The notes beneath the pieces are model-generated. The model did not search any database, was not told the origin of the DNA, and was given only the letters and a program-made list of their open reading frames with translations. This document shows, one piece after another, positions 1 through 64,000 of a stretch of DNA of 64,000 bases. The DNA lies in NCBI RefSeq assembly GCF_024462775.1, contig NZ_JANGCE010000012.1, positions 1-64,000 of the forward strand, read 5' to 3'. The position numbers and the translations under genes are program-made. The DNA comes from Butyricicoccus faecihominis. Its GTDB lineage: Bacteria > Bacillota > Clostridia > Oscillospirales > Butyricicoccaceae. Every line of letters begins with the position of its first letter. Position 1 is the first letter of the stretch.

Positions 1-2
1 TA

Positions 3-93
3 TCTAGGGGGCATTGGAGCCCCCCTAGACAGCGTGTCGACTTTGTCGACACGCTGAAAGTAGGAGGCTTCTAAAATGGAAGCCTCCTACTTT
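3..93. terminator. three abutting perfect or near-perfect hairpins downstream of the sugar ABC operon
   Basis: Three stem-loops follow one another without spacer: 57-93 (15-bp perfect stem, 7-nt loop), 30-56 (12-bp perfect stem, 3-nt loop) and 3-29 (9-bp stem plus a bulged pair). They begin about 27 bases past the permease stop codon on the minus strand, so they lie where the operon should end. None is followed by a long T run in the minus direction, so termination or 3'-end stabilisation is inferred. Confidence 0.6.
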
Positions 94-119
94 TAAAGAG
101 AGAAGAAAAGAGCGAATGA

Positions 120-1334
120 TTAACGACGGTTGGTCGAAGCGTTTACGATAAAAGCGTCCAGCACGACCGCCGCGACAAGGATCGCGCCCTGTACGACAAG
201 GCGGGTCGAGGTCTCCGCGCCGATCAGGTACATGCCGTTCGCGAGGCTGCCCATCACGAGCGAGCCGAGCAGCACGCCCCAGATGTTGCCCTTGCCGCCG
301 GTCAGGCTGGCGCCGCCGAGCACGCACGCCGCGATCGAGTTCATCATGATGCTGTCGTCGATCGAGGAGATGGAAACGCTTTGCACGCGGGAAGCCGCGA
401 TCAGCCCGGCGAACGCGAATACCGCGCCCGAGATGATAAAGGCCGCCCATTTGGTGTTTTTCACGCTGATACCCGCGCGGCGCACGGCTTCCGGGTTGCT
501 GCCGAGCGCGTACAGATGCACGCCGAAGCGCGTCTGCGTGAGCAGGTAGGAGAACGCGGCGAGCAGCACGATCAGCAGCAGCACCGAAAGGTTCAGGCCC
601 TTATAGCGCCGCATGATCTCCAGCACGGCCACGCCGCCGACGAGCACCGCGCCCGTGGGGATGATGACCTTGTTCACAAACTTGACAGGCAGATTATTTT
701 TGCGCGCCTGCGTGTAGGACTGATAGGTAAGGATGAACAGCACCGCCGTGCCCGCCGCGAGCAGCACATAGGACAGCCAGTTCGGCAGGTAAGTGGTGGT
801 GAACACGGCCAGCGAGCTGTTCATCAGCGAAATCTGGTTGTGCTCGCGCAGAATGACCAGCAGCAGGCCTTCCAGCGCCATCTGCGAGCCCAGCGTGATG
901 ATGAAGGCCGGGGCCGAAAACTTGGTGACGATCCAGCCTTGGAGAAAGCCCACGACCGCGCCGGTCAGGATGCAGGCCGCGAAGCCCGCGAGAAAGGGCA
1001 ATTCAAAGATGACGCAGATCATCGCGCCGACGGAGGCGCTCACCGCGCTTGCCGCCGCGCAGGAAAGGTCCAGCTCGCCGTGCAGCAGCACGAGGAACAG
1101 GCCGATGGACATCACGCCCATGTTGACGATCTGCACCGAAAGGGTGGTCAGGTTGCGCGAGCTGAGAAACGAGGGATTGATCGCCGTGAAAATGACCCAG
1201 ATCACGACCAGCGCGAAGATGACCGGCAGCATGCGCAGCGGGCCGTTCAGAGCTTCCATCACGCGCAGTTTTTTATTTGGTTTGATCTCTGTCGTACGGC
1301 TCAGAACGACACTGTCTTTTGTAGTTTCCGCCAT
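120..1334 (-). CDS. sugar ABC transporter permease, RbsC type
   Basis: 404-residue polytopic membrane protein of the ribose/galactose (BPD_transp_2) permease family. After a charged N-terminus of about 30 residues there are hydrophobic segments through the whole length. The conserved loop GSNPEAVRRAGI is followed by the C-terminal GGASLTGGKGNIWG region typical of RbsC/MglC permeases. The start has GGAGGAG five bases upstream. It is the last gene of a minus-strand operon and should form the membrane channel with the lipoprotein at 1394-2551 and the two ATPases at 2571-4109. The sugar is unknown. Confidence 0.9.
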   Translation of the reverse strand: MAETTKDSVVLSRTTEIKPNKKLRVMEALNGPLRMLPVIFALVVIWVIFTAINPSFLSSRNLTTLSVQIVNMGVMSIGLFLVLLHGELDLSCAAASAVSASVGAMICVIFELPFLAGFAACILTGAVVGFLQGWIVTKFSAPAFIITLGSQMALEGLLLVILREHNQISLMNSSLAVFTTTYLPNWLSYVLLAAGTAVLFILTYQSYTQARKNNLPVKFVNKVIIPTGAVLVGGVAVLEIMRRYKGLNLSVLLLIVLLAAFSYLLTQTRFGVHLYALGSNPEAVRRAGISVKNTKWAAFIISGAVFAFAGLIAASRVQSVSISSIDDSIMMNSIAACVLGGASLTGGKGNIWGVLLGSLVMGSLANGMYLIGAETSTRLVVQGAILVAAVVLDAFIVNASTNRR

Positions 1335-1393
1335 GATTACTCCTCCAGCAAAAGCAAAGTTTAGCCGCCGGCCCGCCGATCGGCGGACCGTTA

Positions 1394-2551
1394 TTATTTT
1401 AGGGTCTTGGCGACCTCGTCGATCGCTTGCTGCGTGGCGACGCCCGCGTCGACGATCTCCGCCTTGAGGTTATCCTGAGTGATCAGCAGCGTGGGCACCA
1501 GAATTTGCGGCAAGCCGTCGGGCGAATCGTTATCGTACACACGGTCGGCCATGTCGGCGGGGCACTTGCCGTCGCGCAGCCAAGTGGCGCAAACCTCGGC
1601 GACCTTTTGGGCCTGCGTTTCGTAGTCGGGCAGTACGTCGGCCGCCTGCCAGCCCTCCTGCACGCGGGCCAGTCCCTGTACGGTGGAGTCGCAGCCGCCG
1701 AGCAGGGCCACGTCGTGCACCATGCCCTGCTCCTGTAGCGTCGCGACGACGCCGGTCAGCAGGTCGTCGTTCATGCTGATGACCACGTCTACGTCATTGC
1801 CGGTCTGCGTCAGCATTTGCTCGGTAACGGGCTGCGCGCTGGCCGCCGTCCAGTCGTTGGTATCGGCTTCAAAGACGATTTCGACCTTGCCCTCTTCCGC
1901 CCACTTGTCGAGCGTTGCATGGTAGGTATCCTTGAGATCGTTATAGAACGGGGAGCCGGTCGCGCCCCAGATACCGGCGACCTTGACGACGCCGTCCGCG
2001 TTCGGCAGAATGTTTTCCTCCATGTATTTTAGGTACTGTTCCGCGATGGCGGGGAAGGGGGTGGTGACCATCATTTCGCATTTGCCGCCGTAGGGCGTGT
2101 GCGACAGCGCGCAGAAGGGAACGCCCTCGTCGTTGAGCAGTTGCAGCGCGCCCGCCGCGCTGAGCTCCTCGGCCGGGGCGTAGACCAGAAAATCACAGCC
2201 CGCGGTGATCGCGCCTTCGATTTGCTGCAACTGCTTTTGCGCGTCGCCCTCCGCGTCCAGCACCTTCAGCTCCATATTGGGCGCGTAGGTTTTCAGCCAC
2301 TTTTCAATGAAGGGCGCGTCAAAGTTGGGCCAGCGGGAGATGGTGCCGTCGGGAATGGCGAAATAGACCGTGCCCTCGCCGTCGTAGATCACATCGCCTT
2401 CGGCCGGTTGCCCGCCGCTCGGCGTGCCGGACGGCACTGCGGTACTTCCCGCCGCGTCCGGCGCTTTGCCGGAGGAACAGCCGGTCAGCAGTAACGTGCA
2501 GGTAAAGCAGAGCATGGATAGCAGCGCGAGCGCGCGATGGAACTTTTTCAT
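1394..2551 (-). CDS. sugar ABC transporter substrate-binding lipoprotein
   Basis: 385 residues. The N-terminus is a lipoprotein signal with the lipobox LTGC, followed by a low-complexity Ser/Gly/Pro linker, so the protein should be anchored on the outer face of the membrane. The body resembles periplasmic-binding-protein-like sugar binders (Peripla_BP_4), with a hinge-type fold suggested by the segments around VISMNDDLLTG and LGGCDSTVQG. GGGAGG lies six bases before the start. It sits between an ATPase gene and the permease gene and should deliver the substrate of that transporter. The ligand cannot be told from sequence. Confidence 0.88.
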   Translation of the reverse strand: MKKFHRALALLSMLCFTCTLLLTGCSSGKAPDAAGSTAVPSGTPSGGQPAEGDVIYDGEGTVYFAIPDGTISRWPNFDAPFIEKWLKTYAPNMELKVLDAEGDAQKQLQQIEGAITAGCDFLVYAPAEELSAAGALQLLNDEGVPFCALSHTPYGGKCEMMVTTPFPAIAEQYLKYMEENILPNADGVVKVAGIWGATGSPFYNDLKDTYHATLDKWAEEGKVEIVFEADTNDWTAASAQPVTEQMLTQTGNDVDVVISMNDDLLTGVVATLQEQGMVHDVALLGGCDSTVQGLARVQEGWQAADVLPDYETQAQKVAEVCATWLRDGKCPADMADRVYDNDSPDGLPQILVPTLLITQDNLKAEIVDAGVATQQAIDEVAKTLK

Positions 2552-2570
2552 GAGAAGCCTCCCTTTCTTT

Positions 2571-3314
2571 TTAAGACGAATGGATACCCGTAATGTGCGC
2601 GACCAGATCGTCGCGCGTAAACGTGCCGCCTTCCAGCACGCTTTCGATCTCGCCGATGCGCAGCACGACCGCGCGGTCGGCGGATTTGACGACCTCGTCC
2701 AAATCCTGCGACACGACCACGACCGCGTGTCCGGAGTCCCGCAGCGAGCGGGTCAATTTGGATACCTGCTTGCGCTGGATAACGCCGAGCGCGGCGGTCG
2801 GCTCGTCGAGCAGCACCACCTTGGAGGGCAGCAGCAGCGCCTTGGCAATGGCGACCGCCTGCCGCTGGCCGCCCGAGCGCGTGCCGACCGGGGCCGAGGG
2901 GTTGGGCACGTTGGAGCCGATCTCCCCGAACAGGTCGCGCGTCCGGCGCTCCATGCTCTCGTGGTTCAGGCGCGCCGCGCGGGTCAGTTCGTTGCCTAAG
3001 AAAATGTTTTGGAACGCGTTTAAATCGTTGCAGAGCGATAGGTCCTGATATACCGTGAAAATGCCCATGCCCTGCGCCTGCTTGGGGGTCGCGATGCGGA
3101 CGGGCTTGCCCTTGAAGAGGATTTCGCTTTCCGCGTTCGGCATGACCGCGCCGGAAAGAATGTTGACGAGCGTCGATTTGCCCGCGCCGTTGTCGCCGAC
3201 GATAAACAGCAATTCGCCCTCGTGAATGGACAGGCTCACATCGTTTAAGGCGCGCACGCCGCCGTAATCCTTAGTCAGGCGCCGCAGCTCCACGATCGGT
3301 TTTTCATTTCTCAT
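2571..3314 (-). CDS. single-domain ABC ATPase with altered signature and switch residue
   Basis: 247-residue nucleotide-binding domain of the sugar (RbsA-like) class. Walker A is GDNGAGKST and Walker B is VVLLDEP. The signature motif reads RSGGQRQ instead of LSGGQ, and the switch-loop histidine is replaced by glutamine (SQD). Its neighbour at 3324-4109 has both motifs intact, so the two proteins probably pair as an asymmetric heterodimer, like the two halves of RbsA split into separate genes. AGGAG lies six bases before the ATG, just inside the end of the previous gene. Confidence 0.87.
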   Translation of the reverse strand: MRNEKPIVELRRLTKDYGGVRALNDVSLSIHEGELLFIVGDNGAGKSTLVNILSGAVMPNAESEILFKGKPVRIATPKQAQGMGIFTVYQDLSLCNDLNAFQNIFLGNELTRAARLNHESMERRTRDLFGEIGSNVPNPSAPVGTRSGGQRQAVAIAKALLLPSKVVLLDEPTAALGVIQRKQVSKLTRSLRDSGHAVVVVSQDLDEVVKSADRAVVLRIGEIESVLEGGTFTRDDLVAHITGIHSS

Positions 3315-3323
3315 GCGCGTCTC

Positions 3324-4109
3324 CTATTCTTCGTCGAGGAAGGTGTTCGAGCCCGTGATCTCCGCGACGACGCGCTCGGTCGTGATCTCGGCCCGCTGTA
3401 TTTCGGCCACTTTTTCGCCCAGACGGAATACGACCACCTTGTCGCAAATGGGGAACACTTCGGCCAGATCGTGCGAGACCACCACCACGCCCACGTTTTT
3501 TTCGCGCAGGCCCATGATGAGCTTGGAGACCTGCTGCCGCTGCTTGAGACCAAGGTTGGCCAGCGGCTCGTCCAGCAGCACCACGTCGGGCGCGCCGAGC
3601 ATGGCCCGCGCGATGGCGACCGCCTGCCGCTGCCCGCCGGAAAGCGCGCCGGCGTTTGCGCGCACGCTCTGTATTTCGATGCCGAGCTCGTCCAGACACT
3701 GCTGGGCGACGCGCTCCATCTCGGCCTCGTTCAAACGGCCCGCGCGCGTGATCTCGCGCCCGAGGAACAGGTTCTGCACGATGTCCAGATTGTCGCAAAG
3801 CGCCAAATCCTGATATACCGTCTGAATGCCCAGCTCCACCGAATCGAGCGTGTTGTGGATCGAAACCGGCTTGCCGTTGAACCGGATTTCGCCTTCCTCG
3901 GGGATGTTAACGCCCGATATGACCTTTAAAAAGGTCGATTTGCCCGCGCCGTTATCGCCCACCAGCACGGTGACTTCGCCGCGGCGCACCTCCATGTCCA
4001 CATCGATCAGCGCCTGCACGCCGCCAAAGTATTTCGAGATGTGCCGGAGCGATAAAAGCGGCGTGTCGACATGGTCGATGTCGAGGACCGTCGTATGTTG
4101 TGCTTTCAT
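3324..4109 (-). CDS. single-domain sugar ABC ATPase, all motifs intact
   Basis: 261-residue ABC ATPase. Walker A GDNGAGKST, signature LSGGQRQ, Walker B VVLLDEP and switch SHD are all present. It resembles the N-terminal half of RbsA/XylG-type proteins but stands alone. The only clear Shine-Dalgarno (GGAGGTG) is about 13 bases before the ATG, longer than usual, so translation may be weak. It follows the RbsD-like gene and precedes the second, degenerate ATPase, with which it is expected to power the permease at 120-1334. Confidence 0.88.
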   Translation of the reverse strand: MKAQHTTVLDIDHVDTPLLSLRHISKYFGGVQALIDVDMEVRRGEVTVLVGDNGAGKSTFLKVISGVNIPEEGEIRFNGKPVSIHNTLDSVELGIQTVYQDLALCDNLDIVQNLFLGREITRAGRLNEAEMERVAQQCLDELGIEIQSVRANAGALSGGQRQAVAIARAMLGAPDVVLLDEPLANLGLKQRQQVSKLIMGLREKNVGVVVVSHDLAEVFPICDKVVVFRLGEKVAEIQRAEITTERVVAEITGSNTFLDEE

Positions 4110-4156
4110 AAGTACTGCTGTTCACCTCCAGCTTTCTCACAGCGTTTGCGGGGCGG

Positions 4157-4645
4157 TCACTTCCGGTCCTTTTTGGGCACGGTGGTAAATTTGGTTTCGC
4201 CGAGCAGCACCTTAATGTCGATATCCGCGCTCGGATAGCCCGCGATCAGCACGGCCTGCGCGTGGATGCCGATATCGCCGGTCTGGACCACGGCCTTGCA
4301 GCGGTCGCGCAGCTCGTAGTATTCGGGCGCGTAGTTGATCTGGCGCACCTTGTTTTCACCGAACAGCTCGACCAGCGTGCCGTAATCCTTGGGGTTTTGG
4401 TCTGGCATATCCTCGGTGATGATCGCGCCCTCGAAATCGCCCGCTTCGGCAAGCGTGCGGACCACATCCTCAAACGTGGGCGAGCCGGTCACCACCTCAA
4501 GGTCGAGGTATTCCACGCTCTCGTCCAGCGGGTACAGCGCTTTGGAACAGGTTCCGCTGCCGGAATCCGCGATAAACAGCATTTCGCCGTGCCGGATCGA
4601 TGCGACGATTGCCGCCAGTCTCTCGTTTAAAATTCTTCTTTTCAT
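4157..4645 (-). CDS. RbsD/FucU-family sugar mutarotase-like protein
   Basis: 162 residues, slightly longer than typical RbsD (about 140). The N-terminal RHGEMLFIADSGSG segment matches the RbsD/FucU active-site region, in which a histidine next to a glycine helps interconvert sugar ring forms. The C-terminal TGDIGIHAQAVLIAG also fits the family. Family members convert pyranose, furanose or anomeric forms of an imported sugar. Its place between a phosphotriesterase-like hydrolase and the ABC transporter supports a role in handling the imported sugar. The exact substrate is unknown. Confidence 0.75.
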   Translation of the reverse strand: MKRRILNERLAAIVASIRHGEMLFIADSGSGTCSKALYPLDESVEYLDLEVVTGSPTFEDVVRTLAEAGDFEGAIITEDMPDQNPKDYGTLVELFGENKVRQINYAPEYYELRDRCKAVVQTGDIGIHAQAVLIAGYPSADIDIKVLLGETKFTTVPKKDRK

Positions 4646-4701
4646 GTGAGGTGCCCCCTTAAAAATTTATAATGCAAATGGAATAACGTTTTCATGCCGC
4701 C

Positions 4702-5775
4702 CTAGGCGTCGCGATCGATCGCGAGCACGCGCGCCGGATTGTCCACATTGAACAATCGGCAGGTGTGCGGCTCCAAACCGGCTTCCGCCAGATAACGCTG
4801 GAAATCGGTCAGCACGTGGCTGTAGCCCCAGCCGCCGTATTTGCGCAGAAAGTGCTTGAGCCCCTGATCGTGCGACAGCAGGATACGGTCGGCAAAGCCG
4901 CGGCCACACAGGCGGCGAATCGCCACGGTGCGCTGCAGATCGGTCGGCAGCACCCAAGAGCCTTGCTCCTTTTTGTAAACGGTCGTGTTGCCGCACAGCT
5001 CAAATTCCAGATAGCAGCCCCGGTTGCCAAGGCTTACGATGTAGTCCACGCCCTCGTCAAATTCGATATCCTTATGCGCGAGCGCGAAATCCAAATGACC
5101 TAGGATAATTTTATCCGGTGAAACGCCTTCTTCCTTTACCAGAATATCGAGCACCTCGTGTCCGCGCCGCGCGCCGGGGTCAAGGTGGATGGTAATGGCA
5201 AGTCCGGTCTCGCGCTGGGCGCGCGCTGCGGCGCGCAGCACCTTAACCTCGTCCTGTGTCATAAGGTAGCTCGTGCCGATCTCGCCGATGACGCCGGGGC
5301 GGATATCCGTGCCGTCCAGCCCGTTTCGGATTTCCGCAATATACTGCGCGGCAAGCTGGTCGGCCGAGGCGGCGCGCACATAGTCCGGCAGGGTGGGATC
5401 GATGTAGTGGCCCGTGCCGCAGATGATGTGCAGCCCCGTTCGGCGCGATACCTCGGCGAGCCGCCGTACATCGCGGCCAATGCCTTCAAGCGTTACCTCG
5501 GTGATCGTGCGGCCGCCGGCGGCTTTGAAAACGGCCAGCTCCTCGAGCGCGGTGTCCATGTCGGTCAGCCGGCATTCGTCGCGGTTGGCGTAGGGATTGA
5601 CGCGCATGGACCATAGGTTTTGCAGCGTGACCGGCTCCTCCATAAAACGACGTTCCGCTTCGTTTTGCGGCGGCAGCAGAAAACAGGTGAAGTCGCAGAA
5701 AATGTGCTCGTGCGTCAAGGTTGGGCCAAGCGCGCTGGGGGATACCGGCCCCCGTACGGTCATTGCATGTGCCAT
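4702..5775 (-). CDS. phosphotriesterase-family (Php-like) metal hydrolase
   Basis: 357 residues from the chosen ATG. Family signatures are the HEH pair near the N-terminus (LTHEHIFCDF), the GEIGTS segment where the family carries its bridging residue, LGHLDFALAHKD with metal-ligand histidines, and LSHDQGLK with the last aspartate. This is the binuclear-metal amidohydrolase fold of bacterial PTE/lactonase-type enzymes. An upstream in-frame extension exists but runs through a terminator hairpin, and AGGAGG is seven bases before the ATG at 5775, so that start is preferred. First gene of the sugar operon. A lactonase or sugar-derivative hydrolase is likely. Confidence 0.85.
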   Translation of the reverse strand: MAHAMTVRGPVSPSALGPTLTHEHIFCDFTCFLLPPQNEAERRFMEEPVTLQNLWSMRVNPYANRDECRLTDMDTALEELAVFKAAGGRTITEVTLEGIGRDVRRLAEVSRRTGLHIICGTGHYIDPTLPDYVRAASADQLAAQYIAEIRNGLDGTDIRPGVIGEIGTSYLMTQDEVKVLRAAARAQRETGLAITIHLDPGARRGHEVLDILVKEEGVSPDKIILGHLDFALAHKDIEFDEGVDYIVSLGNRGCYLEFELCGNTTVYKKEQGSWVLPTDLQRTVAIRRLCGRGFADRILLSHDQGLKHFLRKYGGWGYSHVLTDFQRYLAEAGLEPHTCRLFNVDNPARVLAIDRDA

Positions 5776-5809
5776 GGTCATTCCTCCTGTTTTTTTGTCT
5801 TGCATGCAC

Positions 5810-5861
5810 AAAAAAAGCCACAGATCCCCTTCATCTTGTCCGATGAAAGCATCCATGGCTT
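5810..5861 (-). terminator. intrinsic terminator in the leader of the sugar operon (attenuator)
   Basis: On the minus strand the arm AAGCCAUGGAU pairs with AUCUGUGGCUU, and an apical UUCAUC/GAUGAA stem with a six-base loop (GGACAA) caps it. Seven U follow immediately (5816-5810). It lies between the promoter at 5928-5956 and the first gene, about 35 bases before the start codon, so it can only act as an attenuator. Bases 5861-5847 can instead form a short hairpin (AAGC/GCUU around CAUGGAU) that would disrupt the terminator arm. Confidence 0.85.
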
Positions 5862-5876
5862 ATCACTTTGTCCGCC

Positions 5877-5899
5877 GGCGCGGCAGTCTTGACCGCGCC
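5877..5899 (-). promoter_or_regulatory. leader hairpin upstream of the attenuator, possible ANTAR-binding P1 stem
   Basis: A 7-bp all-GC stem (GGCGCGG/CCGCGCC) closes a nine-base loop, with a U-G or bulged-U/C-G extension possible that would shrink the loop to six or seven bases. It lies 15 bases before the hairpin that overlaps the terminator arm. Two small stem-loops, the second overlapping a terminator, is the arrangement known for ANTAR antitermination targets. The expected A1/G4 hexaloop pattern is not exact here, so the assignment is an inference. Confidence 0.45.
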
Positions 5900-5927
5900 T
5901 GACGCTCTATGCACTTTTGTTATGGCT

Positions 5928-5956
5928 ATATTAACACCACCCGTCTTTTTTGTCAA
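5928..5956 (-). promoter_or_regulatory. consensus promoter of the phosphotriesterase-RbsD-ABC operon
   Basis: On the minus strand TTGACA (5956-5951) and TAATAT (5933-5928) are separated by exactly 17 bp. Transcription would start near 5921 and give a leader of about 145 bases that contains the attenuator hairpin. Confidence 0.82.
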
Positions 5957-6038
5957 TGATTTATATCTCATTTAATTTAATGGATATAATATTTGGTGAA
6001 CCTGCATGATTCACGGGTTTTTAACTTGTTTAAAACGT

Positions 6039-7925
6039 TCATACAGTTGCGGCGCCGTTGTCCAGCGGCAGGGGGGACAGGCTGGCGCGGCGGGGAAAGC
6101 GCACGTTTGCCTCAGTGCCGTGCGGCGAAGCGGGCAAATAGGTAAGCGCGCCGTTTAATTCGCGGAGGATGCTGGTGATGATGCTCATGCCCACGCTTTC
6201 GGCCGCGTCCGCCTGAAAGCCCTCCGGCAGGCCCGCGCCGTTGTCCGCGACGGAGAGGATGACCATCGTGCCGGTATTGCGCAGCGTGATCCGCACGCGG
6301 CAGCCGCTTTGTCCGGGTAAAAACGCGTGGCGCACACAGTTGCTGATCAGCTCGTTTGTGACCAGCGCGATCGAGATCGCGTCGTCATAGGGCACGCTGG
6401 TCTCCTCAAGCTGGGTGTCGAGCGTGATCGACAGGCCGTGGTAAATATGCAGGATCTCAAGGATGAGCGTTTTCAGGTTGACCACATTGCGCCCGAACCA
6501 ATCCTTGCACAGCAGCGCGTGCACCGTGGCGATGCACTTGATGCGGTGCATCGCTTCGTCCAGTATTTCGCCCACGTTGGGGTCGGGCGCGGCGAGCGCG
6601 TCCGCCTTTTGCAGATACAGCAGGTTGTGCACCATTTGCAGGTTGTTTTTGATGCGGTGGTGGGTCTCTTGCAATAAAACGGAGTTGCCCATCAGGCGCG
6701 AGGTCTCGATGGCGACGGCGACCTCGCGCGCGTACATTTTCAAATAGATCGGCGCTTGCGGCGCGGGCACGCGCCCGGCGGAAAACATCACCTGAATCAG
6801 CGCGTTCTTTTTTCCGTCCAGCCGCACCGGGTAGCAGAATATATGTCGTATCGCATCGCTTTTGGAGAAAAGCGCTTCAAATCGCGCCTCGCCCGCGCGA
6901 AATTGCAGCACGCCCTTCTGCTGAAGCAGCGCCAGCACGTCGGTGTGCGGCAAAAGGGGGAGCGGCGGCGCGCCGTCCCCGCTGGAGATCACGTCCACCA
7001 CGTTCATGCGCGATTCGTCCACCAGATACAGCACCGAGCAATCCGCGCCGAGCGCCTTGACCAGATCGCCCGCGATGTGCTCCAGCACGCGCTTGAGCTC
7101 GCCGTCCGACTGCATGATATCGTCGATATTGCTGATCGCCTGCAACACGGAAAGGTCGTCCTCCTCGGTGCGCGATTCGATGAGCGGCTCCCACCCGGAA
7201 AGCAGGTAGGCGATTTCGCTGGGGTTTTTGCGCACTTCCTCCGTGGGAAAGGTGCCCTTGATCGTGCCGCCGTCCAGAATGGAGATGCGGTCGCCCAGCC
7301 GGAGCGCCTCCTCAAAGCTGCTGGTCATATAGATCACGCCGCAGCCCGCTTCGGTGAGAAAGCGCAGCACCTTGGGGAGCAGCCCGCGGCTTTCGCCGCC
7401 CAGATAATTGATCGCGTCGAAAAACACCGCGACAGGGGGCGCGATCGCGCATAAACGCAGCATTTCCACGGTTTTGCATTCGTCCACGCTCATCTGCGAC
7501 GGGCTTTTGGACAGATCGAGCGAAACGCCCACCCGCCGCATCAGCTCCGTGCACTGGTCCAGCGCGCCGCGCTTGACGCAAAAGCGGGGCTTGAGGCTGG
7601 CGATCAGGATATTTTCCGCGACCGAGATAGAAGGGCAGAGCATGGGCGCAAGGCCGATAAACTGAATCTCGCGCTCCAACCGGCGGCGTTTTTTGTAGGG
7701 TTGGCCCAAAATATCGTAAGCGCCCGACAGACCGAGCACGTCTCCGCACAGCAGGTCGCAAAAATTGCGGTGGTCGTAAATGTAGGTGCCGAGCAGCACG
7801 TGCGTTTCGCCCGGCCTTAGGTCGAAGCGGAGGTTTTGAAGCCGCCGCCCGCCGTGCGCGAGCGAGGAGAGGTTTTCCATGCGCAGCAGCGGCGCGCGGC
7901 TTTTTTTCTGCGTCCCCCTTGTCAT
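6039..7925 (-). CDS. histidine kinase with N-terminal degenerate ABC-ATPase domain and GAF-like domain
   Basis: 628 residues. Residues 14-245 follow the layout of a sugar-type ABC ATPase, but every catalytic motif is lost: the P-loop region reads LGTYIYDHR, the signature region MSVDEC, Walker B ends FFDAIN, and the switch is MTSS. Residues 260-410 look like a GAF-type sensor. ETHHRIKNN at 420-428 is a HisKA_2 phosphoacceptor (His422/423), and 515-610 is an HATPase domain with NELISN and DNGAGLP. No membrane segment is seen. Its ATG overlaps the stop of the REC-ANTAR gene (ATGA), so the two are coupled. The pseudo-ATPase may dock on a permease or bind a ligand. That is inference. Confidence 0.85.
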   Translation of the reverse strand: MTRGTQKKSRAPLLRMENLSSLAHGGRRLQNLRFDLRPGETHVLLGTYIYDHRNFCDLLCGDVLGLSGAYDILGQPYKKRRRLEREIQFIGLAPMLCPSISVAENILIASLKPRFCVKRGALDQCTELMRRVGVSLDLSKSPSQMSVDECKTVEMLRLCAIAPPVAVFFDAINYLGGESRGLLPKVLRFLTEAGCGVIYMTSSFEEALRLGDRISILDGGTIKGTFPTEEVRKNPSEIAYLLSGWEPLIESRTEEDDLSVLQAISNIDDIMQSDGELKRVLEHIAGDLVKALGADCSVLYLVDESRMNVVDVISSGDGAPPLPLLPHTDVLALLQQKGVLQFRAGEARFEALFSKSDAIRHIFCYPVRLDGKKNALIQVMFSAGRVPAPQAPIYLKMYAREVAVAIETSRLMGNSVLLQETHHRIKNNLQMVHNLLYLQKADALAAPDPNVGEILDEAMHRIKCIATVHALLCKDWFGRNVVNLKTLILEILHIYHGLSITLDTQLEETSVPYDDAISIALVTNELISNCVRHAFLPGQSGCRVRITLRNTGTMVILSVADNGAGLPEGFQADAAESVGMSIITSILRELNGALTYLPASPHGTEANVRFPRRASLSPLPLDNGAATV

Positions 7926-8494
7926 TTGATCAGCTCCTCGCGGCGCAGGATATCCTGCGCGACCAGTACCAGCTTGCGGTTTTCGTTCCGGCTTTTGCGC
8001 TGCAAAAAGCGCATCGCGTCCTCGTCGCCAATGCCGAATTGATCCATCAAAAGCCCCTTGGCGCGTTCGATCACCTTGCGCTCGGAAAGGCGGTTGATGG
8101 CCTGATCGCGCTCGCTGATGGCGGCGCGCTGCTCGGCGTAGCGCGCGTAGGCGATGGACAGCGCGGATTCGATCTCGTATTCATCCACCGGCTTTTGCAA
8201 ATAGCCGAACACGCCCGCCGCGCTGACGCGCTCGGTCACCTTGGAATCGCGGTAGCCCGTTATGACCACCGCCGGGATCTGAAAAACCTTTTGCACGGTC
8301 TCGATCGCGGTAATGCCGTCTATTTCGGGTAGGTTCACGTCCATCATCACGATATCGGGCCGCAGTTCCAGAATACGTTCGATCGCAAGCTTGCCGTTGC
8401 CGGCCGTGCCCACCACCTCGTGTCCGATATTGGCTACCATCTTCTGAAAACCGAGCCGCACGAGCGGCTCGTCCTCTGCAATAAACACGCGCAC
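7922..8494 (-). CDS. REC-ANTAR response regulator (RNA-binding antiterminator)
   Basis: 190 residues from the GTG at 8494, which has GGGGGAGG eight bases upstream. A TTG further upstream lies before that ribosome site and is rejected. The receiver domain has the acidic pair near residue 7 and the phosphoacceptor Asp52 in VMMDVNLP. A coiled linker leads to a C-terminal ANTAR domain (about 125-185) with ERAKGLLMDQFG and the DEDAMRFLQRKS core. ANTAR proteins bind paired RNA stem-loops and block terminators. The attenuator upstream of the adjacent sugar operon (5810-5899) is the obvious candidate target. It overlaps the kinase gene by four bases. Confidence 0.92.
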   Translation of the reverse strand: MRVFIAEDEPLVRLGFQKMVANIGHEVVGTAGNGKLAIERILELRPDIVMMDVNLPEIDGITAIETVQKVFQIPAVVITGYRDSKVTERVSAAGVFGYLQKPVDEYEIESALSIAYARYAEQRAAISERDQAINRLSERKVIERAKGLLMDQFGIGDEDAMRFLQRKSRNENRKLVLVAQDILRREELIK

Positions 8495-8516
8495 GGTATT
8501 TGCCTCCCCCCTCAAG

Positions 8517-10808
8517 TCAGTCTGTTTCCAGCGGCCTGTCCTCCCGGCGCAGCGCGCGGGCCGTGGCCGAATGGGGACAGTGTACGAGCCCCGCGGGCGG
8601 GCCTTCGTACAGCACCTGCCCGCCGTTTTTGCCGCCCTCCGGCCCCATGTCGATCACCCAATCCGCCCGGCGGATCACATCCAGATCATGCTCCACCACA
8701 ATGGCGGAAGCGCCCCCCTCGATCAGGCGGGCAAGCAGCTGCATCAGCTGCTCCACATCCGCCCCGTGCAGGCCGGTGGCCGGCTCGTCCAGCAGCAAGA
8801 CGCCGCCCTCGCCGCCCAGATGGCTGGCCAGCTTGACGCGCTGGCACTCGCCGCCGGAAAGCGTGCCGGTCGGCTGGCCGAGCGTCAGATAGCCAAGGCC
8901 GACGTTTGCCAGCATACGCAGCTTGGCGCGGATTTTGGGGCTTATAAAAAATTCCATGGCCTCGTCCACCGTCAGCGCCAGCACCTCCAGAATCGTTTTG
9001 CCGCCAAAGCGGTGGGAGAGCGCTTCTTCGCTGAACCGCGTGCCGCGGCAGGCTTCGCACGGCTGGGTCACCGGGTCCATGAAGGCCATTTCGGTGGTGA
9101 CAAAGCCCTTGCCCTTGCAGACCGGGCAGGCCCCCTTGGAGCTGTAACTGAACAGCGCCGCATCCACGCCGTTTTCGCGGGCGAACAAGCGGCGTATCTC
9201 ATCCATTATGCCCAAGTAGGTCGCCGGGGTCGAGCGGGAGCTGGCGCCGATCGGCGCGCTGCTGATGTGCTCGGCCTGCGGGTACAGGCGCTTCAGTTCG
9301 CCGCAGACGAGCGAGGTCTTGCCCGACCCGGCGAGCCCGCTCACCACGGTCAGCACGCCGAGCGGGATATCGACCGATACGTTCTTGAGATTGTGCAGCG
9401 TCGCGTTCCGAATGTGCAGCCAGCCCTTTGGTTTTCGCGGACAGGGATTGAGCGGCGTTTTCTTGCGCAGGCTCAGCCCGGTCAGGCTGTCCTGCTCCAT
9501 AAGCGCGCCGACCGGCCCCTGAAAGATCACCCTGCCGCCGCCGGTACCGGCGGCGGGCCCCATGTCGATTACCTCGTCCGCCATGCGGATCACGGCCTTG
9601 TTGTGCTCCACCACCAGCAGCGTGTTGCCCCGGTCGCGCAGGCGCAGCAGCAGGCGGCCCAGCCTCGTAACGTCCGCCGGGTGCAGCCCGGCGGAGGGCT
9701 CGTCAAAAATATAGGTCAGCCCGGTCAGGCTGCTGCCCAAATGGCGCACCATTTTCAGCCGCTGCGCTTCGCCGCCGGACAGGGTGCGGCAGGGGCGGTT
9801 CAGGCTCAGGTAGCCAAGGCCCATATCGGTTATGCTGTGCAGCACGCGAACCAGCCGCCGCGCGAGGGAAGCGCCCACCGGGTTTTCCAGCCGTTCCAGC
9901 ACGGCGGAAAGGTCGCCGATCTCCATTTCGCCCAGCTCGTGGATGTTAAAGCCGAAAAGGCGGCTTTCGAGCGCAGCCGCGTTCAGGCGCGCGCCGCGGC
10001 AGGCGGGGCAGGCGCATTCGGTGGTGAAATCGCGCAGGATGCGCTGCGCGGCCTTGCTGCCCGCGTTCACGTCCCGCTTGAGGTATAGCCGCTCGATGCG
10101 GTCGAGAAAGCCCTCGTAGGTGAGCGTGTAATCGTTCCAGACCTTGCCGGTCGTGTTGCGGATGGGCACGATCACGCCCGAGCCGTGCAAAAAGTCCTGC
10201 CATTCCCGCTCGCTCCACTGGCAAAGGGGCTTGTCCGGGTCCAAAAGGCCCGAATTGGCGTAAAGCTGCCACTGATAGGCGCCCACCTGATGGCCGGGGA
10301 ACAGGATCGCGCCTTCGTTTAGCGATTTCTCCGTATCCAGCAGCTTGGCGAAATCAAAGCGCACGGTCTTGCCAAGGCCGCTGCACACCGGGCACATGCC
10401 TGAGGGATCGTTAAAGGAATAGGCGGAGGACGGCCCGGCGCTCGGCGTGGCGCAGCGGGAAAAGAGCAGGCGCAGCAGGGGCGCCAGATCGGTCATGGTC
10501 GCCACGGTCGAGCGGATATCGCCATGAAAAGGCTTTTGGTCGATCACGATCGAGGTGGTCAGCCCGTCGATCATGTCCACGGCGGGCATTTCGTAGTGGG
10601 GCAGGCGGCTGCGCAGATAGAGCGGGTAGGTGTCGTTCAGCTGTCTCGACGCTTCGACCGCGATTGTGTCGAACACCAGCGAGGACTTGCCTGAACCGGA
10701 TACGCCGGTAAAGACCACCAGCCTGCCCTTTGGAATGGAAAGGCTTATGTGCTTCAAATTGTTTTCATGCGCGCCCGAAAGGACGATCGCGTCGCGTGCG
10801 CGGGGCAT
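8517..10808 (-). CDS. short UvrA paralogue (UvrA2-like ABC protein)
   Basis: 763 residues against about 940 for true UvrA. There are two ABC domains with Walker [10 protein letters not shown] and GLAGSGKTS, two signature LSGGE segments ([10 protein letters not shown] and [10 protein letters not shown]), and zinc-type CxxC pairs (CPVC, CPAC, CPVC, CEAC). The reduced length fits UvrA-like proteins that lack the UvrB-interaction insertion. Such paralogues are linked to drug tolerance or DNA-damage responses in other bacteria, but no clear role can be given here. Its stop lies 22 bases before the REC-ANTAR start, so the regulator and kinase may be read from this gene's promoter. Confidence 0.85.
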
Positions 10809-10847
10809 ACCGCATTCCTCCTTATCTGTCGGCGTTTCATTAAAAAT

Positions 10848-10876
10848 ATTATAGCACGGCTCGAATGGTGCGTAAA
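10848..10876 (-). promoter_or_regulatory. promoter for the UvrA-like gene
   Basis: On the minus strand TTTACG (10876-10871), a 17-bp spacer and TATAAT (10853-10848). The -10 box is preceded by TGC, an extended -10. The gene starts about 40 bases downstream. Confidence 0.65.
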
Positions 10877-11025
10877 GCGCTTGCTAACTATAATTTTTCT
10901 AAATATAAAAAATATTATTTTAAGCATTGACAAATTGAGTGAAACGGCTTATCCTGATAGTGGAGGGCGTTCCTCAGGCGCCTTCGATCTCTTTCGTTTT
11001 CCTGCCTTGCCCGCCGGTGGGCGCG

Positions 11026-11332
11026 CCAATGTTATTTTGTTAAGGGAAACGCATAGGAAAAAAACAAGGGATTCACCGAGCTAGTAGGGCGCGAGAAGGT
11101 GAATTGGCCGAAGGCCAAGAGAAGCTGGTCTGGACCACGCTCTCGACGCGCCGTCTCGAAGGGACGTAACACTTTCTGAGAAACCATGTCCCTTCTCTCG
11201 GCCGTACCGGCCTGTTTGATGCTCTCACTTATCCCGGTGCTTCGCTCTCGGCGCGCCGAGGGCGTCGCGCCCTACTTTTTCTGTGTTTGCGTTATTTTTT
11301 TGTCTTGCCTGACCTTATATGAATAACATTGG
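11026..11332. mobile_element. MITE-like element A (307 bp)
   Basis: The ends are CCAATGTTATTTTGTTAAG at the left and its imperfect inverse (ending AATAACATTGG) at the right. The 8-bp sequence TGGGCGCG flanks both ends exactly. The interior contains long palindromic stretches (GTAGGGCGCG near one side, GCGCCCTAC near the other) and no credible gene. A 33-base subterminal stretch is shared in inverted orientation with element D. The rest of the 10809-11477 gap holds promoters and a hairpin only. Confidence 0.7.
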
Positions 11333-11420
11333 TGGGCGCGCCTCTCCCTACATACATGCGGCGTTTTAAGATCCGGCTGTCCTCCGGGTCGTTCGCCGGC
11401 CGGGCAAGGGAAACGCAGAG

Positions 11421-11467
11421 CCAAGCGGCCGCAGACATACGCTGTCTGCGGCCGCTTGGTTTTATAT
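11421..11467 (+). terminator. strong hairpin terminator
   Basis: A perfect 16-bp stem (CCAAGCGGCCGCAGAC and its inverse) with a 7-base loop is followed on the plus strand by TTTTATAT. It lies just past the end of the minus-strand ROK gene and may stop transcription from both sides, though the T run favours the plus strand. Confidence 0.7.
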
Positions 11468-11477
11468 CGGGGGACTG

Positions 11478-12491
11478 TTAAACGATAAAGGGGAACAGGG
11501 TGGAATCAAGCGTCAGCCGGATTAGGCCGAGCGCGTAGTTTTCAAACGTGTGGCCGTCGGTACGGAGCTCGGGCAGGTGCTGCGGGCCAAGCACCTTGCC
11601 GCACAGCGCGCGGATCTCCTCCGCGTCCGCGTCGCCAAGGCTGTTGCTCAGCAAAACAACGCTCGCCGGGTTGATGGTGCAGCAGATGGTTGTGAGAATC
11701 TGGGAGGCGAACCGCAAAAACGCGGGCCGGTCGTTCAGCAGGCGCGCCTGCTCGTCCGGCGAAACGCCGAAGGCCTCCGCCACATGCCAGACCGAGCCGG
11801 ACAGCATGGTGGAGCCGGTCAAGGAGTGGCCGTTTACGATAAAGCCGCTGCCGACATAGCCGCTGGTCTCCGGGAAGTAGATGGCGGCGAAATCGCCGCG
11901 TCGCTCGGCCTGTTCGTGGTAAAGGTAATAGGTGATGATGTGCATATCGTTCTTTACGATCACCTGCACGCCGAACCGCTCGCTCAGCGAGCGGACAAAG
12001 TCGGCCTTTTCCAGCCCCTTGATGTCGCAAAACTCGATCACGCCGTCGCTCACCACGCCGGGAATGCCGATGCCCACCGTGCGGATGAGCGGGTCCGCCG
12101 CGATCCGCTCGGCGACCAGCTCCTCGATGGTCTGCTGGGACAGCTCGCCGGGCGTGAGCTGCCGCTGTTCGATCACGCCGCCAAGCGCGTCCGCCACGGC
12201 GAGGTCCAGCGAACCGTGGTCCGCGTGCGTGTATACGCAAATACTCAGCACGTGCAGATAGTCCCGGTTGTAGGAGAACAGATCGGAAGGACGGCCAATG
12301 CCCGCGCCGATCTGATCGACCTTGAGGATTTCCTTTGCCTCAAGCATTTCATTCAGGGCGGTCGAGCAGGTGGCCATGCTCAGATCGGTCTCCTTGACGA
12401 TGTCGGCCTTGGTGCAGGTCTCGTGCTTCTGGATGGCCTCGCGGATGCGTTCCTTGTTGCGCTGGCGGATTTCGATTGCGCTGGTAATCAT
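11478..12491 (-). CDS. ROK-family transcriptional regulator
   Basis: 337 residues from the ATG at 12491. The N-terminus holds a winged helix-turn-helix (about 10-70, ADIVKETDLSMATCSTALNEM), followed by an ROK-type sugar-kinase-like domain with TVGIGIPGVV and the GSGFIVNG region. Conserved ROK cysteine metal-binding clusters are not evident, so the effector domain may be modified. GAGG lies about 10 bases before the start. ROK regulators normally repress sugar genes and respond to a sugar or sugar phosphate. The target here is unknown. It is divergent from the MATE gene, and a shared AT-rich region lies between them. Confidence 0.8.
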   Translation of the reverse strand: MITSAIEIRQRNKERIREAIQKHETCTKADIVKETDLSMATCSTALNEMLEAKEILKVDQIGAGIGRPSDLFSYNRDYLHVLSICVYTHADHGSLDLAVADALGGVIEQRQLTPGELSQQTIEELVAERIAADPLIRTVGIGIPGVVSDGVIEFCDIKGLEKADFVRSLSERFGVQVIVKNDMHIITYYLYHEQAERRGDFAAIYFPETSGYVGSGFIVNGHSLTGSTMLSGSVWHVAEAFGVSPDEQARLLNDRPAFLRFASQILTTICCTINPASVVLLSNSLGDADAEEIRALCGKVLGPQHLPELRTDGHTFENYALGLIRLTLDSTLFPFIV

Positions 12492-12598
12492 TTGTTCTAA
12501 CCTCGATTCAGCGGGCGGCGCGCAAGCCAAGTTCGCGCCGCCCGCATTTCAATTTATTGTGCAGCAATGGGTATTAAAATATATCATATTATAATAAT

Positions 12599-12627
12599 AT
12601 AATATCCTAAATCTCCCTTCTTGTAAA
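12599..12627 (-). promoter_or_regulatory. promoter for the ROK regulator gene
   Basis: On the minus strand TTTACA (12627-12622), a 17-bp spacer and TATTAT (12604-12599). The AT-rich stretch just downstream (around 12580-12605) is partly palindromic and could be an operator. Confidence 0.55.
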
Positions 12628-12679
12628 GCCTTTTGAAAAAATTGCCCGCCGGATGAAAATAGATATTGCTTTATTTTGG

Positions 12680-12708
12680 TTGATAATATAAACTAAATAA
12701 AATACAAG
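12680..12708 (+). promoter_or_regulatory. possible promoter for the MATE exporter gene
   Basis: TTGATA (12680-12685), a 17-bp spacer and TACAAG (12703-12708), about 45 bases before the chosen GTG start. The -10 box is weak. Confidence 0.45.
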
Positions 12709-12751
12709 AAAAGAATTGCGTGAAGCAAGGCATGGACAGGGGGAGAGCGAC

Positions 12752-14128
12752 GTGCGCGCAAAGGTAAGAGAAATGACGAAGGGCAGGCCGATCAGCCTGA
12801 TCTTCTTTTTTTCGCTGCCGCTGATGGTGGGCAGCGTGTTCCAGCAGCTCTATATGATCGTCGATTCGATCATCGTGGGCCGGGGCGTGGGCGTGCAGGC
12901 GCTGGCCTCGCTCGGCGCGGCGGATTGGATCAACTGGATGCTGCTCTGGGCAATTCATGGGTTCACACACGGTTTTTCCGTCTTGGTGGCCGAGGTGTTC
13001 GGCGCGGGCGACCATAAGCGCCTGCAAAAGGTCATCGGCCAGATCGTGCTGCTCAGCCTTGCGGTCGGCGTGGTGCTAACCGTGGTGGGGCTGCTCGCGA
13101 TCGATCCGCTGCTTCGCCTGCTCCAAACGGAGCAATCGATCATCGGCGGTTCCCGGCAGTACTTACAGGTGTTGTTCGTGGGCACGATCATCGTGTTGGG
13201 GTACAACATGTCCGCCGCGATCCTCCGCTGCATGGGCGACAGCCGCACGCCGCTGGCCGCGATGGTGGTGGCGGCGGTCGTCAACATCGGGCTGGACCTT
13301 TTGTTCGTCCTGCAATTCCATATGGGCATTTTCGGCGCGGCGGTCGCAACGGTCATCGCCCAGCTCTGCTCGCTGCTGTATTGTCTGGCCGCCATGCGGC
13401 AGCTTCCGGCCTGCTGCCTGTCGCGCGAGGAGCTGCGGCCCGACAAGCCCCTGCTGCGCCGCCTTTTCAGCCTTGGCGCGCCCACGGCGCTGCAAAACGC
13501 CGTGATCGCGGTGGGCGGCATGGTCGTGCAGTTTGTGCTAAACGGCTTCGGCATTGTGTTTGTCGCGGGCTTCACGGCCACCAATAAGCTGTACGGCGTG
13601 CTGGAAAGCGCGGCCATCGCGTTCGGCTACGCCATGACCGCGTATATGGGGCAGAACCGGGGCGCGGGCCGCACCGACCGGATCGACGCCGGCATACGGG
13701 CCGTTGTCACGCTTTCGGCGGTGATCTCGGTCGTGATTTCGGTTTTCACCATTGCATTTGGCAAGGGGCTGCTCAGCCTTTTCGTTTCCGCGGAAGAAAA
13801 AAACGCGGCCGAGGTGATCGAGATCGCCTACCATTATCTGTTCATCATGAGCTGCCTTCTCATCATCCTGTTCCTGCTGCACGCCTACCGTTCCTCGCTG
13901 CAAGGGCTGGGCAACATGCGGGTGCCGATGGCGTCCGGCGTGGTCGAACTGTTCATGCGCATCGGCGTGGCGCTGCTGCTGCCGCCGCTGATCGGCAGGG
14001 AAGGCATCTTCTACGCGGAGGTAGCCGCTTGGACGGGCGCGGCCGTGTTTTTGGTGGCGTATTATTACACGCATATCCGGCGGATCAAGGCTGGGATCGA
14101 TGCGGAGCGTAAAATTATAAAGGAATAA
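12752..14128 (+). CDS. MATE-family multidrug/cation exporter
   Basis: 458 residues from the GTG at 12752, which has GGGGGAG six to seven bases upstream. An upstream ATG in frame lacks a ribosome site. There are about 12 hydrophobic segments in two similar halves. The N-terminal PLMVGSVFQQLYMIVDSIIVG is the classic first-helix pattern of NorM/DinF-type MATE proteins. Such proteins export organic cations or drugs using sodium or proton gradients. It stands alone between divergent ROK and downstream flavoprotein genes, and the substrate is unknown. Confidence 0.92.
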   Translation: MRAKVREMTKGRPISLIFFFSLPLMVGSVFQQLYMIVDSIIVGRGVGVQALASLGAADWINWMLLWAIHGFTHGFSVLVAEVFGAGDHKRLQKVIGQIVLLSLAVGVVLTVVGLLAIDPLLRLLQTEQSIIGGSRQYLQVLFVGTIIVLGYNMSAAILRCMGDSRTPLAAMVVAAVVNIGLDLLFVLQFHMGIFGAAVATVIAQLCSLLYCLAAMRQLPACCLSREELRPDKPLLRRLFSLGAPTALQNAVIAVGGMVVQFVLNGFGIVFVAGFTATNKLYGVLESAAIAFGYAMTAYMGQNRGAGRTDRIDAGIRAVVTLSAVISVVISVFTIAFGKGLLSLFVSAEEKNAAEVIEIAYHYLFIMSCLLIILFLLHAYRSSLQGLGNMRVPMASGVVELFMRIGVALLLPPLIGREGIFYAEVAAWTGAAVFLVAYYYTHIRRIKAGIDAERKIIKE

Positions 14129-14160
14129 AAATAATATTTGAAAAAATATGCCGCAACGCC

Positions 14161-14189
14161 TTGACACTGCCGCGCGGCGGTGATATCAT
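14161..14189 (+). promoter_or_regulatory. promoter with palindromic spacer for the flavoprotein pair
   Basis: TTGACA (14161-14166), a 17-bp spacer and TATCAT (14184-14189). The spacer contains the perfect palindrome GCCGCGCGGC, well placed to be a repressor operator. Confidence 0.75.
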
Positions 14190-14240
14190 GCAGTTAAACG
14201 GAAGGAAAGGAGCGCGGGAGACTGCTCTTCCGCAACATGC

Positions 14241-14789
14241 ATGATGGGCAAGAACATACTGATCCTGACCGCCAGCGCGCGGCAGGGAGGAAACAGCAAC
14301 CTTATGGCGCGGGCGTTTCGGGAGGAGGCCGAGCGCGCGGGACATACCGTGGAGGTGTTTGACACGGCGGCGCATCGCATTTTGCCCTGCCGCGCCTGTG
14401 ACCAGTGCTTTTCGGCCGGGCGCGCCTGCGTCTTTGCGGACGATTTCGCGCTGCTCTCGCCCCTGCTGGAATGGGCGGACACGCTGGTTTTGGCCATGCC
14501 GCTTTACTGGTATACCTTCCCGGCCTCGATCAAGGCGGCGCTCGACAAGCTCTATGCGTTCATCGTCGGCGGCAAAACGCTGCCGATCAAGGAGGCCGTG
14601 CTGCTCATCTGCGGCGAGATCGCGGAGGAGCGGGTGTTTGAAGGCGCGGTGCGCTCGTACGAGCTTATTTTGGAGGACCGCGGCTGGAAGGACAGCGGCC
14701 GTCTGGTCGTGCCCGGCGTGAACAAGGCGGGCGAGATCAAGGAAACGGACGCGCTGGACCGCGCGCGGGCGCTGGCCCGTTCGCTGTAA
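14241..14789 (+). CDS. NAD(P)H-dependent FMN reductase / iron-sulfur-flavoprotein-like protein (copy 1)
   Basis: 182 residues with a flavodoxin-like fold. The N-terminal TASARQGGNSN is the FMN phosphate loop, and AMPLYWYTFP is the conserved flavin-side loop. The cysteine pattern CX2CX2CX6C (CRACDQC then RAC) resembles the compact cluster motif of iron-sulfur flavoproteins. No strong Shine-Dalgarno sits at the normal distance: GGGAG is about 20 bases upstream. A second, similar gene follows 12 bases after the stop, so this is a tandem pair that probably arose by duplication. Role: electron transfer or quinone/nitro/disulfide reduction, not further assignable. Confidence 0.8.
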   Translation: MMGKNILILTASARQGGNSNLMARAFREEAERAGHTVEVFDTAAHRILPCRACDQCFSAGRACVFADDFALLSPLLEWADTLVLAMPLYWYTFPASIKAALDKLYAFIVGGKTLPIKEAVLLICGEIAEERVFEGAVRSYELILEDRGWKDSGRLVVPGVNKAGEIKETDALDRARALARSL

Positions 14790-14801
14790 GGGGGCGGGAC
14801 A

Positions 14802-15353
14802 ATGAAAAAGAATGTTTTGGTGCTGACCGGCAGCCCGCGTCCGCACGGCAACAGCGACCTCATGGCCGATGCGTTCATACAGGGCGCGCGTGAAGCCGGG
14901 CACGAGGTGACGAAGTTCGACTGCGCGCATCATCGCATGGCGGGCTGCATCGCCTGCGACGTTTGCTGGAGCCACGGCTCCGCCTGCGCGGTTCAGGATG
15001 ATTTCCAGCAGCTGATCCCGCTGCTGGAAGCGGCGGATGTACTGGTTTTTGCGTTTCCGCTTTATTGGTCGTCCATGCCGTCGCAGATGAAAGCGCCAAT
15101 CGACCGGCTATACGCCTATTGCGCGCCGAACTGCCGCACGCCGCTGAAAGCAAGCGAAAGCGTGCTGCTCGTCTGCGGCGAGGCGGAGGACGAATCCTAC
15201 TTCCGCGACGCGGTACACATGTACAGCGATATGGCGGACTATTTCAAGTGGCGGCAGCGGGGCAATATTCTGGCGCCCGGCGTCCGCGAAAAGGGCGAGA
15301 TCGAGCACACGGACGCGCTTGCCCGCGCGCGTGCGCTTGGGGCGGCGCTGTAA
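14802..15353 (+). CDS. NAD(P)H-dependent FMN reductase / iron-sulfur-flavoprotein-like protein (copy 2)
   Basis: 183 residues, clearly homologous to the preceding gene over its whole length. The FMN loop is TGSPRPHGNSD, the flavin-side loop is AFPLYWSSMP, and the cysteine pattern CX2CX2CX6C (CIACDVC then SAC) is again present. Both C-termini share the ending KGEIEHTDALARARALGAAL or a close variant. GGGGCGGG lies before the ATG. It probably acts with, or as an alternative to, its partner. The operon ends at the hairpin at 15363-15402. Confidence 0.8.
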   Translation: MKKNVLVLTGSPRPHGNSDLMADAFIQGAREAGHEVTKFDCAHHRMAGCIACDVCWSHGSACAVQDDFQQLIPLLEAADVLVFAFPLYWSSMPSQMKAPIDRLYAYCAPNCRTPLKASESVLLVCGEAEDESYFRDAVHMYSDMADYFKWRQRGNILAPGVREKGEIEHTDALARARALGAAL

Positions 15354-15362
15354 TTCAAAAAA

Positions 15363-15402
15363 CAAAGGAGCGCTGTAGCGAAAGCTGCGGCGCTCCTTAT
15401 TT
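15363..15402 (+). terminator. terminator of the flavoprotein pair
   Basis: A branched stem (AAGGAGCGC with GCGCTCCTT, and an inner AGC/GCT) followed by ATTT. The 3' part of this hairpin (TCCTTATTT) is also present in the long repeat copies around 17 kb, so the repeat seems to have carried it along. Confidence 0.65.
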
Positions 15403-15779
15403 GGGCTTCCCCCGACGAGGGGAAGCTGGCACGGCGAAGCCGTGACTGAAGGGGGGCGTAAGGGTGGGCGGCCATGATGTGCGTGCATTCTTGGTGGCTC
15501 GCTTTGCTCGCGATTTAATGCGCGGCGGTAGCCGCGGGGGAACGATGCGCCGCCCGGCGCGGGGGCCAAGGGGAAGGGAACACCTTACGGTTTTCCCTTC
15601 CCCTTGGAACTCCATTCTTTTCCCTTCTCCTGTATGGGGGCGGCACGAGCCGCCCTTTTGTCATATAAACAATTTGTCGCGGTGCCGGATCGGGTGCCGG
15701 GGGATTCAGTGGACGGGTTGCTTTGCTCGGCCGGACCGGCCTAGTTTCGCGCGCCCACATTTGCTGGCGCTCCGTTTAG
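15394..15779 (+). repeat. long dispersed repeat, copy L1
   Basis: Starts in TCCTTATTTGGGCTTCCCCC and runs through a 47-base module (GGTGGCTCGC ... GGTAGCCGCGGGG), a palindromic CCAAGGGGAAGGGAA block and a CGGCCGGACCGGCC palindrome. The same sequence occurs inverted at 16593-17000. No gene is credible inside: open frames in all phases are low-complexity. Confidence 0.8.
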
Positions 15780-16100
15780 TTGGTGGCTCGCTTTGCTCGC
15801 GATTTCATGCGCGGCGGTAGCCGCGGGGACGATTGCGCCGCCCGGCGCGGGGGCCAAGGGGAAGGGAACACCTTACGGTTTTCCCTTCCCCTTGGAACTC
15901 CATTCTTTTCCCTTCTCCTGTATGGGGGCGGCACGAGCCGCCCTTTTGTCATATAAACAATTTGTGGCGGTGCCGGATCGGGTGCCGGGGGATTCAGTGG
16001 ACGGGTTGCTTCGCTCGGCCGGACCGGCCAAGTTTCGCGCGCCCGCATTTGCCGGCGCTTCGCTTTCGGCGGGCTGGGTCAGCCCGCCCTACGCCGGCCA
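15780..16100 (+). repeat. long dispersed repeat, copy L2 (direct tandem of L1)
   Basis: Repeats L1 from its TTGGTGGCTCG module onwards with a 289-base period, then continues into a CGGCGGGCTGG...CAGCCCGCC hairpin that L1 lacks but the inverted copy at 16593 has. It ends close to the 3' end of the small HTH gene. Confidence 0.8.
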
Positions 16101-16153
16101 AGCGTCCCCGCTTGTAGGGCGGAGTGACCCACTCCGCCGCTCGGCATGCTAAA

Positions 16154-16471
16154 CTACAGTTGCTCCAATGCGCTGCGCACCATAGCGGTGACAATTTGAA
16201 TTTGAACAGGCGTTGCGCTCTGCCATAGATCCGAAAGTACGCCAAAATCGCTTAGTTCGTTTTCTATCAGCACTTCGGTAAGTAAGTAGGTTGGCGATAC
16301 TTTAAGTTCGTCGCATAAGCTGATAAATACCGGCAGACTGGGCGTCTTTCGCTCTGCTTCGATTTGGCGAAGATAAGTCGCATTGATGTGACATAATTCC
16401 GCTAATTGTTCGCCGGTCAGTCCACGGCTGATTCGCGCTTTTTTCAAGCGTTGCCCCATCAATAGCTTCAT
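16154..16471 (-). CDS. small XRE/Cro-type helix-turn-helix regulator
   Basis: 105 residues from the ATG at 16471 (AGAGGG six bases upstream). The HTH occupies about residues 6-60 (GQRLKKARISRGLTGEQLAEL then NATYLRQIE). A longer open frame upstream lacks a ribosome site. The gene is noticeably more AT-rich than its surroundings and is enclosed by long inverted repeats (15394-16100 and 16593-17000). Possible roles are regulator of a mobile or defence module, or an orphan antitoxin-like protein. No partner gene is visible. Confidence 0.8.
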   Translation of the reverse strand: MKLLMGQRLKKARISRGLTGEQLAELCHINATYLRQIEAERKTPSLPVFISLCDELKVSPTYLLTEVLIENELSDFGVLSDLWQSATPVQIQIVTAMVRSALEQL

Positions 16472-16592
16472 GTTTTGCCCTCTTTTTAGCTTTATTGTAG
16501 CTTCATTATAACCTGTTTTGTATCTTTCATGTTTCGTGATATGGAAACATTGGGCTGTCATGAGAAACCGAATATAAAAAACGCGGCCGTTG

Positions 16593-17000
16593 GGCGGGCT
16601 GCCCCAGCCCGCCGAAAGCGAAGCGCCAAGACAAGTGGGCGCGCGAAACTAGGCCGGTCCGGCCGAGCGAAGCAACCCGTCCACTGAATCCCCCGGCATC
16701 CGGTACGGCACCGTCAAAAATTGTTTACATGACTAAAGCGCGGCTCACACCGCCCCCAAGCAGGAGAAGGGAAAAGAATGGAGTTCCAAGGGGAAGGGAA
16801 AACCGTAAGGTGTTCCCTTCCCCTTGGCCCCCGCGCCGGGCGGCGCATCGTTCCCCCGCGGCTACCGCCGCGCATTAAATCGCGAGCAAAGCGAGCCACC
16901 AAGAATGCACGCACATCATGGCCGCCCACCCTTACGCCCCCCTTCAGTCACGGCTTCGCCGTGCCAGCTTCCCCTCGTCGGGGGAAGCCCAAATAAGGAA
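16593..17000 (-). repeat. long dispersed repeat, inverted copy R
   Basis: Inverted version of L1 plus the L2 tail. It begins with the GGGCGGGCTG...CAGCCCGCC hairpin and ends in GGGGGAAGCCCAAATAAGGA, the inverse of the start of L1. Over long stretches (for example the CCAAGGGGAAGGGAA block) it matches L1 without visible change. Confidence 0.8.
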
Positions 17001-17009
17001 CGCCGCTCA

Positions 17010-17090
17010 GGTGTTCGTCCCCGCGCCGGGCGGCGCGTTCGTCCATCGCGGCTACTGCCGCGCATTTTATCGCGAGCAAAGCGAGCCACC
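17010..17090 (-). repeat. partial copy of the long dispersed repeat
   Basis: Carries only the CCCGCGCCGGGCGGCGC block and the GGTGGCTCGC-type module in inverted orientation, with several base differences from copies L1, L2 and R. It directly abuts the terminator of the aldehyde dehydrogenase gene. Confidence 0.65.
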
Positions 17091-17129
17091 AAAAAAAGGG
17101 CACGCCGCAAAAACACGGCGTGCCTTTTT
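17091..17129 (-). terminator. terminator of the aldehyde dehydrogenase gene
   Basis: A 9-bp stem GGCACGCCG/CGGCGTGCC with an 8-base loop is followed on the minus strand by seven T. It also has five T on the plus strand, so it may work in both directions. Confidence 0.85.
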
Positions 17130-17140
17130 CATACAGTTGC

Positions 17141-18637
17141 TTACATATCCTTCATTTGCTCCGCGACCTGCGCGCGGAAGTTGGACAGGAAATCGCCCAT
17201 GCCGTCGGCATGTTCGTACAGGCGCTCCTTGGGGGAAACGTCGCAGAAGCCGTAGGTCTTCAGGCGGGTGAACTCGGCGCAGGAGTAGCCCGCGCCCTCG
17301 TTGCCGATGCCGGTGCCCTTGCAGCCGCCGAACGGCTGGTCGTTATGGCGCAGCGCGCTGGAACCGTTGACCCATACCGCCGAGGATTCCACGTGCTCGG
17401 TGTAGTAGAAGGACTTCTTCAGGTCCTTGGTGATCACGCACGCGGACAGGCCGTACTGGCTCTGGTTGGCGATCGCGACAGCCTCTTCGTCGGTCTCAAA
17501 GGTGATGATCGGAACGACGGGGCCGAATACCTCCATATCGCACGCGATATCCATGTCCTTGGTCACGTTGTCCAGAATGGTAACGTCCATTTCGGGGCCG
17601 TTGCGCTTGCCGCCGTAAAGGAGCTTCGCGCCCTGATCGATGGTGTGCTGGATCTGCTTCTCGACGCGCTCGGCCGCCTTGGTGGAGACCAGACGGGTCA
17701 GCTGCGCTTCGGGATCGGTCGCGTGGCCGCGCTTGAGGGTGGAAACAAAGTTCACAAGGCACTTGACGAACACATCGTGCGCCTTCTTATGTACGATGGT
17801 GCGCTTGGGGGAGGCGCAGACCTGCCCGTTGTTCTCGTTGATGCGGCCCCAGCACAGGCACTCGATCGCCTTGGCGATCAGCTCGGGATCGTTCGCGGCT
17901 TCCTCGGTGATGATGAGCGGATCGTTGCCGCCCAGCTCCAGAATGACCTTCTTGATGGTGGGCGCGGCGTCGTGCATCATCTCGGCGCCGGCTTCGGTGC
18001 TGCCGGTCATGGCGATGCAGGCGACCTTCTTGTTGGTCAGCAGGTTTTCGGTGCAGTCCTCGCGGCTGCCGGTGACGAATTGCAGCACGTCCTGCGGCAC
18101 GCCGGCTTCGATCGCCAGATCAATCAGCTTCTTGACGCAGCAGGGGGCCGTGGTGGATGCCTTGACGATCATGGTGTTGCCCATCAGAAGCGCCGGAACG
18201 ACCTTTTGCAGGGTCAGCTCGACCGGGTAGTTGAAGGGGATGACCGCCGCGACGACGCCCAGCGCCTCGTGACGGACCATGACTACGTGATCCTCGTAGC
18301 CCTCGGAGCTGTCGCACAGCACCTCGCCGTACATGTGCTTGCCCACTTCGATGTTGGCGCGGCCGATCTCGGCGGCGTAGGTGGTCTCCGCGCGGGACTG
18401 AAGAATGGGCTTGCCCATTTCGCAGGACATGTAGTTTGCGATCTCCTCGCGGTTCTGGTCGATCAGGTCGCAGAACTTATAAAGGATCTGGCCGCGCTCG
18501 AACAGCGGCACCTTTTCCCAGCGGGGCTGCGCCGCGTAAGCGACGTCTACCATTTTCGCGATCTCCTTGCCGTCGTAGTGCGGCACGCTGCCCACTACCT
18601 TGCCGGTCGATTCATCGATGATTTCCATCATGCGCAT
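17141..18637 (-). CDS. NAD(P)-dependent aldehyde dehydrogenase family protein
   Basis: 498 residues, full length for the ALDH superfamily. The catalytic cysteine is in NNGQVCASPKR and the general-base glutamate in LELGGNDPL. The cofactor region has PFNYPVELTLQKV and TGSTEAG, and the C-terminal NDQPFGGCKGTG is typical of succinate-semialdehyde/glycolaldehyde-type members. AGGAGG precedes the ATG by about nine bases. It oxidises an aldehyde to an acid in the cytoplasm. The specific aldehyde is not clear and it stands alone, with its own promoter and terminator. Confidence 0.9.
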   Translation of the reverse strand: MRMMEIIDESTGKVVGSVPHYDGKEIAKMVDVAYAAQPRWEKVPLFERGQILYKFCDLIDQNREEIANYMSCEMGKPILQSRAETTYAAEIGRANIEVGKHMYGEVLCDSSEGYEDHVVMVRHEALGVVAAVIPFNYPVELTLQKVVPALLMGNTMIVKASTTAPCCVKKLIDLAIEAGVPQDVLQFVTGSREDCTENLLTNKKVACIAMTGSTEAGAEMMHDAAPTIKKVILELGGNDPLIITEEAANDPELIAKAIECLCWGRINENNGQVCASPKRTIVHKKAHDVFVKCLVNFVSTLKRGHATDPEAQLTRLVSTKAAERVEKQIQHTIDQGAKLLYGGKRNGPEMDVTILDNVTKDMDIACDMEVFGPVVPIITFETDEEAVAIANQSQYGLSACVITKDLKKSFYYTEHVESSAVWVNGSSALRHNDQPFGGCKGTGIGNEGAGYSCAEFTRLKTYGFCDVSPKERLYEHADGMGDFLSNFRAQVAEQMKDM

Positions 18638-18708
18638 GATTTTGTTCCTCCTATTTGACGATTGTAGTATGGTGGAGCGACGTTTGACCGCCGCTTTTTA
18701 TTAGCTTT

Positions 18709-18737
18709 AATTTAACACATAAAATAAAGTCTGTCAA
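18709..18737 (-). promoter_or_regulatory. promoter of the aldehyde dehydrogenase gene
   Basis: On the minus strand TTGACA (18737-18732), a 17-bp spacer and TAAATT (18714-18709), about 70 bases upstream of the start codon. Confidence 0.65.
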
Positions 18738-18807
18738 TGAATATTTATAGGTTATTTTAAAAATCGAAGAAAATATGCCTTTGTTATTAAATTGTTTAAA
18801 ATAAATG

Positions 18808-18836
18808 TTGACAAAAGTCGGCGCGGGTGCTATAAA
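18808..18836 (+). promoter_or_regulatory. orphan plus-strand promoter upstream of element B
   Basis: TTGACA (18808-18813), a 17-bp spacer and TATAAA (18831-18836). No gene follows: element B starts 16 bases after the -10 box, and a terminator stands at 19078-19113. It could make a non-coding RNA of about 270 bases. Confidence 0.6.
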
Positions 18837-18852
18837 GAGAATATACGGAAAG

Positions 18853-19017
18853 ACAATGTTATTCAGTTAAAGCATTTTCGTAAGTTTGTCATCCTGAGCG
18901 AAGCGAAGGATCTCGCGCGAACGCGCGGAATCTACCGAAAATCGCGCGTCCGCGCGAGATCCTTCGTCACCATGTTCCTCAGGATGACAATGGGGTAGCT
19001 TAACTTCATGACATTGG
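18853..19017. mobile_element. MITE-like element B (165 bp)
   Basis: The ends are ACAATGTTATTCAGTTAAAG and the inverse type CTTAACTTCATGACATTGG. They are flanked by ACGGAAAG on the left and ACGGAAAT on the right (7 of 8 equal). The interior is a large imperfect palindrome made of GTCATCCTGAGCGAAGCGAA and its inverse around a GCGCG-rich core. There is no open frame of interest. Confidence 0.7.
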
Positions 19018-19077
19018 ACGGAAATATCCTTCTATTCTAGTTTCGACCTATTCTTCCTTTTTTCTTCTTCTCTCGGG

Positions 19078-19113
19078 AAAGCGCCGCAGGCAACACGTCC
19101 TGCGGCGCTTTTC
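19078..19113. terminator. terminator between element B and the MerR gene
   Basis: A 10-bp stem GCGCCGCAGG/CCTGCGGCGC with an 8-base loop, followed by TTTTC on the plus strand and flanked by AAA. It lies just after the MerR stop codon on the minus strand and can serve both directions. Confidence 0.75.
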
Positions 19114-19115
19114 TA

Positions 19116-20015
19116 TTATTCAAAAATTTTCACGGGGATCTGTAGCTTGACCAAAATATTGTTGTTGCAGTAATCAAAGATCGACATCTTGGCGATGACC
19201 TCGCCAAGGTATGGGCCGACGATCTGGTAGCGCTTATCCCGGATGAACTGCAGCAGCTTATCCAGCCCGATACATTCCGAGCGGCCGTCCATGGCGATAT
19301 AGTTGCGATAGATACAGGCGTAGGTGCCGGCCTGCACGATCGTATGGGGAATGCTCGCCTGCATGGGGCCGTCGATCAGAAGCAGCGCGCCGCCGCACAG
19401 ATAGTCTTCCTCCAAAAGCGCTTGCTGCGTAATGGTGCAGCAGGCCTGATTGAGCAGGGAAGCGGAAAGGTTGTTTTCCTGAAGCGCCTCCTTGATCTGC
19501 ACCAGCACCTTGGACCAAGGCGAGCCGTCGCAATAGCTTTGCCGCAGGTCATACGGTTCGATCTCAAACGCCAAAGCCGCCCGCTTGGGGATGAACTCGA
19601 TGAACGCGGAATCCAGAACAGGGGGATTGCGCATGTGGGCGCAGCTATTGAGCTGCTTGATCAACAGGTCGCGCAGCGTGGTATCCGCCGTGATCTTTTC
19701 ATTGAGCGTGTCGATCCGCTCGCTGAGCAGCGCTTCAAACACCGAAAGGTTCCGCTCGTCCAGCATGGATTTGATTTGCCGGAGCGACAGACCCACGGAT
19801 TTCATTTGAATGATCTTTTCCAGCCGCGCGAACTGGTTGCGTGAGTAATAGCGGTAGCCGTTATAGTCATCCACGTTTTGCGGTACCAGCAGGCCCATAT
19901 CATGATAAAGGCGCAGGGTGCGCCGTGAAATGTTGAAAATCTCCGACATATCCCCGATACTGTACCGGTCGTTTTCTCTTGAAAAGTACTGATCCACGGA
20001 GATGCCCTCCTTCAC
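19116..20015 (-). CDS. MerR-family regulator with GyrI-like effector domain
   Basis: 299 residues. The N-terminal MerR winged helix (about 17-85) has YSIGDMSEIFNISRRTLRLY and NGYRYYS, followed by a coiled dimerisation helix (to about 130). The C-terminal half resembles the GyrI/BmrR ligand-binding fold. MerR/BmrR-type proteins activate promoters with long spacers by twisting the DNA. Such a promoter (19-bp spacer) lies upstream of the divergent operon starting at 20374. The ligand is unknown. The annotated ATG is preceded by GAAGGAGGG-like bases only after a short gap, and an internal start is possible. Confidence 0.85.
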   Translation of the reverse strand: MKEGISVDQYFSRENDRYSIGDMSEIFNISRRTLRLYHDMGLLVPQNVDDYNGYRYYSRNQFARLEKIIQMKSVGLSLRQIKSMLDERNLSVFEALLSERIDTLNEKITADTTLRDLLIKQLNSCAHMRNPPVLDSAFIEFIPKRAALAFEIEPYDLRQSYCDGSPWSKVLVQIKEALQENNLSASLLNQACCTITQQALLEEDYLCGGALLLIDGPMQASIPHTIVQAGTYACIYRNYIAMDGRSECIGLDKLLQFIRDKRYQIVGPYLGEVIAKMSIFDYCNNNILVKLQIPVKIFE

Positions 20016-20090
20016 AAGAATGACGGTCGGAACGATCCCGCCTGACAGAAGGAATCGTTTTGGACATAAGGTTATATATAGCCTAGTAAT

Positions 20091-20119
20091 AGATTAGCAT
20101 TATTTCCCGTTTCAGTCAA
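20091..20119 (-). promoter_or_regulatory. promoter of the MerR regulator gene
   Basis: On the minus strand TTGACT (20119-20114), a 17-bp spacer and TAATCT (20096-20091). Confidence 0.55.
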
Positions 20120-20192
20120 GCGCCGGACGAATCGTAAAACCTTGACGTTGCGGTAGGCCATAGTTAGCCTTAGATATGATGGAAAATTTGAT

Positions 20193-20218
20193 AAACCGCT
20201 GGAAACAGCGGTTTTTTT
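20193..20218 (+). terminator. intrinsic terminator in the divergent MerR-aldolase region
   Basis: A 9-bp stem AAACCGCTG/CAGCGGTTT with a GAAA tetraloop, followed by a run of T. It sits upstream of the activated promoter at 20258-20288, so it would block read-through into the aldolase operon from further upstream. Confidence 0.75.
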
Positions 20219-20257
20219 ATGCTCTTTTCACAAAAAAAGCAGGGCTATATTTAGCTA

Positions 20258-20288
20258 TTGACCCTATCGCAGGGGGAGTAGGTACAAT
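20258..20288 (+). promoter_or_regulatory. MerR-type promoter with 19-bp spacer
   Basis: TTGACC (20258-20263) and TACAAT (20283-20288) are separated by exactly 19 bp. The spacer carries an imperfect dyad (ACCCTA on the left, TAGGT on the right), the usual form of a BmrR/TipA-type operator. The divergent MerR gene at 19116-20015 is the likely regulator of the operon that starts at 20374. Confidence 0.75.
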
Positions 20289-20373
20289 GGCACTATAAGC
20301 AAAGCAGGGAAACGCCGATAACGGCGGCACGCTTTCTGCAATGCCGTTCAACAAGGATAAGGAGGCATACAAA

Positions 20374-21267
20374 ATGAGAAACACCAAATTTGACGGGGTC
20401 ATGACCGCGCTGATCACGCCGTATAACAAGGATGGCTCTGTAAACGCGGAAATGCTGAGGGCGCACACGGACTTTGTGATCGAGGGCGGCGTGGACGTCG
20501 TGATCGCGTCGGCCGGCAGCGGCCAATACGTCAACATGAACGCAGAGCAGCGCGCGTTTACCGTAAAAACGGTCGTGCAAGCGGCAGCGGGCCGCGTGCC
20601 GGTGATCGGCGGCGTGTTGGAGCCCGGCTTCGCCGAAGCGGTCATAAACGGCAGAAACGCGCTCGACGCGGGCGCAAACGCGCTGCTGGTGCTGCCGCCC
20701 TATTATGTAAGCGTTACGCAGCAGGGTATTTACGATTATTTTCAGGCGCTGTATCAGGCGCTGCAAGCGCCCATGATCGTATATAACTATCCCGGCCGCA
20801 TCGGCACAAACGTCATGCCGGAAACGCTCGCGCGCATGCTGCGGGAGATTCCGGGCGTGATCGGCTGCAAGGAGTGTTCGGATTATACGCAGTTTTTAAA
20901 CGCGGTGCGTCTGGCGGGCGACGACGGATCGATCTACAGCGGTTCCGATCTGGCGTTTGCCGATCAGGTTCTGGCGGGGGCGCGCGGCGGCGTGATCGCG
21001 GCATCCTGCGTGCTGCCCCGCGAATATGCCGAGATCTACAAGCTGGCTCGGAGCGGGGAATCGCAAAAGGCGCACGCGCTCATCTTCCAGTATTTCGGTC
21101 TGGTAAAGGCGCTGTTCGGCAACGGCATGCACCCCTCGCCCCTAAAATACGCCATGCAGCTGATGGGGCAGGAGACCGGCGCATGGACCGTGCCCGTGAA
21201 CGAACCGGACGAGGAGACAAAGGCGCTTTTGCGTGCCGAGCTGGAAAAGCACGGCATGCTCGCGTAA
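20374..21267 (+). CDS. dihydrodipicolinate synthase/N-acetylneuraminate lyase family aldolase
   Basis: 297 residues from the ATG at 20374 (AAGGAGG nine bases upstream). An upstream in-frame ATG lacks a site. It is a TIM-barrel aldolase of the DapA/NanA family: the Schiff-base lysine is in VIGCKECS and the catalytic tyrosine in YNYPGR. The loop SAGSGQYVNM takes the place of the usual GSTGE carboxylate-binding motif. The family cleaves or forms 2-oxo acids from pyruvate. It is the first gene of a catabolic operon with two dehydrogenases and a TRAP importer, so an aldol-cleavage role on an imported carboxylate is more likely than lysine biosynthesis. Confidence 0.85.
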   Translation: MRNTKFDGVMTALITPYNKDGSVNAEMLRAHTDFVIEGGVDVVIASAGSGQYVNMNAEQRAFTVKTVVQAAAGRVPVIGGVLEPGFAEAVINGRNALDAGANALLVLPPYYVSVTQQGIYDYFQALYQALQAPMIVYNYPGRIGTNVMPETLARMLREIPGVIGCKECSDYTQFLNAVRLAGDDGSIYSGSDLAFADQVLAGARGGVIAASCVLPREYAEIYKLARSGESQKAHALIFQYFGLVKALFGNGMHPSPLKYAMQLMGQETGAWTVPVNEPDEETKALLRAELEKHGMLA

Positions 21268-21282
21268 AGGAGGAAAAATAGG

Positions 21283-22083
21283 ATGAATCAGTTGCCTACC
21301 CTTGGTTTTGTCGGTACCGGCGCGATCACGACCGCGATGGTCACCGGTTTTTGCAGCCGCGCGGCCGATGTTCCGTACCCCATCGTCGTTTCGCCGCACT
21401 ATGAAAAAAACGCCGCCAAGCTGAAGGCGGATTACCCCGACCGCGTCACCGTGGCCGACAGCATTCAGGCCGTGGTGGACGCGGCGGATTGGGTCGTTCT
21501 GGCCGTGCTGCCCGAAGCGGGCGAGGAGGTTTGCCGTTCCCTGCGTTTCCGCCCGGCGCATAAGATCATCAACGTCATGTTCGATAAAACGGTGGAGCAG
21601 ATCGCCGCTTGGATCAACTGCAAGGTGGATACCATGCTGCATATGGTGCCGTTAACGTTCAACGCCTTTACCGACGGCCCGATCGTGCAGTGTCCGCCAA
21701 CACCCGAGGCGGCGGAGATTTTCGGCCACATCGGCAAGGTCATTTCAGTCGAAAAGCGGTACCAAGCCGCCGTGTTCGGCGCGATTACCGGCTGCGTGAC
21801 CTCCATGTTCGCCGTCATGGATCAGCTGATCGGTTGGGCGCAGTCCGAAGGGCTGAGCGCCGAGCAGGCGACGGGCTATGTGACCAATTTCTTTGCCGCC
21901 GTTTGTCAGGAAGCGATTCGGCAGGATCGCACGGGCGTGCATACGATGGCCACCGTCTCAACGCCCGGCGGCATCAATCTGCAAAATTTAGAGCTGATCG
22001 ACGCGGCGGGCGGCATCAAGGCGTGGGCCGATGCGATACGGCCGGTTTTTGCCCGCACGGTCGGCGACATCCCCAAAGACTGA
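21283..22083 (+). CDS. pyrroline-5-carboxylate-reductase-like NAD(P) dehydrogenase
   Basis: 266 residues. The N-terminal Rossmann motif is GFVGTGAITTAM. The middle holds the conserved PLTFNAF region, followed by a helical C-terminal dimerisation domain. This is the layout of ProC/F420-dependent-reductase-like proteins. An operon place beside an aldolase, a hydroxyacid dehydrogenase and a TRAP importer makes true proline synthesis unlikely. It may reduce an imine or keto intermediate of the operon's substrate. GGAGG lies about ten bases before the ATG. Confidence 0.78.
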   Translation: MNQLPTLGFVGTGAITTAMVTGFCSRAADVPYPIVVSPHYEKNAAKLKADYPDRVTVADSIQAVVDAADWVVLAVLPEAGEEVCRSLRFRPAHKIINVMFDKTVEQIAAWINCKVDTMLHMVPLTFNAFTDGPIVQCPPTPEAAEIFGHIGKVISVEKRYQAAVFGAITGCVTSMFAVMDQLIGWAQSEGLSAEQATGYVTNFFAAVCQEAIRQDRTGVHTMATVSTPGGINLQNLELIDAAGGIKAWADAIRPVFARTVGDIPKD

Positions 22084-22103
22084 TAGGAAAGGCGAGGGAA
22101 CAC

Positions 22104-23081
22104 ATGATGCATACCATCGTACTGATCGAACCCACCATCCACCCGGCGGGCGTTCAGCTTCTTCAAGAAAAGGCCCGTGTGGTCATGGCGCCGGACGGCG
22201 GGGAGCAAACGCTGATTCGCGTCATTCAGGAAAGCGGGGCGCAGGGGCTGCTGCCCCGGATCGAACCGATCACCCGCCGAATCATCGAAAGCTGTCCGAC
22301 GCTCAAGGTCGTCGCGGAGCCCGGCGTCGGTCTGGATAATATCGACGTTGCGGCGGCGACCGAACACGGGGTGCAGGTCCTCCATGTACCGGATGGCAAC
22401 TATACCACGGTGAGCGAGCACGCCATGCTGTTTCTTCTCGCCTCGGCGCAAAACCTGATTCGCGCGGATGCGAATGTGCGACGCGGCAACTGGCGGTACC
22501 GCGACACCAATTTGCCAAGCGACATTGCCGAGAAGACCCTGCTGATCGCCGGTTTTGGGCGGATCGGCCGCGAGGTCGCCCAAAAAGCGCAGGCGTTCGG
22601 CATGCGGGTGCTCGCGTATGACGCGTTCGTGCCTGCCGGCCAGATGCTGGAAGTGGGCGCGGAAAAGGTGGAGGTGCTGGAGGACGGCCTTGGGCGGGCG
22701 GACTTTGTCAGCATCCATCTGCCGCTGACGGCCGAGACGCGCGGCCTGTTTTCCACCGCCCAGTTTGAAGCCATGAAGCAAAGCGCCTATCTCTGCAATC
22801 TGGGCCGCGGCCCGGTCGTCGATGAGGCGGCGCTCTATCGGGCGCTCGTCGGCGGGCGCATCGCGGGCGCGGCGCTCGATGTTTTCGATCCCGAACCGCC
22901 GTTTGCGGAAAATCCGCTGTTCCAGCTCGACAATGTGATCCTGACTCCGCACAGCGGCGGCGATACAAGGGAATCGCGCGAGCGCCTCGCGGTCAGGGCG
23001 GCGGGCGCGCTGCTCGCCGCGCTGGACGGAGAAACGCCGCTGGTCAACTGGGCAAACCGCCGCGACATGGAAGCGCGCTGA
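22104..23081 (+). CDS. D-2-hydroxyacid dehydrogenase (SerA-like)
   Basis: 325 residues from the ATG at 22104 (GGCGAGGG upstream). The coenzyme motif is GFGRIGREV, and the substrate-side EPGVGLDNID, NLGRGPVVDE and the catalytic PHSGG histidine are all present. It lacks the C-terminal ACT region of long phosphoglycerate dehydrogenases. It should interconvert a D-2-hydroxy acid and a 2-oxo acid with NAD(P). It is co-transcribed with the aldolase and followed 60 bases later by the TRAP importer, so the hydroxy acid may be the imported substrate or an intermediate. Confidence 0.87.
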   Translation: MMHTIVLIEPTIHPAGVQLLQEKARVVMAPDGGEQTLIRVIQESGAQGLLPRIEPITRRIIESCPTLKVVAEPGVGLDNIDVAAATEHGVQVLHVPDGNYTTVSEHAMLFLLASAQNLIRADANVRRGNWRYRDTNLPSDIAEKTLLIAGFGRIGREVAQKAQAFGMRVLAYDAFVPAGQMLEVGAEKVEVLEDGLGRADFVSIHLPLTAETRGLFSTAQFEAMKQSAYLCNLGRGPVVDEAALYRALVGGRIAGAALDVFDPEPPFAENPLFQLDNVILTPHSGGDTRESRERLAVRAAGALLAALDGETPLVNWANRRDMEAR

Positions 23082-23141
23082 AGCCTTCCCACACGCGCGG
23101 CCGACAGGGTCCCGACAACCATTAGGAAAAGGAGTATTCGC

Positions 23142-24272
23142 ATGAAAAGATTTCTTTCTCTGCTTGCCGCCGCCGCGCTCTTCTCCACAATGCTTACCGG
23201 CTGCGGTCCTCAAACGGGCGTGCCGTCCGGTACGGGCGGCGCGGACGCGAACACAGATGTGGCGGTGCAAAGCGAAACCACCGGCCCGGCGCAGCCGCTC
23301 GCAGGCGCGAGCGTGGTGCTCAAACTGAGCCACGGCGATAACGACACCAGCATGCTAAAAAACACATGGAATTGCTACGCCCGTGTGTTCAAAAAGTCCA
23401 TCGAACTGTATTCCGGCGGCGAAATGACGCTTGAAATCTATCCAAACGATTCGCTTGGCAGCACGACCTCGTGCTTGGAGCAGTGCTCGCAGGGGACGAT
23501 CGATATCGCGCTGTCCGCCTCGGTCGGCGCGTTGGCCGGTTGGGTGCCGAACGTGAGCGTGTTCGATATGCCCTACCTGATCGAAGACATCGATGTGTGC
23601 AATCTGGTATGCGAGGGCGAGATCAAGGACGAGCTGAGCGCCCAGCTGCAAAGCGCCGCGAATATGCGCCTGCTCAGCCTGATCCAGACCGATTTCCGCA
23701 ACCTCGATACGTGGAAAGCGCCCGTGCGTTCGCTGGCCGACATGGCCGGCATGAAAATGCGCGTGCAGGAGATCGATCCGCACATCGCCATGGTGGAAAG
23801 CTGGGGCGCGGTACCGTCCTCGGTCGCCTTCACGGAGCTGTATTCCGCGGCCTCGACCGGCGTGATCGACTGCTATGAAAACTGCAATTACACCCTGTTC
23901 ATGAACAACCTGTACGAAACGGTCAAATACATCACCGAGACCAAGCACGCCGCGAACGTTTGCATTTGCGCCATGAACGAGGATTCTTGGAACAAGCTGA
24001 CCCCGGAGCGGCAGGATATCATCCTGCGCGCCGAGATGGACGCGCGCCGCGCCACCAGCGGCGTGGTGGCCGCGAACAATGTGGATAACCTAAACGTTTT
24101 GGAAAGCAGCGGCATCGAGATCGTTTCGCTTACCGATGAAGAGCGCGCGGCCTTCCGGGACGCCTGCTTTGAAGCCGGCAAGGCGGCTGTGATGAACAAG
24201 GTGGACCCCGCGTTCTACGACCGCTTTACCAAGGCCTATGACGCCGCCGCCATGCTGATGGGACGCGCGTGA
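23142..24272 (+). CDS. TRAP transporter substrate-binding lipoprotein (DctP family)
   Basis: 376 residues. A signal peptide ends in the lipobox LTGC, giving a lipid-anchored binding protein, the usual form in Gram-positive bacteria. The mature part matches DctP (family of dicarboxylate/sialic-acid binding proteins): FRNLDTW, the arginine-bearing GMKMRVQEI and the FTELYSA segment are typical. The arginine region normally binds the carboxylate of the ligand. It works with the small and large membrane subunits that follow. Confidence 0.9.
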   Translation: MKRFLSLLAAAALFSTMLTGCGPQTGVPSGTGGADANTDVAVQSETTGPAQPLAGASVVLKLSHGDNDTSMLKNTWNCYARVFKKSIELYSGGEMTLEIYPNDSLGSTTSCLEQCSQGTIDIALSASVGALAGWVPNVSVFDMPYLIEDIDVCNLVCEGEIKDELSAQLQSAANMRLLSLIQTDFRNLDTWKAPVRSLADMAGMKMRVQEIDPHIAMVESWGAVPSSVAFTELYSAASTGVIDCYENCNYTLFMNNLYETVKYITETKHAANVCICAMNEDSWNKLTPERQDIILRAEMDARRATSGVVAANNVDNLNVLESSGIEIVSLTDEERAAFRDACFEAGKAAVMNKVDPAFYDRFTKAYDAAAMLMGRA

Positions 24273-24300
24273 GCGGCCGCCGCTTTGTGAGGATTACGCT

Positions 24301-24795
24301 ATGGATAAAATCAATAGGGTGCAAAGCGCGATCGCCCGCGTCTCGCTGGCGATCGCCGCGGCGGGTCTTTCCACCATCGCGGTATCGGTTTTTCTTTCGG
24401 TGCTGTGCCGCTATGTGCTGAAGATCAGCGCGATGTGGGTGGAGCAATATACCCGGTACATGCTGATCTGGGTCGTGTTTCTGGCGGCCAATGTGCTCAT
24501 CTACAAAAACACGCTCATGCGGGTGGACTTTGCGGACAAGATCTGGCCGAAGGCGTTTCTCCGGGTGCGCGAAGGGCTTTATACCGTGCTGTTCGTCGTC
24601 ATCCTGTGCACGCTGACGTGGCAGGGCTGGCTGCAGGCGCAAAGCTACTGGGGCGTTCCCGTGACCGGGCTGCCGGTGGATAAGTTCTGGGTCTACCTGT
24701 CCGTGCCCGTCGGCTCGTTTCTGATGCTGGTGCAGTATTTGCTGAATTTGGCGGCGCTTTTTTGCGCACACAAAAGCGGAGGTGCGAACGAATGA
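24301..24795 (+). CDS. TRAP transporter small permease subunit (DctQ)
   Basis: 164 residues with four hydrophobic helices and the DctQ pattern RYVLKISAMWVEQYTRY followed by ADKIWPKAFLRV. It forms the small membrane subunit of the carboxylate TRAP importer. Its stop overlaps the start of the large subunit (ATGA), so the two are translationally coupled. Confidence 0.88.
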   Translation: MDKINRVQSAIARVSLAIAAAGLSTIAVSVFLSVLCRYVLKISAMWVEQYTRYMLIWVVFLAANVLIYKNTLMRVDFADKIWPKAFLRVREGLYTVLFVVILCTLTWQGWLQAQSYWGVPVTGLPVDKFWVYLSVPVGSFLMLVQYLLNLAALFCAHKSGGANE

Positions 24796-26090
24796 GTATG
24801 CAACTGATTCTGGTGCTGGTGATCCTGTTCGGCCTGCTCCTTGTCGGCTCGCCGGTGGTCATGGCGATCGGCACCGCCGCGATGAGCTACTTTGTGTTCA
24901 AGCCGGACATGCTGGGCAACCTGATGATGTACGCCCACCGGCTGTTCACCGGCATGGATAGCTTTATTTACATCTGCATTCCGCTGTTTATGCTCTCCGG
25001 CGAGCTGATGGGCCTGACCGGCCTGATGGACCGCGTGGTGGACTTTTGCCGCATCTTTGTCGGCCGCCTGCGCGGCGGCGTGGCGTATGTCAACGTGCTG
25101 GCCAGTATGCTGTTCGGCGGTATTTCGGGCTCCGCGCTGGCCGATATCGCCGCGCTTGGGCCGATTGAGATCTCCATGATGGAGGCGGACGGCTACGAGC
25201 GGGATTTTGCCGCCGCGCTGACCGCGACCTCCGCCATACAGGGGCCTGTGATCCCGCCGTCGATCCCGGCGGTCATGTTCGCCAGCCTGACGGCGGTTTC
25301 CGTGGGCGGCATGTTCATCGGCGGCGTGGTGCCCGGCATTATGCTGGGTCTGGGCCAAATCCTCGTGATCTTCTTTCTGGCGCGTAAGTTGCATTTTCCC
25401 AAGAGCGATGTCCGTTACAGTGCGAAAGAGGCGCTGCTTATCACGCTCAAATCCTTTTCCGCCATTTTTATGATCGTGATCGTGCTGGGCGGCATCATTT
25501 CGGGCGTTTTCACCGCGACGGAAGCCTCGGCGATCTCGGTGGCCTACGTGCTGCTGCTCGATCTGCTGGTCTACCATAAGCTGAAGCCGCGCGATTTGTG
25601 GTCTTCCCTCAAAAACGCGGCGACCGGCTCGGCCTCGATCTTTCTGATCATCGGCTTTACCTCCATTATCAGCTGGATCTTGACCATGGAGAGCGTGCCG
25701 CTGATGATCAACAACTGGGTGGCCGCCGCCAATATTTCGCCCTATCTGCTGCTGTTTCTGGTCAACCTGTTTTTCCTGTTCAACGGCATGTGGATCTCGG
25801 ATTCCGCGCAGCTCGTGCTCTTTGCGCCGATCTTTGCCCCGATCTTTCAGCAAATGGGCATTCATCCGATCCACTTTGGCGTAGTCATGGTCGTAAACGT
25901 CATGATCGGCCTGATCACGCCGCCCTTTGGCGTGGGCCTGTACACCGCCGCCAGCGTCAGCGGCTGCGAGCTCAAGGATATCGTAAAGGCTTCGCTGCCG
26001 TTTACCGCGTCCTGCATCGTGGTACTCCTGCTGATCACCTACATCCCGAATCTTGTTTTGATGCTGCCGTGGCTGGCCGGGTATATTTGA
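24792..26090 (+). CDS. TRAP transporter large permease subunit (DctM)
   Basis: 432 residues from the ATG at 24792, overlapping the previous stop. About 12 hydrophobic segments are seen, with the family motifs GGISGSALAD and the QGPVIPPSIPAVMFASL substrate/ion region. It forms the secondary-transport channel driven by sodium or proton gradients. It closes the operon, and a strong terminator follows at 26100-26135. Confidence 0.92.
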   Translation: MSMQLILVLVILFGLLLVGSPVVMAIGTAAMSYFVFKPDMLGNLMMYAHRLFTGMDSFIYICIPLFMLSGELMGLTGLMDRVVDFCRIFVGRLRGGVAYVNVLASMLFGGISGSALADIAALGPIEISMMEADGYERDFAAALTATSAIQGPVIPPSIPAVMFASLTAVSVGGMFIGGVVPGIMLGLGQILVIFFLARKLHFPKSDVRYSAKEALLITLKSFSAIFMIVIVLGGIISGVFTATEASAISVAYVLLLDLLVYHKLKPRDLWSSLKNAATGSASIFLIIGFTSIISWILTMESVPLMINNWVAAANISPYLLLFLVNLFFLFNGMWISDSAQLVLFAPIFAPIFQQMGIHPIHFGVVMVVNVMIGLITPPFGVGLYTAASVSGCELKDIVKASLPFTASCIVVLLLITYIPNLVLMLPWLAGYI

Positions 26091-26099
26091 TCCTTCTAC

Positions 26100-26135
26100 A
26101 AAAGGCTCCCTGTTTCTAAAACAGGGAGCCTTTTG
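26100..26135 (+). terminator. terminator of the aldolase-TRAP operon
   Basis: A 15-bp perfect stem (AAAGGCTCCCTGTTT and inverse) with a 3-base loop, ending in TTTT. The following gap to 26354 is AT-rich and holds only the next promoter. Confidence 0.92.
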
Positions 26136-26279
26136 CAGTTTTCAAATATTAATATGAATATATAGACAAATTCAAATGAATGGATCAAGTTAATGGAAAA
26201 AGAGCCATCGATTAATGGACAATATGCATAAAATAAAAGCAAAAACAATGAGATAATATACGAAAATGCGAGTGATGGG

Positions 26280-26308
26280 TTGACATAATTCATATTATAA
26301 AATACTAT
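26280..26308 (+). promoter_or_regulatory. promoter of the IolE-like/ABC sugar operon
   Basis: TTGACA (26280-26285), a 17-bp spacer and TACTAT (26303-26308), 47 bases before the start codon. The surrounding 200 bases are AT-rich. The LacI regulator at 32823 is the likely controller, but no clear operator is seen. Confidence 0.75.
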
Positions 26309-26354
26309 ATAGGCACAACGTAACATTAATAAAATTTGAACGGAGGAATGTTTC

Positions 26355-27260
26355 ATGAAACCGCTATTTCAGAATGTCCGGTTCGGCGCGCACCCGATCT
26401 GCTGGTGCAACGACGACATGCTCGACCTTGGCGACGAGTACTCCTTTGAAAACATCATCGACGAGGCGGCGGAAGCGGGCTATACCGGTATAGAGCTGGG
26501 CCGCAAATTCCCCAAGGAACCAAAGGCGCTCCGGCAGGCGCTGGACGCGCGCGGCCTGCAGTTGACTTCCGGCTGGTGCGATACCATGTTCGCCTGCGCC
26601 GAGCTGCGCGACAAGTATTTCGACATGTTCCGCGAAAAGGCGAAATTCCTGCGGGATTGCGGCTGCGACGTCGTCGTCGCGGCGGAGGGCACGGGCTCGC
26701 GCTGCTGGGACCCGCGCGAATACCGCGCCAAAAAGGGCGTGGAAAAGCTGGACGACGAACAGTGGAAGCTGTTTTTGGACGGCCTGAATGAAGCCGGGGA
26801 TTTTGTAAACAGCCTTGGCATGAAGCTCGTCTACCATGTGCACACAGGCACCTGCTGCGAGACCTATGAGGAGACCCAGCGCCTCTGCGCCGGCACCGAC
26901 CCGGACAAGCTGCACCTGCTGGCCGATACCGGGCACCTGCACTACTGCGGGGTCGACCTTGCGCGGTTCTTCCATGATTTCGCGGACCGCATCGCCTATG
27001 TGCACTTGAAGAACATCCGCGAGATCGTGCTCGACGTGGTGGAGGATTATGACATGGATTTCAATTCCTCGGTCAAATGCGGCATCTTCACCGTGCCGGG
27101 GGACGGCGGCATCGATTTTAGACCCATCATGCAGATCTTGGCGGACAAGGGGTACGAGGGCTGGATGATGGTGGAGGCGGAACAGTACCTGCCCAGCCCC
27201 AAGGCCCTGCACTTTATGAAAATGGCGCGCGCATACCTGCGCGAGATCACCGGCGTTTGA
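26355..27260 (+). CDS. sugar phosphate isomerase/epimerase family protein, IolE-like
   Basis: 301 residues with the xylose-isomerase-like TIM barrel. Metal-site segments are visible as AEGTG, YHVHTGT, DTGHLHYCG, YVHLKN and MVEAEQ, in the order found in myo-inosose dehydratase (IolE) and related epimerases. GGAGGA precedes the ATG. It is the first gene of an operon with a PIG-L deacetylase, a ribose-type importer and a zinc dehydrogenase. A role in inositol or inositol-derivative breakdown is possible, but no other iol genes are here, so the symbol is withheld. Confidence 0.8.
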   Translation: MKPLFQNVRFGAHPICWCNDDMLDLGDEYSFENIIDEAAEAGYTGIELGRKFPKEPKALRQALDARGLQLTSGWCDTMFACAELRDKYFDMFREKAKFLRDCGCDVVVAAEGTGSRCWDPREYRAKKGVEKLDDEQWKLFLDGLNEAGDFVNSLGMKLVYHVHTGTCCETYEETQRLCAGTDPDKLHLLADTGHLHYCGVDLARFFHDFADRIAYVHLKNIREIVLDVVEDYDMDFNSSVKCGIFTVPGDGGIDFRPIMQILADKGYEGWMMVEAEQYLPSPKALHFMKMARAYLREITGV

Positions 27261-27295
27261 CGAAAACGGAACCGATAAAAAGGAGGCTGGAAAAA

Positions 27296-27979
27296 ATGAA
27301 TGTACTGGCAATCGGCGCGCACCCGGATGATATCGACATTTACGCGGGCGGCACCATGCTGCGCTATGCGGAGCGCGGCGACACGGTAAAATTCTGCGTT
27401 GTGACGAGCGGCAACATCGGCCATTACGACTATGACCGCGCGGAGCTGGCCGCGAAGCGTAAGGCGGAGCAGCTGAACTCTGCGGCGGTCGCGGGCGCGG
27501 AGACCCTGTTTCTCGGCATGGACGAGCGCATCGTGGACGACAACCCGACGCGCGACGCGATCGTGAACGCGATCCGCTGGGCCGATCCCGATGTGATCTT
27601 CACGCATTGGCCCGACGATTCCAGCGTGGACCACCATGTGATCGGCACGATCGTAAAGCAGGCGCTGCTGTGCCTGAAATGGAAAAACCAGAAGACCGAG
27701 TACCCGCCAATCAGCAAGCTGCCCAAGGTGTTTTTCTGGGAGCCGAACGGCGGCTTCCACTACCAGCCCGAGCAATATGTCGACATCACGGATCAGATGG
27801 AGCGCAAGCGCGCTATGCTGGCCTGTCACAAATCGCAGGTGGAGCTGGAACAGGACTATATGCACGCGATCGAGGCAATGGGCATGTACCGCGGCTTGCA
27901 GGCGGGCTATGCCTATGCGGAAGGGTTCAAGGCGCATCTCTCGTTTGAGAATCCGCCTGACTATAAGCTGCTGCCCTAG
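27296..27979 (+). CDS. PIG-L family zinc deacetylase
   Basis: 227 residues from the ATG at 27296 (AGGAGG nine bases upstream). The family metal motif AHPDD is at residues 7-11, and the third zinc ligand is in DHHVI. PIG-L/LmbE enzymes remove acetyl groups from N-acetylglucosamine-linked compounds, including mycothiol and bacillithiol precursors and chitin disaccharides. Inside a sugar import operon it probably deacetylates the imported sugar or a glycosidic derivative. It follows the IolE-like gene by about 35 bases. Confidence 0.87.
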   Translation: MNVLAIGAHPDDIDIYAGGTMLRYAERGDTVKFCVVTSGNIGHYDYDRAELAAKRKAEQLNSAAVAGAETLFLGMDERIVDDNPTRDAIVNAIRWADPDVIFTHWPDDSSVDHHVIGTIVKQALLCLKWKNQKTEYPPISKLPKVFFWEPNGGFHYQPEQYVDITDQMERKRAMLACHKSQVELEQDYMHAIEAMGMYRGLQAGYAYAEGFKAHLSFENPPDYKLLP

Positions 27980-28040
27980 GGCGGCGCGCCGAACCGGGAA
28001 AGGAAAGAAACAAACCGCGTGATCGAAGGAGGGAACCCAC

Positions 28041-29039
28041 ATGAAAAAAAGACTATTGGCATTGGGACTGAGCTTGGGACTGATTCTGGCGTGCGCCGGC
28101 TGCGGAGGCGGCGACGGCGCGGGCGACGCGCCGCAGGGCGAACCGCAGGCCGACGCGCCTAAGGCTGCGGAAAAGCTGCTGCTCGGCGTATCGCTGCAAA
28201 ACACGGGCGACGTGTTCGACCGTATCCTGTACGAAGGCATGATGGCGTACGGCGAGGAGCATAAGGACGAGATCGACCTACAGATTCTAAACGCCCAAGG
28301 CGACGTCAACACCCAGTTGACCAACGTCGATCAGCTGATCAACTCCAAGGTCAAGGCGCTGGTGCTGTGGCCGCGCGACGTGGACGCGCTCACGCCCGCG
28401 GTGGAGGCGGCGAACGCGGCCGGCATTCCGGTGGTCTGCGTCAACACCCGCACCAACGGCGGCGCGTATACCTATGTCGGCTCGAACGATGAGGAGGCCG
28501 GGCGCATTCAGGGCGAGTGGCTGGCCGAAAAGCTGCCGGAAAACGCGAAGTACTGCTATCTGATGGGGCCGATCGGCCATTCCGGACAGATCGGCCGGAA
28601 AAAGGGCATGCAGGCGGTTTTGGCAGAAAAACGCCCGGATATCGAGCTTTTGGCCGAACAGACCGCCGAGTGGGACCGCGCGAAAGCGATGAATATCACG
28701 GACGACTGGCTCAAGAGCTTTCCCGAGGTGACCGCGATCGTCAGCCAAAACGACAACATGGCGCTCGGCGCGATCGAAGCCGTGCGCACGGCGGACAAGC
28801 TCGATTCCATCCTCGTCACCGGCACCGACGCGACCGAGGAAGCGTGCGCCAGCATCAAGGCGGGCGATCTGGCCATGTCGGTCTACCAGAACGCGCACGA
28901 TCAAGGCTATTTCAGCGCCGACGTTGCGCTGAAGCTCGCGCGGGGCGAATGGACGAAGGGCGATATGGATATTCCCTTTGAAGCGGTGGACGCGGAAAAC
29001 GTCGACCAGTACATTGTGCAGTATGAGGCCGCCGAGTAA
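28041..29039 (+). CDS. sugar ABC transporter substrate-binding lipoprotein
   Basis: 332 residues. A signal peptide ends in the lipobox CAGC, followed by a Gly/Asp/Ala linker and a ribose-binding-type (Peripla_BP_4) domain with NTGDVFDRIL, VNTRTNGGAYTYVGSND and SQNDNMALGAIEA. It should deliver the sugar to the permease at 30593-31567. AGGAGGG lies upstream of the ATG. Confidence 0.9.
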   Translation: MKKRLLALGLSLGLILACAGCGGGDGAGDAPQGEPQADAPKAAEKLLLGVSLQNTGDVFDRILYEGMMAYGEEHKDEIDLQILNAQGDVNTQLTNVDQLINSKVKALVLWPRDVDALTPAVEAANAAGIPVVCVNTRTNGGAYTYVGSNDEEAGRIQGEWLAEKLPENAKYCYLMGPIGHSGQIGRKKGMQAVLAEKRPDIELLAEQTAEWDRAKAMNITDDWLKSFPEVTAIVSQNDNMALGAIEAVRTADKLDSILVTGTDATEEACASIKAGDLAMSVYQNAHDQGYFSADVALKLARGEWTKGDMDIPFEAVDAENVDQYIVQYEAAE

Positions 29040-29090
29040 CGGCAGGTCCGGCGGCGCGCCATGGAGACGGCCTCGAATGGAGGGAACGGC

Positions 29091-30596
29091 ATGACCGATC
29101 AAGCTGATGTGATACTCGAGCTGAAAAATATCGAAAAATCCTTTCCGGGCGTTCGCGTGCTCAAGCAGGTGTGCTTTACGCTGCGCAGGGGCACGGTGCA
29201 CGCGATCGTCGGGGAAAACGGCGCGGGCAAATCGACGCTGATGAAGATTCTGAGCGGCATGTATCAGCCCGACGCCGGAGAGATCTGGCTGGAGGGCGAG
29301 CGGGTGCGCATCGCCAATGAAAGTCAGGGCATCGCGCGCGGCATTTCGATGATCTATCAGGAGCTCAATTCGGTGCTCGATATGACCGTGATGGAAAACG
29401 TGTTTCTGGGGCGTGAGATCACGCGCTTGGGGCTGACCGACAAGGCCGAAATGCGCCGCCGGACGCGCGAGGCCCTCGCGGGGCTGGACATGGCCATCGA
29501 CCCCGATACGATGATGCGCAGCCTTTCGGTGGCCAGCCGCCAGATGATCGAGATCGCCAAGGCGGTCTCGCGCGAAGCCAAGATCATCGTCATGGACGAG
29601 CCGACCTCCTCCATCTCGCAGCGCGAGGTGAGCGAGCTGTTCCGGCTGGTGCGGAAAATGAAGGCGCGCGGCATCTCCGTCATTTATATCTCGCACCGGT
29701 TGGAGGAACTGCCCGAGATCGCGGACGAGATCACGATCATCCGCGACGGCGCGTGCGTTTTTGGGGGCGCGGCGAACGCGGTGACGGAAGGCGAGATCAT
29801 CCGCCACATGGTCGGGCGCGAGCTGAACGACCTGTTCCCCAAGACCGAGGTGCCGATCGGCGAGGAGCTGCTTCGCGCCGAGAATTTTTCCAGCGCGGGC
29901 GTGTTCCGTCAAATCAGCTTTTCCGTGCGCCGCGGCGAGATACTCGGCTTTTCCGGGCTGATCGGCGCGGGCCGCACCGAGGTGATGCGCGCGATCTGCG
30001 GGCTGGACCCGTGCGATTCGGGCAGCGTGTTTCTGGCGGGCCGCCAAAAACGGATCAAAAACCCGACGGACGCGATCAAAAGCGGCATCGCCATGATCTC
30101 GGAGGACCGCCGCCGGTACGGTCTGGTGGTCATCCGCAGCATCCGCGAAAACATGATGCTCGCGCATATGAGGGCGTTTGCCGGCAAGCTGGGCCTGCTG
30201 AACAAGCATAGGGAGACCGGCGTGATCGGGGAGCAGATCGAGCGGCTGCACATCAAAACGAGCGATATCGAACTGCCCGCCTCGACCATGTCGGGCGGCA
30301 ACCAGCAAAAGGTGGTGCTCGCCAAGTGGATGGTCCGGCCGCCGCAGGTGCTGATCATGGACGAACCGACCAAGGGCATCGACGTGGGCGCTAAGTATGA
30401 GATCTACAAGCTGATGTGCGAGCTGGCCGGGGCGGGCATGGCGATCATCATGATCTCCTCCGAGCTGCCGGAAATTCTGGGCATGAGCGACCGCATCATC
30501 GTCATGGCGGATGGAGAAAAGCGCGGCGAACTGACGCGGCGCGAGGCCACACAGGAAAAAATCATGGCTTTATCAGCGGGAGGGAGCAGGAAATGA
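29091..30596 (+). CDS. sugar ABC transporter ATP-binding protein, RbsA type (two domains)
   Basis: 501 residues from the ATG at 29091 (GGAGGG six bases upstream). The first domain has Walker A GENGAGKST, a weak signature (LSVASRQ), Walker B VMDEP and switch SHR. The second has a degenerate P-loop GLIGAGRTE, an intact MSGGNQQK, Walker B IMDEP and a serine in place of the switch histidine (ISSE). Such complementary defects are normal for RbsA/MglA/XylG proteins. It overlaps the permease gene by four bases. Confidence 0.93.
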   Translation: MTDQADVILELKNIEKSFPGVRVLKQVCFTLRRGTVHAIVGENGAGKSTLMKILSGMYQPDAGEIWLEGERVRIANESQGIARGISMIYQELNSVLDMTVMENVFLGREITRLGLTDKAEMRRRTREALAGLDMAIDPDTMMRSLSVASRQMIEIAKAVSREAKIIVMDEPTSSISQREVSELFRLVRKMKARGISVIYISHRLEELPEIADEITIIRDGACVFGGAANAVTEGEIIRHMVGRELNDLFPKTEVPIGEELLRAENFSSAGVFRQISFSVRRGEILGFSGLIGAGRTEVMRAICGLDPCDSGSVFLAGRQKRIKNPTDAIKSGIAMISEDRRRYGLVVIRSIRENMMLAHMRAFAGKLGLLNKHRETGVIGEQIERLHIKTSDIELPASTMSGGNQQKVVLAKWMVRPPQVLIMDEPTKGIDVGAKYEIYKLMCELAGAGMAIIMISSELPEILGMSDRIIVMADGEKRGELTRREATQEKIMALSAGGSRK

Positions 30597-31567
30597 AAGC
30601 GAAACTCGGTGGTTTGAATTTCGGGCAGATGTTCCGAAAATGCGGTATTTACGTGATTCTGGCGCTGTTTATCATCATCAGCACCATCCTGCGGCCCGAT
30701 GTGTTCCTGACCAAAGCAAACCTGATCTCTATTTTGGTGCAGATCTCCATGACCACGATCTTGGCTTGCGGCGAATGCGCGCTGATCTTGGCCGGCAGCG
30801 TCGATCTGTCGGCGGGCTCGCTGGTCGCGCTCACCGGCACGGTCATGGTGGGCATGTATGAAAGCACGGGCAGCATTCTGGCCGGCCTTGCGGCGGCGCT
30901 GGTCATCGGCGCGGCGATCGGTCTGGTCAACGGTTTTATCATCACCCGGTTCGCGCTGCCCGCCTTTATCGTCACGCTGGGCACGCAGATCCTCTCGCGC
31001 GGCCTTGCGCTGGTCTACGCCAACGGCATGCCGATCCCGGTCACGGGCAGCTCGTTCCGCGTGCTGGGGCAGGGCAAGCTGTTCGGCCAGATCCCGTACC
31101 CCATTTTAGTGTGCATCGCGGTGGTTCTCTTTTCGCTGGTGCTGGTCAACCGCACGGCCTATGGCCGCTCGCTCTACGCCATCGGCGGCAATGAGGAAGC
31201 CGCCAAGGCCTCGGGCATTAAAACCGCGCGCGTGCTCACGGTGGCGCACGTTTTCATGGGCCTGCTCGCGGCGATTACCGGCTATATCCTGATGAGCCGC
31301 ACCAACGTCGGCCAGCCGTCCGCCGCGCTCAACTATGAGTTCGACGCGATCATCGGCGTGATTCTGGGCGGCACCAGCTTTTCCGGCGGCATCGGCACGG
31401 TCGGCGGGGCCGTGGTCGGCTGCGTGGTGATGGGCGTGCTCGCCAACATCATGAACCTGATCAATATCTCGCCCAACTGGCAGTATGTGGTCAAAGGCAT
31501 CATCATTCTGTTCGCCGTGGTGCTCGATGCGACGACCAAAAAGCTGAGCCTTCGCGCCAAAGCCTGA
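30593..31567 (+). CDS. sugar ABC transporter permease, RbsC type
   Basis: 324 residues from the ATG at 30593, overlapping the ATPase stop (ATGA). Multiple hydrophobic helices, the family loop IGGNEEAAKASGI and the C-terminal GGTSFSGGIGTVGG motif identify a ribose/inositol-type permease. With the preceding lipoprotein and ATPase it makes a complete importer. Confidence 0.92.
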   Translation: MKAKLGGLNFGQMFRKCGIYVILALFIIISTILRPDVFLTKANLISILVQISMTTILACGECALILAGSVDLSAGSLVALTGTVMVGMYESTGSILAGLAAALVIGAAIGLVNGFIITRFALPAFIVTLGTQILSRGLALVYANGMPIPVTGSSFRVLGQGKLFGQIPYPILVCIAVVLFSLVLVNRTAYGRSLYAIGGNEEAAKASGIKTARVLTVAHVFMGLLAAITGYILMSRTNVGQPSAALNYEFDAIIGVILGGTSFSGGIGTVGGAVVGCVVMGVLANIMNLINISPNWQYVVKGIIILFAVVLDATTKKLSLRAKA

Positions 31568-31588
31568 TTTTCCAAAGGAGTGTAAGCA

Positions 31589-32641
31589 ATGAAAATGAAA
31601 GCGGTATATATGCACGGCCCGATGGACCTGCGGATCGGGGAGCGCGAGCTCGAACCGCTCCGCGAAAACGAGGTGCGCATCAAAATCGCGCGGTGCGGCA
31701 TCTGCGGTTCCGATCTGGGCTGTTACAGCGGCAAAAGCAGCGAAGGGCGGTACGATATCGCGCCGTATATCCCGGGCCACGAATACGCGGGCACGGTGGT
31801 GGAGACCGGCCCCGCCGTGCGCGACCTTGCGGTGGGCGACCGCGTGACCGGCGATTGCAGCATGGGCTGCAACGCGTGCGAAAACTGCAAAAACGGCAAA
31901 ATGCCCTCCGCCTGCCTGCACGGGGACGAGGTCGGCTTTCGGCCCTATACGCCGGGCGCCATGGCCGAATACCTGACGCTGAAGGAAGGCAACGTGCATC
32001 GCCTGCCACCTGATTGGCCGTTTGAAATGGGTGCGTGGGTGGAAACCTTCTGCGTGGGTTATTTCAGCATTTGGGGCGGCAACGGCCATTTGGACGCCGC
32101 GGAGGATGTGCTGATTATCGGCGCGGGCTCGATCGGCCTGTGCGCCGCCATGACGGCCAAGGCTTCGGGCGCGCATGTGATCGCGGCCGATCCGCTCGCC
32201 TTCCGCCGCGACGTCATCCTGCGCTACGGCGCGGATGAAGCGCTCGACCCGACCGCGCCCGACTTCGCCGAACAGCTTAAAGGGCTGACGGGCGGCACGG
32301 GCCCCAGCTATGTGGTGGAAGCCTCCGGCACGCCCGCCGGCGCGGAAAACGCGGTAAAGCTGGCGGCGGACGGCGCGCGGGTGCGGCTGGTCGGCATGTG
32401 CGAGCGGGATATCACCATCAAGCCCACCGATCTGATCTTTAAAAACCTGAGCGTCAGCGGCTTTAACGGCACCAAAAACGCCATGGTGCGCACGATCAAG
32501 TTCATGGACCGTATCCGGGACAGCTATGATTTCGCGGCGCTCAATACCAGCTTCTATCCCTATGAGCAGGCCAAGGCGGCGTTTGATTACGCCCTGCAAA
32601 ACGCGGGGAGCGAGATCAAGGTGATGCTCACGTTCGACTAG
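31589..32641 (+). CDS. zinc-dependent alcohol/polyol dehydrogenase (MDR family)
   Basis: 350 residues. The catalytic zinc site CGICGSD and GHEYAG, the structural-zinc cysteine run beginning CSMGCNACENC, and the NAD-binding GAGSIGLCAAM are all present, as in sorbitol, threonine or L-idonate dehydrogenases. It should oxidise a hydroxyl group of the imported polyol or sugar derivative. It is the last gene of the operon from 26355, with AAAGGAGTG before the ATG. Confidence 0.9.
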   Translation: MKMKAVYMHGPMDLRIGERELEPLRENEVRIKIARCGICGSDLGCYSGKSSEGRYDIAPYIPGHEYAGTVVETGPAVRDLAVGDRVTGDCSMGCNACENCKNGKMPSACLHGDEVGFRPYTPGAMAEYLTLKEGNVHRLPPDWPFEMGAWVETFCVGYFSIWGGNGHLDAAEDVLIIGAGSIGLCAAMTAKASGAHVIAADPLAFRRDVILRYGADEALDPTAPDFAEQLKGLTGGTGPSYVVEASGTPAGAENAVKLAADGARVRLVGMCERDITIKPTDLIFKNLSVSGFNGTKNAMVRTIKFMDRIRDSYDFAALNTSFYPYEQAKAAFDYALQNAGSEIKVMLTFD

Positions 32642-32744
32642 GGCGACGGCCGAAGCCCTGTTCCGTACTGCGGCTCCAATCGCGTTACGAGCGGCGAATA
32701 TGCCTGAAAACGCCCCAATTTGTGCAGAATATTGCGTGCCTTGC

Positions 32745-32773
32745 TTGAAAGTGCGCCGGTAAATCGGTATAAT
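32745..32773 (+). promoter_or_regulatory. promoter of the LacI-family regulator gene
   Basis: TTGAAA (32745-32750), a 17-bp spacer and TATAAT (32768-32773), about 50 bases before the GTG start. Confidence 0.75.
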
Positions 32774-32822
32774 AAATGGGGACATCATGAATAAATGGAA
32801 TAAAGTTTGAGGGTAACCGAAA

Positions 32823-33809
32823 GTGAAAAGAGTAACGCTGAAGGAGATCGCGGACAGGCTGAACGTGTCCGTCAATACGGTTTCGCTGGTGCTGCGCAAC
32901 CAGCCGGGCATCAGCCGGGACACGCGGGAAGCTGTACTGAAAACAGCGGAGCAGCTCGGTTATCAGCCGCGCGCCGTGGCCGCGTGGAGGAATGTGCTGA
33001 TCCTTTCCAACATCGAAAATACGGGCGACACCTATTTTTCTAACGAGTTTTTCAAGCAGATCAAGCTGGAACTGGAGCTGAACGGCTGTATCGCCGTTGC
33101 GCTGCACAATTTAAACGCGGTCAGCATCGAACGCATGCGCGAGGTGATCGACGAAAAGGGCGTCGAGGGCATCGTGGTGATCGACGAGATCGGCGAACAG
33201 CACGCGCTGCTGTTGCAGCAGCTTGGGCTGCCGGTCGTGCTGTACAGCTTTTATTTTCCCAAAATACCGTTCAGCAGCGTGATGGAGGACAATATCAGCG
33301 CCATGAGCCTGATCGTGTCGCATCTGCGCGCCAAGGGGTATGCGCGCATCGGCTTTATCGGCAGTTTGGACAGCAGCAAATCCTTTGCCGAGCGCTGGCT
33401 GGGCACCATGCTCGCGCTCAAGGCGGAAGGCATGGAGGTGGACATGCGGCGCATGTTTATCGACCATACCTACAGCGAATGCTGCGACGTCGGCTTTTTA
33501 ACGCAGCTTTTTACCGCCAGCCCGCTGCCGGACGCGCTGCTTTGCGGCAACGATAAAATCGCCATGGCCAGCATCAAGGCGCTGGGGCGGCTCGGCTACG
33601 CCGTGCCGCGGGATATCGGCGTGGTCGGGTTCGACAATTCCGAGCTCGCGGGCCTGTGCATGCCGACGCTGACCACGGTCGATAACAATTCGCATTTGCA
33701 GGCGCGCACGGTCGTGCGCCGCCTGACCTATATGATGGACAGCGAGCGGCCGGTTCCGGTGGAACGCATCATCACCCCCGTCGCGCTGGTGCTGGGGGAA
33801 TCCTGCTAA
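32823..33809 (+). CDS. LacI-family transcriptional regulator
   Basis: 328 residues from a GTG start (GAGGGT eight bases upstream). The N-terminal LacI helix-turn-helix with hinge (about 1-58) reads TLKEIADRLNVSVNTVSLVLR. A periplasmic-binding-protein-like effector domain follows, with GYARIGFIG and the conserved LCGNDKIAMASIKAL and GVVGFDNSELAGL regions. It lies directly downstream of the sugar operon in the same orientation but has its own promoter. It likely represses that operon in the absence of the imported sugar. Confidence 0.9.
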   Translation: MKRVTLKEIADRLNVSVNTVSLVLRNQPGISRDTREAVLKTAEQLGYQPRAVAAWRNVLILSNIENTGDTYFSNEFFKQIKLELELNGCIAVALHNLNAVSIERMREVIDEKGVEGIVVIDEIGEQHALLLQQLGLPVVLYSFYFPKIPFSSVMEDNISAMSLIVSHLRAKGYARIGFIGSLDSSKSFAERWLGTMLALKAEGMEVDMRRMFIDHTYSECCDVGFLTQLFTASPLPDALLCGNDKIAMASIKALGRLGYAVPRDIGVVGFDNSELAGLCMPTLTTVDNNSHLQARTVVRRLTYMMDSERPVPVERIITPVALVLGESC

Positions 33810-33838
33810 ACTTCTCTTTTTCTCTTTCTCTTCTCTAG

Positions 33839-33882
33839 GGCGCGCGGCGCGGCGGCTTTTTGGGCCCCCGCGCCGCGCGCCC
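33839..33882 (+). terminator. GC-rich hairpin after the LacI gene
   Basis: A stem of GGCGCGCGGCGCGG with its inverse closes a loop containing a T run. No T run follows the 3' arm, because element C is inserted exactly there. It is probably a former or partial terminator. Confidence 0.5.
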
Positions 33883-34287
33883 AATGTCATTAAGTTAAGA
33901 ATGAGCAAGTAATAACTGGGCAGCAAATACCCTTTGGGCTCCCCCCGACGAGGGCATATGCGTAAACTTAAGCAGCGTATGCATAGCGCGCTCTTTGGGC
34001 TTCCCCCAACGAGGGGAAGCTGGGCCGCGCGAAGCGCGGGTCTGATGGGGGGCGTAAGAACCATTGGCATTGATGTGCGCAGTAACCTTCCAATGCGCTA
34101 TTCGTTACGCCCCCCATTCGTCACGCGCCTACGGCGCGCGCCACCTTCCCCTCGTGGGGGGAAGGCCAGAAAACGGTCTTTGCCCCCGCGCATTGCTTAA
34201 GTTTACGCATATGCCCTCGTCGGGGGGAGGCCAAAGGGTGGTGCTATGCCGTATTGGAGTCGGTTATTCTTCATTTAATGACATTGG
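33881..34287. mobile_element. MITE-like element C (407 bp) with nested inverted repeats
   Basis: The ends are CCAATGTCATTAAGTTAAG and an inverse ending TTAATGACATTGG. They are flanked by CCGCGCGC (left) and CCGCGCCC (right), 7 of 8 equal. Inside, a second inverted pair (CATATGCGTAAACTTAAGC and inverse) encloses a third module (GGGCTTCCCCCAACGAGG...) that resembles the start of the long repeat at 15.4 kb. This points to one element inserted into another. There is no credible gene within the 33810-34373 gap. Confidence 0.7.
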
Positions 34288-34373
34288 CCGCGCCCCACTA
34301 TTTTCCGGTGGAAAACTCCATACGGATTTCATAAAACCGTGCTATACTGGTCGAAGAGCGAGGAGGCGATCGC

Positions 34374-35039
34374 GTGAAGCGGATTTTGGTGGTAGAGGAC
34401 GAACTGGAAATACAGGAGCTGCTGCTGGCGTACCTGCGCAGCGAGGGCTACGCGGTTACCCCGGCGGGGGACGGCATGCAGGCGGTGGACTTTTTTCGCC
34501 GGGAGCCGTTCGATCTGGTGCTGCTCGACGTGCTGCTGCCCAAGATAGACGGCTTCGGCGTGTGCGAGCTGATCCGGCGGGAATCCCGCGTGCCGGTGAT
34601 CATGCTCACCGCGCTGGACGGCGAAGCCGAACAGCTGCGCGGCTTTGATCTGGAAATAGACGACTATGTGACAAAGCCCTTTTCCATGCCCGTGCTGCTG
34701 CGCAAGATCGCGGCGGTGCTGCGCCGCGCGGGCGGGCAGACGGAGAGCAACCTGCTGCGCTACCGCGACCTGCTGCTCGATCTGGACGCGCGCGAATGCA
34801 CGTTTCAGGGCGCGCCGGTCGAGCTGACCCAGCGCGAGTTCGACCTGCTCTGCGAGCTGGTGGGAAAGCCGGGCCGGGTGCACACGCGCGAGGTGCTTTT
34901 GAGCCGCCTGTGGGGCTATGACTTTTTGGGCGACGAGCGCATCGTGGACAGCCATATCAAGAACCTGCGCAAAAAGCTGCCCGCGGATTATATCGAAACC
35001 ATCAGGGGGGTGGGCTACCGTGCTGCGAAGGAAGCTTAG
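34374..35039 (+). CDS. OmpR/PhoB-family response regulator
   Basis: 221 residues from a GTG start (GAGGAGG seven bases upstream). The receiver domain has the acidic pair VVEDE, the phosphoacceptor in LLDVLLPKIDG and the conserved lysine in VTKPF. The C-terminal winged helix (about 125-220) has ELTQREFDLL and RVHTREVLLSRLWGYDF. It overlaps the kinase gene by 20 bases. The targets are unknown, but neighbours include an ABC exporter and an amino acid catabolism locus. Confidence 0.92.
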   Translation: MKRILVVEDELEIQELLLAYLRSEGYAVTPAGDGMQAVDFFRREPFDLVLLDVLLPKIDGFGVCELIRRESRVPVIMLTALDGEAEQLRGFDLEIDDYVTKPFSMPVLLRKIAAVLRRAGGQTESNLLRYRDLLLDLDARECTFQGAPVELTQREFDLLCELVGKPGRVHTREVLLSRLWGYDFLGDERIVDSHIKNLRKKLPADYIETIRGVGYRAAKEA

Positions 35040-36528
35040 AGAAAGCCTTACGTTCCGCATTTTCAGCGTCACCTGCCTGCTGCTTCTGCTCGCGGGCGCG
35101 GTGACCTTCGGCTTCATCGTTTGGGCAACGCCCACCTCGTATCTGACCATCATGACCAGCGATCTGGATGAAAAGGCCGAGGTTTTGGCCGAGCGTCTGT
35201 CCGCCACCGCGTTTGACGACAGCGGACCCCTGCTGGACGCTTTTGTGCGGGACGAGGCGGACGTGATGATCGTCGGCCCGGATGGAAAAATCGTGCAAAC
35301 GCCGTCCAACCTCGCGGTCAGCCCGGTGTACGAGGATGATGATGAGAATGTCGTGGTCGTTTCCATCGGCGGGGGAGAGGATACGCTCGCCGTTTCGTCT
35401 GACGTTTCCGGTGCGGTCGCGGAAACGGTCTCTGTGCTCACCTCGTCGGATGCATCGGGTGAAATGACCTACGCCTTTGAATATCCCGACCGGCAGGGGG
35501 AATACACCATGGTGGTGTCGCCCCGCGTGCGGGTGGCGACCAATCAGGCGGTATCGGCGCTCGGCAAGGTCGCGCCTTGGCTGCTGGCCGTTATGCTGGT
35601 CTTTTCCGTTTTGTGCGCGCTGTTTTATTCCCGCTATATCACGCGGCCCATCGTGCGGCTGAGCGGCATTTCCCAGCGCATGGCGGAGCTGGATTTTGAC
35701 TGGAAATGCGGCGAAAAGCGGCTGGATGAGATCGGCGTTTTAGGCCGCAGTCTGGATGAGCTGTCCGGCCGCCTGTCCGCCGCGCTGGGCGACCTGCAAA
35801 CCGCGAATGAAACGCTCAAAAGCGATATCGACCGCGAACGCGAGCTCGAACGGCAGCGGCTGCAATTTTTCTCCGCCGCCTCGCACGAGCTGAAAACCCC
35901 GGTGACCATCTTGAAGGGCCAGCTGACCGGCATGCTCGAAGGGGTGGACGTGTATCAGGACCGCGACGCCTATCTGGCAAAATCCCTGCGCGTGACCGCT
36001 CGCATGGAAGCGCTGGTGCAGGAGATTCTCACCGTGTCGCGCATCGAATCGAACGGGTTCGCGCTGCGGGAGCAGCCGACGGACTTGGGCGAAGCGGTAA
36101 GCGCCCAGCTCGCGCTGGATGAGGATTTGATCGAGCTAAAGGGCCTAGCGCTCACCGCCGAACTGCCCACGGGCACGATCGTTTCGGCCGACCCCGTTTT
36201 GCTGCGCAAGGTGCTGGATAACATATTGTCCAACGCGGTGTTTTACGCGCCGGAGGGGGCGAAGCTGCGCGTCGCCCTGCAAACGGAGCCGGAGGAGGCC
36301 GTGCTGACCGTGGAAAACAGCGGCTCGCACATACCGGAGGACGCGCTGGCCCATGTGTTCGAGGCCTTTTACCGGGCGGATAGCTCGCGCAACCGCCGCA
36401 CCGGCGGCAGCGGGCTGGGTCTGTACATCGTCAAGATGATACTCGACCGCCACGGCGCCGGCTACGCCATACAAAACACGGCGGACGGCGTGCGGTTCAC
36501 CATCCGCTGGCCGAAAAAACTACCCTAA
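35020..36528 (+). CDS. membrane sensor histidine kinase
   Basis: 502 residues from the GTG at 35020, which overlaps the regulator gene and has a G-rich Shine-Dalgarno. There are two membrane helices (about 15-35 and 180-205) with an extracytoplasmic sensor between them. HAMP, HisKA with ASHELKTPVTIL, and HATPase ending in GGSGLGLYIVKM follow. It pairs with the OmpR-type regulator. The sensor region is rich in acidic residues and shows no familiar domain. Confidence 0.92.
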   Translation: MLRRKLRESLTFRIFSVTCLLLLLAGAVTFGFIVWATPTSYLTIMTSDLDEKAEVLAERLSATAFDDSGPLLDAFVRDEADVMIVGPDGKIVQTPSNLAVSPVYEDDDENVVVVSIGGGEDTLAVSSDVSGAVAETVSVLTSSDASGEMTYAFEYPDRQGEYTMVVSPRVRVATNQAVSALGKVAPWLLAVMLVFSVLCALFYSRYITRPIVRLSGISQRMAELDFDWKCGEKRLDEIGVLGRSLDELSGRLSAALGDLQTANETLKSDIDRERELERQRLQFFSAASHELKTPVTILKGQLTGMLEGVDVYQDRDAYLAKSLRVTARMEALVQEILTVSRIESNGFALREQPTDLGEAVSAQLALDEDLIELKGLALTAELPTGTIVSADPVLLRKVLDNILSNAVFYAPEGAKLRVALQTEPEEAVLTVENSGSHIPEDALAHVFEAFYRADSSRNRRTGGSGLGLYIVKMILDRHGAGYAIQNTADGVRFTIRWPKKLP

Positions 36529-36537
36529 CAAAATAGG

Positions 36538-36575
36538 AAAGGCTGTTGCAACATGGGTTGCAACAGCCTTTTTTA
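36538..36575 (+). terminator. terminator between the kinase and ornithine cyclodeaminase genes
   Basis: A perfect 12-bp stem GGCTGTTGCAAC and inverse with a 4-base loop, followed by six T on the plus strand and three T on the minus strand, so it is mainly for the kinase operon. Confidence 0.9.
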
Positions 36576-36577
36576 GC

Positions 36578-37540
36578 TTATACACTTTGATACACGGTGA
36601 TGGCCATGGCCACATCCAACACACAGGAGCCGACGCTTTCGTACAGGGTGATCTCGCCGTCGCTTTGGCGGCCGGGAATGTTTTTTACCAGCACGTCGCC
36701 CACGCTGCCGCGCACCTTGTCACGCGCGATCAGGCCCTGCGCAAGGGGAATCAGAATATCGCCCGCGGCGGCCCACAGCCCGTCCACATGCTCGGTGACG
36801 ACAAAGCTTGCTTGCTCAACGGTCTGCGCGTCGATCTCCTGCATCGTGGGGGTGAACGAGCCAATGGCGTTCACATGTGTGCCGGGGCGGAGCGCCGCGC
36901 CGTCAAAAACGGGCGTGCGCGAGGGGGTGGCGGTACAGACGATATCGGAGCCCTCCACGCACTGTTCGCCGCTGCCGCACGGGATGATCTCGTACGGGCG
37001 GTTGCGGGCGGCGGCGATCCGTTTGGCAAAAGCGTTCATGCGCTCCGTGGAGCGGTCGAAAATGCGAAGCTCGGTGAGGGGGCGGACCTCCTGAATGGCC
37101 AATGCCTGCGTAAAGGCCTGCGTGCCGGTGCCGATGATGCCGAGCCTGCACGCGTCCCGCCGCGCCAAAAGCCCGGTGGCGACCCCGGCGCTCGCGCCGG
37201 TTTTCAGCGCGGTCAGGTAATTGGCGCCGATCAGGGCCAGCTGCTCGCCGTTTTGCGTGGAATACAGGCTGATGGTGGATTGGTCGCAGGGCAGCCCTGC
37301 TTTCACATTGTCCGGAAACACGGCTGAAAATTTGGAGCCGAAGATCGGCATATTGGTACAGACGGCGGTGAGCCATTGCCCCATGTTTTTTTCACTGCCC
37401 ACCGGCATGACGATGCGGCCGCCGGGGTACATTTCCCCCCTGACGCAGGCGCGGTAGGCGTTTTCCACGGTTTGCAGCGCGGTTTTCATATCGAGCGCCG
37501 CGGCGGCCTGCTCTTCCGGGATGATCTTCATGTTTTTCAT
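36578..37540 (-). CDS. ornithine cyclodeaminase/mu-crystallin family NAD(P) protein
   Basis: 320 residues. The Rossmann motif is GIIGTGTQAFTQAL. Substrate-side segments KTGASAGVATG and NAIGSFTPTMQEID are family-typical, and the N-terminal region holds MPVGSEKNMGQW. Family members include ornithine cyclodeaminase and imine (pyrroline-2-carboxylate) reductases. The partner racemase-like gene just upstream on the same strand makes the imine-reductase role in hydroxyproline breakdown a good guess. The two genes are 15 bases apart. Confidence 0.82.
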   Translation of the reverse strand: MKNMKIIPEEQAAAALDMKTALQTVENAYRACVRGEMYPGGRIVMPVGSEKNMGQWLTAVCTNMPIFGSKFSAVFPDNVKAGLPCDQSTISLYSTQNGEQLALIGANYLTALKTGASAGVATGLLARRDACRLGIIGTGTQAFTQALAIQEVRPLTELRIFDRSTERMNAFAKRIAAARNRPYEIIPCGSGEQCVEGSDIVCTATPSRTPVFDGAALRPGTHVNAIGSFTPTMQEIDAQTVEQASFVVTEHVDGLWAAAGDILIPLAQGLIARDKVRGSVGDVLVKNIPGRQSDGEITLYESVGSCVLDVAMAITVYQSV

Positions 37541-37555
37541 AAGAAACGCTCCTTT

Positions 37556-38608
37556 TTACGCCCAGATATCGCCGACCGTAAAACCGTTCGGGAAGGGGTC
37601 GGTCGGGTCGAGCACATAGGTGTTGTAGCCGTAGATCCACGATTGTCCGCCCACGGTGGGCACCACCGCGTCGTAATCGCCGATCTTGGTCTCTTCCACC
37701 AGTTCGCCGGTGTAGACGATGCCGAGTATGCCCTCGTGCCGGAACTTTTGGTGCAGGGGGAGCTGGCCCTTCGCGTGCAGCACCGCCATTTTCGCGCAGG
37801 TGCCGGTGCCGCAGGGGCAGCGGTCGAGCGCGGCGGTCCAAGTGGCGGGATTGTCCAGATCGACAAGGCCGCTGCCGACGCGAACGGAATTTTTCCAGTC
37901 TGCCGCCGGGTTATCGGTGGGGCCGGACAGCTCCACATTGGTGATGCCGATGCCGGGATAATCCGGGTGGGCGACCGGAAGCTGCTCCTGCGCCGCGCCG
38001 AGGATGAGCGACGTGACGCGGGCGATCTCCGCGCCGTGCGACGGGATCAGCTCCAGCCCCGGGAACTGCCGCACATCCGCGATCACGTAGAACATGCCGC
38101 CCCACGCCACGTCCACCGTCACCTTGCCCAGATGCGGCACCTCGATCTCCCGATCCAGATAGACCGCGAAGGCGGGCACGTTGCGGAAGGTGACCTGCGT
38201 GACCTTGCCGCCCTGACATTCGGCCTTGATGCGGATCAGCCCGGCGGGGGCTTCCAGCGTAAACTCTGTGACCGGCTCCTGCATGGGCAGCATACCGGTT
38301 TCCAGCAGCACGGTGGCGACGGAAATGGTGTTGCCGCCGGACATGACAGGGTATTCCACCTGCTCCATAATGATAAAGCCCGCGTCGGCCTCCGGGTGCT
38401 TGGGGGGCACCAGCAGGTTGACGCACATCGGCGGATAGCCCCGCGGCTCGCGGCACATCAGCATGCGCACCTGATCGTCGTTTTGTTCCAGCCATTTCAT
38501 TTGTTCGTATACGGTGGCCCCGGGAATATGCGGCACGCCGCCTGTGATTACGCGCATGGGTTCGCCGGAATGGGTCTCAACCGTGGTAAAAATCCTCTGA
38601 AAGCTCAT
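37556..38608 (-). CDS. proline racemase/hydroxyproline epimerase-dehydratase family protein
   Basis: 350 residues. The second catalytic position of the family is conserved (CPCGTGTCA), but the first, usually MCGHG- or MCGNN-like, reads MSGGNT, so the first cysteine is serine. A Cys pair is needed for racemase or epimerase action, and a replaced residue is known from trans-3-hydroxy-L-proline dehydratases. Together with the ornithine-cyclodeaminase-like neighbour this suggests dehydration followed by imine reduction. AGGAGG-like bases precede the ATG. Confidence 0.8.
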   Translation of the reverse strand: MSFQRIFTTVETHSGEPMRVITGGVPHIPGATVYEQMKWLEQNDDQVRMLMCREPRGYPPMCVNLLVPPKHPEADAGFIIMEQVEYPVMSGGNTISVATVLLETGMLPMQEPVTEFTLEAPAGLIRIKAECQGGKVTQVTFRNVPAFAVYLDREIEVPHLGKVTVDVAWGGMFYVIADVRQFPGLELIPSHGAEIARVTSLILGAAQEQLPVAHPDYPGIGITNVELSGPTDNPAADWKNSVRVGSGLVDLDNPATWTAALDRCPCGTGTCAKMAVLHAKGQLPLHQKFRHEGILGIVYTGELVEETKIGDYDAVVPTVGGQSWIYGYNTYVLDPTDPFPNGFTVGDIWA

Positions 38609-38668
38609 GACGGTACCTCCTTTTTGATAGTTTTACAATAGTAGACCCGCGGGGGCAAAGCAAGCCGC

Positions 38669-38710
38669 ACTTTGCACAAAACACGCCCTGCTGTTTTTCC
38701 ACTTTGCACA
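38669..38710. promoter_or_regulatory. direct repeats, possible operator for the GntR regulator
   Basis: ACTTTGCACA occurs at 38669-38678 and again at 38701-38710, 32 bases apart (three helical turns), in the divergent region between the racemase and GntR genes. Whether they bind the regulator is unknown. Confidence 0.35.
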
Positions 38711-38836
38711 GTGGCCCAAAGGATTTTGAACCTGTAACGCAAGTGGTCCTTTATTTCGCGTACCACTGGACGTTTCTGTTTTCCACAAATTTTTATGGAA
38801 AGCTTCGTGAAATATGCCCAAGGTGGGTGGGAAAAC

Positions 38837-38865
38837 TTGCGGCCCCGTCCGGTACGCCTTATAAT
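38837..38865 (+). promoter_or_regulatory. promoter of the GntR regulator gene
   Basis: TTGCGG (38837-38842), a 17-bp spacer and TATAAT (38860-38865), about 30 bases before the start. Confidence 0.65.
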
Positions 38866-38894
38866 GAAAAATAACGGCAAGGGGGATTGTGAAA

Positions 38895-39626
38895 ATGAAA
38901 CACCAATGTATTGAGGAAGATATCCGGGGCCTGATTCTTTCCGGCGACGGGGTGGCGGCGGACGGGCAGCTTTGCAGCGAGCGCGATCTGGCCGCCCGGT
39001 TTCGGGTCAGCCGTTCCACGGTTCGCAAAGCGATTGATTCCCTGTGCAGCCAAGGCTGGCTGATCCGCTTCCACGGCCGGGGAACCTATGTGAAGAATAT
39101 GAAGGATTTTCACTGTTCCCAGTCGCTCTATTCGGTCACGCGGTGCGCCCAGCACTATGAGGAGCTGGGCATGCAGCCGCTCGTTACGGTATTGGAACAG
39201 GCGGTGGTGCCCGCGAACCAAACCATTGCGTCCTATTTGAAAATCGCGGAAGGCGATCCGGTTCTAAAGCTGCAAAAGCTCTATCAGGCGAACCGCCTGA
39301 TCCTCAATCTATCGGTCTCGTATCTGTCGCCGGCGGATTTTCCGGGTATCGAAAATCAGGATTTTTCCATACCGATCTGTGAGGTGCTCCGCGCCCGGTA
39401 CGGCGCGTACCCCAGAAAAACGGAAAACACCATCGAAGCCGTGCTGCCCTCTGCGGAGATCGCCAAAAACCTAAAGATCACGGAAACAACGCCCATTTTG
39501 CTGTTTGAATCGCTCACGACCGGCATCATGAACGGGCGTTATTTGCCGCTGGAATATTATAAGACCTATCACCGCACGGATCACCTGCGCTTTCGCTTTG
39601 ATCAGGAACACGAAGCGGTGGACTGA
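38895..39626 (+). CDS. GntR-family regulator, HutC/UTRA subfamily
   Basis: 243 residues from the ATG at 38895. A GTG six bases earlier in frame is an alternative, and GGGGGA is about nine bases upstream. The N-terminal winged helix (about 5-75) has CSERDLAARFRVSRSTVRKAID. The UTRA ligand-binding domain (about 95-240) has DPVLKLQKLYQAN and PLEYYKTYHRTD. It is divergent from the racemase/cyclodeaminase pair and the obvious regulator of it. Confidence 0.88.
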   Translation: MKHQCIEEDIRGLILSGDGVAADGQLCSERDLAARFRVSRSTVRKAIDSLCSQGWLIRFHGRGTYVKNMKDFHCSQSLYSVTRCAQHYEELGMQPLVTVLEQAVVPANQTIASYLKIAEGDPVLKLQKLYQANRLILNLSVSYLSPADFPGIENQDFSIPICEVLRARYGAYPRKTENTIEAVLPSAEIAKNLKITETTPILLFESLTTGIMNGRYLPLEYYKTYHRTDHLRFRFDQEHEAVD

Positions 39627-39730
39627 AACCGCCGTTTCTCCACACAAAACACAAATAGGCTTCAAGGGCGGTTCAAAGTCCGGCGGTATCCTTATCTCGT
39701 ACTCCAAACGAGAAAGGATGCCTGAACCTT

Positions 39731-40587
<857 letters not shown>

Positions 40588-40591
<4 letters not shown>

Positions 40592-42792
40592 AAACGCTGC
40601 ATTTCCTTTGGGTAGAGTGGGGGCGGCTGCTGCGCCGCCCGGCGCTGCTCGCGGTAGCGGTGCTGTCGCTTTTGTCGCCCATTCTGGGGCTGACGATCTA
40701 CCGCCCGCTTTTTTCGGCCAACGCGGATACCTACGCGACCACCATGTCCGGCATGTACATCGCGAACCCCGCGCTGGCGGGCGGCCTGCTCGGCGCGTTC
40801 CTGTTCGCCGCGCTCACCGTTTTGGAGCTGGACCGCACGCGGCGGCACCGCGTCGATCTGCTGGTGGACGCGGTGATCTCGCCGCTCACCGCCGCCATCG
40901 TGCGGCTGCTCGCGCTCATGGCCGCCGCCGTCACGGTGCAGGCGGTGGTGGCGCTTATTTGGCTGCCCTTTACCATGCTCGCGGTGGGCGCGGTGTTTTC
41001 GCTGAAAACCTATTTGCTCTGCTACTTTGTCTTGATGTTCGGCGCGCTGCCGCTCGCTATTTTGTTTGCCGCCGCCGCGTACCAGATCACCGCGCGGGCC
41101 GATCTTTCCATCGCGCTGTTTATCGCGTTTGCCGCGCTCAGTCTCACCGTATGGAGCGGTAATTGGCTTCTTCGCTGGCTGAATCCGTCGGTTTTCGCGG
41201 TATCGGACGATTTTTCCAACAACCGGCTGTTTTACACCATCCTCTATATGCGCCTAACTTGGCTGCTCGCGCTTTTGGGTGTGTGGATCGTGTCGTACCT
41301 GTGCGTGCGGCGGTACGGCCGGGGCGCGTTCGGCTCGCTCCGCGTCAATCTGCGCCGGGCGTACCGGCCCGTCCTCGCGGCGCTGCTGCTCTTTGCGAGC
41401 GGCGCGGCCTATGCCCGGCAGCCGTTTTTCGATCACAGCGTGCCCTATGACGAAAACAGCGCGTTTTACCAAACAGAATCGGATGGAGCGGTCACTTGCT
41501 CCGCGCGCTATGCCGATGTGCGCCCCGATGTCCGCACGGGCGAGCTTTTCGGAACGGCCACCTACCAGCTGCATAATCAAGGCGGAAAGCCGTGCACGGC
41601 CGAGTTTGCGACCGATCCCGGCTACGCCATCGATTTCGTGACGGCAAACGGCGCGCCCGCGCCCTTTACCATCGGCGAATGGGAGGAGCAAAACGCAAAA
41701 ACCTTTACCGTGGAGCTGCCCGCGGACGCGGAAATAGAACTGCGGATCGCCTACGGCGGTTACCCGCAGGATTGGAACATCGTCAGCGAAATACCGGGCG
41801 ACCCGGAGATCAGCGATACCTATATGCGGCTGGAAAATTGGGTGCTCGCGCCCACGCCGCAGGATGTGGGGTACGCAGGGGAAGGGCCTGTGCCCGCTAT
41901 TATGGATCTGACGCTGCCCGCCGGTATGCAGGCCGTGCAGTTCGGCGACGCAAAAACCGAGCGCCGGAGCGAGAACGCGGATGGCACGGCCACTTGGCGC
42001 ATCACGGACACCGGCTATAACATGATCGTTTACGCGGGCGATTACGTGACCGAGCAGATCGAGGCGGCGGGGCTGACCATCGACCTGTACATCGGCCGCA
42101 AGCACAAGGAGATCATGGAGCAGGTGGGCGCGAAGGAATCCATCCGGCGGGTGATCGAGTACTGTTCCGAAAAATACGGCCCGCTTTCCTTCTACGCGGA
42201 CGGCAGGTTCAAGCTGATCCAGACCCGCGTGGCGGGCGGCGGCTATGCCGGGCGCGGGGCCAGCTCGATGAACGAACTGGATTTCACCGCGAATAATCTT
42301 AAGGATACCGGAAAGGGCGGCGTCGCGGGCGAAGTCGTCATTCACGAGCTGGTGCACCAATGGTGGGGCCTTGGCAATATGTTCGATGAAGAAGATTTGT
42401 GGTCGTCCGAAGGGCTGACCGTCTACACCACCTATCGCATCGCCAAGGAGCTTTACGGTGAAGCGTACGCCAAGTCGAACTATATCGACCGTTGGCAGGA
42501 GCAAGCGGATGATTACTATCAAAATTTCTACGTGCGCCACCCCGAATATCTGGACGCGCTGCCCGAAGCGTTCCAGCTGGGGATCGCCGCAAGCCTTACC
42601 GGTACGCGCCGCTACGCCGAAATGCCGCTGAAAATATTAAAGGCGGAGCAGCTCGTCGGCGGGGAGCAAGCCATGGACAAGATCCTTTACGACCTTTTCC
42701 AGCGCGAGATCGATTATACGAATCCGTACCTGACCTATCAGCAATTTTTAGACGCCTGCGGGCTGACGGAGGAGGAGCTTGACCTTGGGTAA
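40588..42792 (+). CDS. ABC-2 permease fused to an M1-type metallopeptidase domain
   Basis: 734 residues. Residues 1-300 are a membrane region with several helices. A soluble part follows with the zinc-peptidase motif HELVHQWWG (His at 586 and 590) and a downstream glutamate in SSEGLTVY, as in M1 aminopeptidases. The catalytic domain would face outside if the helix count is even. Such permease-peptidase fusions occur with ABC exporters of unknown cargo. The stop lies inside the next gene's start region. Confidence 0.88.
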
Positions 42793-43516
42793 AATATATC
42801 GCTATGAGCTGAAACGCCTGCTTTTCAATAAGTTTTTCATCGGCATACTCGCGGTGACGCTGTTTTACGCCTATCAGGTGTTAACGCTTGAGGTGGTGCG
42901 GGGCATAGCCCACACCGCGCCGTTTTCGGCATGGAGCTTTGGGTATTATCTGGCGCGGGTGCTGCCGCTCGTCTGCATCGGCGAATTATTCTTTCTCACC
43001 TTTTTTGTTTCCAAGGCGGAAAAGCGCGTGGCGGTGCTGACGAACGCCACGCCCGTAAACGCGCGGCGTTACCTGCTCACGCGCAGTCTGGCCGCGCTTA
43101 CGGGCACGGCGCTGCTCGCCGGGACCGTGCTGGTTCTGGGCGTGCTCTTTCTTTACCGGCTGTTTGGAGCGCAGGCTTACGGCGCGCTCGTTCTTCCGGC
43201 TATTTTGGTGCTTTTGCCCGCCATTCTGTTCTGCTTGGGGCTGGGCTGGCTGCTGGGGCGCGCGCACCCGGCGGGGGTGTACGGGGCCATGGTGCTGGCG
43301 CTTTTGCTCAGTGTAGCGCCCCTGCCGATCGAAGCGGGGTTTTCCCTCAGCGCCTTCTTTGCAAAAATGCCGCTCGGCACGTCCATGCTCGACCCGGCGT
43401 TCGCCGCGCCGCTCGCCATGCTGCTCATGCGGCTGTGCTATCTGCTCCTCGGCCTTGCCGCGCTGCTTTGGTGCTGCCGGGGCGCGGGTGTCGGTGGTTC
43501 GCTTCGCTCCCAATGA
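42785..43516 (+). CDS. ABC exporter membrane permease
   Basis: 243 residues from the TTG at 42785 (GGAGGAG about ten bases upstream). Another TTG at 42779 is possible. Hydrophobic helices run throughout. It resembles the permease half of the fused gene before it, and together with the ATPase it makes a heteromeric exporter. The last residues (about GGSLRSQ) are encoded by the first unit of a tandem repeat, so the native C-terminus has probably been replaced. Confidence 0.8.
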   Translation: MGKIYRYELKRLLFNKFFIGILAVTLFYAYQVLTLEVVRGIAHTAPFSAWSFGYYLARVLPLVCIGELFFLTFFVSKAEKRVAVLTNATPVNARRYLLTRSLAALTGTALLAGTVLVLGVLFLYRLFGAQAYGALVLPAILVLLPAILFCLGLGWLLGRAHPAGVYGAMVLALLLSVAPLPIEAGFSLSAFFAKMPLGTSMLDPAFAAPLAMLLMRLCYLLLGLAALLWCCRGAGVGGSLRSQ

Positions 43517-43640
43517 AATGCGCGGCGGTAGCCGCGAGGTTGGTGGTTCGCTTCGCTCACAATATTAATGCGCGGAGGTAGCCGCGGGGTTGGAGGTTCG
43601 CTGCGCTCACAATATAATGCGCGGCGGTAGCTGCGAGCGG
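43493..43640 (+). repeat. three tandem copies of a roughly 49-bp module
   Basis: Units begin with GGTGGTTCGCTTCGCTC or a close variant and end with a GCGCGGCGGTAGCCGCG palindrome. The same module occurs at 15491 and 15780. The first unit supplies the C-terminal codons and stop of the upstream permease. A GCGGCCGCGTGAGG...CACGCGGCC hairpin follows to about 43665. The remainder of the 43517-44069 gap is element D and a terminator. Confidence 0.8.
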
Positions 43641-43707
43641 CCGCGTGAGGTCACGCGGCCCTACGTAGGGTGAAACGCTTGTCTATGCGTAGGGCGGGGT
43701 GACCTCA

Positions 43708-43966
43708 CCAATGTCATTTAGTTAAGCGTAATGCAAAGGCAAAAGCCGCGAATGACCGAAATAGTAGGGCGCGACGCCCTCGGCGCGCCGAACTCGGGAG
43801 AGCGTTACACCATCAGAAACCATGCTTCTCCGCTTGGCCTATCGGCCTGTTTGGTGCTTTCGCATACCCCGCCGCTTCGCTCCCGGCGCGCCGAGGCGTC
43901 GCGCCCTACAATCTCAGTGAATCCCTTGTTTTTTCCTATGCGTTTCCCTTATCTGAATGACATTGG
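43708..43966. mobile_element. MITE-like element D (259 bp)
   Basis: The ends are CCAATGTCATTTAGTTAAG and an inverse ending AATGACATTGG. The interior shares the GTAGGGCGCGACGCCC palindromic part and the subterminal 33 bases with element A, the latter inverted. Flanks do not give a clean 8-bp repeat. Instead the element sits inside an inverted pair, GGCGGGGTGA (43694) and TCACCCCGCC (43971). Confidence 0.65.
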
Positions 43967-44008
43967 CGACTCACCCCGCCGTTGACCGAGGGTACGATTA
44001 TCACATAC

Positions 44009-44059
44009 AAAAACAGCTAGACTATGTTCCTTTGTAAGAACACGGCCTAGCTGTTTTTT
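44009..44059 (-). terminator. terminator of the small HTH gene at 44070
   Basis: An outer stem AAAAACAGCTAG/CTAGCTGTTTTT and an inner GTTC/GAAC stem give a long bidirectional terminator with T runs on both strands. Confidence 0.85.
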
Positions 44060-44069
44060 CGTTGTAAAG

Positions 44070-44462
44070 TTATTCTTGCGCCTGCTCGTCTTCGGTGGTA
44101 TCCGCGTCTTCGTCCTTACTGGCAAGTGCAATCCCCCAACAATAGCAATTAAACATTTTTGTAGCTATTTGCGCATGCTTGCCGGGAAGTCTGGATAAAC
44201 GAGATTCAATAGATGTAACATCAGAAATTTCAATTTCATCTTTTATAAGAGCGTCGCATGGTACAAGAAGCACATCGCTTAATCTGCGCAGCACTGGTAC
44301 AGACAAACCCACAATACCACGCTCGACACCTGAGATATATTGAGGAGTCATGCTAAGGCATTCTGCTAATTGTTCTTGTGTCAAACCTGCCGCCTCACGA
44401 GCGATCTTAACACGAAGGCCTGTTTTAATATCTTCCTCTTGTTTATTAGCCAATACTCTCAC
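44070..44462 (-). CDS. XRE-type HTH protein with acidic tail
   Basis: 130 residues if started at the GTG at 44462. A TTG at 44453 is better spaced from GAGGTGA and also possible. The HTH (about 15-70) reads IAREAAGLTQEQLAECLSM and ISGVERG. The C-terminus is unrelated and ends in an acidic run. AT content is far above the surrounding DNA. It probably regulates itself or a neighbouring AT-rich gene. Confidence 0.8.
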   Translation of the reverse strand: MRVLANKQEEDIKTGLRVKIAREAAGLTQEQLAECLSMTPQYISGVERGIVGLSVPVLRRLSDVLLVPCDALIKDEIEISDVTSIESRLSRLPGKHAQIATKMFNCYCWGIALASKDEDADTTEDEQAQE

Positions 44463-44468
44463 CTCAAT

Positions 44469-44503
44469 TTATACTTGTAGTTTAGATGAGATTGGGAGTA
44501 TAA
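44469..44503. promoter_or_regulatory. inverted repeat upstream of the HTH gene, possible operator
   Basis: TTATACT (44469-44475) and AGTATAA (44497-44503) form a perfect 7-base dyad seven bases before the gene start. This is a typical place for autoregulation, but binding is not shown. Confidence 0.35.
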
Positions 44504-44557
44504 TACCAGATATACACAATATGAATTTAAATCATATTTAAAATTGATATGCATCAT

Positions 44558-44878
44558 TTACTGTGCTGCAAGTCGGTGGATTAGGTTTAACAATAGTATC
44601 AAATCGTCATATGAGAGCGGACGCATGTCATCCAATGCTTTGCGTATAAGCTGCGGATATAAAGTGTCAGAATCGAAAAATTGCATAGGTGTAATGTCAA
44701 AGTATTCACAAATATTTAAAAATTGTGCCATGGATGGTAAAGACTTGCCGGAACTGATTCCTTGAATATAATTTCTACTCTGACCTAAGTCTAAGCTCAT
44801 TTGATATTCGGAAATGTCTTTTTTCATACGAAGCTCAGTAATTCTATTGCGGATATATGTCGTGTAGTCAGTATTCAT
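44558..44878 (-). CDS. XRE-type HTH protein, small
   Basis: 106 residues from the ATG at 44878 (GAGGTG eight bases upstream). The HTH region (about 10-60) reads NRITELRMKKDISEYQMSLDLG followed by NYIQGISSGKSLPS. It is AT-rich. It is divergent from the unknown pair at 45064-45913, so it may regulate that pair. No phage or conjugation genes lie nearby. Confidence 0.8.
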   Translation of the reverse strand: MNTDYTTYIRNRITELRMKKDISEYQMSLDLGQSRNYIQGISSGKSLPSMAQFLNICEYFDITPMQFFDSDTLYPQLIRKALDDMRPLSYDDLILLLNLIHRLAAQ

Positions 44879-45063
44879 TTTGTTTTCACCTCTACACAAT
44901 CATACGGTTTTTTTTTACCCTAATAGCCAACTTAGAATATGCATATATAGTGAATATATTCGGTATACGCAAAGTTTAAAAGTGAAATTCATATTTGTAT
45001 AAGTTTTTATTGCTCGATTTAATATTGAAATGATCAAATGGGGAAACAAGGGAGTGAATTGTA

Positions 45064-45642
45064 ATGATAACAAAAATAACACAACAGGAATTGCACCAAA
45101 TCCGGTATTATGACATGACCGATAAGCTGGTGGGAAAAAGCAATGCCACAGATTATAAAACACTGGTGTGTCAAATGATGGAGCAGTTTCAGGACCACTC
45201 GGTATTTCGTGCGGTCATCCGTCGCCTAGACGCTGAATTAAACGACTGGCTGGTGGAATCCAGCGAACAGAATATAAACGCTATATGGCCGGTAAGGGTA
45301 CACTCAGAAATAAAGCTATGGAAAGTTACATTTTATGATGCTGGTGATAGGATCATCACGGATAAAACACAACCTTGGTGCCCGCATCCCAAAGAAAATC
45401 AGCGTGATCTAGTACGGTTTGGCGCTCTCTATTGTGTTTTATCAAACGCGATGGAAGGGGTGAGCCCGATTCTTGCTATACAAAGCAACGCGGCGCATGT
45501 ACTTTATAACGGTAAAGCACATGTGTCGCACAAAAGGTCGGGAAAACTTTTTGAACAGGCCCTTGCCGAAGACTGGGCGGAAACCGAGAACCTTAAAATA
45601 GAGGCGGGGAGGGAAACTAGTGAAGCTGAAAAACAGGATTAA
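45064..45642 (+). CDS. protein of unknown function, mostly soluble
   Basis: 192 residues, no recognised family. It is rich in charged residues with a weakly conserved central part (VHSEIKLWKVTFYDAGDRII), has no membrane segment, and ends in an acidic, glutamate-rich tail. The next gene's GTG start overlaps its last 23 bases, so the two are probably translated together. AT content and lack of relatives suggest a horizontally acquired, possibly defence- or element-related gene. The Shine-Dalgarno is AAGGGAG. Confidence 0.7.
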   Translation: MITKITQQELHQIRYYDMTDKLVGKSNATDYKTLVCQMMEQFQDHSVFRAVIRRLDAELNDWLVESSEQNINAIWPVRVHSEIKLWKVTFYDAGDRIITDKTQPWCPHPKENQRDLVRFGALYCVLSNAMEGVSPILAIQSNAAHVLYNGKAHVSHKRSGKLFEQALAEDWAETENLKIEAGRETSEAEKQD

Positions 45643-45913
45643 CGAACAGTCCCTTGAGGAAGATACATTCTTTTTACCGGATTTCTTAGATTACTGCATG
45701 GCGCGATATTGGTATGTGTTCCTGCCCGGCACAGCTATGGGTATTCTTCTGGGATTGCAGATAGACCGCTTCGCTCAGTCACAACCGCTTATCGCTATTT
45801 TATATGCCTGTGGACAAATGGATACTTTCGGAGCGCTGGCTACTGGTTTTATTGCTGTTTATATTCCATTGTTCATTTTGTTCTATTTTGTGCTAAAGTT
45901 GAAGAAAAAATAA
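45620..45913 (+). CDS. small membrane protein of unknown function
   Basis: 97 residues from the GTG at 45620 (GGGAGGG upstream). There are two hydrophobic stretches (about 30-48 and 70-91) with a charged C-terminus KLKKK, a two-helix hairpin topology. It overlaps the preceding gene by 23 bases and is followed by a terminator. It looks like a membrane partner of the soluble protein before it. Confidence 0.7.
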   Translation: MKLKNRINEQSLEEDTFFLPDFLDYCMARYWYVFLPGTAMGILLGLQIDRFAQSQPLIAILYACGQMDTFGALATGFIAVYIPLFILFYFVLKLKKK

Positions 45914-45954
45914 AAGAAAGGATGTTGCGTTTATACCGCAACATCCTTTCTTTC
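45913..45954. terminator. terminator shared by convergent genes
   Basis: A 14-bp perfect stem GAAAGGATGTTGCG and inverse with a 7-base loop, T-rich on both sides, between the membrane-protein gene and the minus-strand cysteine-rich gene. Confidence 0.85.
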
Positions 45955-45964
45955 ATATAAACGC

Positions 45965-46261
45965 TTATTTTTCCTCGCTCTGCATCTTTTTCACGATATC
46001 CTGAAAGCGGCCTGTGATATAGCCGTAGTTGTTTCGCTGATGCGGCGCCATGCAGGCGCTGCAATCCTTAATGCCGTTTTCGGTATAGGTAAAGTTGCCG
46101 CCGCAGTCGCGGCCCAGCGCGTAAAGCGGGCAATAGCAGAACAGGCAGTTAAAATCCTCCGGCTTGTCGGTCTTGTGGCAGGGGAAGAACTCGCACGCGG
46201 TGTTTTGAAAAAAGGCGAAGCCCTTTCCGCGCCAATATTCGTTTCCATTTTCCGGACACAT
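45965..46261 (-). CDS. cysteine-rich small domain protein
   Basis: 98 residues with about 9 cysteines in pairs (FFPCHK, CLFCYCPLY, CGG, CSAC), resembling the 'cysteine-rich small domain' zinc- or cluster-binding proteins seen in anaerobes. It is convergent with the genes before it and divergent from the cobalamin operon. The start lies after AAAGGTG-like bases and is not certain. The role is unknown. A link to cobalamin or redox metabolism is suggested only by position. Confidence 0.75.
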   Translation of the reverse strand: MCPENGNEYWRGKGFAFFQNTACEFFPCHKTDKPEDFNCLFCYCPLYALGRDCGGNFTYTENGIKDCSACMAPHQRNNYGYITGRFQDIVKKMQSEEK

Positions 46262-46376
46262 GGCTTGGCACCTCCAATAATTTTTTGCAATACTGCACAG
46301 TCATATTAGCACAGGCGGGGTAAAATTTCAAGGGGTAAAAATATTGCAAAACCGCGCTATTTTTGGCGATAAGCTA

Positions 46377-46405
46377 TTTACATGCGGGTTATAAAAAGAT
46401 ATAAT
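46377..46405 (+). promoter_or_regulatory. promoter of the cobalamin operon
   Basis: TTTACA (46377-46382), a 17-bp spacer and TATAAT (46400-46405). Transcription would start near 46412, at the 5' end of the riboswitch. Confidence 0.8.
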
Positions 46406-46411
46406 AAAAAG

Positions 46412-46600
46412 CGATCGGGAAGCTTCCGCCACTTTGTGGACGGAAGAGGAAGTCGGGTGAGAATCCCGCGCAGTCCCGCTGCCGTATTAGGCGAGCCCTC
46501 GCACAAAATGCCACTGGGGTGCTTTGCACCTTGGGAAGGCGTGCGCCGGGCGATGACCCTTGAGCCGGAATACGATCCGATCGATAGGTTTTCACACTCT
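46412..46600 (+). ncRNA. cobalamin (adenosylcobalamin-type) riboswitch
   Basis: Known sequence marks are seen in the usual order: GGTGAGAATCCC with the GCGCAGTCCCGCTGCC block, then GCCACTGG, then TTGGGAAGGC, and AGCCGGA near the 3' side in the B12-box position. Such leaders reduce expression when cobalamin is plentiful. Downstream a GCGCTC/GAGCGC hairpin (46663-46677) is followed after seven bases by six T, a weak candidate for the expression platform. A nine-codon open frame with a Shine-Dalgarno (46628-46657) is also present and may be chance. Confidence 0.9.
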
Positions 46601-46727
46601 ACGGAAGATAGGGGGGTGTCATTTTTTATGACCAATTTGAACCGGCCCAGCGGCTAAAACGGGCGCTCCGGGAGCGCAAACGGATTTTTTAAGACAAAAA
46701 CTAACCGCTGACAAAGGAAGGTGCCAA

Positions 46728-47450
46728 ATGAACAAAAAAATAAAAATGCTGTCGCTTTTCGCGGCAGTCGCCTGCGCGCTTACGTTCAGCGCACAGGCCA
46801 TGCATATCGCGGAAGGGTATTTGCCCGTATCGTGGTGCATCGGCTGGTACGCCGTGTGCATCCCGTTTATCGCGGCGGGCCTGCATTCCATCCGCAAAAA
46901 ATTGCAGATCAGCCCCCGTTCGATCACCCTGCTGGCCATGTGCGGCGCGTTCGCGTTCGTGCTGTCCGCGCTCAAGATTCCCTCGGTCACCGGCTCGTGC
47001 TCGCATATGACGGGCGTCGGCCTTGGCGCGATCCTGTTCGGGCCCGCCGCCACCAGCGTGCTCGGCCTGATCGTTTTGCTGTTTCAGGCCATTCTGCTCG
47101 CGCACGGCGGCCTGACCACCCTTGGCGCGAACGTGTTTTCCATGGCGATCGTCGGCCCGTTCGTTTCCTACGGCATTTACCGCTTCATGCGGAAAACCAA
47201 GCTGCCCGCGGCTGTGGGCGTGTTCTTCGCGGCGTTCCTAGGCGATCTGCTTACCTATGTGACCACCGCCTTTGAAATGGCCTTTGCGCACAACGCCATC
47301 GGCTTTTCCGAAAGCCTTGCCACCTTCCTCGGCATTTTCGCCGTCACGCAGATCCCGCTCGCCATTGCGGAGGGCCTGCTCACCGTCGTGGTGTTCAATG
47401 TGCTGGAAAAGTATACGGCAAACGAGCTGCGCGACCTGCGCGTGCTTTGA
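46728..47450 (+). CDS. cbiM: cobalt ECF transporter substrate-specific component CbiM
   Basis: 240 residues. The N-terminal signal-like helix ends in AQA, followed by MHIAEGYLP, so cleavage would expose the Met-His N-terminus that CbiM uses to hold cobalt. Six to seven further hydrophobic segments follow, with [16 protein letters not shown] and the family loop [19 protein letters not shown]. First gene of the B12-riboswitch operon. It works with CbiN, CbiQ and CbiO in cobalt uptake. Confidence 0.96.
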
Positions 47451-47465
47451 GGGAGGAACGAACTG

Positions 47466-47756
47466 ATGAAAACAACTGCGATTTGGAAAAAGAACCTGCT
47501 GCTCATCCTGCTCGTTATCGTTTTGGCGGTGGCCCCGCTTTACCTGCGCCGCGGCGCCGAGTTTGGCGGCGCGGACGGCGAAGCGATGGACGCGGTGGAA
47601 ACCATCCACCCCGGCTATGAAAGCTGGGCCGAGCCGCTGCTCGAACCCGCCAGCGGCGAGATCGAATCCCTTTTGTTCGCCTTGCAGGCCGCGCTGGGCG
47701 CGGGCGTCATAGGCTTTGTATTGGGCCGCGTGACCGCGCGCGGCAAAAAAGAATGA
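47466..47756 (+). CDS. cbiN: cobalt transporter small subunit CbiN
   Basis: 96 residues with one N-terminal and one C-terminal hydrophobic helix and an acidic extracytoplasmic loop containing GGADGEAMD and the ESLLFALQAALGAGVIG tail, the CbiN layout. CbiN helps CbiM load cobalt. Its stop overlaps the CbiQ start (ATGA). Confidence 0.93.
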   Translation: MKTTAIWKKNLLLILLVIVLAVAPLYLRRGAEFGGADGEAMDAVETIHPGYESWAEPLLEPASGEIESLLFALQAALGAGVIGFVLGRVTARGKKE

Positions 47757-48538
47757 TTGGAACCGACCGCTATTCTTACCGATCGCGCCTAAAGGACGTC
47801 GACCCGACGGCCAAGCTCACCGTCAGCTTGGTCAGCATTGTGTTGTGCCTCGGCACCGGCGGCATGCTGGCAAGCGTTACGGCGATTCTGGTCTTTGCCG
47901 CCCTTCTTTATTGGAAGGGCGGCACGCCCGCCGGCGATTTCTTCCGGCTGCTCCGCGTGCCGTTCTGGTTTCTCGTGGTCGGCGCGGTTACGGTGGTGCT
48001 CGCCCGGTTCCCGGATCGTACGGGGGTTTTATGGGGCGCCGCGATCGGCGGCAGCGTGTACGGTGTGTCGGCCGCGTCGCTCCTCGCGGGCGCGCGGCTG
48101 GTCGTCCGCGCGCTGGGCTGTGTGGCGAGCGTTTACTTTACCGTGCTGTCCACACCGGTGACCGATCTGCTGCTCGCCCTCAAGCGCCTGCACGTGCCGA
48201 AGCTGCTGCTCACGCTGATGGAGCTGATCTACCGCTTCATCTTCGTTTTGACCGAAACGGCGGAGCGCATGCGCGTGGCGCAGCAGGCGCGTCTGGGCTA
48301 CGGCACCCTGCGGCAGAGCTTTCACTCGTTCGGCACGCTCTTGGCCATGGTGTTCATGCGCGCCTACCGCCGGGCCGACCGCATCTACGTTTCGCTTGAA
48401 GCGCGCGGGTATGAGGGCGAGGTGCAAACGCTGCCGCCCCATTACCAAAGCGGGCGCACGGTTTATCTGTGGTGCGTGGGGCTGACCTGTGCGCAGCTTG
48501 CCGCGTACCTGCTGGAAAGGGGGCTTACGCCTGTATGA
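47753..48538 (+). CDS. cbiQ: ECF transporter transmembrane component CbiQ
   Basis: 261 residues, mostly hydrophobic. The coupling-helix region AYRRADRIYVSLEARGYEG is the conserved A-R-G motif that contacts the ATPase. It is the scaffold subunit linking CbiM/N to CbiO. It overlaps neighbours at both ends by four bases. Confidence 0.93.
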   Translation: MIGTDRYSYRSRLKDVDPTAKLTVSLVSIVLCLGTGGMLASVTAILVFAALLYWKGGTPAGDFFRLLRVPFWFLVVGAVTVVLARFPDRTGVLWGAAIGGSVYGVSAASLLAGARLVVRALGCVASVYFTVLSTPVTDLLLALKRLHVPKLLLTLMELIYRFIFVLTETAERMRVAQQARLGYGTLRQSFHSFGTLLAMVFMRAYRRADRIYVSLEARGYEGEVQTLPPHYQSGRTVYLWCVGLTCAQLAAYLLERGLTPV

Positions 48539-49377
48539 ACGCGATAGAAGCGGAAAGCCTTACCTATGTGTATGAGGATGGAACAAAGGCCCTTTCGGAC
48601 CTGCGCCTCGCTGCGGCCGAGGGCGAGATCACCGGCATTTTGGGCGCGAACGGCGCGGGCAAATCCACGCTGTTTTTGTGCCTGAACGGGGTGTTGCGTC
48701 CCACGGGCGGCACGGTGCGCGTCGGCGGTTCGCCGGTGTCGTACGGCCGCAAGGGGCTGCAAAATCTGCGCCAGCAGGTCGGCATCGTGTTTCAGGACCC
48801 GGACGATCAGCTTTTCTCGGCCGACGTGTACCGCGATATTTCGTTTGGCGCGGTCAATCTGGGCCTGCCGGAAAGCGAGGTGCGCGCGCGCGTCGAACGC
48901 GCGATGGAGCGCACCGGCGTGATGGCCCTAAAGGACAAGCCGACGCACGCCCTGTCCTTTGGTCAGAAAAAGCGCGTGGCGATCGCGGGCGTGCTCGTCA
49001 TGCGGCCCAAGGTGCTCATTCTGGATGAGCCAACCGCCGGGCTGGACCCGGAGGGCGTTGCCGATATTTTAAAGCTGTGCCGCGAATTTCAGCGCGATCA
49101 GGGCATGACCATTTTGCTCGCCACGCACGATATCGATCTGGTGCCGCTCTACTGCGACCGGGCGTATATCATGGCGGAAGGGCGCATGGCGGCCTGCGGC
49201 ACGCCGGAAGAGCTGTTCCGCGATCCGGCGCTGCTGCGCGAAAACCATCTGCGCCTGCCCAGAATTTCGCACCTGATGGAGATACTCCACAATGAGGACG
49301 GCTGCGCGGTGGATACCGCCGCCGCGACCATCGGCCGCGCCCGGCGCGAGATCAAGCGCCTGACCGGAATAGAGTGA
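48535..49377 (+). CDS. cbiO: cobalt ECF transporter ATPase CbiO
   Basis: 280 residues from the ATG at 48535. Walker A GANGAGKST, signature LSFGQKKRV, Walker B LILDEP and switch THD are intact. The LSFGQ variant is usual in ECF ATPases. It likely forms a homodimer with CbiQ. It overlaps CbiQ by four bases. Confidence 0.94.
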   Translation: MNAIEAESLTYVYEDGTKALSDLRLAAAEGEITGILGANGAGKSTLFLCLNGVLRPTGGTVRVGGSPVSYGRKGLQNLRQQVGIVFQDPDDQLFSADVYRDISFGAVNLGLPESEVRARVERAMERTGVMALKDKPTHALSFGQKKRVAIAGVLVMRPKVLILDEPTAGLDPEGVADILKLCREFQRDQGMTILLATHDIDLVPLYCDRAYIMAEGRMAACGTPEELFRDPALLRENHLRLPRISHLMEILHNEDGCAVDTAAATIGRARREIKRLTGIE

Positions 49378-49394
49378 TTGGAAAGGAATTTGCC

Positions 49395-50528
49395 GTGGAG
49401 CAGTATGTTGTAAAAAACCAAAAAAAGCTGCGCCGCGGCGTGACCACGGGCAGCTGTGCGGCGGCGGCGGCCGAAGCCGCTGCGCGCCTGCTGCTGACGG
49501 GGCGCGCGCCCTCGGCAATCCTTTTGCCCGTGCCCGCGGGCGAAACCCTTGCGCTGACGCCGGAGGAGGCTGCGCTTTTGGAGGGCGCGGCCTCTTGCGC
49601 CGTGCGCAAGGACGCGGGCGACGACCCGGACGTGACCGACGGCATCCGCATTTTCGCGCGGGTGGAAAAGCGGCCCCACGGCACCGCGATACAGGGCGGC
49701 GCGGGCGTGGGCCGCGTGACGAAGCCCGGCCTGTCGCTGCCCGTTGGCGAAAGCGCCATAACCCCCGGCCCGCGCGCGCAGATCGAGGCGGCTGTTCGCC
49801 GCGCGGCGGCGGAAAACGGGTACGGGGGCGGCTTTCTCGTCACCATTTCCGCGGAAAACGGCGCGGAGATCGCCCTGCGGACCTATAACCCGCACCTTGG
49901 CATCGTGGGCGGCATTTCAATTCTCGGCACGAGCGGCATCGTCGAACCGATGAGCGAAGCGGCCCTGATGGAGACCACGCATTTGGAGCTGAAAAGCGTT
50001 TATGAGCAGGGGGCCCGCGTGGCGCTCCTGTGCCCCGGCAACTACGGGGCGGATTTCGCGCGGGAAGCGCTGGGGCTCGATCTGTCGCGCGCGGTCAAGT
50101 GCTCCAATTTCATCGGGGACGCGCTCGATCACGCGGCCTATTTGGGCTTCCCGGAGATTTTGCTCATCGGCCACGTGGGCAAGCTCGTAAAGCTCGCCGC
50201 CGGGGTGATGAACACGCATTCCGCCGTGGCGGACGGGCGGCGCGAGGTGTTCACAGCGAACGCCGCGCTGTGCGGCGCGCCCCTGCCCGTGCTGGAAGCG
50301 CTGATGGCGGCGGTATCGACCGACGCGTGCATTGAAATACTGGACGCGGCCGGCCTGCGGGAGCCGGTGCTGGCCCGCGTCGGTCTTGCGGTGGAAGAGC
50401 AATTATCGCGCCGCCTCGCCGGCAAGGCGCGGGGCGAATATATGATGTTTTCCAGCAGGCACGGCCTGCTCGCGCGGTCGCCCGGCGCGGTGGCGCTCGT
50501 TCAAAAATTAAAGGAAACGGCAGGATAG
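49395..50528 (+). CDS. cbiD: cobalt-precorrin-5B C1-methyltransferase CbiD
   Basis: 377 residues from the GTG at 49395 (AAAGGA seven bases upstream). A GTG at 49374 overlapping the CbiO stop is an alternative. The N-terminal RRGVTTGSCAAAAAEAAA is the CbiD hallmark. It adds the C1 methyl group in the anaerobic corrin pathway. Confidence 0.95.
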   Translation: MEQYVVKNQKKLRRGVTTGSCAAAAAEAAARLLLTGRAPSAILLPVPAGETLALTPEEAALLEGAASCAVRKDAGDDPDVTDGIRIFARVEKRPHGTAIQGGAGVGRVTKPGLSLPVGESAITPGPRAQIEAAVRRAAAENGYGGGFLVTISAENGAEIALRTYNPHLGIVGGISILGTSGIVEPMSEAALMETTHLELKSVYEQGARVALLCPGNYGADFAREALGLDLSRAVKCSNFIGDALDHAAYLGFPEILLIGHVGKLVKLAAGVMNTHSAVADGRREVFTANAALCGAPLPVLEALMAAVSTDACIEILDAAGLREPVLARVGLAVEEQLSRRLAGKARGEYMMFSSRHGLLARSPGAVALVQKLKETAG

Positions 50529-50531
50529 AGC

Positions 50532-51224
50532 ATGAAACAAGGCATTTTATACGGCGTGGGCGTCGGCCCCGGCGACCCGGAGCTATTGACCCTAAAGGCG
50601 GCGCGCATTCTGCGTCAGTGCGATGTGATCGCCGCCCCGCGCGCGGGCGCGGGCGCGCAGGCGGCGCTTACCATCGCCGCGCCCTACGCGGCGGGAAAGC
50701 CGGTGCTGCACTGTGATACCCCGATGACGCGCGACGCGGAAACGCTTGCCCGCAGCCACGACAAGGCGGCGGACGATATCTGCGCCCTGCTGGGGCAGGG
50801 CAAGACCGTCGCCTTTTTAACGCTGGGCGACCCCTCGGTCTATTCGACCTATGCCTATGTGCACGACCGCGTGCGAGAGCGGGGCTTTGCGGCGGAGCTG
50901 GTGCCCGGCGTGCCTTCGTTCTGCGCGGCGGCGGCGGCACTGGGCCGCCCCTTATGCGTGGGCGAGGAAATGCTGCATATCATCCCCGCTTCCCACGGGG
51001 CGACGGAGCAGGGGCTCGATCTGCCCGGCTCCAAGGTGCTGATGAAGGCGGGGCGCGAAATCCTATCCGTGCGCGACGAGCTTGCGCGCCGGGGCGAAAT
51101 ACAAAACGCGGCGCTCGTCGAGCGCGTCGGCATGGAGGGCGAGCGCATCGTGAACGATCTGTCCGCGCTCGCCGATCCGACCGGCTACTTTTCCATTATT
51201 TTGGTCAGGGGGGACAAGGCATGA
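50532..51224 (+). CDS. cbiL: precorrin-2/cobalt-factor II C20-methyltransferase CbiL
   Basis: 230 residues of the tetrapyrrole methylase fold: GVGVGPGDPELLTLKA at the N-terminus, the TLGDPSVYSTY loop and VPGVPSFCAAAA. It adds a methyl group from S-adenosylmethionine at C20. The start is three bases after the CbiD stop, and its end overlaps CbiF. Confidence 0.94.
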   Translation: MKQGILYGVGVGPGDPELLTLKAARILRQCDVIAAPRAGAGAQAALTIAAPYAAGKPVLHCDTPMTRDAETLARSHDKAADDICALLGQGKTVAFLTLGDPSVYSTYAYVHDRVRERGFAAELVPGVPSFCAAAAALGRPLCVGEEMLHIIPASHGATEQGLDLPGSKVLMKAGREILSVRDELARRGEIQNAALVERVGMEGERIVNDLSALADPTGYFSIILVRGDKA

Positions 51225-51976
51225 TCTACTTTGTCGGCGCGGGCTCGGGCGCGCCCGATCTTATCACCGTGCGCGGCGCAAAGCTGCTGTCGCAGGCGGA
51301 TGTGATCGTTTACGCGGGCTCGCTTGTCAACCCCGCGCTGCTGGGCTATCAAAAAGAGGGCTGCAAGGTATACGACAGCGCCAAAATGACGCTGGAGCAG
51401 GTGATCGGCGTGATGGCGCCCGCCGCGAAAGCGGGGCAGACCGTCGTGCGCCTGCACACGGGCGACCCGTCGGTATACGGCGCGCACCGCGAGCAGATGG
51501 ACGAGCTGGACCGGCTGGGGCTTGCATACGAAATTTGCCCCGGCGTTTCCTCGTTTTGCGGCGCGGCGGCGGCGCTGAAAGCCGAATACACGCTGCCCGG
51601 CGTCAGCCAGACCGTGATCCTGACGCGCATGGAGGGCCGCACGCCCGTGCCCGCGCGGGAATCGATCGAGGAGCTGGCCGCGCACGGGGCCACCATGGTG
51701 ATTTTCCTGTCCGCCGGGCAGGTGGACGCGCTGTCCCGGCGGCTGATCGCGGGCGGCTACGCGCCCGAAACCCCGGCGGCCATTGTCTACAAGGCCACGT
51801 GGCCGGATGAAAAGGTCATCCGCACGACCGTCGCGGGCCTGCCCGAGGCCGCGCGGGCGGAGGGCGTGACCAAAACGGCGCTCATCACGGTGGGCGGCTT
51901 TCTGGGCGATCATTACGACCGCTCCAAGCTGTACGACCCCGCGTTCACCACGGGCTACCGGAAGGCGGAAGCATGA
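51221..51976 (+). CDS. cbiF: precorrin-4/cobalt-precorrin-4 C11-methyltransferase CbiF
   Basis: 251 residues from the ATG at 51221, overlapping CbiL (ATGA). The tetrapyrrole-methylase motifs GAGSGAPDLITVRGAKLL, LHTGDPSVYGAHREQ and PGVSSFCGAAA are present, with the YAGSLVNP segment typical of CbiF. It methylates C11. Confidence 0.95.
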   Translation: MIYFVGAGSGAPDLITVRGAKLLSQADVIVYAGSLVNPALLGYQKEGCKVYDSAKMTLEQVIGVMAPAAKAGQTVVRLHTGDPSVYGAHREQMDELDRLGLAYEICPGVSSFCGAAAALKAEYTLPGVSQTVILTRMEGRTPVPARESIEELAAHGATMVIFLSAGQVDALSRRLIAGGYAPETPAAIVYKATWPDEKVIRTTVAGLPEAARAEGVTKTALITVGGFLGDHYDRSKLYDPAFTTGYRKAEA

Positions 51977-52992
51977 CGCATCTTAAGATTGTTTCGTTTA
52001 CCGACCGGGGCGCGGCGCTGGGCAAGCGCCTCGCGGGGCTGCTGCCGGATGTGCTGACCGAGCGGTACGACCGCGCGGGCGACCCCTCTTTGCGGCAAAC
52101 GTTTTTATCGCGCTTTGCGCAGCAGGCCATGGTGGATTCGGGCGGCATCGTTTTTATCGGCGCGGCGGGCATCGCGGTGCGCGCGGTCGCGCCCTATCTC
52201 GCGGGCAAATCGCTCGACCCGGCGGTGCTCGTCGTCGACGAGGGCGGTCGGTTCGTCATCCCGCTGCTGTCCGGCCACCTTGGCGGGGCAAACGCGCTGG
52301 CGGAGCGCATCGCGGCCCTTTTGGGCGCGTTGCCCATTATCACCACCGCGACGGACGGGCGCGGCGCGTTCGCGGTCGATACATGGGCCAAGGAAAAGGG
52401 CCTTGCGGTCTATGACCCGGAAAATATCAAATGGATTTCGGCGGCGCTTTTGCGGGGCGAAACGGTCGGCCTTGCCTCGGCCTTCCCGGTGGAGGGGCGG
52501 CTGCCGCGCGGCGTCAGCCTTTCCGGCCCGGCGCAGTGCGGGTTTGCGATCGGGTTCGACCTTGCCGCAAAGCCGTTTCCGCACACGCTGCATCTGGTGC
52601 CGCGCATCGTCCATCTGGGCGTCGGCTGCCGCCGCGGCGTGGACCGGGCGAGGATAGAAGCGGTTTGCGCCGAAGCGCTGCGCGCGGCGGGCGCGCCGCT
52701 TTTGGCCGTCGCGGGCGTGCACTCGGTCGACCGTAAGCGCGACGAAGCGGGGCTGCTTCACTTCTGCGACGGGCTGGGGCTGCCGTTCACCGTCTATACG
52801 GCGGCGCAGCTCTCGGCGGTAAGCGGTACGTTTTCCGCGTCGGCGTTTGTAAAGGAGACCGTGGGCGCCGACAATGTGTGCGAACGCGCGGCGGTTAAGG
52901 GCGCGGGCGGCGGGGCGCTCATCTGCCGCAAAACGGCGCGGGACGGGGTTACAGCCGCCGTCGCCGTTTCGGATTGGAGGGTATCGTTTTGA
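51973..52992 (+). CDS. cbiG: cobalt-precorrin-5A hydrolase CbiG
   Basis: 339 residues. The N-terminal ALGKRLAGLLPDV and the GGIVFIGAAGIAVRAVAPYL segment fit the CbiG N-terminal domain, and HLGVGCRRGVDRA the C-terminal domain. It opens the ring by removing the two-carbon acetaldehyde unit after C17 methylation. It overlaps CbiF by four bases, and its stop lies just inside the hemA start region. Confidence 0.94.
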   Translation: MTHLKIVSFTDRGAALGKRLAGLLPDVLTERYDRAGDPSLRQTFLSRFAQQAMVDSGGIVFIGAAGIAVRAVAPYLAGKSLDPAVLVVDEGGRFVIPLLSGHLGGANALAERIAALLGALPIITTATDGRGAFAVDTWAKEKGLAVYDPENIKWISAALLRGETVGLASAFPVEGRLPRGVSLSGPAQCGFAIGFDLAAKPFPHTLHLVPRIVHLGVGCRRGVDRARIEAVCAEALRAAGAPLLAVAGVHSVDRKRDEAGLLHFCDGLGLPFTVYTAAQLSAVSGTFSASAFVKETVGADNVCERAAVKGAGGGALICRKTARDGVTAAVAVSDWRVSF

Positions 52993-54188
52993 ATCTTTTG
53001 ATGGTGGGCGTGGATTTTACGCGCGCGGATATCGCGCTGCGCGAGCCGCTCTCCTTTGTGCGCGGGCAGGTGCTGGCGCTGCTGCCGCGCATTGCGGAAA
53101 AGCCCGGCGTTTCGGGCTGCGCGCTGCTGGCCACCTGCAACCGCACCGAGCTGTACGTGCATCTTATGGACGGGGCCGAGGCGGACGCGCTTTCCTTGCT
53201 TTGCGCCGCCGCGGGCGTGCCGCCGGAAAGCTACCGCGCCGCGGCGCAGGTGCTGCGCGGCAACGCCGTCGCGCGCCATCTGGCCGAGGTCGCCGCGGGC
53301 GTGCAGAGCCAGATATATGGGGACGACCAGATCGTTTCGCAGGTGCGGGACGCGGCCGCGCTCGCGCGGCAGGCGGGCGCGATGGACGCGGTGATGGACA
53401 CCCTGTTCCGCCGCGCCGTGACCGCGGGCAAGCGCGTGCGCACCGAAACGCGGCTGCGCGGCGTGCCGCCCTCGGCGGCCCAGCGCGCGATAGCGCGCGC
53501 GGAAACGTTTTTCGGCGGCCTTGCGGGCAAACGGGCCGTGGTGATCGGCAACGGCGAAATGGGCCGCCTGTCCGCCGCGCTGCTGCGGGACGCGGGCTGC
53601 GCGGTCACGATCACGCTGCGCACCTACCGGCACGGCGAGACCGTGGTGCCCGCGGGCTGCGCCACCCACCCGTACGACGACCGCGCCGCCCTGCTGGACG
53701 GGGCCGATCTCGCCGTTTCGGCGACGACCAGCCCGCATCTGACCATCGCGGCGGAGCAGGTGCGCGCCATGAAACACCCGCCGCGTTTGCTGATCGACCT
53801 TGCCATGCCGCGCGATATCGACGGGGCGGCGGCGGGCGGGGGGGTGGCGGTTTGGAACCTCGACGATCTGGGCCGCGCGGCGGATGAAAACGCGGCGGAC
53901 CGCGCCAGAGCCATGGAGATCGTCGGGGAGGAGCTCGCGGCGTTTGCCGAATGGCACGCTTACCGCCGGTCGCTCCCCGTGATCGACGAGGTAAAGGGTA
54001 CCGCCCTGCGGCGCCTGCGGTTCGACCATGACTTTTCGGCGCTTTATGAGGAAAACGATGTGGACGGTCTGCTGGAGCTGGCGGTCGGTAAAACGGTCGA
54101 TTTGCTTTTGGGCGGCATGAAGGAAGCGGTCAGCCCCGAGCGGCTGACCGACTGTCTGGCCCGTATGAGAAAGGGAATGAACGGATGA
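52989..54188 (+). CDS. hemA: glutamyl-tRNA reductase HemA
   Basis: 399 residues from the TTG at 52989 (GGAGGG eight bases upstream), giving the usual NLLMVGVDF N-terminus. The catalytic cysteine is in LATCNRTELYV, and the NADPH domain has VVIGNGEMG. It makes glutamate-1-semialdehyde, the first precursor of all tetrapyrroles. Placing it in the cobalamin operon couples ring supply to corrin demand. Its end overlaps cbiH. Confidence 0.95.
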   Translation: MNLLMVGVDFTRADIALREPLSFVRGQVLALLPRIAEKPGVSGCALLATCNRTELYVHLMDGAEADALSLLCAAAGVPPESYRAAAQVLRGNAVARHLAEVAAGVQSQIYGDDQIVSQVRDAAALARQAGAMDAVMDTLFRRAVTAGKRVRTETRLRGVPPSAAQRAIARAETFFGGLAGKRAVVIGNGEMGRLSAALLRDAGCAVTITLRTYRHGETVVPAGCATHPYDDRAALLDGADLAVSATTSPHLTIAAEQVRAMKHPPRLLIDLAMPRDIDGAAAGGGVAVWNLDDLGRAADENAADRARAMEIVGEELAAFAEWHAYRRSLPVIDEVKGTALRRLRFDHDFSALYEENDVDGLLELAVGKTVDLLLGGMKEAVSPERLTDCLARMRKGMNG

Positions 54189-54910
54189 TCTATGTAATCG
54201 GCCTAGGCCCGGGCGGCGCGGCGCAAATGACGGCGCGCGCGAAAAACGCCCTAGCCCGGTGCGACACCGTGGCGGGCTACGGCCTGTATCTGGACTTGAT
54301 CGAAGAGCTGACGGCGGGAAAAACGCGCATCGCCACCGGCATGACGCGCGAGACCGAACGCTGCCGGCAGGCGCTGGATGCGGCGCGGGCGGGGCATACG
54401 GTGGCCGTTGTTTCCTCGGGCGACGCGGGCGTTTACGGCATGGCCGGGCTGGTTTTGGAGCTGGCGGGCGAGCGGCCAGACGTTGCGATCGAAGTCATCC
54501 CCGGCGTAACGGCGGCGCTTTCGGGCGGGGCCGTGCTCGGCGCGCCCATGACGAACGATTTCGCGTGCATCAGCCTGTCCGACCTGATGACGCCGTGGGC
54601 GGTTATCGAAAAGCGCCTGCGCGCCGCGGCGGAGGGCGATTTCTGCATCGCCCTGTACAACCCGATGAGCAAGAAACGGCGGGATCAGCTGCCGCGCGCC
54701 TGCGATATCCTGCTTGCCGCGCGCGCGCCGGAAACCGTGTGCGGGCTGACGCGAAACATCGGCCGCGAAGGAGAAACATATGATTTGTTAACGCTCCGCG
54801 AACTGCGGGACGCGGCGGTCGATATGCTGACCACCGTGTTCGTCGGCAATTCGCAGACCCGCGTGATCGCGGGCCGCATGGTGACGCCCCGGGGGTACCG
54901 GATCGAATGA
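54185..54910 (+). CDS. cbiH: precorrin-3B/cobalt-factor III C17-methyltransferase CbiH
   Basis: 241 residues. The tetrapyrrole methylase motifs are GLGPGGAAQMTARAKNAL, SSGDAGVYGMAG and VIPGVTAALSGGAVL, followed by the CbiH-typical ALYNPMSKKRRDQL. It adds the C17 methyl and contracts the ring. It overlaps both neighbours by four bases. Confidence 0.95.
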   Translation: MIYVIGLGPGGAAQMTARAKNALARCDTVAGYGLYLDLIEELTAGKTRIATGMTRETERCRQALDAARAGHTVAVVSSGDAGVYGMAGLVLELAGERPDVAIEVIPGVTAALSGGAVLGAPMTNDFACISLSDLMTPWAVIEKRLRAAAEGDFCIALYNPMSKKRRDQLPRACDILLAARAPETVCGLTRNIGREGETYDLLTLRELRDAAVDMLTTVFVGNSQTRVIAGRMVTPRGYRIE

Positions 54911-56109
54911 GCGTTTTTGTTTTTGCGGGCACGAGCGAGGGGCGCGCGCTGCTGAAATTCCTTTCCGCGCGCGGCGTTTGCGCCACGGCCTTCGTGGCGA
55001 CGGCGTATGGCGAGCAGGTGCTCGAACCCATGCCCGGCGTTACCGTGCACGCGGGCAGGCTTTCGCAGCCGGAAATGGAGCGGGTGCTCGCGGCGGGCGC
55101 CGTCTGTATCGACGCGACGCACCCCTACGCGAGCGAGGTCAGCCGCCTGCTCGAAGCGGCGTGCGCGAATACGGGCGCGGAATATTTGCGCCTTGTCCGT
55201 CCCGCGCTTACGCGGCAAGGGGCCGATACCGTGCCCGATACCGAAAGCGCCGTTCGCTGGCTGAACGACCACCCCGGCCGCGTGCTGCTGACGACGGGCA
55301 GCAAGGAGCTTGCCGCCTACACGGCGGTAAAGGGCTTTGCGGAGCGGATATATCCGCGCGTGCTGCCCACGGCGGCGGTGATCGAAGCGTGCGTGGCGCT
55401 GGGCTTTCCGCCCGCGCATCTCATTGCCATGCAGGGCCCGTTTTCGCGGGAACTGAACGCCGCCTTGCTGCGGCAGGTCGGCGCGGAGATTCTTGTTACC
55501 AAGGATACGGGCCGCGCGGGCGGCTTTGCGGAAAAACTTAACGCCGCGCGGGACGCGGGCGCGCGGGTGCTGGTCGTTTCCCGGCCGCGCGAGGAAGCGG
55601 GCCGCACCCTTTCGGAGATGCGGGACTATCTGACCGCGCGCCTTGGTCTCGCCAAGGCATTGCCGGAAGCGCCGCGCTTTCCGCTATTTGTTTCGCTCGC
55701 GGGGCGGCTGTGTGTGATCTTCGGCGCGGGGAAAATAGCGGCGCGCCGCGCTTCTGTCCTTCGGCGCTTTGGGGCGGAAGTGCGCGTGATCGCGCCCGAA
55801 AGCCCCGCGGGGCTTGCCCTTTACGCGGCGCGCGGGTACGAGCCGGGCGATCTGACGGGCGCGTTTCTCGCGGTCGCGGCGACGAGCGACCGGGCGGTGA
55901 ACGCCCGCGTCGCGGCGGACTGCCGGGCCGCGGGCGTGCCGTGCAGCGTGGCCGACCGCGCCGGGGAATCCACCTTCTTTTTCCCGGCCATCTGCGAGGG
56001 GAACGGCCTTGTCGCGGGCGTGGTGTCGGACGGCGCGCACCACGAAAAGACCGCCCTCATGGCAAAGCGCATCCGCGCCGTATTGGAGGAAACCGATGAA
56101 AACGATTAA
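54907..56109 (+). CDS. cbiJ: cobalt-precorrin-6A reductase (CbiJ) fused to precorrin-2 dehydrogenase (SirC-like)
   Basis: 400 residues. Residues 1-240 are CbiJ: FAGTSEGRALLKFL at the N-terminus, DATHPYASEVSRLLEAAC and LLTTGSKELAAY. From about 252, LFVSLAGRLCVIFGAGKIAARRA begins a domain like the N-terminal dehydrogenase part of CysG/SirC, with a GAGKIA NAD loop and AATSDRAVNARVAADC. The second part would turn precorrin-2 into sirohydrochlorin. Fusion of two steps that are not adjacent in the pathway is unusual. It overlaps the hemC start by 14 bases. Confidence 0.85.
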   Translation: MSVFVFAGTSEGRALLKFLSARGVCATAFVATAYGEQVLEPMPGVTVHAGRLSQPEMERVLAAGAVCIDATHPYASEVSRLLEAACANTGAEYLRLVRPALTRQGADTVPDTESAVRWLNDHPGRVLLTTGSKELAAYTAVKGFAERIYPRVLPTAAVIEACVALGFPPAHLIAMQGPFSRELNAALLRQVGAEILVTKDTGRAGGFAEKLNAARDAGARVLVVSRPREEAGRTLSEMRDYLTARLGLAKALPEAPRFPLFVSLAGRLCVIFGAGKIAARRASVLRRFGAEVRVIAPESPAGLALYAARGYEPGDLTGAFLAVAATSDRAVNARVAADCRAAGVPCSVADRAGESTFFFPAICEGNGLVAGVVSDGAHHEKTALMAKRIRAVLEETDEND

Positions 56110-56962
56110 AATCGGCAGCCGGGACAGCCGCCTTGCGGTGTGTCAGGCGCAGGAGGTGCTGAACCGCCTTGGCGGCGGCACGCTCACCACCATGAAAACG
56201 CTGGGCGATAAGATTCTGGACCGCACGCTCGACAAGGTGGGCGGCAAGGGCCTGTTCGTCAAGGAGCTGGATCTGGCGCTGCTCGACGGGCGCATCGACC
56301 TTGCCGTGCACAGCCTGAAGGATGTGCCGATGGAGCTGCCCGAGGGCCTTACGCTTTTGGCCTTTCCGCCGCGCGCGGACGCGCGGGACGCGCTCGTTTT
56401 GCCGGAAAGCGGCGTTTGGGATCAAACGAGGCCCATCGGCTGCTCGGCGGCCCGGCGGCAGGCGCAGCTTGGCGCGCTGTTCCCCGAAATAGAGGTGCGG
56501 CCCGTGCGCGGCAACGTGCAAACAAGGCTTGCAAAGCTGGAAGCGGGGCAGTACGGCGCGCTGGTGCTCGCGGCGGCGGGGCTGCAGCGCCTTGGTCTTT
56601 CGCACCGCGTCAGCCGTGTGTTCACGCCGGAGGAAATGCTGCCCGCCGCAGGGCAGGGCATTCTCGCGGTGGAGGGCCGCGCGGGCGAGTGGGCGGAGGA
56701 GACGCGCCTTTTGGACGATGCGTCCGCGCGCGCCTGCGCCATGGCCGAGCGCGCCTTTGTCCGCACGCTGGACGGCGGCTGCTTTTCGCCCATCGCGGCC
56801 TATGCCGAAACCGAAGAAGGGCTGCTGCACCTGCGCGGCCTGTATGTAACGGGCGAGGGGCGCGCCGTGCGCGGCGCGCTGACAGGCGCGTGTGACAGCG
56901 CCGAAACGCTGGGCAGAACGCTTGCCCTACAACTCAAATGGGAAGCGGAGGGGCGCATATGA
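56096..56962 (+). CDS. hemC: hydroxymethylbilane synthase HemC (porphobilinogen deaminase)
   Basis: 288 residues from the ATG at 56096. The N-terminal KIGSRDSRLAVCQAQEV, DKVGGKGLFVKELD and SLKDVP are conserved. The dipyrromethane-cofactor cysteine is in LDGGCFSPIAAYA. It builds the linear tetrapyrrole from porphobilinogen. It overlaps the following gene by four bases. Confidence 0.95.
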   Translation: MKTIKIGSRDSRLAVCQAQEVLNRLGGGTLTTMKTLGDKILDRTLDKVGGKGLFVKELDLALLDGRIDLAVHSLKDVPMELPEGLTLLAFPPRADARDALVLPESGVWDQTRPIGCSAARRQAQLGALFPEIEVRPVRGNVQTRLAKLEAGQYGALVLAAAGLQRLGLSHRVSRVFTPEEMLPAAGQGILAVEGRAGEWAEETRLLDDASARACAMAERAFVRTLDGGCFSPIAAYAETEEGLLHLRGLYVTGEGRAVRGALTGACDSAETLGRTLALQLKWEAEGRI

Positions 56963-58455
56963 CAGGGCTTGTCACACTCGTCGGCGCGGGGCCGGGCGAT
57001 AAGGGCTTGCTGACGCTGGCGGGAGCGGAAGCGCTCCGCGCGGCGGAAGCGGTCGTATTCGACCGGCTGGTCGATCCTTCGATCCTCGCGCTCATCCCGG
57101 CGGGGGCCGAAACGGTCGATGTGGGCAAGCGGCAGGGCAGCCACCCCGTGCCGCAGGATGAGATCAACAGGGTTCTCGTCCGGCTCGCTGAAAGCGGCAA
57201 AAACACCGTGCGCCTTAAGGGAGGGGATTGCTATCTCTTTGGCCGCGGGGGCGAGGAATGCGAGTATTTGCGGGAACACGGCGTGCCGTTTCGCGTCATT
57301 CCGGGCGTTACCTCGGCGCTGGCCGCGCCCGCGTTCGCGGGTATCCCGGTCACGCACCGCGATTTTGCTTCCTCGGTGCATCTCATAACGGCGCACGCGC
57401 GGGCGGGCAAGCCGCTCGAAATAGATTTTGAGGCGCTCGTGCGCCTGCGCGGCACGCTGGTGTTTTTCATGGGTCTTGCGGCGCTTAGCGATGTGATGCG
57501 GGGCCTGATTGCCGCCGGTATAGACCCCGAAACGCCCGCCGCCGTCATTGAAAACGGCGCGCGCGCCCGTCAGCGCAAGGTTGTGGCGACGGCTTCGTCG
57601 CTCACGGAAGCGGTGCGCGCGGCCGATGTGCAAAGCCCGGCGCTCATCGTCGTCGGCCCGGTTTGCGGCCTGTCGGACGCGCTCGATTGGTTTTCGGCGC
57701 TGCCGCTTTTTGGCAAGACCGTGGCGGTGACAAGGCCGCGCGACCGGGCGGGCACGCTGTCGGACCGCCTGCGCGCGCTCGGCGCGGAGGTGGTCGAGTG
57801 CCCGGTGATCGAAACGCGCGAGATAGAGGACGGCGCGGCCCTTTCCTCAGCCCTGCGGGAAACGTGGAATTGGGTCGTGCTGACCAGCCCGGCGGGCGTG
57901 CCCGCGATGGTGCGCGCGCTCACGCGGCAGGGGCGCGATCTGCGCGCGCTTTACGGCTGCCGCTTCGCCGTGATCGGCAAGGGAACGGAAGCGGCGCTTG
58001 CAAAGCTCGGCGTTCGGGCCGACCTGTGTCCCGCGCGGTACGACGGCGCGCACCTTGCGCGCGCGCTTGTTGCGGCGGCCAAACCGGGCGACCGCGTGCT
58101 GCTGCTGCGCGCGAAGGAAGGTTCGCCCGCGCTGCCCGAGGCGCTCCGCGCGGTGGGCCTGCCGTTTGCCGATGTGCCGGTTTACGAGACCGTGTACCGG
58201 GAAGAGGGCGCGGAGGCGCTGCGCGCCCTGCTCGCCGCCGGAAGGCTCTATGCCGCGACCTTTACCAGCGCGTCCACGGTCACGGGCTTTGTCCGCGTGT
58301 GCGGCGGCGCGCCGCTTTCCGGCTTTATCGCCGTGTGCATCGGCGAACAGACCGCCAAAGCCGCCCGCGCGCACGGTATGCGCGTGCAAACAGCGAAAAA
58401 CGCGACGATCGACGACCTGATCGCCTGCTTGATGGAGGGAAACAAACATGTTTAA
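56959..58455 (+). CDS. cobA: uroporphyrinogen-III methyltransferase fused to uroporphyrinogen-III synthase (CobA-HemD)
   Basis: 498 residues from the ATG at 56959. Residues 1-245 are the SUMT/CobA methylase (LVGAGPGDKGLLTLAGAEAL, VRLKGGDCYLFGRGGEE). From about 260 there is a HemD domain (TVAVTRPRDRAGTLSDRL, WVVLTSPAGVPAMV, FTSASTVTGFV). The enzyme would close the ring and methylate it to precorrin-2. Such fusions are common in Clostridia. It overlaps hemB by eight bases. Confidence 0.94.
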   Translation: MTGLVTLVGAGPGDKGLLTLAGAEALRAAEAVVFDRLVDPSILALIPAGAETVDVGKRQGSHPVPQDEINRVLVRLAESGKNTVRLKGGDCYLFGRGGEECEYLREHGVPFRVIPGVTSALAAPAFAGIPVTHRDFASSVHLITAHARAGKPLEIDFEALVRLRGTLVFFMGLAALSDVMRGLIAAGIDPETPAAVIENGARARQRKVVATASSLTEAVRAADVQSPALIVVGPVCGLSDALDWFSALPLFGKTVAVTRPRDRAGTLSDRLRALGAEVVECPVIETREIEDGAALSSALRETWNWVVLTSPAGVPAMVRALTRQGRDLRALYGCRFAVIGKGTEAALAKLGVRADLCPARYDGAHLARALVAAAKPGDRVLLLRAKEGSPALPEALRAVGLPFADVPVYETVYREEGAEALRALLAAGRLYAATFTSASTVTGFVRVCGGAPLSGFIAVCIGEQTAKAARAHGMRVQTAKNATIDDLIACLMEGNKHV

Positions 58456-59434
58456 CGATACGATCCGCCCGCGCCGCCTGCGCGCTTCAGACAGCCTGCG
58501 GCGCATGGCGCGCGAAACGCGCCTGTCGCCGGACAGCCTGATCTGGCCCATCTTCGTGCGCGAAGGCACGCATATCTATGAGGAGATCCCCTCGCTGCCC
58601 GGCCAGTATCACTATTCGCCGGACGAATTGGGGCGCGCGGTCGAACGCGCGCGCGCGCACGGCGTTTCTCGCCTGATCCTGTTCGGCCTGCCCGAAGAGA
58701 AGGACGAGATCGGTTCGGGCGCGTGGGCCGAAAACGGGATTGTGCAGCAGGGCCTGCGCGCACTGCGCGCGCTCGACCCCTCGCTCTACCTCATCACCGA
58801 TGTGTGCATGTGCGAATACACCTCGCACGGCCACTGCGGCATCCTGTGCGGGCACGATGTGGACAACGATCAAACGACCGAGCGGCTGGCGCAGATCGCG
58901 GTCAGCCATGTGCGGGCGGGCGCGGACATGGTCGCCCCCTCGGACATGATGGACGGCCGCGTGGCCGCCATCCGCCGCGCGCTCGATGAAAACGGCTTTG
59001 TAAACACGCCCATCATGTCCTACGCGGCCAAGTACGCTTCTTTTTTCTACGGCCCGTTCCGCGACGCGGCTGGCTCGGCCCCGTCCTTTGGCGACCGCCG
59101 CTCCTACCAAATGGACTGGCACAATGGCCGCGAGGCCATGCGCGAGTGCGCGCTCGACGTGCAGGAGGGCGCGGATATCCTGATGATCAAGCCCGCCATG
59201 TCCTACCTCGATCTGGTCTATCAGTGCAAACAGCGGTTTGAACTGCCGGTCGCGGCCTATTCGGTATCGGGCGAGTACGCCATGATCAAGGCGGCGGCAA
59301 AGGCCGGTCTCATCGACGAGTACGGCGTGATGTGCGAATCGGCCGTCGGCATGTTCCGCGCGGGCGCGGATATTTTGATCACGTACTTCGCTCCCGAACT
59401 GGCGGACGCGATGCGGAAAGGGGATATCGGCTGA
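58448..59434 (+). CDS. hemB: porphobilinogen synthase HemB
   Basis: 328 residues. The active-site region has DVCMCEYTSHGHCGIL (zinc-cysteine cluster type) and the Schiff-base lysines lie in YAAKYASFFYGPFRDAAGS and MIKPAMSYLDLV. It joins two aminolevulinate molecules to porphobilinogen. It ends one base into the hemL start. Confidence 0.96.
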   Translation: MFNDTIRPRRLRASDSLRRMARETRLSPDSLIWPIFVREGTHIYEEIPSLPGQYHYSPDELGRAVERARAHGVSRLILFGLPEEKDEIGSGAWAENGIVQQGLRALRALDPSLYLITDVCMCEYTSHGHCGILCGHDVDNDQTTERLAQIAVSHVRAGADMVAPSDMMDGRVAAIRRALDENGFVNTPIMSYAAKYASFFYGPFRDAAGSAPSFGDRRSYQMDWHNGREAMRECALDVQEGADILMIKPAMSYLDLVYQCKQRFELPVAAYSVSGEYAMIKAAAKAGLIDEYGVMCESAVGMFRAGADILITYFAPELADAMRKGDIG

Positions 59435-60717
59435 TGACAAACTCGGAACAGCTTTTTGAACGCGCCAAGCAGGTGCTGCCCGGCGGCGTCAATTCGCCGG
59501 TGCGCGCGTTCCGCGCGGTGGGCGGCAAGCCGCGCTTCATTGAAAAGGCCCTCGGCAGCCATGTTTTGGACGCGGACGGGCTGGAATACATCGATTACGT
59601 CGGCTCTTGGGGGCCGATGGTGCTGGGCCACAGCCACCCGGATATTCTCGCGGCCGTGCACGAGCGCATGCTCTCCGGCCTGTCCTTCGGCGCGCCGACG
59701 GCGCTCGAGGTCGAAATGGCCGAGCGCATGGTGGAAATGGTGCCGCATATCGAAATGGTGCGCATGGTCAATTCCGGCACCGAGGCCGTGATGAGCGCCG
59801 TGCGTCTGGCGCGCGGCGCGACCGGACGGGACAAGCTCATCAAGTTCGACGGCTGCTACCACGGCCATTCGGACGCGATGCTGGTCGGCGCGGGCTCGGG
59901 CGCGCTCACGCAGGGCGTGCCGGATTCCAAGGGCGTGACGGGCGGCGCGGCGCGGGACACGCTGCTCGCGCAGTATAACGATCTGGATTCTGCCCGCGCT
60001 TTGTTTGACGCCAACCCCGGGGCGGTCGCCGCCGTCATCGTCGAGCCGGTCGCGGCCAATATGGGCGTGGTGCCGCCAAAGCCGGGCTTTCTAGAAGGGC
60101 TGCGCGCGCTCTGCGACCAACACGGCGCGCTTTTGATCTTTGACGAGGTGATCACCGGCTTCCGGCTGGCAAAGGGCGGCGCGCAGGAGTATTTCAGCGT
60201 CAGAGCCGATCTTACTACCTTTGGCAAAATCATCGGCGGCGGCATGCCGGTCGGCGCGTACGCGGGCCCGCGTGAGCTGATGGAGCAGGTCGCGCCCTGC
60301 GGGCCGGTCTATCAGGCGGGCACGCTGTCGGGCAACCCGGTCGCCATGGCGGCGGGAATCAAGCAGCTGGAAATCTTAAACGAGCACCCGGACTGCTACG
60401 AGGTCATGGAGACCTCGGCCCTGTATTTGGCGAACCACCTGCGCGAAAGCGCCAAAAAGCATGGCGTGCCCATGCAGGTCAATCAAGTCGGTTCTTTGCT
60501 TTGCGCCTACTTTACGGCGGAGCCGGTCGATTGCTTCGCGGCGGCGCGGCGCGCGGATACGGCCCAATACGCCGCGTACTTTAACGGCATGCTGGCGCGC
60601 GGGGTCTATCTCGCGCCCAGCCAGTTTGAGGCGATGTTCGTTTCGAGCGCGCACACGGTCAGTGATTTGGCGTTTACCGTAAAGGCGGCGGAGGAAACGC
60701 TGGCCGAGATGCAGTAA
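59434..60717 (+). CDS. hemL: glutamate-1-semialdehyde 2,1-aminomutase HemL
   Basis: 427 residues from the ATG at 59434. PGGVNSPVRAF is the family N-terminus, and the pyridoxal-phosphate lysine is in TTFGKIIGGGMPVGAYAG. It converts glutamate-1-semialdehyde to 5-aminolevulinate, the step after HemA. Confidence 0.96.
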   Translation: MTNSEQLFERAKQVLPGGVNSPVRAFRAVGGKPRFIEKALGSHVLDADGLEYIDYVGSWGPMVLGHSHPDILAAVHERMLSGLSFGAPTALEVEMAERMVEMVPHIEMVRMVNSGTEAVMSAVRLARGATGRDKLIKFDGCYHGHSDAMLVGAGSGALTQGVPDSKGVTGGAARDTLLAQYNDLDSARALFDANPGAVAAVIVEPVAANMGVVPPKPGFLEGLRALCDQHGALLIFDEVITGFRLAKGGAQEYFSVRADLTTFGKIIGGGMPVGAYAGPRELMEQVAPCGPVYQAGTLSGNPVAMAAGIKQLEILNEHPDCYEVMETSALYLANHLRESAKKHGVPMQVNQVGSLLCAYFTAEPVDCFAAARRADTAQYAAYFNGMLARGVYLAPSQFEAMFVSSAHTVSDLAFTVKAAEETLAEMQ

Positions 60718-60737
60718 AACTTTTGGAGGGCAACAAA

Positions 60738-61931
60738 ATGGAGCGGCGGTTTTTCATCATAGGCGCGGGTATGGGCGCGCGGGACGGGCTGACGGGCGAG
60801 GCGAAGCGCGCGCTGGACGCGGCGGACGCGGTGTTTGCCACGGCGCGCCTTGCCGGCTTGCGCGCGGACGCGAAAATCTGTCCGCTCGGCGAGCTGGCCG
60901 AACGGGCCGTTTCATCCGGCGCGGCAAGCGCCGCGCTGCTCGTATCCGGCGATGTGGGCTTTTTCAGCGCCGCGCCCCGGCTGCGGCAGGCGCTGCTGCC
61001 GCACGGCGCGGTAACGCTCTTTTGCGGCCTATCCAGCATGCAGGTGTTTTGCGCGAAGCTTGGCATGGCGTACGAGGATGCGTTCGCCGTCAGCCTGCAC
61101 GGGCGGCGCGGCAGCCTGCTCGGCCCTGTCAGCTATCATGAAAAGGTGTTCGCGCTCACCGGCGGGGAAAACCGCGCGGACGCGCTGTGCGCGGGGCTGG
61201 CCGAAGCCGGGCTGGGGCGCCTGACGGTGCATCTCGGCGAAAACCTCGGCGCGGCGGACGAGCGCGTTACCACGGGCACGGCCGCGTCGCTCGCGGGCGC
61301 GGGCTGCGGCGACCTTGCCGTGCTGCTCGTGGAAAACCCGGCGGCGGCGGACGCTTCCGCGCCCATCCGCGATACCATGCTCACGCGCGGCAAGGCGCCC
61401 ATGACCAAGGAAGAGGTGCGCTGGGTCGCGCTCGCCAAGCTCGCGGTGCGGCCGCGCGATACCGTGTGGGATGTGGGCGCGGGCACGGGCGCGATGACGC
61501 TGGAGCTGGCCCGCCGCGCGCACTTGGGCCTGACCTACGCGGTTGAACGAAACCCCGAAGCGCTGGCGCTGCTGCGGGAAAACCGCGTAAAGCTCGGCGG
61601 GTACAATGTTCTGCCTGTGCCGGGCCTTGCGCCGGAAGCGCTGCACGCGCTGCCCGCGCCGGACTGTGTGTTCGTCGGCGGCAGCGGCGGGGCGCTCGCC
61701 GGGATTTTGCGCGCGGCGCGGGAAAAGAACCCCAAGGTGCGCGTCGCGGTCACGGCGGTTTCGCTGGAAACCGTGGGCGAAGCGCTGGGCGCGCTGAGGG
61801 AAGCGGGCTTTGCTAATATCGAAACGGTGCAGCTTGCGGCGGCGCGCGGGCAGACCGCGGGCAGCCACACGCTGATGCGGGCGAACAACCCGGTCTATCT
61901 GTTTACAGGGGGCGGCGCGCATGGCGAATGA
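60738..61931 (+). CDS. cbiET: precorrin-6Y C5,15-methyltransferase/decarboxylase, CbiE-CbiT fusion
   Basis: 397 residues from the ATG at 60738 (GGAGGG about eight bases upstream). The first part (to about 200) is CbiE (GAGMGARDGLTGEAKRAL, SGDVGFFSAA), and the second part CbiT (TKEEVRWVALAKL, WDVGAGTGAMTLELAR, FVGGSGG). It methylates C5 and C15 and removes the acetate carboxyl. The CobL-type order, E then T, is seen. It overlaps cbiA by 11 bases. Confidence 0.93.
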   Translation: MERRFFIIGAGMGARDGLTGEAKRALDAADAVFATARLAGLRADAKICPLGELAERAVSSGAASAALLVSGDVGFFSAAPRLRQALLPHGAVTLFCGLSSMQVFCAKLGMAYEDAFAVSLHGRRGSLLGPVSYHEKVFALTGGENRADALCAGLAEAGLGRLTVHLGENLGAADERVTTGTAASLAGAGCGDLAVLLVENPAAADASAPIRDTMLTRGKAPMTKEEVRWVALAKLAVRPRDTVWDVGAGTGAMTLELARRAHLGLTYAVERNPEALALLRENRVKLGGYNVLPVPGLAPEALHALPAPDCVFVGGSGGALAGILRAAREKNPKVRVAVTAVSLETVGEALGALREAGFANIETVQLAAARGQTAGSHTLMRANNPVYLFTGGGAHGE

Positions 61932-63270
61932 CGCGGCGCGGCTGCTCATTGGCGGCACGGGTTCGGGCTGCGGCAAAACCACGGTGACGAGCGCGGTTTT
62001 ACGCGCGCTTGCCCGGCGCGGCGAAAAGCTGCACGCCTTCAAATGCGGGCCGGATTATATCGATCCCATGTTCCACACCGCGGCGATCGGCGTGCCCAGC
62101 CGCAACCTCGACCTGTTCTTTGTGAAGGGCAAAACGGCAAGGGCCATGCTGGCGGACTGCATCCCCGCCGGCGGCGTGGGCGTGGTAGAGGGCGCGATGG
62201 GCTTTTACGACGGCGTTTCGGGCGATACGGACGAGGCCTCCGCCGCCCATCTCGCGCGGGAAACGGAAACGCCCGCCGTGCTGGTCGCCAGACCGCGCGG
62301 TCAGTCGCTTTCGCTCGCGGCGGAGCTTTCCGGTTTTCGCACCTTTGGAGAAAACACGCTGGCGGGCGTTGTTTTAAACGACGTAACGCGGGCCATGTAC
62401 CCCTATTATAAGAAAATAGCGGAAAAGGCGGGGCTGCGCGTATTCGGCCATCTGCCGCCCGTGGCCGAGGCCGCGATACCGGACCGGCACCTCGGCCTTG
62501 TCACGGCGGGCGAAATAGAGGATTTACAGCGAAAGCTCGACCTGCTGGCCGACGCGGCGGAGTCCTGCATCGATCTTGACGGGCTTGTGGCGCTCGCCCA
62601 CCGCGCGCCGCCGCTTATGGACAAGCTTGAAACGCCGCCGCCTGTCACGGCGGGGGCGGTGCGCATCGCGGTCGCGCGGGACGAGGCGTTTTGCTTTTAT
62701 TACGAGGATAACTTCGATCTGCTGCGCGCGATGGGGGCCAAGCTTGTTTTCTTTTCCCCCTTGCGCGACCGGGCGCTGCCCGCCGGGGCGGACGGCCTGT
62801 ACCTCGGCGGCGGCTATCCGGAGCTGCACGCCGACGCGCTGCAAAAAAATAAAAGCATGCGGGAAAGCGTGCGGCGCGCGGTGGCGGGCGGTCTGCCCAC
62901 GGTCGCGGAATGCGGCGGCTTTCTCTACCTGCACCAAACGCTGTGCGGCCGGGAGATGGCGGGCGCGCTATGCGGCGCGGCCGATATGACCGCGCGCCTA
63001 CAGCCCTTCGGCTATGTGACGCTGCACGCCGCGCGGGACAATTTGCTTTGCCCCGCAGGCGGACAAATCCGCGCGCATGAATTTCATTACGCGGCGTCCA
63101 GCCTTGCCGGGGACGGCTTTACGGCGCGCAAGCCGAATGGCCGCGCGTGGCCCTCGGCGGTATCTTCGCCCACGCTGTACGCGGGCTTTCCGCATTTGTA
63201 TTTTCGCTCGAATCCGCTTTTTGCGGAGAATTTTATCCGCCGGTGCGCGGGGATGGAGGCTAAACGATGA
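61921..63270 (+). CDS. cbiA: cobyrinate a,c-diamide synthase CbiA
   Basis: 449 residues. The N-terminal ATP region has GGTGSGCGKTTVTSAVL, followed by the conserved KCGPDYIDPMFH. The C-terminal glutamine amidotransferase half has the active-site cysteine in AECGGFLYL. It amidates the a and c side chains of cobyrinate using glutamine and ATP. It overlaps cobT by four bases. Confidence 0.95.
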   Translation: MANDAARLLIGGTGSGCGKTTVTSAVLRALARRGEKLHAFKCGPDYIDPMFHTAAIGVPSRNLDLFFVKGKTARAMLADCIPAGGVGVVEGAMGFYDGVSGDTDEASAAHLARETETPAVLVARPRGQSLSLAAELSGFRTFGENTLAGVVLNDVTRAMYPYYKKIAEKAGLRVFGHLPPVAEAAIPDRHLGLVTAGEIEDLQRKLDLLADAAESCIDLDGLVALAHRAPPLMDKLETPPPVTAGAVRIAVARDEAFCFYYEDNFDLLRAMGAKLVFFSPLRDRALPAGADGLYLGGGYPELHADALQKNKSMRESVRRAVAGGLPTVAECGGFLYLHQTLCGREMAGALCGAADMTARLQPFGYVTLHAARDNLLCPAGGQIRAHEFHYAASSLAGDGFTARKPNGRAWPSAVSSPTLYAGFPHLYFRSNPLFAENFIRRCAGMEAKR

Positions 63271-64000
63271 ACATCAAAGAGTGCGCGGCGGCCATTCGCC
63301 CCCCTTGCGGGGAGAGCGAGCAGGCGGCTAGACGCCGCTTTTCCGATATCGCGATCCCGCTGGGCAGCTTGGGGCTGCTGGAGGACGCGGTCGTGCGGCT
63401 CGCGGGCATGCAGCGCACGGCGCGGCCAAAGCTCGCAAAGCGCGCGGCGGTGGTATTCTGCGCGGATAACGGCGTGGTCGCGCAGGGCGTGACGCAGTGC
63501 GGGCAGGAGATCACCGCGCTGGTCACCGAAAACCTCAGTAAAGGCAGCACCTCGGTCTGCTGCATGGCGCGCCGCGCCGGTCTGGACGTGGTGCCGGTCG
63601 ATATCGGCGTGGCACAGCCCGTTTCGGGTGCGAAAATCCGGCAGCGCTGTGTGCGGCGCGGCACGGCCGATATGACGAAAGGCCCCGCCATGACGCGGGA
63701 CGAGTGCGTCCGCGCGGTCGAGACCGGCATCGCCGTCGCGGACGAGCTCGCGGGGGAGGGGTACGCCCTTTTCGCAGCGGGTGAAATGGGCATCGGCAAC
63801 ACGACGACGAGCGCGGCGATCGCCGCCGTGCTCACCGGCGCGCCGGCCTCCGAGATCACCGGGCGCGGCGCGGGCCTCTCCACCGAGGGGCTAAAGAAAA
63901 AGATAAGCGCCATCGAGACCGCGATCGCCCTGAACCGTCCCGACGCCGCCGACCCGCTGGATGTGCTGCACAAGGTGGGCGGGCTGGATATCGCGGGTCT
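63267..64000 (+). CDS. cobT: nicotinate-nucleotide-dimethylbenzimidazole phosphoribosyltransferase CobT (5' part)
   Basis: It starts at the ATG at 63267, overlapping the cbiA stop, and is still open at the window end (about 244 residues visible of roughly 350). IPLGSLGLLEDAVVRLAG, VFCADNGVVAQGVTQ and GEMGIGNTTTSAAI are the family hallmarks. It makes alpha-ribazole phosphate for the lower ligand of cobalamin. The gene continues beyond the sequence shown. Confidence 0.95.
   Translation, partial: MNIKECAAAIRPPCGESEQAARRRFSDIAIPLGSLGLLEDAVVRLAGMQRTARPKLAKRAAVVFCADNGVVAQGVTQCGQEITALVTENLSKGSTSVCCMARRAGLDVVPVDIGVAQPVSGAKIRQRCVRRGTADMTKGPAMTRDECVRAVETGIAVADELAGEGYALFAAGEMGIGNTTTSAAIAAVLTGAPASEITGRGAGLSTEGLKKKISAIETAIALNRPDAADPLDVLHKVGGLDIAG

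Follow-up and report, generated by a model that had tools for sequence, protein, structure and literature searches.

The locus and its genes

The window, i.e., the whole 64,000-nucleotide stretch of Butyricicoccus faecihominis DNA analyzed here, encodes a 628-aa sensor histidine kinase delineated by ORF and domain profile analysis (6039..7925, minus strand); these coordinates are those of the sequence-only reading, and the strand is corrected here to minus. The protein is composed of a pseudo-ABC nucleotide-binding domain (NBD; residues ~10-245; 7191..7898, minus) that is similar to the first NBD (NBD1) of CUT2 ATPases and has lost its nucleotide-site motifs, a GAF-like region (~255-408), a HisKA_2 DHp domain (~409-480), and a HATPase domain (~490-612). 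The profile matches are those of a HisKA_2 histidine kinase (HisKA_2, 50 bits; HATPase_c, 39.8 bits; both above cut-off), with the phospho-acceptor His present in the sequence QETHHRIKNNLQ, and they bear out the earlier description of a kinase with a pseudo-ABC ATPase as its proposed sensor module, followed by GAF-like and HisKA_2 regions. The N-terminal domain itself scores 22.5 bits with the Pfam ABC_tran profile (cut-off, 25), and its top NCBIfam matches, all far below their cut-offs, are mainly the first halves of CUT2-type ATPases (B6 transporter ATPase, LsrA, YtfR, AraG, and AlsA), with the tungstate ATPase WtpC also among them. Pfam matches to GAF are weak and below the cut-offs, and the secondary structure predicted for residues 255-408 reads as GAF-like by eye. 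A hydropathy scan found no clear transmembrane segment in the kinase (maximum of 1.55 over 19 aa). The AlphaFold model of the full-length protein (pLDDT, 67.5; pTM, 0.39) served for topology only, and the Foldseek results for it are headed by histidine kinases and phytochromes.

The end of the gene for a response regulator with receiver and ANTAR domains (7922..8515, minus; Response_reg, 80.2 bits; ANTAR, 63.9 bits) overlaps the kinase gene by 4 nt. Downstream of the kinase and on the same strand, domain profiles define, in this order, a phosphotriesterase-family enzyme (4702..5775, probable start), an RbsD/FucU-family protein (4157..4645), two importer ATPases, a Peripla_BP_4 sugar-binding protein (1394..2551), and a CUT2-type BPD_transp_2 permease (120..1334; top NCBIfam model GguB, below its cut-off). 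The first ATPase (3324..4109) has a P-loop, SGGQ, DEP, and the H-loop His, and the second (2571..3314) has the P-loop, DEP, and SGGQ, with the H-loop His replaced by Gln. As previously proposed, the kinase gene adjoins a sugar ABC operon, here of the CUT2 type, whose two ATPases are separately encoded. The mechanically called ORF of the phosphotriesterase starts at 5856, within the regulatory leader described below; a more plausible start, preceded by AGGAGG (5783-5788), lies near 5775. Between the kinase gene and the importer operon lies a promoter-like site matching the sigma-70-type consensus (TTGACA-17-TAATAT; 5928..5956, minus); a consensus scan of 5600-8800 found 2 sites versus 1.0 expected in shuffles.

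Origin, erosion, and constraint of the N-terminal domain

In the data examined, the kinase family comprises 24 distinct loci. The kinase is present in the own genome as three full-length copies, with identities to the query of 100, 38, and 33%, and full-length or nearly full-length relatives occur in the same genus (L010) and order (G360), as well as in Mesobacillus campisalis, "Candidatus Equihabitans merdae," Halanaerobium congolense, and Gracilibacillus halophilus, all of them Bacillota. In a sample of the phylum, 8 of 398 genomes, including the own genome, have the kinase, with further relatives around those; among the matches listed, 4 of 80 loci cover nearly the whole query, and all four are from Bacillota (two kinase-domain patterns). 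No relative was found on viral contigs. From this distribution, the fusion appears to be kept in both Bacilli and Clostridia. In G633, an in-frame TAG interrupts the kinase gene (L168, 9566-11419), whose surroundings are otherwise normal. A truncated kinase of 434 aa (L182, 9184-10488) stands without a response regulator beside a CUT2 cluster that includes, by inspection, a gene like L-arabinose isomerase, and looks like a remnant. Contig C11 of the own genome (G000; L014, L015, and L184) has two related CUT2 operons in tandem with two NBD-kinase/ANTAR pairs. Named mostly by inspection and in three cases by Pfam, the genes alike in these operons are those for an aldo/keto-reductase-like protein, aldolase, dehydrogenases, a PfkB-type kinase, and phosphotriesterase-like and glycerate-kinase-like proteins. 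Upstream of the operon of one copy (paralogue c) is a 116-aa ORF (L184, 7492-7842) that we take to resemble an IS200-type transposase fragment.

To the 23 kinase NBDs (of the 26 kinases, a duplicate, a copy from the same species, and the interrupted G633 gene were excluded) we added 42 others in a tree of 65 NBDs, in which the kinase domains split from all of the others with support of 98/91 and, together with CUT2 NBD1, from NBD2, the window's own ATPases, and the outgroups with 99/97. The tree carries warnings for five long branches (three of them kinase rows, two of which meet) and for unlike composition in six kinase rows. On this phylogeny, the kinase NBDs form one clade beside CUT2 (RbsA-type) NBD1, which upholds the sugar ABC ATPase layout first proposed and specifies it as CUT2 descent; the tree and most of the top NCBIfam matches point to NBD1 of RbsA, MglA, and AraG as the nearest relatives, from which the window domain differs in lacking the catalytic residues and in being fused to a kinase. 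The two separately encoded ATPases of the window (2571-4109) branch apart from RbsA NBD1 and NBD2 alike.

The window domain belongs to the ABC ATPase fold superfamily, as had been claimed for residues 14-245, and does not have the Walker A, Walker B/catalytic Glu, Q-loop Gln, and H-loop His complement of a functional ABC ATPase. Across the family, Walker A is canonical in 8 of 23 members, has the form GxxGxGKK in 6, and is lost in 9, including that of the window; DEP is canonical in 4 of 23, and the H-loop His is retained in 1 of 23. Both Walker A and DEP are kept in G727, G438, G776, and G845. A single ancestral fusion with later erosion of the ATPase explains this distribution. The description of the domain as a dead ATPase therefore stands for the window and fails as a family trait, deadness being specific to certain lineages. 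Likewise, of the four catalytic motifs said to be destroyed, those of the nucleotide site are indeed lost in the window, whereas the signature does not count as destroyed, because the parent class, CUT2 NBD1, is already degenerate there. The four members with both Walker A and DEP might suggest a nucleotide or energy-charge sensor for the kinase, but we regard this as very improbable, and reject it for the window domain, given that the P-loop is lost in 9 of the 23, the window included, in genomic contexts of a like kind and that the H-loop His is in place in only one.

Mean identity is lower for the NBD than for any other domain (29.2% over 231 pairs versus 33.0, 37.8, and 57.6%), yet its dN/dS values are low: 0.106 to 0.122 for the three pairs among G830 (the same as H. 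congolense), G834, and G835; 0.139 for G702-G837; and about 0.16 for the window-G006 pair, in which dS is near saturation. Two strains of the window's species differ in the NBD of a second copy (paralogue b) by 5 synonymous and 0 nonsynonymous changes. By these estimates, the pseudo-NBD is under purifying selection, also in the P-loop-less lineage of the window, which disfavors a decaying, functionless domain. Compared with the RbsA consensus, the nine members that have lost the P-loop show 10% identity at Walker A, 60% in the post-Q segment (seven conserved columns only), and 32% over the other 91 conserved columns. In ABC transporters, this segment behind the Q-loop lines the groove for the permease's coupling helix.

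These patterns bear on two further explanations. The first takes the importer's own ATPase, not the permease, as the partner of the NBD: the two would form a mixed NBD-NBD dimer through which the kinase senses or regulates the turnover of the ATPase. NBDs naturally dimerize, the partner of the ancestral CUT2 NBD1 is NBD2, and the P-loop is intact in 8 of 23 members; however, the nucleotide-sandwich residues (Walker A and Walker B) are lost in the window lineage and the retained post-Q segment points to the permease side, so that we consider such a dimer unlikely. The second would place sensing in the GAF-like region, with the imported sugar or a metabolite as its cytoplasmic ligand and the pseudo-NBD as only a dimerization or tethering scaffold. 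The region's predicted GAF-like structure and its slightly greater conservation than the NBD over all pairs make this possible, if doubtful; yet its Pfam matches are below the cut-offs, and a pure scaffold would leave unexplained the purifying selection on the NBD, its CUT2 descent, and the importer linkage at every evaluable locus (see below).

The kinase gene is mosaic in three loci (G830, L174; G835, L175; G834, L176). The DNAs of G830 and G835 are ~80% identical over the NBD and the upstream genes and 92 to 99% identical over most of the region that runs from the end of the NBD up to and including the permease; the breakpoint near the NBD/GAF junction is, as the DNA reads, a natural domain swap.

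Importer linkage and the leader RNA

We surveyed gene linkage in 24 loci (26 minus the two repeats L174 and L183). The ANTAR regulator adjoins the kinase in 21 of them; in two of the others the contigs end too early (L016 and L178), and the third is the truncated kinase without a regulator. A BPD_transp_2 permease above the Pfam cut-off lies within 10 kb in all 22 evaluable loci (the contigs of L019 and L178 end too early), with that of L014 7.7 kb away, at the opposite end of a gene run that it shares with the kinase. The number expected by chance is 3.1 among the 20 loci with genome-wide permease counts, by a Poisson count that treats clustered permeases as independent points. The homologs thus co-occur nonrandomly with both ANTAR regulators and permease operons, which are mostly of the ribose type, as the sequence-only reading had anticipated. 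The metabolic neighbors vary: galK/galE, adenosine deaminase with a BMP-type binding protein, an FGGY kinase, PfkB and aldolase genes, and, near the G837 copy, L-arabinose isomerase. Linkage by itself shows only that the pair probably regulates the operon, and an ordinary two-component regulator that picked up an ABC domain without a sensing role would fit it; nevertheless, maintenance of one ancestral fusion in Bacilli and Clostridia, with dN/dS of about 0.1 to 0.16 where measured, makes this quite improbable.

The leader of the window's operon (minus strand) has a hairpin P1 (5877..5899; loop CAAGACT), a hairpin P2 (5847..5861; loop CATGGAT), and a terminator-like hairpin with a T7 tail (5810..5861), the 5' arm of which begins in P2, such that P2 and the terminator are mutually exclusive. 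The terminator-like hairpin is missing from a consensus scan limited to loops of 3 to 8. The region 5806-5920 has a folding energy of -50.3 kcal/mol (z = -5.07). A scan for A[AT]G[AG] loops picked up two hairpins with an overlapping terminator in 15 leaders of the 21 examined, including that of the window (5810-5899). No such layout turned up in 100 shuffles per leader or in 196 other intergenic strands, and because the loop pattern was derived from reading these same leaders, it is these two controls that carry weight. The scan missed L018, L015, L014, L171, L173, and L019; for L014 it covered the wrong gap, that operon's leader being in L184. A strict AnnGnn hexaloop scan found no double ANTAR motif, only scattered single hairpins in the leaders.

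We built an RNA model from 16 leaders, including those of L018 and L184 and leaving out L181 and L019, with hairpin boundaries set by eye from these leaders. In the alignment, 95.4% of cells pair, a share that falls to 34 to 52% when the structures are slid along it. The covariation score is 0.545 versus 0.252 in shuffles and was reached by 0 of 500 of them, while the observed number of pairs changed on both sides was reached by 25 of 500. Over the own genome (3.69 Mb; 150 of 1,175 first-look candidates scored), the two highest covariance model scores (30.5 and 28.1 bits; next, 17.7) belong to leaders of kinase-linked operons, of which the genome has three; both of these leaders were in the model. 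Leaders outside the model were also recovered in the expected place (L181, 26.6; L019, 22.3; L173, 18.7; and L171, 18.0 bits). For paralogue b (G000 C11:52509-54308), no match was found in the expected gap; its sole match (L015, 11115-11165, plus strand; 21.6 bits, E = 0.061) is on the opposite strand, upstream of a 278-aa ORF. An Rfam scan of 5500-9000 gave 2 matches at E ≤ 5, both far below the gathering scores and taken as chance.

EutW is itself a HisKA_2 kinase. The window resembles the EutV-EutW system in its two-component pair with an adjacent ANTAR regulator and in two small hairpins upstream of the controlled operon, the second overlapping the terminator (PMC3369931). The loops differ somewhat: here they are mostly of 7 nt, with an aligned A at 2 and G at 4, whereas the EutVW motif described there is a hexaloop with A1 and G4; in the window, P2 (ATGGAT) fits this rule and P1 (AAGACT) has its G at 3. 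A putative circuit from sensor kinase to ANTAR regulator to leader antitermination to importer operon is well supported by this anatomy of genes and leaders and by the EutVW precedent (PMC3369931), and we infer that the leader RNA is the ANTAR target in vivo.

Proposed transporter-state sensing and its precedents

The input domain descends from CUT2 ATPases, appears selected after motif loss, and is linked to a permease amid varied metabolism in a soluble protein; therefore, docking on the importer is the best explanation, with the permease as the likeliest partner. The kinase probably signals importer state to an RNA-binding regulator, through which the importer genes are turned on. The sequence-only reading, which proposed such docking and the sensing of transport activity, is thus supported in part: of the two outcomes that would have spoken against it, a fold unlike that of ABC proteins and homologs scattered at random relative to ABC transporter genes, neither was observed. 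More specifically, we give roughly even odds (probability of about 0.5) to a transporter-state sensor in which the RbsC-type permease serves as docking site for the pseudo-NBD and the importer operon is switched on by kinase-driven ANTAR antitermination; the docking, the signal, and its sign are what we infer. Such a protein would be a soluble two-component sensor whose input domain came from the first NBD of a CUT2 (RbsA-type) importer, fused once to a GAF-HisKA_2 kinase. In the window lineage, this domain would hardly be able to bind or hydrolyze ATP, while retaining its ABC fold and the post-Q segment, the expected site of the permease's coupling helix. The dimeric kinase would most likely dock its two pseudo-NBDs on the cytoplasmic face of the cognate permease dimer, either in exchange with the true ATPases or beside them. 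The arrival of sugar-loaded binding protein, or transport turnover, would alter the kinase-permease contact and thereby switch kinase activity, leading to phosphorylation of the ANTAR regulator; by holding P1-P2 (5847-5899), the regulator would prevent the overlapping terminator and turn on the enzyme-RbsD-importer operon.

In a mirror-tree analysis of 15 loci that controlled for CA and the response regulator (RR), the partial correlation between NBD and permease was -0.058 (Mantel P = 0.68), whereas that of RR with the permease was 0.446 (P = 0.001). G006 and G850 were dropped, as one gene was missing, and the third G000 copy, G360, G515, Equihabitans, G633, G845, and G849c were not entered. 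This result makes a specific NBD-permease interface less likely; it only weakens the case, because CUT2 permeases have a common coupling-helix motif. A further possibility, which we advance only tentatively, is that a dimer of the kinase substitutes for the ATPase as a subunit, with its two pseudo-NBDs taking the motor's place on the RbsC dimer. The permease, the binding protein, and the kinase would then form a transport-dead transmembrane receptor built from importer parts, and the true ATPases, once induced by the kinase, would displace it and restore the importer.

The reading of ABC transporters by kinases has precedents. The Pst system relies on a separate linker protein, PhoU, and we know of no NBD within its kinase. 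In PstSCAB-PhoU-PhoR, importer state is signaled to a histidine kinase (PMC6978683), and in the flux-sensing BceAB-BceS module BceS is thought to read the conformational cycling of BceAB and to control transporter expression (PMC10314905); kinases can therefore read ABC transporters. The window system would be like BceAB-BceS in linking a histidine kinase to the state of an ABC transporter. According to PMC10314905, BceS is a membrane kinase that contacts BceB via transmembrane helices and lipids, and BceAB is a peptide-resistance transporter, whereas the window kinase is soluble (19-aa hydropathy maximum, 1.55), neighbors a CUT2 sugar importer, and itself bears an ABC ATPase-like domain. The input of the window family, a CUT2 pseudo-NBD, also sets it apart from EutV-EutW. 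Searches of the open-licence literature, which mostly excludes subscription journals, gave no description of an ABC-ATPase-like domain as histidine kinase input among the titles and opening abstract lines listed.

If correct, the proposed docking would amount to a soluble, modular readout of ABC importer state, with the importer's own motor domain serving as the kinase's adaptor. It would also extend ANTAR antitermination, the targets of which are mostly tied to nitrogen metabolism according to PMC3369931, to sugar and nucleoside uptake, the targets here being sugar or nucleoside importers. Within the family, ATPase motifs range from intact (G727, G438, G776, and G845) through GxGKK P-loops to those of the dead domains in the window lineage, and the step from motor to sensor is therefore testable in extant proteins.
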